A DNA stretch of 56,235 nt, taken from NCBI RefSeq assembly GCF_010692325.1, contig NZ_JAAHHW010000039.1:1-56235 (forward strand). The letters are read 5' to 3'. Both the position numbers and the translations under genes were made by a program. Positions 1-56,235 of this stretch are shown here, one piece after another. Below the pieces are notes generated by a model. That model did no database searches and was not told where the DNA came from. It saw only the letters and a program-made list of their open reading frames with translations. The stretch is from Moorena sp. SIO3I8 (GTDB lineage: Bacteria > Cyanobacteriota > Cyanobacteriia > Cyanobacteriales > Coleofasciculaceae). Within the stretch, counting starts at the first letter, position 1. Each line of letters opens with the position of its first letter.

Positions 1-759
1 TCTAAATTCTTCCCCATTCTGCCTAAGACTATACAAACATGGGAAGAATTTAGCAAATTTTTCAGAGCCAGAAGCTGAGTAGGAAGCACGTTGCTCTGAG
101 GAAATAATCTGATTAATTTGGTCAACTATATAATCTAGAGGAATGTATAAATTACCGTAGTTTTTACTTAAATCGTTAAGAACTTGCTCCAAGCCCCTAG
201 AAAATACATCTTCTTTGGCTGTATCTTTGGCACGACAAGCCGCAATCCCATGAACTGCGATACCTGCTCCTCCTACTGATTGGTATTTCTGAACAACTTG
301 TGTAGTAAATTTCGAGACATCACTTATTCCGACCCCAGAATAACAACTATCGATAATATACAGGATTTGTTCAATCTTAACTCCTTCGTTATTCAAAGGA
401 CGAACTAAATCTTCTGTTGCCAAGGATGTCTGAGGAAGTTGATTGTAATCAGTCTCTTCCATCAAAAGATAATGTCTATCTCCTTTAAGATCTTCACCAT
501 GACCGGAATAGTAAAAGATAACGCGATCGCTCTGACATCGTTCTTCATGCTGAAGCCAGTCTGAAAATTGTTTTATCAACTCATTTTTATTCGGATTTAA
601 ACGAAGATTCGTCAAGGCTTCTTCATATCCAAATTTATGAATAAATAAATCAACAACTCTCTGTAAGTCTGTCGGAACACTATCTAAGTTATCTACATCC
701 TGATCGTTGTAGTTGCTTGTTCCACAAGCGATTAAATAATACCTGGGTTTTCCCGCCAT
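1..759 (-). CDS. Caspase-like (peptidase C14) protease, 3' end outside window
   Basis: The reading frame is open from the ATG at 759 to the window edge (253 residues), so the C-terminus is missing. The caspase fold is marked by the catalytic histidine in YYSGHGE (His87) and the catalytic cysteine in IIDSCYSG (Cys139), each after a hydrophobic strand. The start MAGKPRYYLIACG is typical of bacterial caspase homologues. These are cysteine endopeptidases cutting after basic or acidic residues; cyanobacterial ones often carry extra C-terminal effector or repeat domains, which cannot be seen here. The gene starts 12 bp after the stop of the alpha/beta-hydrolase gene on the same strand, so the two are probably co-transcribed. 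The family call is firm; substrate and role (programmed death, defence) are not shown by the sequence. Confidence 0.9.
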   Translation of the reverse strand, partial: MAGKPRYYLIACGTSNYNDQDVDNLDSVPTDLQRVVDLFIHKFGYEEALTNLRLNPNKNELIKQFSDWLQHEERCQSDRVIFYYSGHGEDLKGDRHYLLMEETDYNQLPQTSLATEDLVRPLNNEGVKIEQILYIIDSCYSGVGISDVSKFTTQVVQKYQSVGGAGIAVHGIAACRAKDTAKEDVFSRGLEQVLNDLSKNYGNLYIPLDYIVDQINQIISSEQRASYSASGSEKFAKFFPCLYSLRQNGEEFR

Positions 760-771
760 ATACCTCGTCTA

Positions 772-1626
772 CTAATCAATCAAGCCCAACTTAATAGCTT
801 CTCCTGTTTCAGATGCAGTAAAATAGTTACTAGCATTGTGAGCATCAGATCCATTATAAACAAGCTTATCTTCCACTAACCCGTCAAATAAAGGATTTAA
901 TTCTTTTTCTAAAGCAACAATATCTCCCGCATCCGCAATGTTGATCCACTGTTTGACACTTCCCGGCCAAGACCCCAAATTAGAGACAGGTGAGGGTTCC
1001 AGGCGATCAAAAATCAGCCCTCTTATCCCCAATGGGGAACCTAGAGTCACAAAAACCTCCACTGACCATTCTGGATGTTGGCATAGGGCTTCGTAACAGA
1101 CAACTGACCCCAGAGAGTGACCAACCAATACACGGGTATCTTGATCTATGGCTTCCACAACGCGATCGCGAATTTTCTGTCTTAACTCTGGTTTATGTAA
1201 GTAACCCCCAACTTGCTTCAGAAAAAAGATGACGATTTTTTCAGCAACACCACCAAAAAACCTAGAACCACTTAAGGCATTTAAAGCCTTTTGAACAAGT
1301 CTGGGTGTTGCCTTTTCTCTGGATATATCCGCTGGGCCTTTAATATCGTCTTCTACTTTTGCTACTTCTTCCCACCATTCCAGGAGGAGTTCCTTCTCCC
1401 AATCCGAGTCAATATCACTGGCGTCATAGTTAGGTATCCCCATTGCTGATTTTGACCGACCTCTGAACAGGTCTCCATAAAAGGCACAGCGAAATTCATG
1501 ATCGGACTCTAATCTAGCTCCAACACGCTCCAAACCATCTTTGAGGGCTGGTAGCCACTTATCATAAATTGTATTACTACCTCTAAATTCTTGATTAATC
1601 CCATGAACACCCACAATCTTAGCCAC
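772..1626 (-). CDS. Alpha/beta-hydrolase (lipase/esterase-like) paired with caspase
   Basis: A 284-residue soluble protein with an alpha/beta-hydrolase core. An N-terminal strand ends in VGVHG (residues 5-9, oxyanion-type HG), the nucleophile elbow is GHSLGS (169-174, Ser171), the likely acid is Asp232 or Asp235, and the likely catalytic histidine is His263. Residues 40-150 form a charged, helical insertion that is probably the lid. The order matches lipase/PGAP1-like serine esterases, but the substrate is unknown. It is the first gene of a two-gene unit, with the caspase-like protease starting 12 bp downstream. Such hydrolases are known as partners or effectors of caspase-family proteins in bacterial conflict-type operons; that role here is inference. 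There is no signal peptide, so it should be cytoplasmic. Confidence 0.8.
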   Translation of the reverse strand: MAKIVGVHGINQEFRGSNTIYDKWLPALKDGLERVGARLESDHEFRCAFYGDLFRGRSKSAMGIPNYDASDIDSDWEKELLLEWWEEVAKVEDDIKGPADISREKATPRLVQKALNALSGSRFFGGVAEKIVIFFLKQVGGYLHKPELRQKIRDRVVEAIDQDTRVLVGHSLGSVVCYEALCQHPEWSVEVFVTLGSPLGIRGLIFDRLEPSPVSNLGSWPGSVKQWINIADAGDIVALEKELNPLFDGLVEDKLVYNGSDAHNASNYFTASETGEAIKLGLID

Positions 1627-1806
1627 ACCATTACCTACCTATCTGTATAAGGATTTGCTCAAATCCTGTATTATAGCACTACCCATTCAGAGGTGCCGTG
1701 CCAAAGCTACCAACTCCTCCAGCAACGTTAGACACGTTGTTGTTATCGGCAAAGTTCTGAAAACTTACCCGATTGGTGTTGGGACGCAATCCACGCACCC
1801 ACACCT

Positions 1807-1915
1807 TATAGCACTACCCATTAAGCTTAGGACATTCCTAAACTCAGCAAACCTAGTCCTAGCTTACTTTTGACTTCTGACGCAAGAACCTTGCTGACTT
1901 GCCCGTAGCGCTATA
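1807..1915 (+). repeat. Dispersed 109-bp repeat, family R1, copy 1
   Basis: It begins tatagcac and ends gcgctata, and matches 5692-5800 at the same length with a few substitutions. A third, inverted copy interrupted by another repeat is at 51656-51858. A partial start (tatagcactacccattcag) is also seen at 1672. It contains no open reading frame. The near-symmetric ends and equal lengths suggest a miniature mobile element. It sits in the 870-bp gap 1627-2498. Confidence 0.7.
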
Positions 1916-1921
1916 CCAGTA

Positions 1922-2003
1922 CAGAACTTACGTGGTTAAGTTAATTTTGCCCCCCTAGCCTGCCAATTTTGGGGGGGAAATCAACGTAACCGCGTAAGTC
2001 CTG
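1922..2003 (+). repeat. Hairpin repeat with cgtaagtcctg ends, family R2, copy 1
   Basis: The ends cagaacttacg and cgtaagtcctg are imperfect inverted repeats. The centre carries a C-run and a G-run (gcccccctag / ttggggggg) that can pair. A related copy with the same ends and the same C-rich centre is at 10266-10377. It looks like a non-autonomous miniature inverted-repeat element. Confidence 0.6.
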
Positions 2004-2010
2004 TTCATAT

Positions 2011-2498
2011 TATCAATTTACATTATCAATCGTTAAATAAAAGAAAAGAAAAAACGTTAACCTTACCAAACATCGTAGACTAATTCAAAAGTGTGACTAC
2101 CGAAGGCAGGATGGGGTTTTACGGGCTGCTGGCATGGGAATCTCATTCACTATGGAAAACGCACTTGAGAACCCCTGTGCAAAAGCTGTGGGGATTAAAG
2201 CAACTTAGGGACTAAATCAGGTTAACGCATTGAACCCAAACTATAATTATAACAGGTAATAATATACCTACCAAATGATATAAATACTTTACTCGTATTT
2301 TAGTTAAATCAAGCAAATTGTTTAGACAATTTGGCTTGCTTTTGGGTTAGATAATTTTACAAACTACAATTGTGATTACTAGTTGTGATTACTAGTCATC
2401 TTTTGATGCCAGTAAGTCCAAATATTTATTATATACTTTTGATATACTTCTTATTTAATTCTTATAAAGTAGTTATAAAGCTCTCTCTATCTCACTAA
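2011..2498. other. Gene-free stretch, AT-rich upstream region
   Basis: Nothing certain is present. Around 2100-2208 a short frame ends MENALENPCAKAVGIKAT then stop, which could be the tail of a decayed gene, but no upstream part is recognisable. The part nearest 2499 is AT-rich and presumably holds the promoter of the downstream gene. Confidence 0.3.
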
Positions 2499-5426
2499 GT
2501 GATTTCCATTAGTCCCATGACACTAACCCAGATTTTAGGGTTCTTGCTCATTTTTACCGTCTGTCCTATCTTAGGTGGACTACCTCTGATTGCCTGGATT
2601 ACCTATGTACTGACAAGGCATAACCTAGCCCAGGTAGGTACTGGTAATATATCAGTTTCAGCCGCCTTTTACCACGGAGGAAATCTGGTTGGTGTCTTGG
2701 CAGTACTTTCAGAGGCAGCAAAAGGAATTGCAGCAGTCTTACTAGCTCGTCACTTCTTTCCCAGTGAATCAGCCTGGGAATTGATCGCTCTAATCATGTT
2801 GGTGTTAGGTCGTTACTGGATAGGCAAAGGTGCAGGGACGACCAATGTCACTTGGGGAGTATTATGGCATGACCCCATTCTCGCATTGCTAGTATTTTTG
2901 ATTGGAGGGATTAGCTTTACCATTTTCCGCAATCCCAAACATGGCAAACGGGTGATTTTAGTATTGTTTCCCGTGATTCTGGCTTTATTGCATCCCCAGG
3001 ATTACTCCAGAATTGTAATTGCCACCAGCTTGAGTCTATTATTAGCTTGGATTTATCAAAAAATTCCCGATGACTTAGACCTTCCCAGTGGGGAAGCTCA
3101 AGCAGAATCAAAGAAAGTGTTTCATTTTTTCCAAGGCGATAGTGCCGTAATTTCTCTGGACACCAAACTAGACCCTAAAAAAGTTGGGCAAAAAGCTGCC
3201 ACCCTATCCCAGCTGAAGCGTTCTGGTTACTCAGTACCTGTCGGCTGGGTACTACCTCCAGGGGATGATCCAGAACCTTTGCTCAAATACCTACCCGTTT
3301 CTGAATCTGAACCCCTGGTTGTGCGTTCTTCCGCAGTAGGAGAAGATTCAGCCCAGGCTTCAGCAGCAGGGCAGTATCAAAGCATCTTGCAGGTGACCAG
3401 CTCAGCCGCACTACTCGATGCCATTAATCGAGTTTTAGAGTCTTATCGTAATCCAGTAGCTGCACAATACCGTCGCGATCAGCAACTGCCAGATACAGCT
3501 ATGGCTGTGCTAATTCAAAAACAAGTCAAGGGGGTTTTTTCTGGGGTTGCTTTCAGTCGTGACCCTATTTCCCAACAGGGAGAAGCTGTAGTGGTCGAAG
3601 CCCTACCTGGATATGCTACACAAGTTGTATCGGGTAAAGTAACACCAGAGCAGTACCAAGTTTATTTCCAGAAGTCAGGGAAGCAAGAGGATTCAGCAGA
3701 AACTTTGCCCTCCTCACGGATTGAGGGCAGTGGTGATGTCCCTCCAGCTTTAATCAAACAAGTGGCGCTTTTGGCACGTCGGTTAGAAAACTATTACCAG
3801 GGTCTTCCCCAAGATATTGAGTGGAGTTATGACGGTCAAACCCTTTGGTTACTGCAAGCACGACCTATAACTACTCTACAACCAACCTGGACTCGTAAAA
3901 TTGCTGCGGAAGTAATTCCAGGAGTAATCCGAACCCTAACTTGGTCGATTAATCGTCCCCTAACCTGCGGTGTTTGGGGAGAGATTTTTACCATAGTGCT
4001 GGGGAAGCGAGCTAAAGGAATGGATTTCAAGGAAACTGCCACCCTGCACTATTCCCATGCTTACTTCAATGTAACTCTGTTGGGGAAAATTTTTCGGCGT
4101 ATGGGTCTACCCCCAGAAAGTCTGGAATTTCTGACTAGGGGAGCTAAGTTTTCCAAACCACCGATAAATACCACTATAAAAAACCTACCTGGTTTACTAC
4201 GATTGCTCGGTCGGGAATGGCGTTTAGACCAAGACTTTGAAGCGGATTACCAAACCCACTTTCTGCCGCTATTGAATCAGCTTTCAGCAAGAACCCAGTC
4301 GGAATTATCTCCAGTACAACTCCTAGAACGCATCGACAGTATTCTGAAGGTGTTGAAACGAGCCACCTACTATAGTATTCTTGCTCCCCTTAGTATGTCC
4401 TTGCGGCAGGCAGTACTCAAGATTGATGACAAAGAACTAGATAACAGCAAAACTCCAGAGGTCGATAGTATGCGAGCCTTGGCTAAGATCGCAGCAGATG
4501 CTCGCCATTTATTAAGTCACGAACAGATTATCTATGACAGTGGAGCCTCTCTGTTTGCCACCCTAGTAGAAATCCCAGATGGTTCTAGCATTTTAGAGCA
4601 GTTTGACCGCTTTCTTGAGGGCTATGGTTACCTTAGCGAAGTGGCAACCGATGTAGCAATTCCCCGCTGGCAAGAAGACCCCCGATCGGTCAGGAAGCTG
4701 TTCGCTGAGTTTCTAGCTCATCCACTCCCCCAATCTCCAAAACCTAGAGGGCAAAACTGGAAAGCTGAAGTGGTACAAGCACGGCTGAATCTCAAAGGTC
4801 GAGTGACCCAAGTCTACTCTAAGCTGATGGCTCACCTACGCTGGAGCTTCTTGGCTCTAGAGGCACGCTGGCTGCTGTCAGGTTTACTAGTTGAACCAGG
4901 GGACATTTTTTTCTTGGAGTTACCCGAAATTCGCTCTCTAGTAGGTAGTGATAACCAGGAACTCAGACAACAGCTTCCAGAAATTGTGCAACAACGGCGC
5001 ACTAAATTTGAACAGGATGCTCAGCTGACTACGGTACCTTTCCTGGTTTATGGCAATAATCCTCCCTTACCCGCTGACCCCAAATCTTTAGCTGGGTCTG
5101 AGCAACGACTGCTACAAGGCATTGGTGCCAGTTCGGGACTTGTAGAGGGTTTGGTAAAAGTAGTGAAAAGCTTGCAAAGTGATATCACTATTGACCAGCA
5201 AAGCATTGTAGTTGTACCCTACACCGATTCCGGTTGGGCACCATTACTCGCTCGTGCTGGTGGCTTAATTTCTGAAGTAGGGGGACGTCTGTCCCATGGT
5301 GCCATTGTAGCCCGAGAGTATGGTATCCCAGCCGTAATGGATATTAATCATGCTACTGATATATTACGAGATGGTCAACGGGTCAGGATTGATGGTCAGT
5401 TGGGGACAGTTGAGGTATTGGACTAG
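2499..5426 (+). CDS. PlsY-like membrane domain fused to PEP-synthase/PPDK-like protein
   Basis: A 975-residue fusion. Residues 1 to about 200 are hydrophobic with several membrane segments and resemble the PlsY acyl-phosphate:glycerol-3-phosphate acyltransferase family (GTGNISVSAAFYHGGN in place of the usual GSGNxGATN loop; later GAGTTNVTWGVLWHDP). Residues from about 206 form the ATP-grasp PEP/pyruvate-binding domain of PEP synthase/PPDK (VVRSSAVGEDSAQASAAGQY near 275). The C-terminus is the phospho-histidine mobile domain (GGRLSHGAIVAREYGIPAV, His933). A canonical PEP/pyruvate C-terminal barrel is not evident, so it is probably not an ordinary PEP synthase. The start is GTG 2499, or ATG 2517 (residue 7). 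It has no operon partners. The domain calls are good; the reaction is unknown, and the PlsY active-site loops are divergent. Confidence 0.75.
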   Translation: MISISPMTLTQILGFLLIFTVCPILGGLPLIAWITYVLTRHNLAQVGTGNISVSAAFYHGGNLVGVLAVLSEAAKGIAAVLLARHFFPSESAWELIALIMLVLGRYWIGKGAGTTNVTWGVLWHDPILALLVFLIGGISFTIFRNPKHGKRVILVLFPVILALLHPQDYSRIVIATSLSLLLAWIYQKIPDDLDLPSGEAQAESKKVFHFFQGDSAVISLDTKLDPKKVGQKAATLSQLKRSGYSVPVGWVLPPGDDPEPLLKYLPVSESEPLVVRSSAVGEDSAQASAAGQYQSILQVTSSAALLDAINRVLESYRNPVAAQYRRDQQLPDTAMAVLIQKQVKGVFSGVAFSRDPISQQGEAVVVEALPGYATQVVSGKVTPEQYQVYFQKSGKQEDSAETLPSSRIEGSGDVPPALIKQVALLARRLENYYQGLPQDIEWSYDGQTLWLLQARPITTLQPTWTRKIAAEVIPGVIRTLTWSINRPLTCGVWGEIFTIVLGKRAKGMDFKETATLHYSHAYFNVTLLGKIFRRMGLPPESLEFLTRGAKFSKPPINTTIKNLPGLLRLLGREWRLDQDFEADYQTHFLPLLNQLSARTQSELSPVQLLERIDSILKVLKRATYYSILAPLSMSLRQAVLKIDDKELDNSKTPEVDSMRALAKIAADARHLLSHEQIIYDSGASLFATLVEIPDGSSILEQFDRFLEGYGYLSEVATDVAIPRWQEDPRSVRKLFAEFLAHPLPQSPKPRGQNWKAEVVQARLNLKGRVTQVYSKLMAHLRWSFLALEARWLLSGLLVEPGDIFFLELPEIRSLVGSDNQELRQQLPEIVQQRRTKFEQDAQLTTVPFLVYGNNPPLPADPKSLAGSEQRLLQGIGASSGLVEGLVKVVKSLQSDITIDQQSIVVVPYTDSGWAPLLARAGGLISEVGGRLSHGAIVAREYGIPAVMDINHATDILRDGQRVRIDGQLGTVEVLD

Positions 5427-5435
5427 TATAGTAAA

Positions 5436-5482
5436 GGGAACAGGGAATAGGGAATAGGGAGTAGGGAGTAGGGAGTAGGGAA
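5436..5482 (+). repeat. Heptamer minisatellite (gggagta/gggaata)n
   Basis: Tandem 7-bp units lie directly after the upstream gene's stop. The same heptamer, on either strand, recurs at 6115, 13676, 16263, 21257 and 36748. The rest of the gap to 6171 is AT-rich and holds R1 copy 2 and a second heptamer run, with no gene. Confidence 0.9.
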
Positions 5483-5691
5483 TATGGCATCAAAAATTAT
5501 CACAATTCATTGAGGATTTCTATACTGCTTTGCCCAATTCAAAATTCAAAATTCAAAAAATTATAGTCATTTACCGATAAATGAATTATAAAAATTCGGC
5601 TCTACCGAACTTGCTATGTAAAACTTTTAAAAAATAATTAGTCTAATCCTTATGCGGTAATAGTTTTAGTTTCTGATAGAATGATTTTTTA

Positions 5692-5800
5692 TATAGCACT
5701 ACGCATTCAGATGTTTGACATTCCTAAACTCCGAAACTTAGTCATAGCTTACTTTTGACTTCTGACGCAAGAACCTTGCTGACTTGCGCGTAGCGCTATA
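5692..5800 (+). repeat. Dispersed 109-bp repeat, family R1, copy 2
   Basis: Same length and ends (tatagcac, gcgctata) as 1807-1915. Both share the internal block with gcttacttttgacttctg and caagaaccttgctgacttg. No coding capacity. Confidence 0.7.
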
Positions 5801-6114
5801 AATAGACTTCCCAATCAGATTTAGTGGTAAATAAGCGCGTATTTATGCATACTAGGTTCGGTATAGCCAAAAATTATAAACAAACAAAATACAGTTTACT
5901 TATTACAGCAATTTTAAATTGGGGTTCTTTAGTACCTTGTTTAAAACCCCTGTATACACCATATCTTTGAAGTCAAAAACTAACTCCAAATAATAAAACT
6001 AATTAGTTGCTTTTACAGTTAACCATTACCGTTTATCCATTTTATCCATTATTAATTTCTATTATTAATAGGTATCCGTGTAGGAATTATGAGAATTAAT
6101 TTTTGTTCCCTCTG

Positions 6115-6147
6115 CCCTACTCCCTACTCCCTACTCCCTACTCCCAA
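6115..6147 (+). repeat. Heptamer minisatellite (ccctact)n
   Basis: Four to five ccctact units end about 25 bp from the recG stop. This is the same family as the other heptamer arrays here. Confidence 0.9.
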
Positions 6148-6171
6148 CTTATCAAATAATTCTATGGTAAA

Positions 6172-8658
6172 TTAAGTCATAATTGTCCCATCCATTAACC
6201 ACTGATACCGATACTCTAACTCGACTTTCATTAAAGGGTAATTCTCCAATATTTCATCCTGAAGAATAATCTTTTCTGCTGCATCCCTCGCCAAATTTAA
6301 TACCTCTTGGTCTTCTACCAAACTAGCTAGAGCAAAATCTGCTAACCCGGATTGGCGCTTACCTAAAACTTCCCCAGGACCACGAAAACGCATATCCATT
6401 TCAGAGATAAAAAAGCCATCCTGGGACTGTTCTAATACCCCCAAACGTTGTCTAGCTGTTTCAGTATTAGAACCACTTACTAAAAGACAATAAGATTTGT
6501 CAGAACCTCGACCCACACGACCCCGTAATTGGTGTAACTGAGATAACCCAAACCGTTCTGCATTTTCAATCATCATTACGGTAGCATTTGGTACATCTAC
6601 ACCCACTTCAATAACAGTAGTTGAAACAATAATTTGGCTTTTGTTATCCCGAAAGGCACTAAGTGATTTATCTTTCTCAGCTGAATTCATCCGACCATGA
6701 AGTAACCCAACCTTAAATTCTGGAAATATACTTTCAGACAGTCGTTTATGCTCTTCAATTACTGACCGCAAATCTAATTTGTTCGATTCCTCAATCAAGG
6801 GCAATACCATATAGGCTTGCCGTCCTTGAGCCACTTCTCGACGAATCAGGTCATAGGCATGTTTCCTCTCTTTTCCCTTTAGTACAGTAGTCTGAATCTT
6901 CTGACGACCAGGGGGCAATTCATCAATCTGACTCACATCCAAATCCCCGTGGAGGGTTAGCGCTAGGGTTCTGGGAATTGGCGTAGCGGTCAGAGTCAGC
7001 ACATGGGGAGATTGGCCTTTTTGCTGTAAACGAGCCCGTTGCTTGACCCCAAATCGATGCTGTTCATCGATTACTACTAAACCCAAACTGTGGAAGTTCA
7101 CTGGGTCTTGAATCAAAGCATGAGTTCCTACCAACAAAGGAAGTTCTCCTGTTTCTAGCTGGGAATGAATTTTTCTACGCTTAGAAACTTTAGTAGAACC
7201 TGTTAGTAATTCAACCGGAAGGTGTAGTAAATTAAACCAATTTACTAACTTACGATAGTGCTGTTCAGCTAATACTTCAGTGGGAGCCATCAGAGCAGCT
7301 TGGTACCCCGATTGGATGGCGGCTAGAATAGCATAAACTGCCACAATAGTTTTACCGGAACCGACATCTCCCTGAACCAATCGATTCATGGGTGTCTCGG
7401 ATTCCATATCCTTGAGAATTTCATTGATGACTCTTGTCTGAGCCCCGGTTAATTCAAAAGGAAGCAGTTGATGAAATTGGTCAAAGAGTTTACCAATCGG
7501 AGCCATGACCGCACTGCTTTGGGTTTTACGCTGAGCTTGGCGGCGCTGGAGAAATCCGAGCTGTAAGTAGAAAAATTCATCAAAGACTAAGCGCCTTCTG
7601 GCATCAGCAAGGGTGTCTGCATCTTGGGGAAAATGAATGTTTGCGATCGCATCAGAAACCCCCATCAACCCATATTCTTTACGAAAGGTTACTGGCAAGG
7701 GTTCCTTAATCAAAGAAGTGTAGGGAAGTGCAGCAATTATCGCCCGCCTCACCAAGTCGGCTGGTACCCCTTCGGTTAGGGAATAAACCGGTACAACTCG
7801 ACCTATTTTCATCGAGTCAATGCTACCCCCTGGATGCTCTAATACTTCCAGTTCCGGGTCTTCTAGAGTAATCCCATATTTATTTTTCTTTACCAAACCC
7901 GAAGCAGCTACCACTGCTCCCACTGGATACCGCCGCTTTTGTTGATACTGCCAGTTACGATTACTGTAACGAAAGCCAGCAAAAAAACGACTGAGCTTAA
8001 TTTCACCAGTAGAGTCTTTTAAGACTATATCTAAAATAGTTAATTTTTTATTACGAGGGCTACTGAAACAGTTACAGCGCTTCACTGTACCCATGATAGT
8101 AACTGTTTCACCAGGTACTAAGTCAGCCATATTGACCTGACGGGCATAGTTAACATGATCACGGGGGTAGTAATATAGCAAGTCACGCACTTTGTGCAGA
8201 CCCAGACGTGCTAAATACTCACTGTTTTTACTACCCACCGCTGCCAACTTAGCCAGTGGTAGGTCAAGGTTTTTTTTACTACCAAGCTCTGAGGATGCCT
8301 GTTGTTTCTCCACCAAGGGCTTGGTTTTAGGCACTCTGACCATAGGATGTTCTGTTTGAGATTTATCTTTAGCTAAACGGCGTTGAGTGTCCTGCTGGAG
8401 GTCGTTGAGAAAGCGGCGAGTATCAGCTACCAGATGTTGCCTTTGCTGTAGCGTCATCTGAGCATAACGGGCAAACTGATTGCCGATTTCCTGCCAACGC
8501 CGTTTCTCAGTTGATGTGAGGACATTAGGAGTCTTACTAAAACTGAGGCAGAGGAATTCACTAAAGCGGTATTGATTCCCTTCCAAATCAGTAAAGCCAA
8601 CTCTTGCTTCTACCGACAGGGCTTTTTGCAATCGCACCCAATCTGGTAATTCGGTCAT
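6172..8658 (-). CDS. recG: ATP-dependent DNA helicase RecG
   Basis: An 828-residue superfamily 2 helicase that reverses stalled forks and processes branched DNA. The N-terminal third is a cyanobacterial extension followed by the wedge/OB domain (LYYYPRDHVNYARQ, then ETVTIMGTVKRC). Walker A is GDVGSGKT near 428-435, the DExH box is VVIDEQHRFGVKQR near 525, and TATPIPRTLAL and the motif VI region QLRGRVGRG follow. Length is in the upper range for the family because of the N-terminal extension. The start codon lies inside a run of heptamer repeats (8654-8694). The next gene upstream on the same strand begins about 45 bp away. Identification is secure. Confidence 0.97.
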   Translation of the reverse strand: MTELPDWVRLQKALSVEARVGFTDLEGNQYRFSEFLCLSFSKTPNVLTSTEKRRWQEIGNQFARYAQMTLQQRQHLVADTRRFLNDLQQDTQRRLAKDKSQTEHPMVRVPKTKPLVEKQQASSELGSKKNLDLPLAKLAAVGSKNSEYLARLGLHKVRDLLYYYPRDHVNYARQVNMADLVPGETVTIMGTVKRCNCFSSPRNKKLTILDIVLKDSTGEIKLSRFFAGFRYSNRNWQYQQKRRYPVGAVVAASGLVKKNKYGITLEDPELEVLEHPGGSIDSMKIGRVVPVYSLTEGVPADLVRRAIIAALPYTSLIKEPLPVTFRKEYGLMGVSDAIANIHFPQDADTLADARRRLVFDEFFYLQLGFLQRRQAQRKTQSSAVMAPIGKLFDQFHQLLPFELTGAQTRVINEILKDMESETPMNRLVQGDVGSGKTIVAVYAILAAIQSGYQAALMAPTEVLAEQHYRKLVNWFNLLHLPVELLTGSTKVSKRRKIHSQLETGELPLLVGTHALIQDPVNFHSLGLVVIDEQHRFGVKQRARLQQKGQSPHVLTLTATPIPRTLALTLHGDLDVSQIDELPPGRQKIQTTVLKGKERKHAYDLIRREVAQGRQAYMVLPLIEESNKLDLRSVIEEHKRLSESIFPEFKVGLLHGRMNSAEKDKSLSAFRDNKSQIIVSTTVIEVGVDVPNATVMMIENAERFGLSQLHQLRGRVGRGSDKSYCLLVSGSNTETARQRLGVLEQSQDGFFISEMDMRFRGPGEVLGKRQSGLADFALASLVEDQEVLNLARDAAEKIILQDEILENYPLMKVELEYRYQWLMDGTIMT

Positions 8659-8694
8659 TGGTCATTGGTCATTAGTCATTAGTCATTGATCATT
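8654..8694 (+). repeat. Heptamer repeat (tcattag/tcattgg)n over recG start
   Basis: About six 7-bp units occupy the whole spacer between recG and the upstream gene. On the minus strand they read as repeated aATGAC, so the recG initiation region is made of repeats and offers several out-of-frame ATGs. A similar run is at 36856-36890. Confidence 0.85.
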
Positions 8695-8702
8695 ACCTCA
8701 GT

Positions 8703-9596
8703 TTAATCATCAAACCAGCTGGCACGCCATGCTGCTTCGGCTTGAGCAACTGCCTTTTGCCGCTGTTTTTTGTAATACTCTCGCTTCAGTTGACTCATTT
8801 TAGCTAATAGATCTCTAATTTTATTACGTCCAGGGGTCAAGTTGGGCTCAGCAAACTCTATCTCAGATAAGCGCAGCTTAATGGCAATAATACGGGTTAA
8901 TCTGGATTCATCGGTTTCCCGATCACCTTTAGTTTCCATCATTATTTTGATAATATTAGGAGATTCAGCCGTTTCGACCGCAGATGCTTCGACTTTTACC
9001 GCTGCTTCTAGGATTTCTTGGGGGAATTTGTCTGGTATAATAGAGCATTTATGCAATAGCCGATTAGCTTCCACAGAGACATCTTGAATGGTTTTGGTGA
9101 TCCCACTGTCTAGGTGCTTGAGCCATTGCTCCAGTTTTTCTATGCTATTTCGTGGGTTACTCGTTAACTCAGCTGCTGGTGATGGCTCGGTTGGAGCTTT
9201 AAACCATGAAGAGTCTTCTGTAGATGAAGACATTTCAGAATTTTCAGAGTCATGACTTGGATCATGACTCTGATCATGATCCAAGTCATGATTAGAGTCA
9301 TCAGTAGTAGCTGACCTTGACTCTTGCCACTGTTCGAGGAGTGATGGCAACTGTTGTTGAGTCTCTTGAGCCAGCTTTCGTAGGGATTGCTGTAACTGTT
9401 GCTTACTGTTAACCGACAAATTTAGAAAAGACTCAGGATACCCTTGAGTGCAAATCCGATAGGCAGCCATAATCAGCTGCTGCCCCACGCATTGACCTAA
9501 AAAGGTCAAATAGTTAGAGTAGGTTGTTTGGAATTCCTGTGCCAAATGGATGATGGCTTCCTCTAAGGTTGCCAATTCCTGGTCAATTCGATTCAC
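8703..9596 (-). CDS. Hypothetical helical protein with HD-rich repeat
   Basis: A 297-residue, highly charged protein with no recognised catalytic motif. Residues 1-95 are Gln-rich and helical, probably coiled coil. Residues about 98-118 are a low-complexity DSNHDLDHDQSHDPSHDS segment encoded by a tandem tcatgact-type repeat near 9250-9300. The C-terminal third is helical and Lys/Arg-rich (KMSQLKREYYKKQRQKAVAQ). It lies upstream of recG on the same strand with a 45-bp spacer, so co-transcription is possible. I do not recognise the family; the length and clean stop support a real gene. No signal peptide or membrane segment is seen. Confidence 0.65.
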   Translation of the reverse strand: MNRIDQELATLEEAIIHLAQEFQTTYSNYLTFLGQCVGQQLIMAAYRICTQGYPESFLNLSVNSKQQLQQSLRKLAQETQQQLPSLLEQWQESRSATTDDSNHDLDHDQSHDPSHDSENSEMSSSTEDSSWFKAPTEPSPAAELTSNPRNSIEKLEQWLKHLDSGITKTIQDVSVEANRLLHKCSIIPDKFPQEILEAAVKVEASAVETAESPNIIKIMMETKGDRETDESRLTRIIAIKLRLSEIEFAEPNLTPGRNKIRDLLAKMSQLKREYYKKQRQKAVAQAEAAWRASWFDD

Positions 9597-9879
9597 TGCT
9601 GTTATCTATACAATTCCATAGTTAATCCGTTGAGCATATCAAATACATGCCTAGTCTACAGTATGCCCATTCTTATAGTTTTACCATGATCGGCTTATAC
9701 CCGTGAGATTGTCCAATTCTCCACACCCAACTCCACACCCAATGAGATCCCCGACTAGACATGGCATCTACCTAATTTTGAATACGCTCATTTTTTGTGA
9801 AAAACAGTATCTATTGATACAGAATCATAACAGAAAAAGATATTATATCAAAACACCTCAAATACAAAGCTATCAACTA

Positions 9880-10135
9880 GTCAATAACCCCACCTAATCC
9901 GAAAGGATGTAAGTGGGCTAAGAAAGCGGTAACACTTTCTTAGGGTTGACTAGACCACAAGCGCGTTTAGCTGGTAAGCACTTCCGTTATACTTCCCCAG
10001 TTCGGATTATCGGAAAACTTTCGTGAGCATTAGTGTGTGGTAGTTGGGACATCTTGCTAAACTTGGGTCTTGGGGACTAATCACTTTTACACGAGAGGTT
10101 GATAACCATGTATCGTGTAACAGTTTTATCGAAAT
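9880..10135 (+). repeat. Conserved leader element, copy A (second copy at 25043)
   Basis: Long blocks match 25043-25399: the start gtcaatnaccccacctaa, then tttagctggtaagcacttcc, gattatcgga, gtggtagttgggacatcttg, and the end acacgagaggttgat-accatgtatcgtgta. It carries a ribosome-binding GAGAGG and ends in a short ORF beginning MYRVTVLSK. Copy B has about 110 bp of extra repeat DNA inside and ends in the analogous MYRVPVLSK ORF. It could be a 5' leader with a regulatory peptide or the head of a duplicated gene. I do not recognise it as a known riboswitch. The DNA from 9597 to 9880 shows nothing else. Confidence 0.65.
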
Positions 10136-10302
10136 TGCTTGGTCAATTTTCTACCAAGAAAACACAGTTACTCGAACCTAGAACTGGATTAATTTGTAAA
10201 CCGTTAGTTGGAGGTGCAGCATCTCACAGGGGGCTGAGTGCGACAAAGTGGCGTTCGCACTTTGACAGGACTTACGCGGTGAAGTTTATTTCGCCCCCCT
10301 AG
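10108..10302 (+). CDS. Short ORF at end of leader copy A
   Basis: It begins MYRVTVLSKLLGQFSTKK with GAGAGG about 8 bp upstream. Only the first ~9 residues are shared with the second leader copy, where the ORF reads MYRVPVLSKSDEQ. The C-terminal residues come from an inserted R2 repeat starting at 10266, so the original end has been replaced. It could be a regulatory leader peptide or a gene remnant. There is no homology that I recognise. Confidence 0.3.
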   Translation: MYRVTVLSKLLGQFSTKKTQLLEPRTGLICKPLVGGAASHRGLSATKWRSHFDRTYAVKFISPP

Positions 10303-10377
10303 CCCCCAATTATGGTGTGTAATGATGTCACAGTTACCCATAATTGGGTAATTTAGGGTGCAAATGTGTAAGTCCTG
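10266..10377 (+). repeat. R2 miniature inverted-repeat element, copy 2
   Basis: It starts caggacttacgc and ends gtaagtcctg (inverted). The interior has gcccccctagcccccaatt and an internal pair taattatgg / ccataatt. It shares ends and C-rich core with 1922-2003 and is inserted into the short ORF of leader copy A. Confidence 0.65.
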
Positions 10378-10430
10378 TTTGAAATCCCCTTAACCAGGTA
10401 ACTCTACCAATGTAGAGGGTGTATCCTGCA

Positions 10431-10464
10431 GAAATTTTTAATGAAATATTTCATTAAAAATTTC
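10431..10464. other. Perfect 34-bp palindrome
   Basis: The segment from gaaatttttaatg to cattaaaaatttc is identical to its reverse complement over all 34 bases, with no loop. It lies about 270 bp upstream of amt. It could form a cruciform or bind a dimeric regulator. The lack of a T-run and of a spacer argues against a simple terminator. Confidence 0.8.
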
Positions 10465-10497
10465 AAATAATGCTTTAATTCCCTTGACTATAGTCCC

Positions 10498-10660
10498 AGT
10501 TATTTGTAGGGTTTTGTCTTAAGACGAGGCTTTAGCTGACGAAACTCCCTGATTACTGGCGCAGACAGGGGTCTAGCATCTAGCAATCAGGTATGTAAAG
10601 GTAGCAGGGTGAGGTCATGATGAGTCCTTGAAAAACGATGGACTCTTAGGTTTCGGTGGC
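10498..10660 (+). ncRNA. Candidate structured 5' leader of amt
   Basis: Several pairings lie close together: the palindrome gtcttaagac (10516-10525), cctgatt/aatcagg (10548-10554 with 10585-10591) enclosing agac/gtct, and gagtcc/ggactc (10622-10627 with 10640-10645). All are on the transcribed strand 80-240 bp before the amt ATG. This could be a folded leader or riboswitch-like control of the transporter. I cannot match it to a named class. Confidence 0.3.
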
Positions 10661-10736
10661 TAATTTTACAATTTGTTTCCTGAAGTTTCTCAGTGTGAGG
10701 AAGTGTATCTAAAAGAGAGGTAAGTTAACGCTTATT

Positions 10737-12281
10737 ATGACAAGTTCAAAATCTCAGCGAACAATGAAAAACAAAGGTACCCTAGTAAAATCTAGGCGAC
10801 CTATGGCTCACCAAGCCTCCCGCTCATCGTGGGATTCTCCTTATCTAGAGCCATTCAAAGCGATCGCAAAATCCTTTTCCCCCTACTGGCTCGCCTGTAT
10901 TCCCCTGACAGGGATAATTATTCTAGTTTGGCATACAGCTGCTGTTGCCCAGGATAGTGCGGCACCTACCCCAGCAGAAATTCAGGGAACTCTCAATACT
11001 ATCTGGGTATTGGTAGCTGCTATTTTAGTTATTTTCATGAATGCCGGATTCGGAATGCTAGAAACCGGCTTCTGCCGCCAGAAGAATGCGGTAAACATTC
11101 TCTCGAAGAACCTAATCGTCTTTGCCTTGGCAACCATTGCGTTTTGGGCAATTGGTTTCTCCTTTATGTTCGGCAAAGGCAACGCATTTATTGGACTGTC
11201 GGGCTTTTTCCTCAACAGTGAAGAGCCCGCTACCTATGGGTTAGATCCATTTCCGGCAGGTCTACCGATATCGGTATTTTTCCTATTCCAAGCTGCTTTT
11301 GCTGGAACTGCTGCCACCATCGTGTCCGGTGCTGTTGCTGAACGGATTAAGTTCCTAGACTTTTTAATCTTCAGCATCCTGATTGTTGGGGTATCCTACT
11401 CCATCACTGGACACTGGGTTTGGAGCAGTGATGGTTGGCTTGGTGCCATGGGATTCTCAGACTTTGCTGGCTCAACCGTGGTTCACTCCGTTGGTGGCTG
11501 GGCGGCTTTGATGGGAGCTGCCTTCCTCGGACCCCGTAGCGGTAAGTACCAAAACGGTGAACCTCGTGCTATCCCAGGTCACAACATGAGTATTGCCACT
11601 CTTGGTTGCTTGATTCTCTGGATCGGCTGGTTTGGCTTCAATCCCGGTTCTGAGTTAGCTGCTAGTGAGGCAGTTCCCTATATTGCAGTAACAACTAACC
11701 TAGCCGCAGCAGCTGGTGGGATTACTGCTACCTTGACGGCTTGGCTAAAAGATGGTAAGCCAGACCTGTCAATGATCATTAACGGGATTTTGGCAGGATT
11801 AGTGGCAATTACCGCTCCCTGTAACAATGTCACTTATCTCTCAGCAGTGATTATTGGTGCTATTGGTGGCATCATTGTTGTATTCTCCGTTTCCTTCTTT
11901 GACAACATCAAAATTGATGACCCGGTAGGGGCAATTTCAGTCCACTTGGTCAATGGTATCTGGGGAACCCTAGCCGTTGGACTTTTCGCTAAAGATTCAG
12001 GTCTGTTCACCGCTGGTAGTGCTGGTCAGCTTGGCACCCAAATCATCGGTATTCTAGCGATTGGGGGCTTCACGGTGCTGTTTAGTGGCATCGTCTGGTT
12101 CGTGCTGAAACTAACCCTCGGTATCCGGGTGACACCAGAAGAAGAACTGGAAGGCTTGGATATTGCCGAACACGGTATGGAAGCTTACGCTGGATTTGTC
12201 AAGGAATCCAGTGTGATCCCTAGTTCTAGCATGGGTAACTTCAGTAGTACTACAGACATGGCTAGTAGCTCTGAATTTTAG
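10737..12281 (+). CDS. amt: Ammonium transporter, Amt family
   Basis: A 514-residue polytopic inner-membrane protein that conducts ammonium/ammonia. The N-terminus carries a long basic stretch, then a hydrophobic segment ending WHTAAVAQ that resembles a signal peptide, so the mature protein probably starts near [10 protein letters not shown]. Family motifs: [12 protein letters not shown] near 111-121, [11 protein letters not shown], and the twin pore histidines His250 (VVHSVGGW) and His403 (VHLVNGIWG). The cytosolic C-terminal helix ([16 protein letters not shown]) that couples subunits and PII/GlnK control is present. GAGAGG lies about 15 bp before the ATG. No glnK is adjacent. In cyanobacteria amt is usually nitrogen-controlled; a GTA-N8-TAG at 10591 is only close to an NtcA site. 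Identification is secure. Confidence 0.96.
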
Positions 12282-12690
12282 CTTCCGGCAAAAGAAGCCC
12301 CACAACGAACATGCGCAGCATGAGTGTTTAAAGTTACCGTAAGGATAGGGTCGCCTTTATGGTTAGTCGGTTATGCGTAAAAGGGTTAAAACTTTTTGAT
12401 TAAGGCGACCCTATCTATCGGTTTCGTCTCCAGGGATGAATTTTGCACAGAGTCTTTCACAAAAGACCAATCTATGTGTTATACTGGGAATACTGACTTT
12501 CAAAGCCGTTCGCGTAGCGTGGCCAAAGGCCATAAATGCTGGAAAGTTGGTCAAACATTATTAAACAAAAGACCAAAAAAACAGAGCGGCAGGGCAGTCC
12601 GTTCTTAAAGCCCAGCGCCTCCTAAGCAATAGCTGGATTGGCGCTTGTTGCCCACACTGAACTCAAAGAGTCAGTGTGGGAGCTGTCACC
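12278..12690 (+). mobile_element. ~410-bp non-autonomous element, copy X (inverted partner at 47882)
   Basis: Its first 164 bp (12278-12441) and last 70 bp (12621-12690) match the reverse complement of 48115-48278 and 47882-47951, with the same block lengths; the middles differ. Each end has a hairpin: gatagggtcgcc/ggcgaccctatc near 12350-12412, and cccacactgaa/tcagtgtggg near 12651-12680. Terminal hairpins without terminal inverted repeats suggest a derivative of an IS200/IS605-type element; this is inference, since no transposase is present. It starts four bases inside the end of amt. A gttcgcgtagcgtggcc palindrome is nested at 12508-12531. Confidence 0.65.
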
Positions 12691-12733
12691 GTTTTGCTGA
12701 TATGGCCGATTGCTTTTAACTAGGTTTTGTGAA

Positions 12734-12771
12734 CAGTTAACAGTTAACTGTAAACAGTTAACTGTTAACTG
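12734..12771 (+). repeat. 17-bp perfect inverted repeat upstream of SGNH hydrolase gene
   Basis: cagttaacagttaactg (12734-12750), spacer taaa, then its exact reverse complement (12755-12771). It lies about 50 bp before the hydrolase start. It could be a hairpin in the leader, an operator, or one more dispersed repeat. Confidence 0.7.
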
Positions 12772-12823
12772 ATGGTATTACCTTTGCCCTCAGGGATGTT
12801 AGAACAGAAATAAGGCAAATTTT

Positions 12824-13693
12824 TTGTTCATTGAGTTGAAGCGTTGTCCACCTTGGGCTTTAATATCCCTTGCTGCCAATGGGTTTATGATTGTGACTCT
12901 CACCTGGTTACTACTGGGTGAGTATCACCAGTCAAAGTCAGATCCAGTTAGCCATCCTGTGGTAACTACCCGAATTTTAAATCCTACCCCTGAGCCAGTA
13001 ATTGAATTAGGGCCACGACACCAGTTAAATTACCAACAATGGCTGGCACTGCTGGAGAAGGAAGCTCAGGTAGTGGCTAATCAACAACCGGAACAGTTAA
13101 CAGTCCTGTTGGGAGATTCTCTAAGCCTATGGTTTCCCAATGCACTGCTACCCCCAAAACGCTACTGGCTTAATCAAGGACTGTCTGGGGAAACCTCAGC
13201 AGGGTTGCTCAAGCGCTTAGATATTTTGGATCAGACTAAGCCAGAAGCAATTTTTGTGATGATTGGCATCAATGACCTAATTCGGGGGGTCAAGGATGAA
13301 GCAATTCTAGAAAACCAACGGCTAACGATTCGCTACTTGCGGCGAGCCCATACCGAAACTAAGATTGTCCTTCAATCGATTTTGCCCCATGGTGCTGAAC
13401 AGGCAACCTGGGAAGGACGCGATCGCTTACTTACTATCCCCAACAGTCGCATCCAAAATCTGAACCAGCAGCTAAAAGCGATCGCTCACGCAGAAGGAGC
13501 GATTTATCTAAATCTCTATCCCCTCTTTGCTGATAGTCAGGGCAACCTGCAACCTGAGCTTAGTACCGATGGCTTGCATCTGAGTCCCCAAGGTTACTTA
13601 GTCTGGCGCTATGGTTTACAAATCTTTGAGGAACTTATCCTCCAAGAAGGATTAGCTATTCCGATAGCAAAGGGGACAGGGAGCAGGGAGTAG
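12824..13693 (+). CDS. SGNH/GDSL-family hydrolase, membrane-anchored
   Basis: A 289-residue protein. A single hydrophobic segment near residues 12-29 (PWALISLAANGFMIVTLTWLL) acts as signal anchor, so the catalytic domain is outside the cytoplasmic membrane. SGNH blocks: LLGDSLSLW (Ser99), NQGLSG (Gly), MIGINDL (Asn) and TDGLHLSPQGY (Asp249/His252). This order is that of GDSL esterases/acyl hydrolases; the substrate could be a glycan acetyl ester or a lipid but is not shown. No good ATG is available, and TTG at 12824 gives the full membrane anchor. The stop codon falls in a gggagta heptamer array (13676-13710), which supplies the last residues TGSRE. Confidence 0.85.
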   Translation: MFIELKRCPPWALISLAANGFMIVTLTWLLLGEYHQSKSDPVSHPVVTTRILNPTPEPVIELGPRHQLNYQQWLALLEKEAQVVANQQPEQLTVLLGDSLSLWFPNALLPPKRYWLNQGLSGETSAGLLKRLDILDQTKPEAIFVMIGINDLIRGVKDEAILENQRLTIRYLRRAHTETKIVLQSILPHGAEQATWEGRDRLLTIPNSRIQNLNQQLKAIAHAEGAIYLNLYPLFADSQGNLQPELSTDGLHLSPQGYLVWRYGLQIFEELILQEGLAIPIAKGTGSRE

Positions 13694-13824
13694 GGAGAAG
13701 GGAGTAGGGAACAAAAATTATCACAATTTATTTAGGATTGCTATAGTAACTAAGGTCAAGGTTGATTAAAAGTAAATTAATAGTAATAGCAGTGATTGAT
13801 AATTAATTTTATTCAGATAGCTCA

Positions 13825-15033
13825 ATGGATACAAAAGCTTTCAAGCGCTCACTCCAAAAATCAGATAACTACCACCGTAAAGGATTTGGTCACGAAGCCG
13901 AAGTTACCTCTCAGTTGGAATCGGAATATCAAAGCAGTCTGATTGAACAGATTCGTGCCAAGAACTATCGGCTGCAACAGGGAGATGTGACCATCCGGCT
14001 AGCAGAAGCATTTGGCTTTTGCTGGGGTGTAGAGCGAGCTGTAGCCATGGCTTATGAAACCCGCACCCACTTCCCCAATGAACGGATCTGGATTACTAAT
14101 GAAATTATTCACAACCCCTCTGTTAACCAGCGCTTGCGGGAAATGGAAGTAAAATTTATTGCCGTTGAGGATGGCAAGAAAGACTTCTCTGTTGTCGGTG
14201 CTGGGGATGTAGTGATTTTACCAGCATTCGGTGCTAGTGTTCAGGAAATGCAGCTGCTCCACGAGAAAGACTGCAAGATTGTAGATACTACCTGTCCTTG
14301 GGTGTCCAAAGTTTGGAATACGGTAGAGAAGCATAAGAAAAAAGAGTACACTTCCATTATTCACGGCAAATATAAACACGAGGAAACGGTAGCAACGAGT
14401 TCCTTTGCCGGAAAATATCTAGTGCTGCTGAATCTACAAGAAGCGGAATACGTTGCCAACTACATTCTCAATGGTGGCAACCGGGAGGAATTTCTCGATA
14501 AATTTAAAAACGCTATCTCAGCTGGCTTTGACCCGGAGCAGGATTTAGAGCGGATTGGGATTGCCAACCAAACTACTATGCTCAAGACCGAGACCGAGCA
14601 GATCGGCAAACTTTTTGAGCGCACCATGATGAAGAAATATGGTACGTCTAATTTAAACGATCACTTCCAAAGCTTCAATACCATCTGTGATGCCACCCAA
14701 GAACGGCAGGATGCCATGTTGGAGCTAGTGGAAGAAAAGCTAGACTTGATGATTGTGATTGGTGGTTTTAATTCTTCCAATACCACTCACCTGCAAGAAA
14801 TTGCGATTGAGCGACAACTACCATCCTATCACATTGACAGTGTCAACCGGATTATTTCTGCTGATGAAATCGAGCATAAACCCCTGCATCAGGAGGTGGA
14901 AGTAGCACGAAATTGGCTTCCCTCTGGTTCGATAGTAGTAGGAGTAACCTCTGGAGCGTCTACTCCTGATAAGGTAGTAGAAGATGTAATCAATATGATT
15001 TTTGAACTGAAGGCGACTGCTGTCGCAGTTTAG
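13825..15033 (+). CDS. ispH: 4-hydroxy-3-methylbut-2-enyl diphosphate reductase (IspH)
   Basis: The last enzyme of the MEP pathway, reducing HMBPP to IPP and DMAPP with a [4Fe-4S] cluster. Length 402, the long form typical of cyanobacteria and plastids, with an N-terminal extension of about 60 residues (IspH of E. coli is about 316). Cluster cysteines are Cys66 (GFCWGVERA), Cys157 ([10 protein letters not shown]) and Cys288 ([11 protein letters not shown]). Substrate-binding pieces [20 protein letters not shown] and [11 protein letters not shown] are present. It stands alone. A 15-bp inverted repeat 37 bp after the stop is a plausible terminator. Identification is secure. Confidence 0.97.
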
Positions 15034-15069
15034 AACTAACTGGGGTTAGTTTAGGAATAACTGGGATTA

Positions 15070-15124
15070 GTTAAAATTGAAAATTTCAACTGGTTAATAG
15101 CCATTGATTATTTTCAATTTTAAC
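15070..15124 (+). terminator. Possible ispH terminator hairpin
   Basis: gttaaaattgaaaat (15070-15084) and its exact reverse complement (15110-15124) flank a 25-nt loop and are followed by aatttt. The stem is AT-rich, so a strong intrinsic terminator is not certain. Confidence 0.45.
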
Positions 15125-15130
15125 AATTTT

Positions 15131-15192
15131 GTAAGCATTCAGATCTAAGCTCATGCGCTACGCGCACGCTACGCGAACAGCCTAATGCTTAC
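15131..15192 (+). repeat. R3 repeat (gtaagcattcag ends), copy 1
   Basis: It starts gtaagcattcag and ends taatgcttac, the inverted end. The inside holds a degenerate gctacgcgaac palindrome, so one repeat family is nested in another. Other copies are at 29016, 34723 and 55329. From here to 15421 there is only AT-rich DNA. Confidence 0.7.
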
Positions 15193-15421
15193 GTGCCTCG
15201 ATATCGATCCTGGGGATGCTAAAAAACGATTGGATTCTTACCAGGAAAACAATGGTCAAAAGTTTGATTTATCCCTAGCAATCACGTTTCCATTATAAAC
15301 GAATAGGTTGACTTAAAAAAAATAATAACGGTAAAATTAAATGTAGTTTACATCTACTTAAAAATTGTATTCGCGCCTCATATTTTTTTTTTAAAACTTT
15401 TTTTATTAATTGCAAATTGCC

Positions 15422-15772
15422 ATGGAAATCCAAGACTACTTCGACTTCCTAGCCTCTGACGACATTCGCATCAAAGGTAGCCGCATTGGTATCGAAAGCG
15501 TCCTCTACGAATATATCTACCGCGCCAGAACCCCTGAAGAAATTACCCAACAATTTGACACCATTACCTTAGAACAGGTTCATGCCACTATTCTCTACTA
15601 TCTACACAACAAAGAAGAGGTCAGCGCTTACTTAGCTGACTGGCTAGAGTTTTGCCGCCAACAACGAGAAGAACAAAAACAGAATCCTTCTCCTGCACGA
15701 CAGAGGTTCCGGCAATTGAAAGCAGAAGCCGCTCTGGAGCGAGAGTCATCCCAAGCGAAGAGCGCTGTATGA
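15422..15772 (+). CDS. DUF433 antitoxin
   Basis: A 116-residue protein from ATG 15422. DUF433 features: a DDIRIKGSRIGIESVLYEYI strand-helix start, then TPEEITQQFDTITLEQVHATILYYLHN, a winged-helix-like DNA-binding region. The C-terminus is a charged helix (REEQKQNPSPARQRFRQLKA). Its stop overlaps the ATG of the next gene (ATGA), so the two are translationally coupled. DUF433 proteins are the usual antitoxins of DUF5615 PIN-like toxins, which fits. The promoter is probably in the AT-rich 15300-15400 region and may be self-repressed. The family call is good; toxin-antitoxin activity is inferred from pairing. Confidence 0.8.
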   Translation: MEIQDYFDFLASDDIRIKGSRIGIESVLYEYIYRARTPEEITQQFDTITLEQVHATILYYLHNKEEVSAYLADWLEFCRQQREEQKQNPSPARQRFRQLKAEAALERESSQAKSAV

Positions 15773-16134
15773 CGATCCAATATTTACTGGACGAGCATAT
15801 CGCCTCCCTTTACCGAACCCAACTGATGCGCCAAGCACCAGAACTTATTGTCAGAAGGATCGGCGATCCAGGCGCTCCTCCTAAAGGAACTCTCGATCCA
15901 GAGATTTTAATCTGGTGTGAGATTCATGATTTTATTTTAGTAACAAACAATCGGAAATCTATGCCTAAACATTTAGTAGACCATCTCGCAGAGAGTCGGC
16001 ACGTACCGGGGATTTTTGTAATCGATCCATCCAATCATATTGGAGAAACCCTCGCAGAGCTAATCATTATTGCTGGAGCTTCCTTTCCCAAGGAATATCA
16101 AGACCGAATTGAATACTTACCCTTGAGCGAATAA
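15769..16134 (+). CDS. DUF5615 PIN-like toxin
   Basis: A 121-residue PIN-like protein starting at the ATG that overlaps the upstream stop by four bases. The acidic residues expected for the nuclease centre are in IQYLLDEHI (Asp/Glu near 7-8) and, further on, DPEILIWCEIHDFILVTNN with the family's typical VTNNRKSMP turn in place of the usual TxDxD. The C-terminal strand GIFVIDP follows. In the DUF5615 family this fold is a predicted ribonuclease toxin. The pairing with DUF433 is the standard arrangement. Confidence 0.8.
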   Translation: MTIQYLLDEHIASLYRTQLMRQAPELIVRRIGDPGAPPKGTLDPEILIWCEIHDFILVTNNRKSMPKHLVDHLAESRHVPGIFVIDPSNHIGETLAELIIIAGASFPKEYQDRIEYLPLSE

Positions 16135-16301
16135 AAAAACAACAGTGTAACGCACGTGAATGCTTACAGAATTTTAAATTAACATCCAAGGTGATAAATT
16201 TAATGTAAGTATTAGGGTGAATACTGACGATCGTACTTATGAGGTACAGTCAATTTTATTCCCCCTACTCTCTACTCCCTACTCCCTACTCAAAATTACC
16301 A

Positions 16302-17477
16302 TCAACCATTACCCTCCAATCGCCACAATAACCATCCTCCTGCTCCGAAACCGAATAAATTAGGTAACCAGGCGGCTAAAACTGGGGATAGAATTCCCGC
16401 TATACCGAAACCTCCGATTACAAAGCTCAGTAAGTAGTAGCCAAAAATTACGATTAAACAGACCCCAAAGCTAGTCCCTTTACTAATTCGTTTAGGTCGA
16501 ATACTCATGCTTGCTCCCACTAAGCCAAAGATTATACAAATGAATGGAAAAGCAATTTTTTGTTGCATCCGCACTTGCAGCATCCGGAGTTTTTTGCGAT
16601 CGCCAGCTCCCTTAAGCAAGTTAATCATTTCTATGGCTTGAATAATATTCATCTCATAAGGGTCACGGGCTTTAGTGACTAAATCAAGGGGTGCTCTAGG
16701 AAATGGGATTTGTTGATGATCAAAGGTTACTATTTTCTGGAAAGAGGTATTAGGACTAATAAAATAAATTGACCCATGGAAAAAATCCCAGGTATTTTGC
16801 TTAGAGTTCCAAAGGGCTGATTCCGATAGAATAATTTTCTTCAACTTACCCAGATTAGACCACTCCAAGACAGTCATATCTTTCATTCTCTGACCATCAA
16901 ATCCATTGGCGTAGAATAAGCGTTTGATTGTCTGAGTACTTGTGCCATTGGTTTGGGTAAAAGTCTGATACTCTGGATACAGAATACCGTTTTCATCGAA
17001 AGCGGGTTTTTCCTGATTAAGAGCTTTTTCTAAAGTTATAGTTGCCTGGTAGTTAGCCGCTGGAACAATTAATTCATTGAAGAGGAAAGTTATCCCCGTG
17101 ACCACTAGGCTGAGCACCAGAGCAGGGGCAACTAGTCGATATAAACTCACACCGCAGCTGCGCAGGGCAATTAACTCACTGTCATTACTCAAGCGAGAAT
17201 ATGCTATTAGTGTCGCGAGCAGTACTGATATGGGTAAGGCATAGGACATAAACTCAGGAAACTTTAAGAGCACGACTTGGGCAGCAATTGTCCAAGATAG
17301 TCCTAACTCAGTGATTTTGACTACCATATCAAACAGGCTACCCACAGCCACACCAATAGATGAAAACCCGCCAACACCAAATAGAAACGGTGGGATGAGT
17401 TCAGCAGCGATGTAGCGATCCATCACTGATAAGCTAGGAAAAACGAATTTGAGGAAGTAAGGTTTGCCGAGTTTCAA
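16302..17477 (-). CDS. LptF/LptG-family lipopolysaccharide export permease
   Basis: A 391-residue inner-membrane protein of the YjgP/YjgQ family, a permease subunit of the machine that lifts lipopolysaccharide from the inner membrane. The layout is classic: two N-terminal membrane segments (LIPPFLFGVGGFSSIGVAVG), LKFPEFMSYALPISVLLATL, SNDSELIALRSCGVSLYRLV, a periplasmic beta-jellyroll middle (about 130-280), then three C-terminal segments starting with KIAFPFICIIFGLVG. The start is TTG 17477; ATG 17423 (residue 19, MDRYIAAEL) is an alternative. Cyanobacteria often have one such gene serving both LptF and LptG roles. LptB/A/C are not adjacent. A heptamer array lies beyond its stop. Confidence 0.9.
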   Translation of the reverse strand: MKLGKPYFLKFVFPSLSVMDRYIAAELIPPFLFGVGGFSSIGVAVGSLFDMVVKITELGLSWTIAAQVVLLKFPEFMSYALPISVLLATLIAYSRLSNDSELIALRSCGVSLYRLVAPALVLSLVVTGITFLFNELIVPAANYQATITLEKALNQEKPAFDENGILYPEYQTFTQTNGTSTQTIKRLFYANGFDGQRMKDMTVLEWSNLGKLKKIILSESALWNSKQNTWDFFHGSIYFISPNTSFQKIVTFDHQQIPFPRAPLDLVTKARDPYEMNIIQAIEMINLLKGAGDRKKLRMLQVRMQQKIAFPFICIIFGLVGASMSIRPKRISKGTSFGVCLIVIFGYYLLSFVIGGFGIAGILSPVLAAWLPNLFGFGAGGWLLWRLEGNG

Positions 17478-17632
17478 TCTTCTTAAGTGGTTAGAGTTTC
17501 AAAAAGCATAGAAAACAATTTCATGCCTTTTGTTGCTAAGTTTTCCCAATCCAGTAAACCTACCATGTTTGTTATGCGAGTATCTGCAAACTATCGCAAT
17601 TCTGATCACAAGTGGTGTGGGGTGTTTTATAG

Positions 17633-17829
17633 CAGAAGTCAGAAGTCAGAAGTCAGAAGTCAGAAGTCAAACTCTTGCGCTTATTTAGGTTTGAGACTTT
17701 TGTCATGTCCGCGCCTGCCCTGGCGACTGCTATACAAGGGTAGGTTTTTTACAAAGGGGCGAGTAGGTACTTTTATTGTCTTGATGCAATAGCGAGTGGG
17801 GGAAATCCCCAAGACCGCGCTGCATCGCT
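17633..17829 (+). repeat. agaagtc heptamers and R4 hairpin repeat
   Basis: 17633-17669 is a tandem agaagtc array. 17778-17829 is a copy of the R4 hairpin: gtcttgatgca, then gtgggggaaatccccaagac, then ctgcatcgct. R4 also occurs at 48562, 50687, 50745 and twice, nested, in 51733-51830. The gap 17478-18292 has no gene. Confidence 0.7.
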
Positions 17830-17903
17830 ACGTATAAATTAATCCAAATATGTATCAAAATACACAATAATTTCCGGGATAATTCTCCCCATTTCCCGCT
17901 CTT

Positions 17904-18229
17904 CCCCTCCTGGGAGGCAGGGCTGTTTCAAACTTTAATAAGTTAACGATTATTGGAGATAGGGGGATAGGGGGATAGGGGGATAGGGAAATAAACTAAA
18001 ATTTCCCGAAAAATCCGCCAATTTAGTCATTAAAATCTGACAAATTAGTTGGGAGGAAGCAACTCCAATGACTAACAATTCGTGATTCGGCCTTCGAGGA
18101 GGGTTAGATAAATTTGGCCAAAATTCCGACTATTCGCGCTCCTTTTCTCCCCATCTCCCCATCTCCCCATCTCCCCATCTCCCCATCTATTTTTGGCGAG
18201 AATGAAACAGCCCTGCCTCCTGGGAGGGG
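17904..18229. mobile_element. 326-bp miniature inverted-repeat element
   Basis: The ends are 27-bp inverted repeats: 17904-17930 (cccctcctgggaggcagggc, then tgtttca) against 18203-18229 (tgaaacagccctgcctcc, then tgggagggg), differing only at the centre of cctcctgggagg. The interior has no ORF and carries gggggata (17957 on) and ccatctcc (18144-18188) short tandem arrays, so it has itself been colonised by minisatellites. The structure matches a MITE; the parent element is unknown. Confidence 0.65.
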
Positions 18230-18243
18230 TTAGGGGTGGGTTC

Positions 18244-18297
18244 CGACTCCCGACTCCCGACTCCCGACTCCCGACTCCCGACTCCCGACTCCCTACT
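18244..18297 (+). repeat. Heptamer minisatellite (gactccc)n
   Basis: About seven gactccc units run into the stop codon of the XRE gene (TAG at 18295-18293), so the array abuts and slightly overlaps the coding end. Confidence 0.9.
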
Positions 18298-18505
18298 CTT
18301 CGATAACCTCTACCAAATCTTCAACCATAACATCAAAGGCCCGGGCTAGCTTCAGAATTGCTGTAAAGTCCGTCATACTCATGGCGTCACGTCGGGCATA
18401 ACTAGCCACAGTGCTATAGGTTACTCCAGAACGATCGGAAACTTCTTTCAAGGTCCAACCCTTCTCCGCTGCTAATTCTCGAACTCGTAACCTAATTAAT
18501 CCCAT
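18293..18505 (-). CDS. Small XRE-family HTH regulator
   Basis: 70 residues, almost all one HTH_3 domain: LRVRELAAEKGWTLKEVSDRSGVTYSTVASYARR, with the recognition helix near 26-38 and a C-terminal helix (VMVEDLVEVIEE) for dimerisation. It resembles the small Cro/CI-type proteins common in cyanobacteria. It is divergent from the 64-residue gene at 18638. The 130-bp space between them contains an inverted repeat, ggcgatcaccc/gggcgatcgcc (near 18558-18599), that includes a HIP1 octamer. Targets are unknown. Confidence 0.85.
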   Translation of the reverse strand: MGLIRLRVRELAAEKGWTLKEVSDRSGVTYSTVASYARRDAMSMTDFTAILKLARAFDVMVEDLVEVIEE

Positions 18506-18637
18506 TTTGGACTTGACAAACTACGCAACTACATATTTACTAGTAAATAGAATATTCGGCGATCACCCAAGAGGCCGCAAAACTACTGGGCGATCGCCTT
18601 TCTTAAAACAACCCATAGAAATGGGGTATTTCACTAT

Positions 18638-18832
18638 ATGATATCAACTCGACAAACTTACCGAGACCGATTAAAGCCGTGGTGTGTCATTCGGCACCTA
18701 CCTAAGATGCAACGCATAACCGTAGCTCGATTTCATCGGCGCAGTGATGCGGAAGCCTATCAGCAAGCTCTTCAGCGTTTGCTGCCCAATTTCAACCATG
18801 TGGTGATATTTGAAACACCCTTGAAGGAATAA
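18638..18832 (+). CDS. Small conserved basic protein
   Basis: 64 residues: an RDRLKPWCVIRHLPKMQRITVARF start followed by RRSDAEAYQQALQRLLPNFNHVVIFE. I recognise the pattern (RLxPWxVxRxLPxMQRxxVARFRxRSDAE) as a small cyanobacterial protein of unknown function, with a beta-hairpin-helix layout. The ATG follows an AT-rich stretch. It is divergent from the XRE gene. There is no signal peptide or metal motif. Confidence 0.65.
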   Translation: MISTRQTYRDRLKPWCVIRHLPKMQRITVARFHRRSDAEAYQQALQRLLPNFNHVVIFETPLKE

Positions 18833-19018
18833 TCCTGTTGGGAAACTGCAGGGCTAAATTGCCCTTGGTGACGGTTAAAGGTTAAAGGGAAAACCTCTTT
18901 CTACCTTTAACCGAATCCTTTAACTGAAGTTAACCAGTACTAATGTACTAAATTATGCCAAAAGTCCTATCAATCTTGGCTTAGGAGTATAATTCAAGCA
19001 TCGTTGCCATAGGCCAAA

Positions 19019-21070
19019 TTAGGACAGCTCTTCCTGTAAAACCTGGTAATAACCATTAATCTTGAGTTTGACATCGGAAGCATTAGCGGGAATAAATTGT
19101 TCCAAGTCAATCTCTAAAGCCTCTCCTTGATGTAGACTAAAATAGTCTTCATCCACCTTTTGTAACTCAGTCATTGGATAAATGACTTCCTCTACCTTTT
19201 CTGTTTCGGGGTCAGTGTAAACAATTGAAAGTGCATCAATATAAGTAATTTCTGCTTCTCGTTCCTCTATCCTAATTTTCGATACGCTATCCCCCAGGCT
19301 ATGCAACTCCTCCTGCTGTAAGGATTTATTCTTTCTGGCATATAAAATTGTGCCTAGTTCTAACCAGCCATCTTGTTTAGGATCATAAACCACCAAGTAT
19401 GGACAACTTCCAGCCTGTAGATAAGTGGATATATAGACAGTAGGCTCATCACTGGGTGGTAATATATCGATGCTTTTACCATTTATTTTTATTGACTTAA
19501 CATTTAAAATCGAACCGACAGCAATTCTATTAGGAATTAACTCCGATAATTCACTTAAAGAACTAGTACTGTTTATAAACTCTTGAGAAAGAGTGATAGG
19601 AGTCGTAAGTAGTCTGTTTTGCTGTTTATAATCTGACGTATTGGAAAATTTTTTCGACTCTGGCTTCGATAAAGCCTTCGTAACATAAATATCTTTAAGA
19701 TTAACAAGTTTACTTTTATCAAAATATTTTAAACCCAGATTATGATAATACTCCTCAATATATTGAGCATTAAAACCAAACTCTATGGGGATTAAAAAAT
19801 TATTCCCAGGTTTCAAATAAATGTTGAGTTCTTGTGTCCAAGTATCACTATATTCAAAAATGCTACTCCTTTGATCTGCAACTGTAAGCTCGTAAGGACT
19901 CTTTTTAATGGAATCATAAGTTATAGAATTTATCCTGACCGGTTCTTGATTATTGTTGACCAAATCAATAAATTTAACATAAGGCAATGAAGCAATTTTT
20001 TCAATTGAAAAAATTGCTCCATTGCCTCCACAGCCAAAAGATTCAAATTCATTTATATCAATAACAAATGGATAGTTAAAGCCGAGCAAACCACGAAACT
20101 CAGGATTATTAGCAATAATATTTTTAATCCAAACGTCCCGATTTTTACAGGCACTCAAACGATAGTAATCTTTTTGTCCATACTTAACAATATCTGAAAG
20201 CTTTGGGTATTGTATAATATTCCCAAGTACTTTTCCTTGATCATGATTATACATTAAAAATGTATATTTACTGTCATCATCGGTATTAAATTGACCTAAA
20301 ACCGGTGCATAACTCAAATTCTCACAGAAATCATCTTGTAGAAATTTAATAGAATTATTTGTGTATTCTAATGAAAAGTCCCCAACTCCTTCTTCTCTAT
20401 TTACTAATACTTTAGTATCATCCAATTTATCTTGACTCGCGATCTGAACACCCGAAGTAACATTTATTACTTCTTGATTGCCACTCTCATTTATGAATTT
20501 ATTGATGTTGTTAAAAACATCATTACGAGCTACTAAAGGAACACTATCAATATCAATGGTTTGCAATATTTTTTGAATTAAAGGACTGTTTAGATCCGGT
20601 TTCATTAAGGATAGAGTTAGTGGAAAAACTTCATTTTCCGCTGTATAGTGTTGATAATCAATCTTCAACTCTAACTTTGATAACTTATTAGACTTTAATT
20701 TGAATTTTCTGTTGGTGTCCGGATCTACCTCCAGATTAATTATTTCCACTAAAATTTCATACCCTTCTTTAGTTATATTAATTTCAACACTTTCTCGATC
20801 AGGTACTTTAATTTCAGCATAGCCACTTTTTGTAGTATATTTAGTTGTTGGTGCTCCCTTACTGTGAAATTGTACTTCTGCACCTTCTATAGGTTGATTG
20901 TCTTCTGTTTGAACCAATAATGTAACGTCAACTAAACCCTCATCATTAAGTGTAGTTAAAATTGAGGGGAAGTAACTTATATTTAGCAATCCAGCCAAGA
21001 TAAATCCAACAATGAACGATCCTAAAATAACCTTTACAGAATAAGGCAGACTTTGAAAATAGTTAAGCAT
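19019..21070 (-). CDS. Hypothetical membrane-anchored protein with Ig-like start
   Basis: 683 residues, no recognised family. One membrane segment at about 14-34 (VILGSFIVGFILAGLLNI) is followed by a DVTLLVQTEDNQPIEGAEVQ stretch (about 47-110), which resembles a carboxypeptidase-regulatory or PEGA-like beta-sandwich. The remainder is mainly beta-strand, rich in Asn/Ser/Tyr, and ends in VDEDYFSLHQGEALEIDLEQ. A short N-terminal cytoplasmic part and a large outside part are likely. The gene is AT-rich relative to its neighbours. It has no close neighbours on its strand and is probably monocistronic. It could be a surface or stress-related envelope protein; that is a guess. Confidence 0.7.
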   Translation of the reverse strand: MLNYFQSLPYSVKVILGSFIVGFILAGLLNISYFPSILTTLNDEGLVDVTLLVQTEDNQPIEGAEVQFHSKGAPTTKYTTKSGYAEIKVPDRESVEINITKEGYEILVEIINLEVDPDTNRKFKLKSNKLSKLELKIDYQHYTAENEVFPLTLSLMKPDLNSPLIQKILQTIDIDSVPLVARNDVFNNINKFINESGNQEVINVTSGVQIASQDKLDDTKVLVNREEGVGDFSLEYTNNSIKFLQDDFCENLSYAPVLGQFNTDDDSKYTFLMYNHDQGKVLGNIIQYPKLSDIVKYGQKDYYRLSACKNRDVWIKNIIANNPEFRGLLGFNYPFVIDINEFESFGCGGNGAIFSIEKIASLPYVKFIDLVNNNQEPVRINSITYDSIKKSPYELTVADQRSSIFEYSDTWTQELNIYLKPGNNFLIPIEFGFNAQYIEEYYHNLGLKYFDKSKLVNLKDIYVTKALSKPESKKFSNTSDYKQQNRLLTTPITLSQEFINSTSSLSELSELIPNRIAVGSILNVKSIKINGKSIDILPPSDEPTVYISTYLQAGSCPYLVVYDPKQDGWLELGTILYARKNKSLQQEELHSLGDSVSKIRIEEREAEITYIDALSIVYTDPETEKVEEVIYPMTELQKVDEDYFSLHQGEALEIDLEQFIPANASDVKLKINGYYQVLQEELS

Positions 21071-21256
21071 ATAGCATCAGGGGTAATCACCGGCATAGAG
21101 AAACTGAGTAAGCCCATAGACTACAGACTAACGAAAGAAGTCTATCAGCACTATTAACACTCTTTTGTCCAGAAGTTTTGAATCCAGTAATAAAAGTTTA
21201 CATTGTCAACCTATCCTTGTTGTCAACAGAGCACGAAGTATGAGAAAAGCGATGCA

Positions 21257-21361
21257 TCCCTACTCCCTACTCCCTACTCCCTACTCCCTACTCCCTACTC
21301 CCTACTCCCTACTCCCTACTCCCTACTCCCTACTCCCTACTCCCTACTCCCTGCTCCCTGC
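21257..21361 (+). repeat. Longest heptamer minisatellite (ctcccta)n
   Basis: About 14-15 near-perfect 7-bp units lie between two minus-strand genes. Read in frames it gives artificial YSLLPTP repeats, which are not a gene. The most uniform array in the window, so probably recently expanded. Confidence 0.95.
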
Positions 21362-21393
21362 TATAACCCTCAACAACTGTACCTTTCCCCAAA

Positions 21394-22608
21394 CTATTCC
21401 AAAAGCTCCAACACAGCTTTCGGTGAAAGTTTATCCTTAAACCAAACAACTTGAGCTGGTAAATTCTTCACCGTAACCCCAGCTTTATCCAAATTTAACC
21501 GTTCCGAAATCGCCAGAATCAAATTGTCACATTCGGCCTTGCGCACCTGAGCGAATTTCTTCCTTAAATACTCTGGACGCCAGTAACCAATAATTTCTAA
21601 TAGGAAATTTCGCCCATCAGGATGAACAATCCGAAAGTCGGGCACCATCACACTACCAGGAATAGGAATTAAATCCACTTCTCGCTCTAAGACCCACTCA
21701 GTTTTCTGAGATTCCCAACGCTTAGCAAAGGAAGCTTCTAACATACTGTCGTAGGGTTTACCAGGGGGATAGTGAGTCACCAAGCCACAGCGGTCATTAA
21801 GGCTAAAATGCCCCGTCTTGATCGTACCGCTGTAAGGGTCACGGCTTTGTAAGGTAGCCTTGAGACTCCATTTAGTAACGTGTAGTAAGGCTGGAATCAG
21901 TTTTGCGATCGCTAAACCATAGCGAGTACTCGGCTTAAATAAACTAGTCGGTCCATCAATAGTAATCGTGAAGCCATGATCCGCATCCCCTTCAATGTAG
22001 GTCATCAGCTGAAACAACTTCAAATAGCGGATTAATAGCTTATACTCCCCTGGAACATTGCGGTGAGCATTCAGAGTCATCTCAGATGCCCGATAAAAAA
22101 TACCCTGAACTTGAGATAAATTATAGCGATGTAGTAATGCCTCTGGTGCTGGGTGATCGAACTGAGTCAGAATACGATTTTCGTGTAAATCCGCATAAAG
22201 TCCTTTAGAAATTTGCTCAGGCAACACTTCCTGGTTTAATTCCTTAGATAAAGCAGTGCTCACGCTTTCTAGAGTCTCCTGAGTTGCCTGACGACTAGGA
22301 ACAGATTGAGCCGCCAGAGCAAAGACTCGTTGACGGAGTTCCTTAGGGTCTATGGGGCTAACAACTTCAAAGGTACTGAAGCTCGTTTTAAGAATATGGG
22401 CTAAACCTCGTTTAACCCGGTAGTCAGGGCTATCTCCTTCCCAATCAGACAACTTACGGTCTAGTTCCCCTTGGGTACTACCAGTAGCCTCAATAAAGCA
22501 GCAAATTAACTCAGCTGCCATAGCACAGGTCTGATTGTTAATCAGCAACCGTTTGGGAATTATTTCTTCGCCATTTTGTCTACTAATTAGCAAATCAGTC
22601 GGTAGCAT
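21394..22608 (-). CDS. DUF790 family nuclease (Bax1-like)
   Basis: 404 residues of the DUF790 family, homologous to archaeal Bax1, a nuclease partner of the XPB helicase. The N-terminal part starts LPTDLLISRQNGEEIIPKRL. The C-terminal third has a PD-(D/E)xK-type centre: VPDFRIVHPDGRNFLLEIIGYW with Asp324 and Glu338, followed by KKFAQVRKAECDNLILAIS. In most genomes DUF790 sits beside an XPB-like DEAD/DEAH helicase. None is present here, so the partner is elsewhere or absent. The stop lies about 30 bp from the heptamer array. The family call is good; activity is inferred. Confidence 0.8.
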   Translation of the reverse strand: MLPTDLLISRQNGEEIIPKRLLINNQTCAMAAELICCFIEATGSTQGELDRKLSDWEGDSPDYRVKRGLAHILKTSFSTFEVVSPIDPKELRQRVFALAAQSVPSRQATQETLESVSTALSKELNQEVLPEQISKGLYADLHENRILTQFDHPAPEALLHRYNLSQVQGIFYRASEMTLNAHRNVPGEYKLLIRYLKLFQLMTYIEGDADHGFTITIDGPTSLFKPSTRYGLAIAKLIPALLHVTKWSLKATLQSRDPYSGTIKTGHFSLNDRCGLVTHYPPGKPYDSMLEASFAKRWESQKTEWVLEREVDLIPIPGSVMVPDFRIVHPDGRNFLLEIIGYWRPEYLRKKFAQVRKAECDNLILAISERLNLDKAGVTVKNLPAQVVWFKDKLSPKAVLELLE

Positions 22609-22852
22609 TAATAATTAAGTGTTTTTTTCTTTCTTTGCTGTGATATCTTGCTTTTAATGGCGGTGTCATGATAATAATAAACGGGTAAAGACACTGCCAG
22701 CTTACCTGGTACAGAGAATAAACAGAGAGTAAATGTTCAAGGAGGTTTTTAGTAAACTATTATACCAAAATTTATTCTTTACTCGAAATACTTCCTTTGA
22801 CCCTAACCGTTAAGGTTGGCTCGATTGAATTATACAGAGGTGCTAAATAACC

Positions 22853-23134
22853 ATGAAAATCGCTCTATCCCCAGAATGGCCATTTTTGATTTCCCACCGA
22901 CTAAACCATAAATCTGTGGCGTCTACACCTGAACGCCAATCCAACCTGGACATAGAGACAATGGTAAACCAGATGATTACCAGGGGTCAATTGAGCCGTC
23001 AAGAGTATTTACAGCTGACGAGTGCCTTCCTCTGCGATTACAATATAAGCGACGCAGAACGCCACCAGATTAATCGGATATTTGATAATGTTCAGACTGG
23101 TCGTGTGAAATTAGTTGATTGTCAAGTTAGTTGA
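22853..23134 (+). CDS. Small conserved cyanobacterial protein
   Basis: 93 residues. The C-terminal half (MITRGQLSRQEYLQLTSAFL, then ISDAERHQINRIFDNVQTGR) is a helical pattern I recognise from small cyanobacterial proteins of unknown function. The N-terminal part is variable. GAGGTG lies about 12 bp upstream of the ATG. No membrane segment or metal site. It is followed by hairpin-rich non-coding DNA. Confidence 0.7.
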   Translation: MKIALSPEWPFLISHRLNHKSVASTPERQSNLDIETMVNQMITRGQLSRQEYLQLTSAFLCDYNISDAERHQINRIFDNVQTGRVKLVDCQVS

Positions 23135-23157
23135 TTAGGGACGCACAGTGATAACCA

Positions 23158-23410
23158 CCCACACTTTGCTATCTCGAAAGTGTGGGATGACAACCAAGCC
23201 TTTGTTATTAGCCGTTATTAGCCTCAGGGTTTCCTTAAGACATCCATCTTGGTTGTGATTATCTCAGAAATACTACCTTACCCCAAACTAGATAAGCACT
23301 CCCCCGTGAGCATCCTGATGGATGGGACATTGTTTTAACTGTTGTCAAAGCGCATCTGACAGGCATTGAATCCCACGACCTCCTTACCGCTAGGACGTGG
23401 GGCTTGAAGC
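23158..23410 (+). other. Hairpin-bounded remnant, possibly IS200/IS605-type ends
   Basis: cccacacttt (23158-23167) pairs with aaagtgtggg (23177-23186), and cccacg (23372-23377) with cgtggg (23396-23401), the latter followed by gcttgaagcc. Hairpins of this kind sit at the ends of IS200/IS605 elements, but no transposase is left. The remaining DNA to galE (23411-23593) shows no feature. Confidence 0.35.
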
Positions 23411-23593
23411 CAGAATAATTAAGCGGCATAATTAATCAGCTTGACTATTGCGTCACAATTAGGTTTAAGCATCACCAAATCAACTCTGGCATCTCCTAAT
23501 GGGATTGCTATTTTACCGAATTTTGCGGAATTACAAGCTATCCCAGGGAATAATTTGGTAAAAGCAAAAATCTAGTAAGCGCGAGGTATTCAA

Positions 23594-24625
23594 GTGTCGC
23601 AATCCAAAGCAACTGTGCTAGTTACAGGGGGTGCCGGATATATTGGCTCCCATGCTGTATTAGCACTCTTGGAAGCTGGCTACGACGTGGTGGTTCTAGA
23701 CAATTTAGTCTATGGTCATCGAGACATAGTCGAAGACGTTCTAAAGGTGAAGCTAATTGTCGGTGATACCAATGACCGGGTATTACTCGACAATCTTTTT
23801 AGTGACTATGATATCAGTGCAGTGATGCACTTTGCTGCCTATGCCTATGTAGGAGAGTCGGTAACTGACCCTGCTAAATATTACCGCAATAATGTCACCG
23901 GGACACTAACACTCCTGGAAGCTATGGTAGCAGCATCTATTAAGAAATTAGTCTTTTCCTCTACCTGTGCTACCTACGGGGTACCAAAAACTGTACCGAT
24001 TCCAGAAGATCATCCCCAAAACCCAATTAATCCTTATGGGGCGAGTAAATTAATGGTAGAGCGGATTCTATCGGATTTCCATACCGCCTATGATTTAAAA
24101 TCCGTAACCTTCCGCTATTTTAATGCCGCTGGTGCTGACCCAGAGGGTAGGCTAGGGGAAGATCACACTCCCGAAACCCACCTGATCCCCTTAGTGCTGC
24201 TCACTGCTTTAGGTAAACGGGAGTCCATCTCCATGTTTGGTACCGATTATCCCACAGCTGACGGAACTTGTATTCGGGACTATATTCACGTCAAAGATTT
24301 AGCCTCTGCTCATGTTTTGGGGTTGGACTATTTGTTAAAGGGTGGGGATAGTCAAATCTTTAACTTAGGCAATGGCAACGGCTTCTCAGTCAAAGAAGTC
24401 ATTGAAGCAGCCAGATTTGTCACAAAACAAAACATCAAAGCTATAGAATGCGATCGCCGTCCTGGTGATCCCCCCGCTTTGGTCGGTAGTAGTGACAAAG
24501 CCAGACAACTTCTGGGTTGGTATCCCCAATATTCCCATATCAACACCATCTTGTCCCACGCCTGGCAATGGCATCAGAAGCGCCATGGGGTCAAGGATAA
24601 TGTCCTTAGGGTTCCCGTAGCATAA
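23594..24625 (+). CDS. galE: UDP-glucose 4-epimerase GalE
   Basis: A 343-residue short-chain (extended SDR) enzyme interconverting UDP-glucose and UDP-galactose, supplying sugars for polysaccharide. Motifs: NAD-binding TGGAGYIGSH (11-20), SSTCATYG with the catalytic Ser/Thr near 122-124, and NPYGASK (Tyr148, Lys152). The start is GTG at 23594, with GCGAGG upstream; no better ATG is present. The glycosyltransferase and ABC exporter downstream on the same strand suggest a surface glycan function. It is followed by an attaagg array. Confidence 0.96.
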   Translation: MSQSKATVLVTGGAGYIGSHAVLALLEAGYDVVVLDNLVYGHRDIVEDVLKVKLIVGDTNDRVLLDNLFSDYDISAVMHFAAYAYVGESVTDPAKYYRNNVTGTLTLLEAMVAASIKKLVFSSTCATYGVPKTVPIPEDHPQNPINPYGASKLMVERILSDFHTAYDLKSVTFRYFNAAGADPEGRLGEDHTPETHLIPLVLLTALGKRESISMFGTDYPTADGTCIRDYIHVKDLASAHVLGLDYLLKGGDSQIFNLGNGNGFSVKEVIEAARFVTKQNIKAIECDRRPGDPPALVGSSDKARQLLGWYPQYSHINTILSHAWQWHQKRHGVKDNVLRVPVA

Positions 24626-24665
24626 AGGATTAAGGATTAAGGATTAAGGATTAAGGATTAAGGAT
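24624..24665 (+). repeat. Heptamer tandem repeat (attaagg)n
   Basis: About five to six units start at the galE stop codon. The region on to 25042 shows no gene. Confidence 0.9.
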
Positions 24666-25042
24666 GTTCGCCTTAGGCGTCCCTTGTAGGGTATAATTAA
24701 GGATTAACTATAATCACCAATTCCAAGATCTAAAACTATGTAGTAGGGACATAGGGACAGGGTTGCCGATTGGCCAGATCTAATGGTCAAGTTTTACTTA
24801 CCTCTGTTCCCTGTGTTTCCCTTCTTCCCCTTCTGAACTATATTCTAAATTTCTATCTACCACACCCCTGAAACGTTCAACGCTTTAGGGGTTAGTGTCG
24901 TTCGTCGATTTTTTGTTTGATTAGATTAGGGTGTGGAAAGGGTGATAGTTGATCACACCTGAGATTATAGCACTTGAAACGGGAATTCTGATTCTATGCG
25001 CCATTTTCCATTTCCCTGATTAAAGTCTTTATCTAGCAAAGT

Positions 25043-25399
25043 GTCAATCACCCCACCTAAATCGAAAGGTAATGGTTGGTCTTCCTGAGATTTGACCCTT
25101 AGCACTAAGGGTTTAGCTGGTAAGCACTTCCGAATAGCTCCCGAGTTGAGATTATCGGACAATTCCATAATTATGAGGTAAATTCAATTTTGTTACCCCT
25201 ACTCCCGACTCCCAGGGCTTGCGCTTGACCCGTAATTAAATTCGCCACGGGTCGCACCGCTCCCGACTCCCGACTCCCAACTCCCTCTTTAGTGACCATT
25301 AGTGCGTGGTAGTTGGGACATCTTGCTAAACCCGAGGGGACTAATCACTTTCACACGAGAGGTTGATCACCATGTATCGTGTACCAGTTTTATCAAAAT
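25043..25399 (+). repeat. Conserved leader element, copy B, before glycosyltransferase gene
   Basis: It shares ordered blocks with 9880-10135 (see there), including tttagctggtaagcacttcc, gtggtagttgggacatcttg and the cacgagaggttgat-accatg ribosome-binding end. It differs by about 110 bp inserted between gattatcgga-caattcc and gtgaccattagtg; the insert has gactccc units and a piece of the ttaaattcgccacgggtcgc repeat. The end joins a short ORF that overlaps the start of the glycosyltransferase gene. Confidence 0.65.
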
Positions 25400-25434
25400 C
25401 CGATGAACAAAAAAGTTTCCCTAGTTGTCAGTGA
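25372..25434 (+). CDS. Short upstream ORF (MYRVPVLSK...) overlapping glycosyltransferase start
   Basis: 20 codons with a good ribosome-binding site (GAGAGG, 9 bp before the ATG). Its first part is conserved with the ORF in leader copy A, and it ends 32 bp inside the glycosyltransferase gene in another frame. It could be a leader peptide controlling that gene by coupling, or the truncated head of a duplicated gene. Confidence 0.3.
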   Translation: MYRVPVLSKSDEQKSFPSCQ

Positions 25435-26560
25435 CTTGTCCGGAGGTGGTGCTATCCGGGCATTTTTGCTCGGACAAGTCCTGAAAAAGCTCAACTATGC
25501 CATAGAGATTGTGGGATTTATGTTTGGGAAGGAGTTATATGCCACTCCTCCTTCTGGTTTTACCATTACTTCCGTCCCTGGTGGTAAATATCCTGGAGTC
25601 TTAACCGCTGCCCGAGACCTGTTAAAAAATATAGATGGCGATATTATCTATGCCGTAAAACCCAAACCCACCAGTTTTGGTCTGTCTGTGCTGAAAAAGT
25701 TTACTAGCCGTCGTCCAATCATCCTGGATATGGATGATTGGGAGCTAAGTTGGTATGGTGGGGACCAATGGCAGTATCGTCCAACCCTTAAACAGTTCGG
25801 TAGGGATATTATTACCAAAGATGGTCAATTGAGATATCCAGACCATCCCCTGTATATCAAATGGCTAGAAAACTTCGTCAATTATGCTGATGCTATCACT
25901 ATAGATACTCAGTTTCTCAAGGAACGCTTCGGTGGTGTCTATCTATCCAATGGTAAAGATACCGATCTGTTTGACCCCGAGCACTATGACCCAGAACACA
26001 GCCGGAAGCGTTATGGGTTATCGGAGTATCGGGTATTAATGTTTCCTGGTGCGCCACGACCCCACAAAGGAGTTGAAGATGTTTTAGTAGCGCTAGAGTA
26101 TCTCAATCAGCCAGACTTAAGATTGGTGATTGTCGGAGGCAGTCCCTATGATGATTATGATCAACAACTCATCAAAAAATGGGGACGTTGGATTATTAAA
26201 TTGCCCAGAACCCCAGTCGAAGAAATGCCAGAGGTCGTGTCAGCAGCTCATATTGTGGTGGTTCCCCAGCGAGATACTCTGGCGGCTAGAGCTCAGTTTC
26301 CCTTAAAATTGACAGATGGTATGGCAATGGCTAAGCCAGTGTTGTCTACCCGTGTTGGGGATATCCCAACAATTTTAGGTGATACCGGTTATTTGGTTGA
26401 GCCTAGTTCGCCACAACAACTAGCTGAGGGGATTCAACAGATATTTCAGAATCTAGATGCTGCCAATCATAAAGGACTTCAAGCCAGGGAGCTATGTGTG
26501 AAGTACCATAGTGTTGATGCCATGGCGGCAGTTATTGCAGATGTTATTGCTGATTTATAA
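25403..26560 (+). CDS. Glycosyltransferase, GT4-like (GT-B fold)
   Basis: A 385-residue GT-B transferase. The N-terminal donor-side domain starts KVSLVVSDLSGGGAIRAF (glycine-rich loop). The C-terminal Rossmann half has VLMFPGAPRPHKGVEDVLVA, LRLVIVGG and VVVPQRDT, then FPLKLTDGMAMAKPVLSTRV, the counterpart of the GT4 E-x7-E block with Asp in place of the second Glu. It should transfer a nucleotide-activated sugar to a lipid or glycan at the inner face of the membrane. ATG 25403 is preferred over the upstream GTG 25379 because homologous starts begin with K-hydrophobic strands. Downstream lies an ABC exporter and upstream galE. Confidence 0.85.
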   Translation: MNKKVSLVVSDLSGGGAIRAFLLGQVLKKLNYAIEIVGFMFGKELYATPPSGFTITSVPGGKYPGVLTAARDLLKNIDGDIIYAVKPKPTSFGLSVLKKFTSRRPIILDMDDWELSWYGGDQWQYRPTLKQFGRDIITKDGQLRYPDHPLYIKWLENFVNYADAITIDTQFLKERFGGVYLSNGKDTDLFDPEHYDPEHSRKRYGLSEYRVLMFPGAPRPHKGVEDVLVALEYLNQPDLRLVIVGGSPYDDYDQQLIKKWGRWIIKLPRTPVEEMPEVVSAAHIVVVPQRDTLAARAQFPLKLTDGMAMAKPVLSTRVGDIPTILGDTGYLVEPSSPQQLAEGIQQIFQNLDAANHKGLQARELCVKYHSVDAMAAVIADVIADL

Positions 26561-26660
26561 TCTGCTAAGCTGTTCAACATATAATTTTGCTCAGTAACTA
26601 ACAGCTTTTTTGTTGACTGTTTATGCTTGAATGGAGCACAAGTAAGTCTTCCCCTTTACC

Positions 26661-26810
26661 AGGGTAAACGCATCTAATTTTTTTAATTATATATATAGTG
26701 TTTTTAAAATCAAATAAACACTATATGTGGAAAAGCCATTGTCAATAAGCACAATAAGGCCAGGTTTATTGAGAACTACCCTCGCTTTATTGACAAGATG
26801 CGTTTACCCT
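26661..26810. mobile_element. 150-bp inverted-repeat element between glycosyltransferase and ABC genes
   Basis: The ends agggtaaacgcatct (26661-26675) and agatgcgtttaccct (26796-26810) are perfect 15-bp inverted repeats. Inside, attgtcaataa/ttattgacaa and tatagtgttt/aaacactata also pair. No ORF. Probably a MITE; it supplies a spurious N-terminal extension to the ABC exporter frame. Confidence 0.6.
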
Positions 26811-26864
26811 GTCCCCTATACCAACAGTCAACAGTCAACACTCAACAATAAAAAAACAGTAATC

Positions 26865-28901
26865 ATGTCTCCTAATCGATTACTCCTTAGCTACGCACTA
26901 CGCCATCCTATCTTGATTGTATTGACTGTCTTGCTGGGATTTTCCAGTGCCATGTTTAATAGTGTCGGTACAACGATAATTGTACCGTTAGTGCTGGAGT
27001 TTTTAGGTCAAAAGAAACTAGAGCTAAGCAAAGCCCCCCCTATCATTCAGAAAACCATGGCTCTTTTTGAGGGGTTTGAAGGGGGCGATCGCGTGCTGAT
27101 AATGGTACTTGTAGTGCTCTTAGCTATTGTCCTGAAAAATGTAGCTAACTATGTCAATATCTTAGTGTCTACCCATTTATCCAAAAAATTAATTAATACC
27201 TTTCGTAAAGAAGGGATTAAATTACTCCTGGATCTGGATCTAGATTTTTATGCTAAGACCAAAATTGGTGATATTATAAATCGGATTAGTCAAGAAATTG
27301 GTCGAGCCGCTAATGCCATTAAAATTGCCATTCAATTATTTACGACGGTAATCACAATTTTTGTATTTGTATTTATTCTAATCTCGATTTCCTGGCAACT
27401 AACTATTGCAACAAGTATTTTATTATTGGGCGTATTCATTATTAATCAATTTTTTGTTAGGCGGTCTAAGCAATTTGGTAAAATTCTATCAGAAAAATCC
27501 ATAAAATATTCAGGATCATTACTGGAAATATTAACGGGAATTCGGTTAATAAAATCAGTGAGTAATGAACAAGATGAATATCAACGGATTGAAAAAGTTA
27601 TTGATGAACGGGAACAGGCTGAATTTCAATCCCAGGCTAATTTTGCGGCAATTAACCCCATTAATGAAGTCTCGGGAATATTGGCAATTTTAGCCATCGT
27701 CTTTGTGGGCAAAAATCTCCTGTTGCAAGATAGTTCAGCAGAAGAACTGGAAGCGATCTCTACTGTTTTGGGGATTTATTTATTCTTACTATTCCGTTTG
27801 TTACCAGTAATCAGTCAGTTGAATGGGCAAAGAAGTCGGTTTGCTAATGTGTCTGCTAGTACAGCAATCGTGGCTGATTTTTTGCAGCGAGACAACAAAC
27901 CGATTATGACCAATGGCAAAAATATCTACACGAAGCTATCCCAAGAAATTCGCATAGAAAATCTATCGTTTGCCTATCCTGGTCATGAGGATTTGGTACT
28001 CAATGGCGTGAATTTGTCGATTCCCAAAGGCACTACTATGGCATTAGTGGGTGCTTCCGGTGCCGGTAAGTCAACTTTGGCAGATTTGTTGCCACGATTT
28101 TATGACCCAGTTGAAGGACGAATCACTATCGATGGCACAGATTTGAAGGAGTACGATATTCGTTCCCTTAGACAAGCTATGGGGGTTGTCAGTCAGGATA
28201 CGTTTTTATTTAATAATTCCGTGCGCAACAATATTGCTTATGGAATGAAAGATGTTACCGAGGCAGATATTATGGCAGCAGCGAAACGAGCTAATGCCTA
28301 TGAATTTATCATTGAATTACCCGACGGGTTTGATACCAAAGTAGGCGATCGCGGTGTACTCTTATCCGGTGGACAACGCCAACGCATGGCCATTGCCCGG
28401 GCGCTGCTGCGCAATCCAGATATTTTAATTTTAGATGAAGCAACCAGTGCCTTAGATACGGTTTCCGAACGGCTAGTACAACAAGCTATTGATGAACTCT
28501 GTCGCGATCGCACAACGGTAGTGATTGCTCACCGACTGTCCACGATCCAAAAAGCTGATCAAATCGTGGTTATGGACAAAGGGCAAGTGGTTGAGATTGG
28601 CACCCATCAGGAACTGCTTAACAAGGAGGGTTACTACTCTCGTTTGTACAAGATGCAGTTTGAGCACAATAGCAATGGAGAGGTTAAAAATGTGGTCAAA
28701 AAGGAGTTAGTCAATACCTCCCATGAAGTGCGAACTCACCTGACCCCAATGATTGTTTGCTTGCAGTTAGTGGTGAATGACCTAGTTGATAGCTCTCAGG
28801 AACGTCAGGAATTAACTGAAGAAGCCTATCACTCAGCAGTTCGTCTGCTTAAAACCTTGGAGTCTTTAGAAGAAAGCTCAACTATAAAATCAATAGCCTG
28901 A
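26865..28901 (+). CDS. ABC exporter (TMD-NBD) with C-terminal HisKA-like tail
   Basis: 678 residues from ATG 26865, a half-transporter of the MsbA/lipid-flippase type. Six membrane helices lie in about residues 1-310. The nucleotide-binding domain has Walker A GASGAGKST, Q-loop SQDTF, signature LSGGQRQRMAIARALL, Walker B ILILDEATSALD and H-loop AHRLST. After the normal end (YSRLYKMQF) about 70 residues remain, containing NTSHEVRTHLTPMIVCLQLV, which resembles the H-box and dimerisation helix of histidine kinases with no ATPase domain following. The frame also runs upstream to 26727, but that part lies in an inverted-repeat element. Context (galE, GT4) suggests polysaccharide or glycolipid export. 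Confidence 0.9.
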   Translation: MSPNRLLLSYALRHPILIVLTVLLGFSSAMFNSVGTTIIVPLVLEFLGQKKLELSKAPPIIQKTMALFEGFEGGDRVLIMVLVVLLAIVLKNVANYVNILVSTHLSKKLINTFRKEGIKLLLDLDLDFYAKTKIGDIINRISQEIGRAANAIKIAIQLFTTVITIFVFVFILISISWQLTIATSILLLGVFIINQFFVRRSKQFGKILSEKSIKYSGSLLEILTGIRLIKSVSNEQDEYQRIEKVIDEREQAEFQSQANFAAINPINEVSGILAILAIVFVGKNLLLQDSSAEELEAISTVLGIYLFLLFRLLPVISQLNGQRSRFANVSASTAIVADFLQRDNKPIMTNGKNIYTKLSQEIRIENLSFAYPGHEDLVLNGVNLSIPKGTTMALVGASGAGKSTLADLLPRFYDPVEGRITIDGTDLKEYDIRSLRQAMGVVSQDTFLFNNSVRNNIAYGMKDVTEADIMAAAKRANAYEFIIELPDGFDTKVGDRGVLLSGGQRQRMAIARALLRNPDILILDEATSALDTVSERLVQQAIDELCRDRTTVVIAHRLSTIQKADQIVVMDKGQVVEIGTHQELLNKEGYYSRLYKMQFEHNSNGEVKNVVKKELVNTSHEVRTHLTPMIVCLQLVVNDLVDSSQERQELTEEAYHSAVRLLKTLESLEESSTIKSIA

Positions 28902-29015
28902 TTTGTGATCCCTTTTATCTAAAATCCCTAAAAGGGATGCAACATAGGATTGTGGGGTTATTGGTAATCGGTAAGCGGTCATTGGTAATCGGTAATCGTA
29001 CTCCAGTTAACAATT

Positions 29016-29052
29016 GTAAGCATTCAGCTATCAGCGATCAGCTGAATGCTTA
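29016..29052. repeat. R3 repeat, short copy (hairpin)
   Basis: gtaagcattcagct joins agctgaatgctta with only about 10 bases between, giving a strong stem. It lies just past the lipoprotein gene stop (29061, minus strand) and 115 bp past the ABC gene, so it could also end both transcripts. Confidence 0.7.
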
Positions 29053-29060
29053 GTAGATAA

Positions 29061-29576
29061 TTAATCATCATTTGTACTAATCGAGCCAATCCAGATCTCG
29101 AAGTCATAACCCTCTGCACGCTGGTCAACTCGCTTACCAATCACCCTCACCTTGCGATTAACAAATCGATCCAATATTTCTTCTTCACGACTGCTGACGT
29201 AGACACTCAGGGTTTCTGTTTGAGTTTCAAGCTTGAAGGGCATATCTCGTGTATTGGGACCAACCCGAACAGGGGATGATTGCAAAACTCCTGTTAAAGT
29301 TATCTCAGGTTCTGGTCGTTCACGATAAAAGGGTTTGTCCGCAAAAATTGTTAAAGTCTGTCTGTTGTTATCCATACTCGCTTGGGTGAGGAAGAGAGCC
29401 TCAGGTTTGACCAATCGCCTGTACCAAGGTGATACTGGTAATACTCTCAATGGTGTAGTTGAAGGTTTCCAGACGGTTGCCAAACCGTCTGGAGTGGTTT
29501 TGCCCAGTTCACATCCAAGACAACTAGCGCCCAGGAAGATGATTGCTATGAGTAGGATCCGATAATTTGTTTGCAT
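29061..29576 (-). CDS. Putative lipoprotein, hypothetical
   Basis: 171 residues. The N-terminus MQTNYRILLIAIIFLGASCLGCELG is a signal sequence with cysteines at about 19 and 22 suited to lipid attachment, although the lipobox is not textbook. The body contains two similar beta-rich parts (DNNRQTLTIFADKPFYRE; then DRFVNRKVRVIGKRVDQRAE), the latter OB-fold-like. It begins 62 bp after the subtilase gene on the same strand and is probably in the same transcript, perhaps as a secreted partner or inhibitor. Family not recognised. Confidence 0.6.
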   Translation of the reverse strand: MQTNYRILLIAIIFLGASCLGCELGKTTPDGLATVWKPSTTPLRVLPVSPWYRRLVKPEALFLTQASMDNNRQTLTIFADKPFYRERPEPEITLTGVLQSSPVRVGPNTRDMPFKLETQTETLSVYVSSREEEILDRFVNRKVRVIGKRVDQRAEGYDFEIWIGSISTNDD

Positions 29577-29638
29577 AACATTTATCTTCCTGTGTACTAT
29601 AAGCTAGTACTATGTGCTAGTTACGGATTAGTTACAGA

Positions 29639-31501
29639 TTAGTTACGGATGTGGGATGCCCAGTAAACCACCTGGGAGCCTGTGGGGACATTAAATCCAC
29701 GAATCCGAATCTTCCAAGTACCAGGTGTCAGACTACCGGAAACCCTTGCTCGCTCGAATACACTCACAGCTGAGAAACCCCTGGCTCTTTCAGTTCCTGT
29801 GGGATCAATCAGGTGGATATCAATGTCGTTGTGAGCCTGGGATGCAGATTCGGGCCACCACAGTGCACCATCAAAATCTTTTTTGCCAGCAGTGACATTA
29901 ATTGGAATGTCAATAGTCATTCCGTTGCCTACTACTACTTTACCCCAATTTGCCCAACCATTAGTTGCCATCTTTAGAGGGCCAGCACCTTCTGTATTGT
30001 TATAGGGATAGGGATTCTGTCCGTAAAGAATCATGAAGGCGTAGGTTTGACCATGATCAAATGTTCCGAACTGTCGGAGCCAATTGCGGGAAAGCATAGC
30101 AGCAGCGGCGGCGTAAGGGGTTGCCCCACTAGTTCCTCCAAAGACCCTCAGAGCATTGTCAGAGACGTTACTAGCGGTTTCGCTAAATGTGGGAGTTTGG
30201 ATATCTGGCTTGTAGCGACCATCAGTAGCTGGACCACGACCCTGGCTATTGTACTGGGTCTGATCAGTTGTCATGAAGCCGCCGACTCCGATTACCTTGT
30301 GAGCAATTCCGGGAGAACGAACTGTGCTACTGCTAGGTCCGAAGTTGCCATTAGCAGATACAAAAATCACACCAGCATCATAAGCATTATCAGCAGCGGT
30401 GGCGATTGTTCCTGTTTCCGACTCGTTGGCTTGAATCTCTCCAACAAGTACTTTATCAAACAGAGCGATTCCTCTTTGAATGCCCCTAAGGGTGGCGGTG
30501 GTATTGAGACCAAAGTTGCTATAGATGTTCCAACTGTCTAGCCGTATTCCAGTCACACCCCGATAGGCATTCCCCAATCGATTGTTACCACTGATAATGG
30601 CGGCGGAGCTAGTTCCGTGATTCCAGAAAGTGTCAAAGGGGTCGTAGCCAGGGTTTGAAGTATCGTTGCAGTTTGGACCACCGTTAACGCAATCTCTTAC
30701 TAAGGCAATATTGCTTGGGGAGTTGAATAGGACATGGGTGCGTCTGATTCCAGTGTCGAGAAGACCAATCCAAGGTTGAGTTAGTCCCAGATTGAAGTAG
30801 GGATCGGATACAATTAAACCTCTACCGTCATCAACATCATTGTTGCTAATGGAGTCCGGTGGCTTTTCCCCTCCTTCTACTGGTTGAATGTAAGCAACAT
30901 CTTGGGATTCAACCAATTGGTTAATCTTGCCAATCTGTGTCTTTCCAGCCACAGCATTGACAATCCAAAAGTGTTCAGTTGGTTTAAATGTACGGAATGC
31001 CTGGTTTTTTTTAATTAGATTCAACTGGGATTTAGTTCTTGCTGCTTTGAGCTCTTCAATCGCCTTGTGGCGTCGCGTACCTCGCTCTCCACGCTTCTCC
31101 CCTTGCCCTAATTCTGGCATGAGGGGAATTCGCCGGTCTTCCTTGAAAGTAACAATGACTTCAATATCATCACTCGGTCTCTTAATCTGGCGCAACCGCT
31201 CTAGGGCTGGGCTGATCTTTGAGGTCGGGCGAAGTTTACCTATGTCAGGTTTCTTTTCTATGGGAAAGTTCACCTTGTAGATATTCTGGTCTGGGATAAA
31301 ACTGCTTTTAAAGTCAGTAAACGAACCAGTCTTAGGAATGAACACGGAATTGATAGTGTTAGCCCGGTCTACCGGTACTTGGTAAGGATTGTAAAACTCA
31401 CCACTGATGGTTTGCTTGCCCTCACCCTTTACCATTAACGGGAACATTAAGGAAATGAGCAAACCTCCCGTCAACAAGAAAAAGCTTTTTCTCGTTACCA
31501 T
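29639..31501 (-). CDS. Secreted S8 subtilisin-like serine protease
   Basis: 620 residues from ATG 31501, chosen because GAGGG lies about 9 bp upstream and the signal peptide (VTRKSFFLLTGGLLISLMFPLMVKG) begins there; a GTG at 31522 would add seven residues. The catalytic triad is Asp249 (LLDTGIRRTH), His295 (NHGTSSAAI) and Ser458 (GGTSGATPYAAA), with the oxyanion Asn in FVSANGNFG. A propeptide-like region with a Lys/Arg-rich processing-type stretch precedes it (about 100-170). The C-terminus (GTWKIRIRGFNVPTGSQVVY) is a P-domain-like sandwich. The mature enzyme should be exported. The lipoprotein gene follows on the same strand. Confidence 0.93.
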   Translation of the reverse strand: MVTRKSFFLLTGGLLISLMFPLMVKGEGKQTISGEFYNPYQVPVDRANTINSVFIPKTGSFTDFKSSFIPDQNIYKVNFPIEKKPDIGKLRPTSKISPALERLRQIKRPSDDIEVIVTFKEDRRIPLMPELGQGEKRGERGTRRHKAIEELKAARTKSQLNLIKKNQAFRTFKPTEHFWIVNAVAGKTQIGKINQLVESQDVAYIQPVEGGEKPPDSISNNDVDDGRGLIVSDPYFNLGLTQPWIGLLDTGIRRTHVLFNSPSNIALVRDCVNGGPNCNDTSNPGYDPFDTFWNHGTSSAAIISGNNRLGNAYRGVTGIRLDSWNIYSNFGLNTTATLRGIQRGIALFDKVLVGEIQANESETGTIATAADNAYDAGVIFVSANGNFGPSSSTVRSPGIAHKVIGVGGFMTTDQTQYNSQGRGPATDGRYKPDIQTPTFSETASNVSDNALRVFGGTSGATPYAAAAAMLSRNWLRQFGTFDHGQTYAFMILYGQNPYPYNNTEGAGPLKMATNGWANWGKVVVGNGMTIDIPINVTAGKKDFDGALWWPESASQAHNDIDIHLIDPTGTERARGFSAVSVFERARVSGSLTPGTWKIRIRGFNVPTGSQVVYWASHIRN

Positions 31502-31762
31502 TTTGTTTTCCCTCGCGATCACTTAGAGAAATTTTTTTGAATTTACAGACCAGGACTATTGAAACAGTCAAGTTTTACTGTCAAACTTGACTACAGCAGC
31601 TATAGTAATTAACAACATGTTGTGATCCTGCTCTATTGATATATCTGGAGAAGATCATGATTTTTATGCCAAGCGGGCTGGATTTGTTGTAAATGTTTAC
31701 AATAAAGTCTTACCTTGATCGATATTTAATCGATAGTTATGTGAGCATGTGACAATCAGGGA

Positions 31763-34210
31763 ATGATCTATCAACAACCACGCCCAAAAATTCCTGAGTG
31801 TAGCTGGCAACGCCCCCTGGGACTAGGCTGGGATAACCCTTATACTGTCCGTTACCCAAGTAATCTTGATGATGGTCCCTGGCACGGCATGCCCTTGGGG
31901 GGATTTGGTGCTGGTTGTATTGGTCGCTCTCCCCGAGGAGATTTTAATTTATGGCACTTGGATGGGGGAGAACACATCTTTAAAAGCCTCCCCCCTTGTC
32001 AATTTAGTGTATTTGAACAACCAGAGCATTCTCTAGCCCAGGCTTATGCTTTATGTACTCAACCACCAGAGGATGCTCAGCTGGGCTCTTGGCAATGGTA
32101 TCCAACACAAGGCAAAGGTGAGGAAAACAGCTCAGAGGTTTCTGGTCACTACTATGCTTTGTATCCTCGCAGTTGGTTTACCTATAAAAATGTCTTTCAG
32201 ACTGAACTAACCTGTGAGCAGTTTTCCCCGATTTGGGCAGGATGTTATCAGGAAAGTAGTTACCCAGTGGCGGTGTTTGAGTGGACCGCTCATAACCCTA
32301 CTGATACCCCCATTACCCTTAGCATCATGCTCACTTGGCAGAATATGGTGGGTTGGTTTACCAATGCAATTAAAAATCCCGAGGTGCGGGTAAGGGATGA
32401 TGGCAGCCCGGTGTATGAGTACCAGCCTCGGTGGGGAGATAGTACGGGGAATTTGAATCAGTGGGTTGTGGATCACTATCGGGTCGGATTTGTTCTAGAC
32501 CGGGTGAGACTGGGGGATGAGATTAAAGAAGGGGAAGGGCAATTGTGCCTCGCTACAGTTACTAATCCCAGTATGGAGGTATTTTACCACGGTCGCTGGA
32601 ATCCAGTTGGTGATGGTGCTGAGGTTTGGGATACCTTTGCTACGGATGGTAGCTTGGTAGACCATCAAGATGAAACCCCAGCGGCACCAGGAGAACAAAT
32701 TGCGTGCGCGATCGCAATTCGCTTTACTCTTCGTCCAGGTAAAACCCGCAAAATTACCTTTATCCTGGCTTGGGACTTCCCGGTGACAGAATTTAAATTA
32801 GGTATTAACTATTACCGGAGATACACGGATTTTTTTGGACGCAACGGTAATAATGGCTGGTCAATGGTGCGCACTGCTCTCAAGCACCATGATCTGTGGC
32901 GAGAACAAATTGAATCATGGCAAGAACCGATTTTAAATCAGGAGGATTTACCGAATTGGTTCAAAATGGCCTTGTTTAATGAGCTTTACTTGCTCACGGA
33001 TGGCGGTACTCTCTGGACAGCAGCAACTGAACTTGACCCAATTGGACAGTTTGGTGTATTAGAATGTCTAGATTACCGTTGGTACGAAAGCCTGGATGTG
33101 CGGCTCTATGGTTCTTTTGCCCTAGCAATGCTGTGGCCGAAACTGGATAAAGCGGTGTTAGAAGCCTTTGCCCGAGCTATCCCGACCAGCGATGAAACAA
33201 TACGTATTATTGGCTACAACCAAGCTCAAGCTGTCCGTAAAATTGCGGATGCTACTCCCCATGACCTAGGAGCGCCCAATGAGCATCCTTGGCAACAGAC
33301 CAATTATACTAGCTACCAGGATTGTAACCAGTGGAAGGATTTAGCCAGTGACTTTGTTTTACAAGTCTATCGGGATTTTGTTTTTTCTAGCGCTACAGAT
33401 ATAGACTTTTTGTGGGAGTGCTGGTCATCCATTGTCAAGGCACTGGCTTATCTCAAGGGGTTTGACCAAGATGGAGATGGGATCCCCGAAAACTATGGCG
33501 CACCAGATCAGACCTTTGATGATTGGCGATTGCAGGGAGTAAGTGCTTACTGTGGGGGGTTGTGGTTAGCGGCCTTAGAGAGTGCGATCGCAATTGGAGA
33601 AATTCTGACCAAGAATTATCCACCAACATCCCCATTAGTAGAAGTACCTGAGCTAGATTCCATTCAAGACACCATTGACTGCTATCGCCAATGGTTAGCA
33701 CAAGCTATGCCAATTTATCAAGAAAAGCTGTGGAATGGGCAGTACTATCAACTAGATAGTGAAAGTGGCTCAGATGTGGTGATGGCAGACCAGTTATGTG
33801 GTCAATTTTATGCTCAGTTACTGGGATTACCGGATATTGTACCACCAGAGTGTACTCTCTCAGCCCTCAAGACTGTGTATGATGCCTGTTTTTTAAAGTT
33901 CCATCAGGGTCAACTGGGAGCAGCTAATGGAGTCAGACCCGATGGCACACCAGAAGATCCCGATGCTACTCATCCGATGGAAGTGTGGACAGGAATTAAT
34001 TTTGGATTAGCAGCATTTCTGATTCAGCAAGGCATGAAAGATGAAGCTTTAGGTATGACTGAAGCAGTGGTGGGGCAGGTTTATGATCATGGCTTGCAAT
34101 TTAGGACACCAGAAGCGATTACAGCAGTAGGGACATTCCGGGCTAGTCACTATTTGCGAGCCATGGGCATTTGGGCAGTTTATTTAATGCTTAACGATAA
34201 TACCAACTAG
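31763..34210 (+). CDS. GH116 beta-glucosidase (glucosylceramidase-like)
   Basis: An 815-residue GH116 enzyme related to the non-lysosomal bile-acid beta-glucosidase GBA2. It starts with a beta-rich domain (WHGMPLGGFGAGCIGRSPRG) followed by an (alpha/alpha)6 barrel. Likely catalytic residues, by comparison with characterised GH116, are Glu407 (FNELYLLTDGGT, nucleophile) and Asp586 (TFDDWRLQGVSAYCGG, acid/base). No signal peptide, so cytoplasmic. It hydrolyses beta-glucosides, possibly glucolipids. No obvious operon; the subtilase is divergent with a 260-bp space. Confidence 0.9.
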   Translation: MIYQQPRPKIPECSWQRPLGLGWDNPYTVRYPSNLDDGPWHGMPLGGFGAGCIGRSPRGDFNLWHLDGGEHIFKSLPPCQFSVFEQPEHSLAQAYALCTQPPEDAQLGSWQWYPTQGKGEENSSEVSGHYYALYPRSWFTYKNVFQTELTCEQFSPIWAGCYQESSYPVAVFEWTAHNPTDTPITLSIMLTWQNMVGWFTNAIKNPEVRVRDDGSPVYEYQPRWGDSTGNLNQWVVDHYRVGFVLDRVRLGDEIKEGEGQLCLATVTNPSMEVFYHGRWNPVGDGAEVWDTFATDGSLVDHQDETPAAPGEQIACAIAIRFTLRPGKTRKITFILAWDFPVTEFKLGINYYRRYTDFFGRNGNNGWSMVRTALKHHDLWREQIESWQEPILNQEDLPNWFKMALFNELYLLTDGGTLWTAATELDPIGQFGVLECLDYRWYESLDVRLYGSFALAMLWPKLDKAVLEAFARAIPTSDETIRIIGYNQAQAVRKIADATPHDLGAPNEHPWQQTNYTSYQDCNQWKDLASDFVLQVYRDFVFSSATDIDFLWECWSSIVKALAYLKGFDQDGDGIPENYGAPDQTFDDWRLQGVSAYCGGLWLAALESAIAIGEILTKNYPPTSPLVEVPELDSIQDTIDCYRQWLAQAMPIYQEKLWNGQYYQLDSESGSDVVMADQLCGQFYAQLLGLPDIVPPECTLSALKTVYDACFLKFHQGQLGAANGVRPDGTPEDPDATHPMEVWTGINFGLAAFLIQQGMKDEALGMTEAVVGQVYDHGLQFRTPEAITAVGTFRASHYLRAMGIWAVYLMLNDNTN

Positions 34211-34272
34211 AAAAAGACAGGTAATGGCGGGGGTTGTGTACCCTTAGTGATGAGATTAGTTATGGGATGCTC

Positions 34273-34365
34273 CTTGGCCTTGGCCTATTGGCCACGCTAC
34301 GCGAATGGGCCACGCTACGCGAATGGAGCCGCTACGCGATTGGCCGTAGGCCACGCTACGCGAAC
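34273..34365 (+). repeat. Cluster of gctacgcgaa palindromic repeats (family R5)
   Basis: Four gctacgcga units, flanked by ggcc pieces, lie in under 100 bp: ggccacgctacgcgaatg twice, then gccgctacgcgat and ggccacgctacgcgaac. The R5 core ggccacgctacgcgaac occurs elsewhere at 12508 (inverted), 34823, 35634 (inverted), 37899, 39678 and 40003. A frame through it (34234-34458) is an artefact. From 34366 to 34722 nothing else is seen. Confidence 0.8.
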
Positions 34366-34722
34366 GCATTGCCACACTATCAGCAAGATGGGCTAATCAC
34401 TGGTTTCTCAACGGAAAATCCGATAGGCAAATTTTATAATGTCCTGATGATCAACTGACCAATAAGAAGGTAGCTAAGGGAGCAATCCTGATTGATATTC
34501 CAAACTACAGCAGCTTGGGTATCATCAAGATGATAGTTAAATTTATTGCTGTTTCGGTCAATTTCTTACCTGGTTGACTGAATTTTATAGCTGCAAGGGT
34601 TTATTTTAACATAGTGAAATCAACCTTGGCAATAGTTTTGTTGGGTTTAGCTACCACTCAACTGCTCTCTACATAAAATCAAGGGTGTTAGGAGTAAAGT
34701 CACTCACTCAGATTTGTTACTT

Positions 34723-34890
34723 GTAAGCATTCAGGTATCAGCACAACAGCCGTCAGTTTTTCAATCAAGCAAAACTTAGGAATTTTCCTGAGGGGAACGA
34801 GTACATCAGTTATCTTGGACAACCTTGGCCTTTGGGCCACGCTACGCGAACAATCAGCCGATAGCTGATAGCTCTAAGCTGAATGCTTAC
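34723..34890 (+). repeat. R3 repeat, long copy with nested R5 unit
   Basis: It begins gtaagcattcag and ends gctgaatgcttac. The middle carries ccgtcag/ctgatagc short units and an R5 palindrome at 34823-34851. At 168 bp against 37 bp for the short copy, the ends are conserved and the interior is variable. Confidence 0.7.
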
Positions 34891-34986
34891 TGTTCCGTTA
34901 GTCTAACTTTCGGTAATTATCTAAGTATAGGCTCTGACTTGGAGTGATCAATTACAGATATCACAAACAATTAAGAGGATAAAATA

Positions 34987-35232
34987 ATGAAATTCACTTA
35001 CCGTGGTATTACCTATGAAAATAAACCGGTAACTTTTGAGATGAAATTAGAAAAAATTGTTGGTAAGTATCGTGGTATCCGTTGGCGACAGCCAAAGCTC
35101 AACGGTGTGCTTTTACCGGAAGCGATCGGTAAATTAAAGTATCGTGGGGCATATTATCTCCACGTTGTTTGGGGTAAACCGATTGATTTTACTAAGCAAC
35201 GTTACGGAGCAAAGCATCCTTGTTCTAAATAG
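34987..35232 (+). CDS. DUF4278 small protein
   Basis: 81 residues. The typical DUF4278 features are two YRG motifs: MKFTYRGITYE at the start and KLKYRGAYY near 60, with GKYRGIRWR between. In cyanobacteria these are small proteins of unknown function, often in high-light or salt responses. AGAGG lies about 8 bp upstream of the ATG. Stands alone, after R3. Confidence 0.75.
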   Translation: MKFTYRGITYENKPVTFEMKLEKIVGKYRGIRWRQPKLNGVLLPEAIGKLKYRGAYYLHVVWGKPIDFTKQRYGAKHPCSK

Positions 35233-35908
35233 CTAAGCTATTGCCTTATCCCATATCAGCTATAGCGCCAATCGGCCTTAGCTGAATGCTTAGATACATA
35301 AGCTATAGAGTATCTTGAAATTCTTCCTTAAGTTGGGCTTTGGGTAATCTACCATAGCAACACTATTACTAAACTAAGGCAAAAGGCTTCCATGGAAAAG
35401 GCTTCAATTGCTTACCCAAATTGCCACAATACTTGGCACAATACTATAGATGCTTTGGATGCCTTCCCGTAGGGGTGCGGAAAGCCCGTTATATCCTTGG
35501 GACGCTTCTGCTGAGGAAAACCTCTGGATGATTGGTTCAGCTAGTGCGCCTCCTTATAGCTAGAAACTGGTGGCGAACACCAGGTTATGATATAGGTTAG
35601 TACCCAAAGACTAACTAGTCGAAACTAATCACCGTTCGCGTAGCGTGGCCCAAAGGCCATGGATGGATATGGCTTGAAGCTCCACTCCTGCAGTGGACAA
35701 GGGAAGTTCCGTAGCACTCCTTCTAAGGAGAAGGACAAAGGCTTCCAAAAGAAAGTAAAAAACATTTATATGTAGATACTGCGAATTAGCATTTGTCTCT
35801 GACTAACTGATTCAAAAGCGAATAATAGCAGGTGCTTACAAATTTTTTACGATATCCACGCTAAGGTAATCCTAGTCAAGAGGTTTTGAGTTTTATTCGA
35901 TAGTGATT
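35233..35908. other. 676-bp gene-free stretch with repeat fragments
   Basis: It contains a partial R3 end (gctgaatgctta near 35280), an R5 palindrome (35634-35658) and a complex of short pairings between 35460 and 35760 (ctccactcctgcagtgga; cttctaaggagaag). I recognise no RNA family. It may be a decayed element. Confidence 0.4.
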
Positions 35909-36712
35909 ATGTCCCATCATCTCATCTTCAGAGAATCACGGACTCAGGTTTTTGTACCTGTGAAAATTGCATCCTCACCTCCATCTACCATTCCCAAGAC
36001 GTCTGGCTCTGCTGGGCAACTGGGGAATTTTAATCATTGGATTTTTGTGTCTATTGGACTAGCTTTAGTGGTGATTGGATTAGTAGTGTATGGTAAGCTG
36101 CAATTCAAGGATAGGGACAAAAAGCTCAAATTGGAGCAGTATAAAACTGCTGATCTCCGAAAAAAGTTAAAGCTGGCGCTTAATACCATCCGGAAAATGG
36201 AATCAAATCCCGATTTGGTTCACTCGCGGGAATTTAATCTGGACTACCTCAGAATGCGAATGGAAGAAGAGGTATTCCACTTTGGAGTTATCAATCAAAT
36301 TAAAATTCGAATAAAACAGTTAATCAGTATAGCATTACGACCTACTCAAGACTCTAGAAATGTTATCGGTGTTGCTAGTACGTCAGGTCGTAAAATTAAT
36401 GAAATATTTGATGTTAAGTACGAGACTGAAATTCGAGGTAAACGCAGTGTGGGAGTGCTTTTCCGTATTCAAGTTAAGTTAATGAAATTACCCACTCAAC
36501 GCACCTCGGCAACCGTTAGCCAAATTATTGACTGTATTGAAACATTTCTTAGTCCAGATGCGGACAATGATACCTGGCAACCAACAATTCAAGGACGTAT
36601 TGTTTGCATGCGTTGGGATCAAAAGGCAAAACCAACGCCATTATTAGTATTGGAGCAATCCACTGAAGGGGTTAATGTTACTCTAAGAACCAAACGGGTT
36701 GGGATGACGTAA
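35909..36712 (+). CDS. Hypothetical single-pass membrane protein
   Basis: 267 residues from ATG 35909 (GTG 35903 is an alternative). One membrane segment near residues 45-65 (WIFVSIGLALVVIGLVVYG) is followed by a coiled-coil stretch of Lys/Glu/Leu (KDRDKKLKLEQYKTADLRKK...) and then a mixed domain with VSQIIDCIETFLSP and a C-terminal WQPTIQGRIVCMRWDQ. The N-terminus is probably cytoplasmic or periplasmic and unstructured. The layout resembles conserved cyanobacterial proteins of unknown function. Confidence 0.65.
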   Translation: MSHHLIFRESRTQVFVPVKIASSPPSTIPKTSGSAGQLGNFNHWIFVSIGLALVVIGLVVYGKLQFKDRDKKLKLEQYKTADLRKKLKLALNTIRKMESNPDLVHSREFNLDYLRMRMEEEVFHFGVINQIKIRIKQLISIALRPTQDSRNVIGVASTSGRKINEIFDVKYETEIRGKRSVGVLFRIQVKLMKLPTQRTSATVSQIIDCIETFLSPDADNDTWQPTIQGRIVCMRWDQKAKPTPLLVLEQSTEGVNVTLRTKRVGMT

Positions 36713-36747
36713 TACCAATTTAATTGATAGTAGTTTTCAATAGTTTT

Positions 36748-36890
36748 AGGGAGTAGGGAGTAGGGAGTAGGGAGTAGGGAGTGTGGGGAGATGGGGAGAT
36801 GGGGAGATGGGGAGATAAAATTTATGTGTAGCCGTAATTTCCAAAATTGGTATTAGCCATTAGCCATTAGTCATTAGTCATTAGTCATTG
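36748..36890 (+). repeat. Minisatellite block: gggagta, ggggagat and cattagt units
   Basis: Three different short-unit arrays follow one another (36748-36782, 36781-36815, 36856-36890). The remainder of the gap to 37125 has no gene. Confidence 0.85.
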
Positions 36891-37125
36891 CCGATTAATA
36901 ATTACCGATTACCCAACCTTTACAATACCAATGCTCCCGGACATGATATTACGCAGTGAATCTAGTTAATAACGCACCCTACTATTTATAGAGTTTGGTT
37001 TCAGTTTGCCGTAAGTCTTGTTGAAATTATTCCTTAACCAACTTTTTAAACAGGCTTTAATAATCTTTATGCAGCTAATAAATTTGCTTCGATACTATAG
37101 ATAATAAACGATTAAAATAATCAAA

Positions 37126-39654
37126 ATGTTTATTAATCCTAGGGGGTGGTTCGGGAAGATTATTCCTTCCCATACACCAACTCAGTATACAGATATTTCT
37201 ACAAATAAAGATACATCATCACAGCATAACACTCGGTTAAATCCAGCTAGATTAGGTTTTATACTAGCTGTTTTTTTTCCCCTATTCGGATCAATTTCAA
37301 CGGCTCGGGATTGGGAGGGAGTGCAACGGATGGAAAGACAAACCCAAGCTTGGTTTTTCCAACTTAGGGGTCCGGTGACTCCCCCAGACAATATAGTGAT
37401 TTTGGCAATTGATGAGGAGTCTCTGAATTTAAATCAATCCTATTATAATGATGAGTCTCAAGCACTAACTGATTTAGAACTTATCAAAAGCTGGCCTTGG
37501 AAACGAGCTGCTTATGCTACAGCAATTGAGCGTGTGATGGCTGCTGGAGCTAGGTCTGTCGCCCTCAGTATTGTGTTAGATAGTCCCAGTAGTTACGGCC
37601 AGGCAGATGATCAACGGTTGAGAGAGGTGCTGGAAAACTATGGCGAAAGGGTTACTCTGGCCGCTATGTATGAGACTTACGAAACTGTTGAAGGTGAGAC
37701 TATCAAGCTAGTTAAGCCAAATTCTGTGTTTGAGAGACCCCAGCTATCTGTAGGTTCTATTAATTATCCCATTGAGCCGGATGGCAGAATCTATCGTCTA
37801 GCCAATCAGTTTCCCAAAGTTTGGGCTAAGAATAATCCAGAATTGGCAGAAACATCTGATCAGCTGATTTTTACAGTACCTTCCTTTAATGAGGCTACCT
37901 TGGCCAAAAGGCCACGCTACGCGAAGGCAGCTGCTCAGCAATCAGGACTGAGGACGAAGCCCAAAGCAGAGAATATTTTCTTCTACGGTTCGGATGCATT
38001 TACATCTATTCCCTTCTGGTATGTCTTAGATGATAATCGCTGGCACACTCGCCTAGAGGATGGTAAGTCTTTCCAAGACAAGATTGTGTTAATTGGACCA
38101 ACTGCTAGCTCATTACCAGATTTTCATCGGACTCCTGTGTCCGACAGAATGGCTGGGGTAGAAATCAATGCTAATGCGATCGCAACACTACTCGAAGGTC
38201 GTGCCATTGTCCAAGCAATTCCCAATCCTATCCACAGAGGAGTGTTGATCTTCTTAGGGGTTACTGTCGTCAGGTACTTATTCAGTCGGATTAAGCGATG
38301 GCAAGTTTGCCTAGGCTGGACAGTGCTCGGGGTAATCACTTGGGGAGGAATCAGTTATCTATTTTTCGTGTATGAGGGGCTAATTTTGCCTACAGCAGTG
38401 CCTTTAGTTAGCATGACTCTCAGTGGTATTTTCTGTAGCGCTATGGGAGCAATTCAAGACCTGAAGAACAAACAGCAACTACGCCAAACTCTTAAACATT
38501 ACGTTTCTGCGCCCATTGTCCAAGAAATTATCTCTGGACAGGATGATTTAAGGAATTTGCTGGAGGAGAGGGAACAAGAACTATTAGCGACTAAGTTAAG
38601 TGGACGCTATCAAATCATCAAACGACTTAGTGCCGGAGGATTTGGCGAAACCTTTATTGCTGAAGACACCCAGCGACCGGGAAATCCGACCTGTGTGGTC
38701 AAGCAGCTCAAACCTGCTAGCAATAATCCTCAACACTGGCAACTGGCTCGACGGTTATTTCAAACGGAAGCAGAAATTCTGGAAAAGTTGGGCAAACATC
38801 ACCAAATCCCTGAGCTGTTAGCTTATTTTGATGAAAATCAAGAATTTTATCTAGTTGAAGAGTTCATTAATGGTCATCCTCTCAGCAATGAGTTACTACC
38901 GAAACCTCTTCCTGAAGCCAACGTCATTGGGATAGTGGTAGATATTCTACAGGCATTGCAGTTTGTCCATAGTCACAGTGTGATTCACCGAGATATTAAA
39001 CCTGATAATCTAATTCGGCGCAAATCAGATCAGAAGCTGGTGCTAATTGACTTTGGCGCTGTTAAAGAAATTACTAATCAATTGCATCCAAGACGAAATT
39101 TGACTAAGTTCACGGTGGGCATTGGTACTAAAGGTTATATGCCTAATGAACAAGCTGTGGGTAGTCCAAGATTTAACAGTGATATTTATGCCACAGGTAT
39201 GATTGCTGTGCGATCGCTTACTGGCATACCTCCTAGCAAATTACCCACAGATCCCATAACTGGAGAAGTAATTTGGCTCGATAAGGCACAGGTCAGTCCT
39301 GAATTAGCTACAGTGGTCAACAAAATGGTGCGCTATAGCTTCCGAAGTCGCTATCAGTCGGCTCAGGAAGTATTAGAAGCACTGAAACCTTTAACCAAAA
39401 CCTTGCCAAGATTCTCGTTTAGTAGCCCTGAGTCATCGGTAGCGCTACAATCTCAGGCTTCCACCTTGCCAGAACCAGAGGAAACCATGGTCGATAGTGA
39501 CTTTTCAAGTTCACAGAAAACTGTTCCGTTGTCAGAATCTACCACAGTGCTAGAGGAGGAAACCATGCCCGATAGTGATTGTTCCAGTTCACAGAAAACT
39601 GTTCCGTTGTCGGAATCTACCACAGTGCTAGAGTCTGACGAAACCTTATCCTAG
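37126..39654 (+). CDS. CHASE2-domain serine/threonine protein kinase
   Basis: 842 residues. A membrane segment near 41-58 precedes a large extracytoplasmic CHASE2 sensor (about 75-380), then three membrane helices (GVLIFLGVTVVRYLF..., VCLGWTVLGVITWGG..., TAVPLVSMTLSGIFCS) and a cytoplasmic Hanks-type kinase: GGFGETFIAED glycine loop, CVVKQLKP lysine, HRDIKPDNLI catalytic loop, LIDFGAVKE. The C-terminus has two copies of a 26-residue repeat (DSD[FC]SSSQKTVPLSESTTVL). An R5 palindrome is embedded in frame (TLAKRPRYAKAAAQQ, about 257-268) in the sensor. It senses an unknown external signal. Confidence 0.92.
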   Translation: MFINPRGWFGKIIPSHTPTQYTDISTNKDTSSQHNTRLNPARLGFILAVFFPLFGSISTARDWEGVQRMERQTQAWFFQLRGPVTPPDNIVILAIDEESLNLNQSYYNDESQALTDLELIKSWPWKRAAYATAIERVMAAGARSVALSIVLDSPSSYGQADDQRLREVLENYGERVTLAAMYETYETVEGETIKLVKPNSVFERPQLSVGSINYPIEPDGRIYRLANQFPKVWAKNNPELAETSDQLIFTVPSFNEATLAKRPRYAKAAAQQSGLRTKPKAENIFFYGSDAFTSIPFWYVLDDNRWHTRLEDGKSFQDKIVLIGPTASSLPDFHRTPVSDRMAGVEINANAIATLLEGRAIVQAIPNPIHRGVLIFLGVTVVRYLFSRIKRWQVCLGWTVLGVITWGGISYLFFVYEGLILPTAVPLVSMTLSGIFCSAMGAIQDLKNKQQLRQTLKHYVSAPIVQEIISGQDDLRNLLEEREQELLATKLSGRYQIIKRLSAGGFGETFIAEDTQRPGNPTCVVKQLKPASNNPQHWQLARRLFQTEAEILEKLGKHHQIPELLAYFDENQEFYLVEEFINGHPLSNELLPKPLPEANVIGIVVDILQALQFVHSHSVIHRDIKPDNLIRRKSDQKLVLIDFGAVKEITNQLHPRRNLTKFTVGIGTKGYMPNEQAVGSPRFNSDIYATGMIAVRSLTGIPPSKLPTDPITGEVIWLDKAQVSPELATVVNKMVRYSFRSRYQSAQEVLEALKPLTKTLPRFSFSSPESSVALQSQASTLPEPEETMVDSDFSSSQKTVPLSESTTVLEEETMPDSDCSSSQKTVPLSESTTVLESDETLS
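37899..37926 (+). repeat. R5 palindromic repeat inside kinase coding sequence
   Basis: The DNA ccttggccaaaaggccacgc then tacgcgaa is the same as the intergenic R5 units. Here it is translated in frame as LAKRPRYAK, with no stop or shift. Confidence 0.75.
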
Positions 39655-39677
39655 TGATTAGTCATTCAATAGAATAA

Positions 39678-40031
39678 CCTTGGCCTTTGGCCACGCTACG
39701 GGAACAAGCTTCAACCGATGGCTGATCGTGGTGCGTTACGGGACCGGCTGTCATACCCTGGCCCATAGGCCAAAAATCCAGGTGAGCCGGTCCCTAACGC
39801 ACCCTACTGGACCGACACATCTAAAATGGTGCAATAAGCGTAGGTTGGGTTGAAGAATGAAACCCAACACCAGTAACGCTTTGTTTGGTTTCCCTACCGC
39901 TCAACCCAACAAACATTTTTAGGTGTGCCACGCCACTACGCCACTTCAACAGAATAACCTTCAACAGAATAACCTTCAACAGAATAACCTTCAACAGAAT
40001 AACCTTGGCCTATTGGCCACGCTACGCGAAC
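39678..40031 (+). repeat. R5 units, hairpin and 17-bp tandem repeats before DUF1350 gene
   Basis: R5 copies are at 39678-39706 and 40003-40031. A 19-bp imperfect inverted repeat, gtgcgttacgggaccggct (39730 on) against agccggtccctaacgcac (39783 on), forms a strong hairpin. A tgggttgaag...aaacccaac pair lies at about 39845-39870. Four ttcaacagaataacc units occur at 39945-40005. No gene. Confidence 0.8.
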
Positions 40032-40035
40032 AACC

Positions 40036-40809
40036 TTAAGCCACTGCTAGAGGATTTAACCATCGCAAAATTTCCTGTTGCAACCGATTTAAATCGCGAT
40101 AGACTTCTTGCTTGACCCACTGACCTACGGCATCCAATGGGGTAAAAACTGCCCCTGGGTTTAAGGTGACATCTTGCCCTAAAGGTGTTAAATGATTTCC
40201 TGGTATCTGCTGTAGGGCAACCATATTTGGAAAACGTTTCTGTAAGGCTTGGGTCAAGCTAACACTTTGGTCAATCTCGTCATCAGTGAATTTAATCAGT
40301 AAATTACGCTGGATTTGATAGCGTTGAGTAATCAGATAGTTAGTTTCTTGGGGTGAGGGAGTAAACTCTACCTGAAAGACAGGATTGAGGTTTAACTGTT
40401 CCACAAAGGGGATAGCACGGTCAGCGGAATAGTTGTTATAGGAAATCAAGATATTACCAGCTCGCTCTACACTGAAGAGGCTGCCAATCAACAAATGCAG
40501 TTTGCACCCCATACTGTGGCCTATACCATAGATGGGTAGATACCGTTTCCTTAAAACATTGGTTACCTGTAAGCGATTTAGAGTAGTCTCGAAGCGGTTG
40601 AGTACATCTCGTGCGATCGCAATATGGTCGAGGGTATTCACAAACGGTGTCGCAATCACTGCATACCTTTGAGCTGCTAATTTTTCCAGTAACAATCGGT
40701 AGGTTACTTGGGGAGCTGTAGCAATAAATGCCCCACCCAGAAAATGGATAATCCCGGTGGGACGATTGGGGATTAAAACCCAGTTACCAGATATCTCTTG
40801 CCAGTCCAT
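40036..40809 (-). CDS. DUF1350 alpha/beta-hydrolase-like protein
   Basis: 257 residues: MDWQEISGNWVLIPNRPTGI, then IHFLGGAFIATAPQVTYRLL, which is the DUF1350 hallmark, GIGHSMGCKLHLLI as the nucleophile-elbow-like GHSMG (near 118), then VEFTPSPQETNYLI. Known as a cyanobacterial/plastid family of unknown function with a hydrolase fold. No signal peptide. hisG lies upstream on the same strand with a 59-bp gap; perhaps one transcript. Confidence 0.8.
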   Translation of the reverse strand: MDWQEISGNWVLIPNRPTGIIHFLGGAFIATAPQVTYRLLLEKLAAQRYAVIATPFVNTLDHIAIARDVLNRFETTLNRLQVTNVLRKRYLPIYGIGHSMGCKLHLLIGSLFSVERAGNILISYNNYSADRAIPFVEQLNLNPVFQVEFTPSPQETNYLITQRYQIQRNLLIKFTDDEIDQSVSLTQALQKRFPNMVALQQIPGNHLTPLGQDVTLNPGAVFTPLDAVGQWVKQEVYRDLNRLQQEILRWLNPLAVA

Positions 40810-40868
40810 GCTATACTCTACTTGCGAGGGTGCTCTATTAACACACCCTACTAACTAAAGAATCGTAA

Positions 40869-41528
40869 CTAACTCACTAAAGATTCAGCACTGACCTTAG
40901 TCAATTCTCGAATCTGCTCAATCAAATTGTTCATACCATCAATATCGAGGCGATAACTGATGGGATGGGCAATCAGTCGTGCTGTACTCTCATACAAAAT
41001 GTCAATTTCAATCAAGCCATTCTCTTTTAAGGTACGACCTGTGGACACCAAATCCACAATTGCCTCCGACATCCCGGTAATCGGACCAAGTTCAACAGAA
41101 CCGTAGAGCGGGATAATTTCCACTGGCAAATCCAGGTTATTGAAATATTCCCGAGCACAGTGAACAAACTTGGAGGCTACGCGACCATGAGCTGGCAAAT
41201 CCAAAGGGCTTAGATAAGAGCTAGCGGCACGAACTGCCAATGACATCCGACAATAACCAAAGTGTAAGTCACCTAAGGTAGCCACTGCCGGGGTTTTTTC
41301 CCGTAGCACATCGTAACCAACTATCCCCAACTGAGCTTGACCATATTCGACGTAAACCGGTACATCTTGAGCTCGTACCAGTAGAGCTTGAGCCGTTTGA
41401 CTGGGGTCTTGAATCTGGAGTTGGCGGTTGGAGGAGTCTAGGAAGGCACTAAAGTCTAAGCCAACGGATTGCAGTAGCTTGATGCTGTCTTTTAGGAGTG
41501 CGCCTTTGGGTAATGCGATGGTAATCAT
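40869..41528 (-). CDS. hisG: ATP phosphoribosyltransferase, short form
   Basis: 219 residues. The first step of histidine synthesis: ATP plus PRPP gives phosphoribosyl-ATP. Family hallmarks: [51 protein letters not shown], and [20 protein letters not shown] (the PRPP loop). The length marks the short form, which lacks the regulatory C-terminal domain and works in a hetero-octamer with HisZ. No hisZ is in the window. The call is secure. Confidence 0.96.
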
Positions 41529-41743
41529 ATGGGGAGCTTCGGGAGCTTTGGGAGGGTGTAAATTAGTTCACTGATCAGATCAACTATACCGGTAGAAGCT
41601 CAATTATAGAAACCCGTGCTCCTCAAATTACCACCAACCTAATCATTTACTTAGGTGCGCTTTCCGCATCTAATTATTAAATTCGCCACAGGTCGCACCT
41701 GTTGAATACTTATGATTCCGGGAGGTACGTCATTAGTTATTTG

Positions 41744-42142
41744 TTAAACCTTTAAATCAGGAATCAGCTCTAGCACAGTTTTTTTAATGAAATCCCGCTG
41801 ATAAAAGTCAGGATCAACAATCCTTCGATTCCAGACCACAATGTCTAAATCTATACAGCGCGGTCCATTTTTATTGGATTGCTTCACCCGCCCTTGGTCA
41901 ATTTCGACTTGTTTAAGTTTTTGACGAAAGGTCTCAAAACAGTCTTCTGTATGAATTAAAAAGGCACCATTTAGAAAATCAGGTTGCTCAGTAAAGCCTA
42001 GGGGTTCTGTTATGTAAAAGCGAGATTCATTAACAAAATTATCAGTTTTTGATAAATTATATTTGGCTAATTTTACATTTTCATGAGGTTTAATATTAGA
42101 GCCAACACTTACTACCACTTCATTCACTAGCACTTCATTCAT
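41744..42142 (-). CDS. folK: Dihydropterin pyrophosphokinase (FolK/HPPK)
   Basis: 132 residues. Transfers pyrophosphate from ATP to 6-hydroxymethyl-dihydropterin in folate synthesis. Motifs: VVSVGSNIKPHENVKLA, SRFYITEPLGFTEQPDFLNGA, and the metal/ATP signature GPRCIDLDIVVWNRRIV with both Asp (DLD). The family length is usually 150-165; this is short but has all key blocks. Its start overlaps the folB stop by four bases, so translation is coupled. The N-terminus MNEVLVNEVVV contains a small duplicated NEV unit, so the start may be the later GTG. Confidence 0.9.
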   Translation of the reverse strand: MNEVLVNEVVVSVGSNIKPHENVKLAKYNLSKTDNFVNESRFYITEPLGFTEQPDFLNGAFLIHTEDCFETFRQKLKQVEIDQGRVKQSNKNGPRCIDLDIVVWNRRIVDPDFYQRDFIKKTVLELIPDLKV

Positions 42143-42561
42143 CGTTTAGCACTCAATTCTATAGACACAGAATCGGAAAATCGCAAAGCAAAAGGTTTAT
42201 CAACTTTGACCTTAGCCCATATTATCCGGGGATTTTCCATTACAATATCTAAAATCATCTGGGTTAGCTTTTCTAGTAAATTAAACTTACTTTCTTCCAC
42301 TGCTTTAATTACACGCTTGCTTAGGGTTTTATAATTTAGGGTATCTTCAACGCGATCGCTTTTTGTAGAATTTCCTGGGGTAAAGCCAGCCTTAATATTA
42401 ATCACAACATCTTGTTTAGTTTTTCTTTCCCAGTCATTAAATCCTATTATCGTGCGGAGTCTTAAATTTTTTATTTCCAGCAGCGCTTCAACATAACTGT
42501 GTTGTTTTTGCCTCCCGAAATCATTAACTTTTATTGATGTGATATCAGTAAGTTTTGTCAT
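42139..42561 (-). CDS. folB: Dihydroneopterin aldolase (FolB family)
   Basis: 140 residues of the tunnelling-fold pterin family: ALLEIKNLRLRTIIGFNDWERKTKQDVVIN, then EDTLNYKTLSKRVIKAVEES, and LLEKLTQMILDIVMENPRI (conserved Glu). FolB converts dihydroneopterin to hydroxymethyl-dihydropterin; the related FolX is an epimerase acting on the triphosphate, and sequence alone does not exclude it. It is the first gene of an overlapping folB-folK pair. A 20-residue N-terminal extension is unusual. The SDR gene lies upstream on the same strand beyond an array of repeats. Confidence 0.88.
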   Translation of the reverse strand: MTKLTDITSIKVNDFGRQKQHSYVEALLEIKNLRLRTIIGFNDWERKTKQDVVINIKAGFTPGNSTKSDRVEDTLNYKTLSKRVIKAVEESKFNLLEKLTQMILDIVMENPRIIWAKVKVDKPFALRFSDSVSIELSAKR

Positions 42562-42595
42562 TTTTTTGATGTATATAGTCTTGATTAAGTTTATT

Positions 42596-42700
42596 GTCAG
42601 CTATCAGCCGTCAGCTATCAGCCGTCAGCTATCAGCGGTAAGCTATCAGCCGTCAGCTATCAGCGGTAAGCTATCAGCCGTCAGCTATCAGTTATCAGTT
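42596..42700 (+). repeat. 14-bp tandem array (gtcagctatcagcc)n in pteridine cluster
   Basis: Units of gtcagctatcagcc / ggtaagctatcagc repeat about seven times in the 169-bp spacer between folB and the SDR gene. The varied units and lack of true spacers make it a minisatellite, not a CRISPR. Confidence 0.9.
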
Positions 42701-42730
42701 ATAATTGAAAAGCGGGCGGCTTACAGTTGA

Positions 42731-43438
42731 TTACAAATGTTGACCGCCATCCACAAATAAAAACTGTCCGGTAACAAATTGATTAGAGAGCAAATAGCGA
42801 ACAGCCTGACAAATCTGATCCACATTGCCCTGGCTATGCATGGGTACTCTTTGTCTAAGTGTTTCGATATACTGTTCACTTGCCCCGGCTGGAAGTAAAA
42901 TCCACCCAGGGCAAATTCCATTCACTCGAATATATGGAGCAAACTCCAAAGCTGCCATCTCCGTTAAGTTAGCCAAGGCTTTCTTAGCTAATGTGTAAGC
43001 AGAATAGGAAAAATCATTCTTGTTGATTCTGGTATCAATAATATTGATAATGTTCCCTTTTTGATAAAGACGAGCAAAATCACGGGTAAAGAAATACGGA
43101 GCCTTAAAGTTTACAGCAAAGTGACTGTCAAACAAGTCAAGTTCCGTTTCTTTGAGGGTTGCTGGTTCAAAAATGGAAGCATTATTCACCAACACATCAA
43201 GCTCAGGAACATCTGCTTTCACCCTTGGCAAAAGATTAAGCATATCTTGGTCACAGGTTAGATCAGCTTGGTAAAACCGACAATTTCGGTTTAGGGACTG
43301 GATCTGTTCCCCTAGGATTTCCGCGTCTTGGCGAGAACGGTTGTAATGAATGGCTAGATCATAGCCCTGTTTCGCCAAGTCTAATGCGATCGCTTTACCA
43401 ATCCTTTTGGTGCCACCTGTAACCAATGCCCAAGCCAT
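42731..43438 (-). CDS. SDR oxidoreductase, pteridine-reductase/FolM-like
   Basis: 235 residues of classical SDR: TGGTKRIGKAIA (cofactor loop; the basic residue after the glycines suits NADPH), LVNNAS, IDTRINKNDFSYSAYTLAKKAL with catalytic Tyr/Lys (YTLAK), then PYIRVNGICPGWIL and a C-terminal GQFLFVDGGQHL. TGGTKRIGKA resembles pteridine reductase PTR1 and FolM. Placement upstream of folB-folK supports reduction of dihydropterin to tetrahydropterin. A general ketoreductase remains possible. Confidence 0.8.
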   Translation of the reverse strand: MAWALVTGGTKRIGKAIALDLAKQGYDLAIHYNRSRQDAEILGEQIQSLNRNCRFYQADLTCDQDMLNLLPRVKADVPELDVLVNNASIFEPATLKETELDLFDSHFAVNFKAPYFFTRDFARLYQKGNIINIIDTRINKNDFSYSAYTLAKKALANLTEMAALEFAPYIRVNGICPGWILLPAGASEQYIETLRQRVPMHSQGNVDQICQAVRYLLSNQFVTGQFLFVDGGQHL

Positions 43439-43637
43439 ACTGGTTTGTCTTTCTAGCCCTTAAATTATAATTACCCTATGATTAACTTTATCTTAACTAA
43501 AATAGTATATCAATGACTTGGCTGTTAACTACAAGTAGTAGGCTTCGTTAATAACCCACGCTACAGATAGAGTCGCTGCGTAAGTCTTATAATTGTGTTG
43601 ATAGTCAAGCGTCAACCGTCAACTATCAACAAAATCA

Positions 43638-44312
43638 ATGCGTATCCTTTTAGTAGATGATGAAATTGAGCTGACTGACCCCCTGTCTCGGGTATTAACT
43701 CGTGAAGGTTACACTGTAGATGTGGCGTATAATGGCGCGTCAGGAAATGAGTTAGCATCCCTTGGCGCTTATGACTTGTTAATCTTAGACTGGATGCTAC
43801 CGCACATTTCTGGGTTAGAAATTTGCCAACAAATGCGATCGCATGACACCACTACCCCAGTTCTTTTTCTAACCGCCAAGGACACTGTAGATGACAGAGT
43901 GATGGGATTAGATGCTGGTGCTGACGACTATCTAGTTAAACCATTTGAACTGCGGGAGTTACTCGCTAGAGTCCGGGCTCTGCTTCGGCGTTCTGCTGCG
44001 ACTGATGCCAATCCCAGCCAGCGGTTACGGGTTGGACAAATAGAATTAGACTTAACCAATCAAATAGCTTATCGCCACGGACGCCCAATTGAGCTATCAG
44101 AAAAAGAAAGCCAACTGCTAGCGTACTTCATGAGCCATGTTGGTCTATTATTATCCCACAAGCAAATTTATCAACATTTGTGGCCATCTGAGGAAATCCC
44201 AAAAAGTAACAATTTAGCTGCTCTAGTTCGTTTGTTGCGTCGCAAAATCGAAATTAAGGGTTCCGCCCCCCTGATCCATACAGTTTATGGTAAGGGTTAT
44301 CGATTTGGTTGA
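43638..44312 (+). CDS. OmpR-family response regulator (orphan)
   Basis: 224 residues. The receiver domain holds the acidic pair VDDE (7-9), phosphoacceptor Asp51 (LILDWMLP), Thr79 (LFLTAKD) and Lys101 (LVKPFE). A winged-helix DNA-binding domain follows (LSEKESQLLAYFMSH..., VRLLRRKIEIKG..., IHTVYGKGYRFG). It resembles the cyanobacterial RppA/NrsR subgroup. No histidine kinase is adjacent, so its partner is elsewhere. Upstream, a tagtcaagcgtcaaccgtca array (43599-43631) lies in the leader. Confidence 0.92.
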   Translation: MRILLVDDEIELTDPLSRVLTREGYTVDVAYNGASGNELASLGAYDLLILDWMLPHISGLEICQQMRSHDTTTPVLFLTAKDTVDDRVMGLDAGADDYLVKPFELRELLARVRALLRRSAATDANPSQRLRVGQIELDLTNQIAYRHGRPIELSEKESQLLAYFMSHVGLLLSHKQIYQHLWPSEEIPKSNNLAALVRLLRRKIEIKGSAPLIHTVYGKGYRFG

Positions 44313-44343
44313 TTGTTATTTGTTAATAAATAATTTAACTTAT

Positions 44344-44976
44344 TTATTGATTAGCCTGACTACAGGGGCTAAAGGACATGCGATGCAGCCGACATGGTCC
44401 GTATTTTTGCAGTGCTAACCGATGCTTTTTGGTACCATAGCCCATGTTGGCTGTCAAATCATACTCTGAATACTTGGTAGCTAGACGAATGATTAAATCA
44501 TCACGCCACACCTTGGCTACAATACTGGCCGCTGCAATATGAAGCGATCGCTGATCCCCCTTTACTAGATTTCGTTGTGCTATCGGTAAATCTGGCAACC
44601 CGTGTAACCCATCAATCAGACAAATATCGGGCTTAACTTTTAATTTAAGCACAGCCCGTTTCATAGCTAACAATGAGGCTTGTAAGATATTGAGCTGGTC
44701 AATTTCTGCACTAGTGGCATAACCAATAGTCCAATCCAGTGCCAATCCCTGAATTTCTTGAGACAGCCTTTGGCGTCGTTTCCGGGACAACTTTTTACTA
44801 TCTTTAACGCCAGCTATAGCCAGTTGTGGCAGGACAGATACAGGTAAAATCACTGCTGCTGCCACAACTGGACCAAATAAGGCACCTCGCCCTACTTCAT
44901 CTACTCCAGCCACTAAGGAAGGAGTACCGGATTGATCCGGTAACTCAAACACTTCAGTGACTTTGTCCGTTGTCAT
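44344..44976 (-). CDS. rnhB: Ribonuclease HII
   Basis: 210 residues. Cuts RNA in RNA-DNA hybrids, including single ribonucleotides. Type 2 RNase H motifs: GVDEVGRGALFGPVVAAAVIL (catalytic Asp-Glu), GVKDSKKLSRKRR, DICLIDGLHGLPDL (Asp), and ASIVAKVWRDDLI with NMGYGTKKH. Its first codons overlap the rne stop by four bases, so the two are translationally coupled, a common cyanobacterial order. The call is secure. Confidence 0.96.
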   Translation of the reverse strand: MTTDKVTEVFELPDQSGTPSLVAGVDEVGRGALFGPVVAAAVILPVSVLPQLAIAGVKDSKKLSRKRRQRLSQEIQGLALDWTIGYATSAEIDQLNILQASLLAMKRAVLKLKVKPDICLIDGLHGLPDLPIAQRNLVKGDQRSLHIAAASIVAKVWRDDLIIRLATKYSEYDLTANMGYGTKKHRLALQKYGPCRLHRMSFSPCSQANQ

Positions 44977-46934
44977 TTATCTGCTGAAGAGCGGCGACGG
45001 CGGCGGCGCACTATGGGGGGACTATTAATGGTGCCATTGGTAGTAATAAGTTGATCAGATCCAGTTTCTGGAATTGCTGTGGCAGCAGTAGATTGCACCA
45101 AGTCTGATTCGTCTAACTCTAGCTGATCGTCGATGGAGGATTGACTATTAGTTGAATCGGTAGTTGAATCGGTAGTTGAATCGGTAGTTGAATTGGATAA
45201 TTCTTCTTCATTATCCTCGATTTTTTCTCCCGGCAGTAACACTGAGATAATTGCTGACCTAGGATCTTTCACCTCTCGGTCTAAATTTAGTATAGGGGAA
45301 ATGCCCATCAACGCATAAACATCTTGTTCTTCTGGGCTCATTTCAACCCTGACCAATTCTGGTGGTTCCTTTTCTTGAGCAAACTTGACTAGCTGAGGTT
45401 TTTCTACTCCTGAGGTGGATACCTCGGGTTCTGTGATGGCATCAAAGTTGGATGAGACAGAGATCACCCGATTGACTCCCCTAGTAATTGGTTCTTCCCT
45501 AATCACTGGGTCATCAATACGACGGCGGCGGCGGCGGCGATTATTTACCGCTCCCCGTTCCTGATAACTGGGGTGATTGAGCAAGTCCAACTCATTATCA
45601 TTCTCAGAAGATAAGTCTACGGGTTCGTTGAACTGTGGAATGCTTCGCTCTGCTGGTAAGGGGATTGGTGCTAAGGTCTCTAGTGCTTCTGCTTCGACTT
45701 CACCGGGAAGATGTGCCAGATGTCCTAAGCCGCCACAGGTAGCACAGCTTTTACCAAACAACTCATAAATATTTTGCCCTTGGCGCTTGCGAGTCAGTTC
45801 CACTAAGCCAAGTTCCGAAAGCTGGGCAATCTGTGGTCGGGCTTTGTCCTCTTTTAGGGCTTGATTGAAGTGTTCGAGAACCTGCAACTGATCCCGCCTG
45901 GTGTCCATATCAATAAAGTCAACAACGATCACCCCAGCTAGATTACGTAGGCGCAGCTGGCGGGCAATTTCTGTTGCTGCCTCACAGTTAGTCCACAAAA
46001 CCGTTTCCCGTGCTGTAGCTGAGCGGGTAAAGGAACCAGAGTTCACATCAATTACGGTTAGAGCTTCGGTAGGTTCAATGATAATGTAGCCACCAGATGG
46101 TAAATCTACTCTTGGCTTGAGGGCTTCTCGAATTGCAGCATTGACCCGGAAGTATGCCAAAATTGGCATGCGATCGCGGTGATGGTCAATCAAGACCCCC
46201 TCTGGTGCTTGACCTCCACTCCAGCTCAACAAGTGTTGTTTAACCCGTTTGACTGCAGTACTAGAATCCACCACAATCCGATTAACATCAGCAGTGTACA
46301 TATCCCGGAGGACACGCTGAATAAAATCATCATCCCGATTAAGTAGGGCTGGTGCTCTGGTAGAGGTTGCTTCGAGCTGGACAGCTTCCCATTGTCTTTG
46401 CAGGTTTTCCAAGTCTTCCATAATGGCTTCTTCGGCTCTGCCTTCGGCTTCGGTGCGCACCAGCACTCCCATGCCCGATGGTTTGATTAGAATTGCTAGA
46501 GCTCTGAGGCGATTACGTTCACTTTCGCTCTTAATCCGCCGAGACAAGTTTACTCCTCGGCCATAAGGCATCAGCACCAAATAGCGACCGGGTAAACTAA
46601 TATTACCTGTAAGCCTGGGCCCTTTATTACCAGTAGGTTCTTTCATCACTTGCACCAACACCTTCTGCTGGGGAGTCAGCAGTTCGGTGATCGCACCAGA
46701 CCGGCGTTTCAAGCGCAATGGTCCTAAATCTGTCACATGAATAAAACCATTGCGATCAGGATCCCCAATATTGACAAATGCTGCATCAATACCCGGTAAG
46801 ACATTTTCTACAATGCCTAGATAAATATCACCGACCTGGTGATTACCGGTGGCAACTACTAGTTCTTGAATTTGATCTTCCCAAAATACAGCAGCAAGTT
46901 GATGTTGCTCTGCAATAATAATTTGCTTTGGCAT
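44973..46934 (-). CDS. rne: Ribonuclease E/G
   Basis: 653 residues. Endonuclease central to mRNA decay and rRNA processing. An S1 domain is near 36-120; the catalytic metal-binding Asp pair is Asp296 (VIDVNSGSF) and Asp339 (VVDFIDMD), the same spacing as E. coli D303/D346. The Zn-link is CATCGG (about 396-399). The C-terminal half is a disordered tail with two arginine runs (NNRRRRRRRIDD; VRRRRRRSSADK at the end); the final arginine-serine peptide is the known PNPase-binding motif of cyanobacterial RNase E. A STTDSTTDSTTDSTN segment is encoded by a 12-bp tandem repeat (45150-45196). Confidence 0.96.
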   Translation of the reverse strand: MPKQIIIAEQHQLAAVFWEDQIQELVVATGNHQVGDIYLGIVENVLPGIDAAFVNIGDPDRNGFIHVTDLGPLRLKRRSGAITELLTPQQKVLVQVMKEPTGNKGPRLTGNISLPGRYLVLMPYGRGVNLSRRIKSESERNRLRALAILIKPSGMGVLVRTEAEGRAEEAIMEDLENLQRQWEAVQLEATSTRAPALLNRDDDFIQRVLRDMYTADVNRIVVDSSTAVKRVKQHLLSWSGGQAPEGVLIDHHRDRMPILAYFRVNAAIREALKPRVDLPSGGYIIIEPTEALTVIDVNSGSFTRSATARETVLWTNCEAATEIARQLRLRNLAGVIVVDFIDMDTRRDQLQVLEHFNQALKEDKARPQIAQLSELGLVELTRKRQGQNIYELFGKSCATCGGLGHLAHLPGEVEAEALETLAPIPLPAERSIPQFNEPVDLSSENDNELDLLNHPSYQERGAVNNRRRRRRRIDDPVIREEPITRGVNRVISVSSNFDAITEPEVSTSGVEKPQLVKFAQEKEPPELVRVEMSPEEQDVYALMGISPILNLDREVKDPRSAIISVLLPGEKIEDNEEELSNSTTDSTTDSTTDSTNSQSSIDDQLELDESDLVQSTAATAIPETGSDQLITTNGTINSPPIVRRRRRRSSADK

Positions 46935-47108
46935 GCAATTTCCTCAAAACTTCGTGGTACGCTTAGTCCTACAGTTAACGATAGGAGTCGTACTCTATTT
47001 CTAGGTCTGAAATGTTCGGTGATTTACTGCCATTAAACTGATCGGCCACAGAGACTAATAAATAGACTATGAATAACTAGAGGTGCGACCCGTGATGGCG
47101 AGCAATGC

Positions 47109-47281
47109 CTTGACCGTAGGTCACGCGGGGCGCGTTCGCCATCACGGAAAGCCCACTTAACTATTTTGTTGCTCATTGTTTGTTCGCGTAGCGTGACCTA
47201 CGGTCAATCGAAAACTGTAGTCAATGGCTGTAGTCAATGGCTGTAGTCAATGGCTGTAGTCAATGGCTGTAGTCAATGGCG
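47109..47281 (+). repeat. R5-like palindromes and 13-bp tandem repeat upstream of rne
   Basis: gaccgtaggtcacgcggg (47109 on) and gttcgcgtagcgtgacctacggtc (47182-47205) are R5-like inverted relatives. They are followed by five ctgtagtcaatgg units (47215-47280). No gene lies in 46935-47881; 47282-47881 shows only short G-rich and gcgcgcccga fragments. Confidence 0.75.
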
Positions 47282-47881
47282 GTGAAACTGTCTCGAAGCC
47301 CCGTCTGTTTAAAGGGGGGTGCTGACAGGGGGTTTGTTTGGTGAATGGGATTGTAGCGGCTCTGCTGATTGTACCACTTGGAGGTGCGACATTAGTTCTC
47401 TACTTTAAGACTCGCTTTCCAGTAGGATGTTCTGTCGCAAAGTCGAAAATTTTTGAGGTGCGCGCCCGAACGCGCCCTGCGTTGGGCTTTGCCTAAAGGC
47501 GCGACCCAAGAAGCCCGGGTTCCCGAGCCAAAGTAAAGCGCACAATCACGCGAATTTAAATAGCCAAGTAAGAGCGCACCTATGTGTAATTGTCTCGCAA
47601 TCTGCCTCGCCTTTCCTATAATCCCGTAGGGACTTCGGGGGATGTTAAGCCTGACAAATTGATCACGTGACTCTTGTGGATTCAAATAATTCTAACCGAT
47701 TTTCTGAGGATTTTGACTAACACTTGTGAATCCCTGTCTCTATCCAGTCGCACTCTGAAATATAGACAACGGATTACTTTGCCACTGATATAACTGATAC
47801 AAAAATGGAGGTTAAGCCACTCCCCCCATCAAGAAGTGTGACCAGTGGCAAATTTAATTCGCATTAGGAAAGCGCACCTAT

Positions 47882-48278
47882 GGTGACATACTCCCACACT
47901 GACAAGCACGGTTCAGTGTGGGCTTCTTACCAACTCCAGCTATTGCTTAGGATACTCGGTAAGCTTTATTAACGATACGGGATGCCCCTCCGCACCGGAA
48001 CAATACAAAAAGTTCTATTTTTAAACACGCAGGTGGCGGTTAGCTCTTAATTTGTCTTCCCTGCTATTTTTATTATAACGTTTTTCAGGCTGTTTATCAG
48101 AGTTCCTGCCCGCGATTCATCCCTGGAGACGAAACCGATAGATAGGGTCGCCTTAATCAAAAAGTTTTAACCCTTTTCGCCTAACCGACTAACCATAAAG
48201 GCGACCCTATCCTTACGGTAACTTTAAACACTCATGCTGCGCATTGAGGTGTGGGGCTTCTCGCGGAGGAAGCTAAAA
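47882..48278 (-). mobile_element. ~400-bp non-autonomous element, copy Y (inverted partner of 12278)
   Basis: Copy Y of the element at 12278-12690, on the opposite strand. Blocks 48115-48278 and 47882-47951 match in reverse orientation with the same lengths (164 and 70 bp). Terminal hairpins are at 47892-47921 (cccacactgac/ttcagtgtggg) and 48145-48212 (gatagggtcgcc/ggcgaccctatc). No transposase gene. The 48279-48561 stretch next to it has no gene. Confidence 0.65.
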
Positions 48279-48561
48279 CAGGCTATGCGCGATGGTTTTG
48301 GCTAACCACAGCTCCGATAGCTGAAAGTCAGTTGACCCCTTATCGGCACTGTTCGGGATTTACCACAAACTACCCAGTTGCTACCAATCTATCCAAAAGT
48401 TTTAATTTTTTGTTAGCTGACTATTTCCTGACCAGAGGTCTGGAAATTCTTCAGGGTTTCTGTCTATATCTCCTGAATCTCCCTGTTTCAGCAGCTTTAC
48501 TGCTTAGATTTAGGGTCTTGAGGCACATATGTTTGCGGTTAGCTCTTAATTTATCTTCCCT

Positions 48562-48612
48562 GTCTTGATGCAGTTGCTCATGGGGGAAACCCCCAAGACC
48601 TCGCTGCATCGC
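48562..48612 (+). repeat. R4 hairpin repeat
   Basis: gtcttgatgca, then catgggggaaacccccaaga, then cctcgctgcatcgct. This is the same layout as 17778-17829 and, inverted, at 50687 and 50745. The G/C runs form the stem. Confidence 0.75.
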
Positions 48613-48856
48613 TACCATTCCTAGTGTATCACATTGGTAAGATCCTTTGGGACTCTTACCCTGCGCTTCCCATAGGACACCTAGCCAATAAAGGTAAAGT
48701 GCGGGGCTTTTCGCGGTTCAGCTAAGGAGCGAAATCTCCTTTGTGGTACCGATGTGATCGTAGCCTAGAAGCTTACGCTTTGCAATTTAAAAGCTGGTTT
48801 CGGTTACCCCACCCAAATTATAAAATATGCCTAGGGACTGCGCTCAACCATTTTGT

Positions 48857-50026
48857 TCAATTAATTTTGACAGCTTGAGATTGGCGCAGAGACTGAATCG
48901 TTGTGATCGTATGCTCAGCCACCTGCTCAATTTCTGCCATGGTATTAAAGCGTCCAATTCCAAACCGGATGGAGGCATAAGCCAGATTTTCCGGATGTCC
49001 TAGGGCTAATAGTACATGGGAAGGAGCTACAGTTGCTGAGGAACAAGCGGAGCCAGAAGAAACGGCTGCCACAGGCTGTAATCCTAGCAGCAGGGCTGCG
49101 CCATCTACTCCCTCCACACTAATGTTAAGGTTTCCGGATAATCGCTGGGTAGGATGACCATTGATCTGGATACTTTCTAGTTTAGAGAGAGTGGTCCACA
49201 GACCCTCCCGGAGTTCTATCAACCGTTGAGATTCTGAGGGTTGTTCTTCTAACCCCAGTTCCACAGCCTTAGCAAACCCCACAATCTGAGGGGTATAAAG
49301 TGTGCCAGAACGCATCCCTCGTTCATGTCCACCGCCATGGAGCTGGGGTGCAAGCCTTACTCTGGGGTTACGACGCCGGACATAGAGAGCCCCAATCCCC
49401 TTTGGCCCATAAATTTTATGGGCTGTCAAGGACATTAAATCAATCTTCATCGACTGCACATCCAAGGGGATTTTGCCAATAGCCTGGGCAGCATCTGTAT
49501 GGAAGAGTACATTATGCTGGCGACAAAGATCCCCAATCTCGGCCAAAGGCTGCAACACTCCAATTTCATTATTCGCTGCCATCACTGACACTAATATGGT
49601 ATCAGGACGGAAAGCCTGCTCTAGCTGGCTTAAATCCACTAGTCCATCATCTTTTACCGGTAGAAATGTCACCTCAAACCCTAGGGTTTCTAAATAGTGA
49701 CAGGGGTCAAGAACAGCATTGTGTTCAGTTTGCACGGTAATCAGGTGACGTCCTTTACTTAAATAAGCCTCAGCCACCCCTTTAATGGCTAGATTGTTAG
49801 CCTCTGTGGCACCACTAGTAAAAATGATCTCGACTGGTGTGGCATTGATAGCATCTGCTAGAATCTGACGACCTTGTTTCACCGCTGCTTCAGCTTCCCA
49901 GCCATAGGTATGGCTGATACTCGATGGATTGCCAAAATGTTCAGTGAAGTAGGGTAACATTGCCTCCAACACCCGTTCATCCATAGGTGTTGTGGCATGG
50001 CAGTCTAGGTAAATTGGGCGATGCAT
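48857..50026 (-). CDS. Cysteine desulfurase (IscS/NifS class I)
   Basis: 389 residues, PLP-dependent, takes sulfur from cysteine for Fe-S clusters and thiolation. Motifs: YLDCHATTPMDERVLEAMLPYF, TSGATEANNLA (cofactor loop), TDAAQAIGK, SLTAHKIYGPKG with Schiff-base Lys204, and SSGSACSSA with the catalytic Cys328. The long loop with the active Cys marks class I (IscS/NifS), not SufS. No scaffold or regulator genes are adjacent; in cyanobacteria such a solitary copy is usual. Confidence 0.94.
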   Translation of the reverse strand: MHRPIYLDCHATTPMDERVLEAMLPYFTEHFGNPSSISHTYGWEAEAAVKQGRQILADAINATPVEIIFTSGATEANNLAIKGVAEAYLSKGRHLITVQTEHNAVLDPCHYLETLGFEVTFLPVKDDGLVDLSQLEQAFRPDTILVSVMAANNEIGVLQPLAEIGDLCRQHNVLFHTDAAQAIGKIPLDVQSMKIDLMSLTAHKIYGPKGIGALYVRRRNPRVRLAPQLHGGGHERGMRSGTLYTPQIVGFAKAVELGLEEQPSESQRLIELREGLWTTLSKLESIQINGHPTQRLSGNLNISVEGVDGAALLLGLQPVAAVSSGSACSSATVAPSHVLLALGHPENLAYASIRFGIGRFNTMAEIEQVAEHTITTIQSLRQSQAVKIN

Positions 50027-50585
50027 GGTTTTTCGTTAGTTACAAATTGGAGCTGCTACGGGATACATTATGATCAACCTCCTCCCCATGACCTGATCAC
50101 CCCATCATCAGGTGATAGGGAGGAGGCGAGCACAAAGAGCGGAAAGCGCACTAAGATGTTTCACCACTCAAATTAAATTCCTAGATCTCAAGTCCACAGT
50201 TTTTGAGAGGTGCAACTATTAGCCTTATAGCTCTCTAAACTTTGTCAAACATTATCCATTATTTTATAATGAAATAAGTTAGTAACTTGTTTAACAAGGG
50301 AACACTACCGCCCAACGAAGAACTAAAAGCTGATCAGCTGGTCGTAAGTTAAGCGACGTAAAATAATGGACTGAGTGAAGTGACAGTGCGGTTTGAGAGT
50401 AGGCAGCAGAGCCTCCATTAAGAAAATTAGCGCAATGCTTTTGGCATTGCTTTGTCGGCAACAACCATTAGTTAAAACTAATGCTATACCATCGTCCTAT
50501 CTACTTGTGAGTAGGTTTGTACAGGTTAAATGTTGCACTGCTTTCCTAGATCACCAAGGGCTACTGGTTAAAATCCCATTACCCA
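50027..50585. other. Gene-free stretch upstream of cysteine desulfurase
   Basis: No gene is seen. A short cctgatcaccccatcatcagg hairpin near 50090-50111 and a partial gaggtgcaac fragment near 50204 are present. The desulfurase promoter is expected just above 50026. Confidence 0.3.
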
Positions 50586-50782
50586 AGCGATGCAGAGGTG
50601 CGACCCGTGGCGAATTTAATTCGCCTAGCGATGCAGAGGTGCGACCCGTGGCGAATTTAATTCGCCAACGGAAAAAGCACCATTACGGTCTTGGGGGTTC
50701 CCCCCATGAGCGACTGCATCAAGACAAGGAAAACGCACCATTACGGTCTTGGGGGAAACCCCCACTAGCTATTGCATCAAGA
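50586..50782 (+). repeat. 40-bp tandem duplication and two R4 hairpins
   Basis: A 40-bp unit starting agcgatgcagaggtgcgacc and ending ggcgaatttaattcgcc occurs at 50586-50625 and 50627-50666. It resembles fragments at 25231 and 41675 (inverted, taaattcgccac-ggtcgcacc). R4 hairpins follow at 50687-50726 and 50745-50782. Confidence 0.8.
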
Positions 50783-50878
50783 ATGGATGGTTAATTTTCC
50801 ATTGTCCATTTTTTTGCAGCTTTCGCTGTTCATTATCCTCACAACACACTCCACCCTTTAAGAATTTAGTGCAGTTCA

Positions 50879-51481
50879 TCAAAACGGCAATTTTGACTGA
50901 ATACGCTTTAACTCAAGACATGTTGAACAGATTGATTTAATTTTCCCTGGTGTCAAGGCAGAATTAACTACACGAGTTTTGAGACCGCATTTAGGACAGA
51001 TGGGTTGATGATTAATGATCACCCACATGCCCCACTTGAACTCAATTACTTTTTCAAGCTCAAGCTGTTTCAGTCCTTGGGCAAGTCGCTCTTCTGAATA
51101 CCGGCACTTCCTGTTCAATTCATCTTGAGTCAGTTTCCCATAGTCAGAGGTACAGAGCAGATGAATGATTTTACCACAGGTTTCTTGTAAGTTACTTAAT
51201 TGTTCTTGGGGAGCTACAGGCTTCTCGGGTTTGGTGTAGCGGGGAGGGCACAGTGGGTAGCTCGAGAAATTCACTCGATTGTGTGTAGTGACTTTCTGTG
51301 TAGTGACTTTCTGTGTAGTGACTTTCTGCTTCCAACGGACTAACGTTGAAGAACCACCGTGGCCACTTGTCATGGGAATGTAGCACTTATCTGACTTAAT
51401 TTTGAGTTGCTGATTTTCCTGAGCAAGGGTATTGCTTTGCTTAGCGGTTACCCTTTTCTCCCAGTTCTGATGCTTTAACAT
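50879..51481 (-). CDS. Hypothetical protein with C-terminal zinc ribbon
   Basis: 200 residues. A basic, disordered N-terminal half with a KVTTQKVTTQKVTT repeat from a 15-bp DNA duplication (51288-51330), then a helical stretch (LTQDELNRKCRYSEERLAQGLKQLE) like a small winged helix, and a C-terminal CPKC-x20-CSTC ribbon that probably binds zinc. It suggests nucleic-acid binding. It is divergent from the XRE gene at 51946. I do not recognise the family. Confidence 0.55.
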   Translation of the reverse strand: MLKHQNWEKRVTAKQSNTLAQENQQLKIKSDKCYIPMTSGHGGSSTLVRWKQKVTTQKVTTQKVTTHNRVNFSSYPLCPPRYTKPEKPVAPQEQLSNLQETCGKIIHLLCTSDYGKLTQDELNRKCRYSEERLAQGLKQLELEKVIEFKWGMWVIINHQPICPKCGLKTRVVNSALTPGKIKSICSTCLELKRIQSKLPF

Positions 51482-51655
51482 ATGGTGTAGATGTAATGTA
51501 GATGTTCAACCCTTTTCACAACCATCATAATTTTGTTAAAAATATTGAACAACCGTGATTATACGTAAGATACTCTTTTGCCCACCGGGGAGTTACCACT
51601 GAGTTTTCACGGAGAAGATTAGCGATGCTCCATTCATGTTTGGGCAGCATGGTGG

Positions 51656-51858
51656 TATAGCGCTACGCTTAGCGTCAGAAGTCAGAAGTCAGAAGTCACA
51701 AGTAAGCTAGACTCACGTTTCGGAGTTTAGGAGCGATGCAGCGCGGTCTTGGGGAGGCAGTGCGGTCTTGGGGGTTCCCCCCATGAGCAACTGCCGTGGT
51801 TTCCCCCACTCGCGCTTTGCATCAAGACAATGTCCTAATTTGAATGCCTAGTGCTATA
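51656..51858 (-). repeat. R1 copy 3 (inverted) interrupted by nested R4 hairpins
   Basis: The ends (tatagcgctacg at 51656, gtgctata at 51858) and internal gcgtcagaagtca, agtaagcta and gagtttagga blocks match R1 inverted. The match breaks at gagtttagga (51723-51732) and resumes at tgtcctaa (51830 on); the 97-bp intervening part is R4-type (gatgcagcgcggtcttgggg... gcatcaagac). R4 thus inserted into R1. Confidence 0.65.
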
Positions 51859-51945
51859 TGGACGCGCTTCGGTTGTGGCTATGCGATCGCATGGTTGCCA
51901 GCTGGGGTCAATTTCGATTTCTAGTGCTCCCTACCAAAGCCGAGA

Positions 51946-52884
51946 ATGACCACGCCCAAGCCCACACTTACCAGATCGGGAAGTGTTACATTATGTCACC
52001 AGAACAGAGTGGTAAAAAAATTGGACACAAGTAAAGACAGTTCCTTAAAACACAGCAAAATTCACCAAAGGCTAAGTCAATTGATTAAGGTACTGGCTCA
52101 AAAATTGGGTAGTGTCCGGGAACTTGCTAGGCAAGTCAATGTCACTAACAATACCTTGACAAATTGGATGAATTGTGATAATACTCCCAGCTTAGAGAAG
52201 CTAGAGAGGCTGGCTAAAGGTATTGGTTGGACAACGGAAGAGTTGATCAGCTTCTTGGTCAGTGAGGAAAACCCTCTCGAAGCCATTGAGCGAAACAAGA
52301 AATCGAGTTCCTCTACTTTGACACCACCTATTTCCATGGAGCAGATTTTGGCAGAGCTTCAGTGGCGACCAGTACAGCAATTAGTTGAGATTAATTTAGC
52401 GATCGCTAAACGGTTGCAAAGGGAATTCAGTGGTTCGACAGATACCACCGGCCTAGAGGAGGTGTTAAATCAGTCTCCTAAATTTGAGGAACTCAAGGGA
52501 GTGAAATTTATTTCACTGAGCTTAAAGGCCAGGCGACGATTAAAGAATTGGGTGACAATCTGCCAAAGTTATGTAGGCTTGAGTCCAGAGGAATTTATCC
52601 AAGTCGCTGTCGAGAAGCACAAAATTGACCCAGGAACCTTTGGGCTATTTTATAAGAGCATCATGGAACTCTCTAGTACTCCGTTTCCCCAGAGTTACTA
52701 TGAGTGGCTTTTCCCGTTAATTTCTCCAGTGAGTGGTTGGATCGGGTCAGCACAAGAAACTCCTATTCTAGATTTTTCGAGAACTTACACAGAAACTTAC
52801 ACAGAACCTTGGAGTCATTTTATTGAGAATTTAGAAGACAGTGGTAATGGAGTGACTAGCAAGTCTAGTTCAGTTCTGTGTTAA
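51946..52884 (+). CDS. XRE-family HTH protein with unknown C-terminal domain
   Basis: 312 residues. The N-terminal 35 are disordered. The HTH is at about 45-100: LIKVLAQKLGSVRELARQVNVTNNTLTNWMNC, then SLEKLERLAKGIGWTTEELI. Residues about 125-290 form an unrecognised helical domain (FEELKGVKFISLSLKARRRL; LSPEEFIQVAVEKHKIDPGT). It ends in TYTETYTEPW, from a short DNA duplication. It is divergent from the zinc-ribbon gene. It may be a transcription regulator of that gene or of accessory DNA. Confidence 0.75.
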   Translation: MTTPKPTLTRSGSVTLCHQNRVVKKLDTSKDSSLKHSKIHQRLSQLIKVLAQKLGSVRELARQVNVTNNTLTNWMNCDNTPSLEKLERLAKGIGWTTEELISFLVSEENPLEAIERNKKSSSSTLTPPISMEQILAELQWRPVQQLVEINLAIAKRLQREFSGSTDTTGLEEVLNQSPKFEELKGVKFISLSLKARRRLKNWVTICQSYVGLSPEEFIQVAVEKHKIDPGTFGLFYKSIMELSSTPFPQSYYEWLFPLISPVSGWIGSAQETPILDFSRTYTETYTEPWSHFIENLEDSGNGVTSKSSSVLC

Positions 52885-52965
52885 CCAGGTTTTATTAACG
52901 GTTGACGATTGACGGTTGACTGTCAACGGTGAAGATAAAGAAACTTTCTACACATAAACCGTTGC

Positions 52966-53953
52966 GGGTAGTGCATCACAGAAGTGTGGGAATGGTAAGA
53001 TGGCAGAGGTAAATAAAATACTTCAATGTTATGGAATGTCCTCTGTGTGGTCATCACAAGACTCATAAACACGGGAAAACTAGCAAGGGTTGTCAACGCT
53101 ATTACTGTCGAGTTTGTCGGCAGACTTTCACAGAAACCTTTGATACTATCTATTACCGATCGACTTGTGAACCCTGAACAAATCCGTGCAGTATTACAAG
53201 CGATCGCAGCAAGGTTGCAGTTTAAGAGGAGTTAGCCGTACTACGCATCTGGCATACAACACAGTGGTGAGTAATGTCCGAAAAGCTTCTCTATTTGGAC
53301 AAATGGTTCATAACGCTCTTGTGCAAAAGGTAGAAACAGAGCAGATAACTAGCGATGAGTTTTGGTCATTTGTGCAAAAAAACAATTTCACTGTCTCCGA
53401 GATCAGATGATAGTGGGAGATTGCTGGATTGGGATAAATCAAGATCTTGGAAACGGACTAATTCTTGCTGCTAGAGTGGGCAAGCATACTGACGAGTTGA
53501 TCTCTCAATTCCTAGTTAAAACAGAAGGCAAAACAGATTGTCAACAATGGCATACAGATGGTTGGGGTGGGTATGAGCGAGTTCTACCAACTGATGTCAA
53601 ACACATCTGACGGTAAAGACCAGACCCAAAAATTAGAGCGAACGTTCCGGAATTGTCCGCCAGCAGACTCGACGGTGGCATCGCCGACAGAACTTGCTTT
53701 GCCAAAGCCTGGAAGCAAACTGAGGCAACAGTAAGGTTAGTGGTCAGCTATTTCAATTGGATTTGGATTCATAGTCGTGCATCACAATACAGCAGCACAA
53801 AGAGCCGGATTAGCTATCGCTCCTTGGAGCTGGCATGATTTAATCACCTATTCCACACTTTGCTAACACCATTACTGCTATTGAGTAGTGCATCGTGCCA
53901 TTACCGTGACAATCACGATTTAGCTATCCCACACTTCTTTAATGCACCACCCC
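52966..53953 (+). mobile_element. Decayed IS1-family insertion sequence
   Basis: The ends are 25-bp imperfect inverted repeats: gggtagtgcatcacagaagt then gtggg (52966-52990) against cccacacttc then tttaatgcaccacccc (53928-53953), with about three mismatches. It encloses a frameshifted transposase. A second internal copy of part of the end (ttccacactttgctaaca near 53851) is also present. Total about 990 bp. No target duplication is evident. Confidence 0.75.
53031..53838 (+). pseudogene. IS1-family transposase, several frameshifts
   Basis: It starts MECPLCGHHKTHKHGKTSKG and continues QRYYCRVCRQTF, the InsA-type zinc-finger. The frame stops at 53162 or so, resumes in another frame as GCSLRGVSRTTHLAYNTVVS, breaks again near 53400, and goes on as IVGDCWIGINQDLGNGLILA with HTDGWGGYERVLP, the DDE-domain part. 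At least three frame changes, so it is inactive. The last part ends LVVSYFNWIWIHSRAS. The family call is good. Confidence 0.8.
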
Positions 53954-54025
53954 TGAATCCTTACCTTGGAGGTTGCAACAAAAAGTTACGAGGTAGTATT
54001 TCTGTTAAGATAGCACTGGGGGTCG

Positions 54026-54253
54026 CCTGGTTGACTGACAAAACTTCCAGAATGCTTGTCCGATGGGGGCTAAGCGCGTTTATAGCCATCAGACCGTGAA
54101 AAGCTTATAAGCGCGGTAGTTGTGGTCGCGAGTTCACCCGCTCGATTCACCTGTTAAACAACAGATACCGAATAGGCTTTTTCCTTGGAGCCGAAAAAGT
54201 TTATAGAGAAAGGTATTTGGGGCTTTATTCCCAACTTTTGTCAGTCAACCAGG
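54026..54253. repeat. 228-bp inverted-repeat fragment
   Basis: cctggttgactgacaaaa (54026-54043) and its exact reverse complement (54236-54253) bound a 190-bp core. The ends look like insertion-sequence ends; the core has a short MGAKRVYSHQTVKSL frame but no full transposase. It may be a deleted IS or MITE. From 54254 to 54388 the DNA is AT-rich with no gene. Confidence 0.55.
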
Positions 54254-54388
54254 GTCAAAACTGATGATTGCTTCAAAACCAAACACTAAAAAAAGTAATT
54301 TAAACATTATTTTGGGGTATCATTATGGATACTGGAATAGTAGCATTAACAACTTATAAAATTCCAATATATTTGGAGAAATAATTCT

Positions 54389-55278
54389 ATGAAAGTTGAG
54401 GTGGCACAAGATCTGTACCCTTCTAGGGGAGACAAGAGTGGATTTATTAAAAGAAAAGAGCAAATCATTTATGGTACTATTGAACAATTTAAAAAGGCTC
54501 AACTTGATAACAAAGAAGTTACTTTTTATAAAAAAAATGGGTACTTGATTATTGAAAAGATGTTATATTTTAATGAATTAAATAATTTAAAAAATGAAGC
54601 TAAAAAAATAAAAAAAAATCCTTATAAGAATCTGAAAATCCAGAAATTATTAGAGAGATAGACTCTAAAATCGTAAGGTCTGTATTTAATATTCATAAAA
54701 CTAATGAAATATTTAAAAAACTCTGTTACAGTCGGAAGATTTTAAATATTGCAGAAGCATTGCTAGGAAGCCCAACGTATATTCATCAATCAAGAATGAA
54801 TTGTAAAGATAGATTTGATGGTAAAGGGTTTTATTGGCATTCAGATTTTGAGACTTGGCATAGTGAAGATGGTATGCCTAACATGAGAGCTGTAAGCTGT
54901 TCTATTTTGCTTACTGATAATAATGAGTTTAATGGTCCATTACTACTAGTACCAGGCTCTCATAAATACTTTATTCAATGTCCGGGGAAAACTCCAGAAG
55001 CTCATTATAAACACTCTTTAAAGAAACAGGAATATGGCGTACCTACAAAAGACTCAATCACCAAAATAATCAAGAAACATGGTATAACTTCGTTTAAAGC
55101 CAAAGCAGGTTCGGTTATATTTTTTGATTGTAATATAATTCATGGTTCATCTGACAATTTATCACCATTTCCTAGATATAATCTTTTCTTTGTTTACAAT
55201 AGTATATACAATAAATTGATATCTCCCTATGCTGGCACAAAACCAAGACCAGAATTTATTGCATCAAGAGAGCATTAA
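54389..55278 (+). pseudogene. ectD: Ectoine hydroxylase (EctD), one frameshift
   Basis: A non-heme Fe(II)/2-oxoglutarate dioxygenase that makes 5-hydroxyectoine. The strict EctD signature FYWHSDFETWHSEDGMP is intact, with Fe ligands His/Asp, and the distal His in CNIIHGSSDN; also HQSRMNCK, LTDNNEFNGPLLLVPGSH and KKQEYGVP. The N-terminus MKVEVAQDLYPSRGDKSG and NGYLIIEKML fit. The frame breaks near 54628-54650: the first part ends KNLKIQKLLER, and the correct continuation is NPEIIREIDSKIVRSVF in the -1 frame. One extra A in the A4 run at 54635-54638 restores about 296 residues, the family length, so this is either one mutation or a sequencing error. GGAG lies ~10 bp upstream. The gene is AT-rich. 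Confidence 0.9.
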
Positions 55279-55328
55279 TTTATTATAGATAAATCAAATA
55301 GAATTTATCTATAAATTATCAAAAAGTC

Positions 55329-55476
55329 GTAAGCATTCAGCTCTCAGCTCTCAGCTCTCAGCTCTCAGCTCTCAGCTTTGAGCTTTTAAATAAAACAAGT
55401 AAGCATTCGTTTAATCTTTGTTACGTCAGCTGAATGCTGACGGCTGACGGCTGACGGCTGACGGCTGAATGCTTAC
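55329..55476. mobile_element. 148-bp MITE (R3 family) with 8-bp target duplication
   Basis: 13-bp perfect terminal inverted repeats (gtaagcattcagc at 55329, gctgaatgcttac ending 55476) are flanked by the direct repeat aaaaagtc at 55321-55328 and 55477-55484. The interior has ctctcag (left) and ctgacgg (right) 7-bp arrays. It lies between the convergent ectD and ectC. It is the most intact of the R3 copies. Confidence 0.8.
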
Positions 55477-55506
55477 AAAAAGTCTCTGTTGGAGTTGATT
55501 ATTTTA

Positions 55507-55905
55507 TTAGCTTGACTCACTATTTATTTCATAAAAACCTTCTTTATTATGTACCTCTTCTCCAGTCAAAGGAGGATTAAATACACATATCATACGCATG
55601 GTTTCTGTTGCTCTTAAATAATGTCTTTCGTGCTTGTTCAAAAAATACAAAGTACCATCTGAAATAGGATGTATTTCACCTGTTTCTATGTCTTCTATTT
55701 CTCCATTTCCAGCTACACAATAAACAGCTTCGATATGATATTTATACCAAATATAAGTTTCTGTTCCAGCATGAATTAAAGTATCATGTAGAGAAAAGCC
55801 AACTTGGTCATCTTTTAATAAAAAACGACGACTTGTCCAGTTGCCATTTGGTGCTTTAACTTCCCGCTTTGTTCCAATAATTTCTTTTAAGCGACGTACA
55901 ATCAT
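55507..55905 (-). CDS. ectC: L-ectoine synthase (EctC)
   Basis: 132-residue cupin that cyclises N-gamma-acetyl-diaminobutyrate to ectoine, a compatible solute. It begins MIVRRLKEIIGTKREVKAPN. Hallmarks: WTSRRFLLKDDQVGFSLHDT, the cupin core ETYIWYKYHIEAVYCVAGNG (likely iron ligand Glu59), GTLYFLNKHERHYLRA (Tyr87, His95), and CVFNPPLTGEEVHNKEGFY. The family length is about 128-137, so complete. ectD is convergent with it. ectA and ectB, normally upstream of ectC, are not in the window: a transposase follows at 55968. Function here therefore depends on genes elsewhere. Confidence 0.95.
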   Translation of the reverse strand: MIVRRLKEIIGTKREVKAPNGNWTSRRFLLKDDQVGFSLHDTLIHAGTETYIWYKYHIEAVYCVAGNGEIEDIETGEIHPISDGTLYFLNKHERHYLRATETMRMICVFNPPLTGEEVHNKEGFYEINSESS

Positions 55906-55967
55906 ATAGTATTTCTTATTTACATATACTAATTACTACATATTGTATCCCACATTCCGCAGGTTTG

Positions 55968-56235
55968 TTACACCAGTAGATAATATTTTTGGCAGGGAGC
56001 ACCAAGAAACTGAAGAATCCTGTGATGCTCATGAGTTAAGTTGACAATTTGCTCGACTCCGCCTAGGATAACTAAATGAATCGACTGAAAGCACTGAAAT
56101 ACCCACCGCATTGTCGGGGTAGCCGTCGGCTTACCCAATTGGTTGTTAATAGTTTGCTTAGTCCGGGCGAGAGCTTGGCGTAAGGCTCTTTGGGCGAGAG
56201 TGTAAACCAATAAACAAAGACGGTCATCAAAGAGA
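55968..56235 (-). CDS. IS1634-type transposase, C-terminal part, cut by window edge
   Basis: The frame is open to the right edge: LFDDRLCLLVYTLAQRALR, then NQLGKPTATPTMRWVFQCFQ and ILQFLGAPCQKYYLLV then stop. This is the conserved end of large IS1634-family DDE transposases (LGKPTxxPTxRWxFQ). The N-terminal part is beyond the window. It lies 60 bp upstream of ectC on the same strand, so it separates ectC from any upstream ectA/ectB. Confidence 0.85.
   Translation of the reverse strand, partial: LFDDRLCLLVYTLAQRALRQALARTKQTINNQLGKPTATPTMRWVFQCFQSIHLVILGGVEQIVNLTHEHHRILQFLGAPCQKYYLLV

Follow-up and report, generated by a model that had tools for sequence, protein, structure and literature searches.

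The window analyzed here is the whole of contig C323 (56,235 bp) from the draft genome of Moorena sp. SIO3I8 (hereafter G000; 7,992,293 bases in 510 contigs), and two ectoine genes lie at its right-hand end. The ectoine hydroxylase gene ectD occupies 54389..55278 on the forward strand, and the ectoine synthase gene ectC occupies 55507..55905 on the reverse strand. The two converge, as a preliminary description of this DNA had said, and the contig stops 330 bp past ectC, inside a small IS1634 derivative. PsaA and PsaB are present in G000, which therefore represents an oxygenic cyanobacterium, as well as in its congeners G001, G002, and G003. In the known route to ectoine, diaminobutyrate is formed when EctB aminates aspartate semialdehyde; it is then acetylated by EctA and cyclized to ectoine by EctC, and EctD, an Fe(II)/2-oxoglutarate enzyme, hydroxylates ectoine to 5-hydroxyectoine.

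Genes and mobile elements at the contig end

As first described, ectC is a complete gene. Its intact reading frame of 132 aa scores 197 bits against NF009806 (cut-off 128) and 195 bits against PF06339 (cut-off 27, E 5.8e-58). The protein keeps W23, S25, R27, T42, Y54, E59, Y87, H95, and F109, residues whose roles follow the P. lautus enzyme as given in excerpts of PMC6344544; they were located in the window protein from motifs and their spacing, not from an alignment with the P. lautus protein. Among them, W23, R27, T42, Y54, E59, Y87, and H95 sit at columns that are invariant in 82/82 rows (all EctC rows outside a nine-row set of cyanobacterial solitary sequences), and the protein has the iron ligands (Glu, Tyr, and His) and the substrate residues (Trp, Arg, Thr, and Tyr) of an ectoine synthase. 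The position of P. lautus Asn-38, where by our own reading the window has H, is outside the columns conserved at >93% in the EctC set.

The hydroxylase gene had been recognized by its signature, and this part of the description stands: the 17-residue motif FYWHSDFETWHSEDGMP is found at 54829..54879 on the forward strand. It includes the HxD of the iron-binding HxD...H triad, whose third ligand is probably the His at invariant residue 252 of the G001 protein (signature and triad roles from excerpts of PMC3979721). What had gone unreported is that ectD is not a single open reading frame. By alignment with the intact G001 gene, one base is missing near 54620, and the pieces lie in different frames, one ORF running from 54389 to 54661 and the next from 54631 to 55278. 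The latter fragment covers profile positions 63-272 of 277 in TIGR02408 and reaches 311.5 bits, below the cut-off of 336.5 for an intact, full-length EctD. Taken together, the N- and C-terminal parts retain 53 of the 54 columns that are invariant among 35 homologues.

We consider this frameshift more likely to be a sequence error than true decay, because it sits within the densest cluster of differences between G000 and G001, where the changes are skewed in kind (see below). Eleven EctD residues differ between the window and G001, one of them beside the frameshift and one in the C-terminal part. The 35 homologues favor the G001 residue at 8 of these positions, most clearly at P25 (31 vs. 0), S60 (14 vs. 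0), and L74 (27 vs. 2). At the other 3 they favor the window residue, namely E56 (16 vs. 3), N62 (2 vs. 0), and I87 (5 vs. 2), and error therefore cannot explain all of the changes in ectD.

Between the two genes, 55322..55475 holds an inserted array of tandem heptamers whose ends are inverted; it is missing from G001, and a different heptamer array is found elsewhere in the window, at 21257-21346. To the left of ectD, a decayed IS1-like element (53000..53964, forward strand) occupies the place of about 4.2 kb of G001 sequence between ectD and a Cro/C1-type helix-turn-helix gene (51946..52884, forward strand), which is syntenic in G001, G002, and G003 and forms the island's right-hand flank. 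The element had been called IS1-type; the match that we obtained is a sub-threshold one, to the InsA zinc-ribbon profile PF03811 at 19.2 bits (cut-off 26.1), and three other pieces of it returned no family when tested by family profile.

On the far side of ectC, the 287 bp at 55949..56235 (reverse strand) are the 3' part of an internally deleted element of the IS1634 family, within which the contig stops. An IS1634-type transposase had been placed here; an end of that family does adjoin ectC, but it is the 3' end of the deleted element, not a transposase gene. One copy of a 6-bp target duplication (ATACAA on the reverse strand) is present at 55943..55948. Both copies can be seen in G001, where the mini-IS (601 bp, at 8127-8727 of the 19-kb stretch L021) begins 8 bp after the ectB stop codon, lies in the gap between ectB and ectC without breaking a gene, and has 17-bp perfect terminal inverted repeats with ATACAA on either side. 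Terminal repeats, duplication, and homology thus identify an IS1634 derivative in G001, of which the window shows a single end and a single copy of the duplication. Since what it carries is the right-hand 287 bp together with that copy, the same insertion appears to be common to both genomes. The mini-IS matches a full IS1634 copy on contig C466 of G000 at 81-83%; that copy encodes a full-length transposase (NF033559, 420.9 bits, cut-off 100), whereas the ect copy shares the ends of the family and, in G001, is internally deleted and encodes no full transposase. A second copy of the same 287 bp stands at the start of C466, which would explain a contig break driven by the repeat.

The congener's cluster and the missing ectA and ectB

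In G001 (9.9 Mb in 20 contigs), the ect locus is on a contig of 1,108,072 bp and reads ectA-ectB-mini-IS1634-ectC, with an intact convergent ectD. In coordinates of L021, ectA is at 6331-6831 (EctA 178 bits, cut-off 120.6), ectB at 6868-8118 (EctB 627.1 bits, cut-off 552.2), and ectC at 8771-9166 (EctC 198.6 bits, cut-off 128), each on the strand opposite to ectD, which lies at 9252-10142 on the reverse strand (EctD 343 bits, cut-off 336.5); all four proteins are above their NCBIfam cut-offs.

The canonical ectABC(D) cluster of Proteobacteria and Bacillota has the same genes in the same ectA-ectB-ectC order, and the EctC ligand residues are kept. In the canonical cluster, however, ectD follows ectC on the same strand, whereas here it converges with ectC. 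Other differences are the 601-bp mini-IS between ectB and ectC in G001, the host, which is an oxygenic cyanobacterium, and the lack of any aspartokinase or ask_ect gene recognized near the locus, among ORFs of at least 90 aa in L021 (by eye, with Pfam on part).

In the preliminary description, ectC had been taken as lacking an adjacent ectA and ectB, and as a nonstandard orphan that might serve in salvage. The missing neighbors probably reflect where C323 ends, and we have dropped the orphan or salvage reading as a first choice, because the contig stops there and the start of ectA lies at the end of another contig. When the G000 contigs were searched with DNA of the G001 locus, the 3' end of C466 (39804-40042) matched G001 at 97% up to 36 codons into ectA, where C466 terminates, and the end of C323 (55479-56235) matched the mini-IS and ectC side at 99%. 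For ectB, and for ectA from codon 37 onward, this search found no close match in the G000 assembly. The suggestion to look for ectA and ectB elsewhere in the genome has thus produced the 5' end of ectA, but ectB is represented only by paralogues that are 50-54% identical to G001 EctB. Adjacency of ectA, ectB, and ectC is seen in G001; G000 shows the start of ectA and ectC at contig ends only.

The substitutions that separate G000 from G001 on either side of this break are unusual in kind. In 54260-55905, 20 of 25 are A/C or G/T, as against 449 of 1541 in a control stretch (window 1-53000; Fisher p 2.7e-7) and 54 of 144 in the AT-rich blocks of that stretch (p 1.2e-4). The end of C466 has the same excess (17/18 and 12/19), a skew that resembles miscalled bases in thinly covered, AT-rich DNA flanking a gap. 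Moreover, the smallest among 20 G000 contigs checked is 1025 bp, so that short pieces may have been dropped from the assembly. A direct deletion junction would be expected to carry mini-IS bases, and the 3' end of C466 has none, which favors a gap. For these three reasons (an error-like spectrum on both sides, small contigs perhaps dropped, and no mini-IS on C466), it is most likely that ectB and most of ectA lie between C466 and C323, present and unassembled; a true deletion of ectAB is less likely.

Composition, phylogeny, and history of the site

The description of the region as AT-rich was borne out by measurement. GC is 31.0% in 54260-55950 and 43.3% in 1-54259, so that a core-like composition was not seen, and 54301-55900, as a slice of 1600 bp, holds rank 4 of 547 by GC. 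The ect genes are at 30-35% GC in both G000 and G001; the neighboring genes measured are at about 42-49%.

"Quick" trees without bootstrap were built from 91 EctC, 38 EctD, 78 EctB, and 69 EctABC rows. These rows comprise 80 loci kept of 114 matching EctC, together with loci from genome searches; sequences with <75% query coverage, <90 bits, or stops, duplicate loci, and EctB proteins of <350 aa were dropped. G001 EctB falls in a 19-row clade (99, starred) whose other rows are from Pseudomonadota, Thermodesulfobacteriota, Myxococcota, Campylobacterota, Spirochaetota, and Nitrospinota, with Spirochaetia and Nitrospinota MAGs as sister (85, unstarred), and an AU test rejects placing it in one clade with the EctB-like paralogues of the genome itself (p 2.6e-5). 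In the tree of 69 concatenated EctABC loci, the cluster likewise groups with a Spirochaetia MAG and a Nitrospinota MAG (98, starred).

Nesting of EctC and EctD inside a cyanobacterial clade, which had been proposed earlier as a refuting outcome, was not seen, but the result for EctC is not clean. The window EctC stands outside the branch formed by eight cyanobacterial solitary EctCs (100, starred; the ninth, L121, is placed elsewhere without resolution), but the AU test does not reject a single cyanobacterial EctC clade (p 0.23 and 0.25). Long branches meet in the EctD tree, which gives no sure placement and was left unused. The sister of the window EctC is found on L058, a gammaproteobacterial MAG contig (98, starred); as this differs from the Spirochaetia and Nitrospinota sisters of EctB and EctABC, we name no donor. 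L058 itself (4191 bp, Gammaproteobacteria MAG Co_bin.355) encodes the EctC closest to that of the window (79%). Its ectC directly follows a 668-aa unknown ORF, which in turn follows an ATP-grasp-like gene (by eye), and no ectA or ectB match was found on its 4.2 kb; it offers a different context for a cluster-like EctC.

Neither G002 nor G003 has an EctC match, and neither has an EctA over the cut-off (G003 gives one sub-threshold match). In G002, the two flanks of the G001 locus (L021 up to 5261 and from 12310 on) are only ~250 bp apart, and G001 therefore carries ~7 kb more, including the ect genes; in G003 the flanks are on separate contigs. G000 has kept the right flank, with the IS1-like element described above. 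Its left flank, with photolyase and Nudix genes, is on contig C46 and is followed there by a second copy of the sequence from immediately upstream of ectA, which C466 carries as well. This second copy tells us that the locus has been rearranged in G000, and a true break could lie concealed in the gap.

Between G000 and G001, ectC and ectD have diverged five- to tenfold less at synonymous positions than the flanking genes have. Counted over ectC and the C-terminal part of ectD (the N-terminal part, dS 0.024 over 77 codons, being left out), there are 2 synonymous changes in 345 codons, against 472 in 8224 codons of 17 flanking genes (p 8e-7), these being 19 ORFs of at least 100 aa hand-picked from 39, less two without a G001 match. 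Fourfold sites give 2/117 against 317/3694 (p 0.004). AT-richness fails to explain the difference, since the AT-rich control blocks differ more than the ect tract does, with 144 substitutions in 2025 aligned bases. The simplest reading is that the ect tract would have been transferred between the two lineages after their split.

Composition, the EctB and EctABC trees, absence from two congeners (the site being nearly empty in G002), and low synonymous divergence together support the horizontal gain and later rearrangement that had been suggested at the outset. We are reasonably confident, judging from the sequence, that an oxygenic cyanobacterium has here acquired an ectoine/hydroxyectoine island horizontally, with ectAB of G000 unassembled and the ectD frameshift likely an error. 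The G000 locus would then be one end of an island that runs ectA-ectB, 601-bp mini-IS1634, ectC, and convergent ectD. Its ectB and most of its ectA would fall in the gap between C466 and C323, its ectD would actually be intact with a frameshift introduced by sequencing, and EctB, EctA, EctC, and EctD, acting in turn with their predicted activities, would give the cell an osmolyte, in a presumed osmotic role, that is not expected in its phylum. We lean slightly toward a broader view: ectoine and 5-hydroxyectoine would be native products of members of the genus, encoded by an AT-rich island that came in from beyond the phylum and later passed from one of its species to another.

G000 might instead have truly lost ectAB, leaving a decaying remnant in which ectD is frameshifted, IS elements have been active, and ectC is a relic. 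The absence of ectB from the assembly, the 1-bp frameshift, the rearranged left flank, and the mostly nonsynonymous changes in the N-terminal part of ectD (dN 0.049 vs. dS 0.024 over 77 codons) would all fit such a loss, but it is hard to reconcile with an ectC that keeps its ligand residues and shows 0 synonymous changes and 3 nucleotide differences from G001 over 130 codons, or with a substitution spectrum unlike that of the rest of the window. Both contigs also appear simply to stop, C466 without mini-IS bases, and we regard loss as unlikely.

Nor do we find much to commend a solitary EctC that works on an imported precursor, or on one made by EctB-like paralogues and an unrelated acetyltransferase, with no ectAB at the locus. 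Three EctB-like genes of G000 (two on C179 and one on C90) do exceed the TIGR02407 cut-off, a GNAT-family gene lies two ORFs after the one on C90, and solitary ectC genes are on record (excerpts of PMC5924519). These paralogues, however, are the 50-54% relatives of G001 EctB noted above and adjoin a PLP decarboxylase gene (C90) or a D-glutamate-cyclase-like gene (C179), and the 5' end of ectA is present in G000, which makes the idea very improbable. Contamination from a heterotroph in a nonaxenic culture or bin could be suspected from the AT-richness, the foreign trees, and a G000 contamination estimate of 2.11%, but we rejected it on synteny in two assemblies and give it next to no credence: the ect genes lie with IscS-type and Cro-type genes in the window and with photolyase and Nudix genes on the 1.1-Mb contig of G001, and both flanks match an 8.26-Mb contig of G002.

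Ectoine genes elsewhere in Cyanobacteria and in the genome

Accounts of salt tolerance in Cyanobacteria center on sucrose, trehalose, glucosylglycerol, and betaine. PF06339 exceeds its cut-off in 7 of 117 relatives and in 4 of 386 genomes across the phylum, G000 being included in both counts, and a further 13 of the 386 give sub-threshold matches only. EctA is over its cut-off in 2 of 12 genomes tested (the ten with EctC over the cut-off, plus G002 and G003), namely G001 and G123; G000 gives the contig-end piece only. The seven other EctC-bearing genomes (G012, G055, G069, G077, G104, G164, and G170) look solitary, as none has an EctA over the cut-off.

These seven contribute eight of the nine solitary EctC sequences, and the ninth is L121, a CCP5 contig checked on its 8.9 kb only. 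All belong to the same PF06339 cupin family as the window protein and have Glu, Tyr, and His at the metal-ligand columns (9/9), but in 8 of 9 a Gly replaces the substrate-contacting Trp that the window protein keeps (role as in excerpts of PMC6344544), and eight form a branch of their own, apart from L121. The window EctC therefore differs from the solitary type, in that the 5' end of ectA is in its genome and its branch is separate, although the AU test would allow it to join.

The remaining EctA-bearing genome, G123, has on a 5.7-kb contig (L165, C245:1-5739) a PF00696 amino-acid-kinase gene, which we take to be aspartokinase-like, followed by ectA-ectB-ectC and a cupin-like ORF. It belongs to the same phylum; no PsaA or PsaB match was found in it, so that, as assembled, it is not an oxygenic cyanobacterium and was set aside. 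L165 may belong to a nonphotosynthetic relative that has ectoine genes, or the contig may be a stray one.

In the literature, EctC proteins from Cyanobacteria are described as scarcely represented, with two strains in solitary groups 2 and 3, and a relic is among the options given for solitary ectC genes (excerpts of PMC5924519). Ectoine biosynthesis is given as absent from the Cyanobacteria surveyed among phototrophs, for which the table rows show five cyanobacteria (excerpts of PMC7824335). Waterburya agarophytonicola is, like G000, a cyanobacterium with an ectoine synthase: excerpts of PMC8580901 report an L-ectoine synthase gene and one "ectoine" secondary-metabolite cluster, and make no mention of ectA, ectB, or ectD. 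Heterologous ectABC improves the salt tolerance of Synechococcus elongatus, and the pathway can therefore operate in a cyanobacterial cell; the same source cites native ectoine in some microalgae (excerpts of PMC9932913). Excerpts of PMC10831059 and PMC12842852 added nothing decisive. Among the matches listed, by title and the start of the abstract, no paper dealt with an ectABC cluster native to Cyanobacteria, and one, PMC8580901, had an L-ectoine synthase gene.

We describe a known, ordinary pathway in a new and unusual host lineage, viewed across an assembly break, with genes that look foreign and are complete in one congener, G001, and presumably in G000. A photosynthetic genus with complete ectABC and ectD would offer a commercial osmolyte from a native phototroph, and would also be a test case for an osmolyte strategy gained by transfer. 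It is important to remember that contig ends in AT-rich DNA can yield solitary ectC calls.

Some other genes of G000 deserve a brief mention. At C179:67000-76430 (L022), two EctB-like aminotransferase genes, both over the TIGR02407 cut-off, flank the D-glutamate-cyclase-like gene (PF14336); a methyltransferase and an ABC-transporter ATPase are encoded nearby, and the whole makes up an uncharacterized diaminobutyrate-type cluster. At C90:41000-53000 (L023), the EctB-like aminotransferase gene is followed by the PLP decarboxylase (PF00282) and GNAT-family (PF00583) genes, an arrangement that we take to resemble a diaminobutyrate-to-diaminopropane module. A dioxygenase-like protein without the EctD signature, encoded at C57:71721-72374 (L003), is 41% identical to the EctD fragment, and its neighbor is presumably, by eye, an ornithine-cyclodeaminase-like gene.
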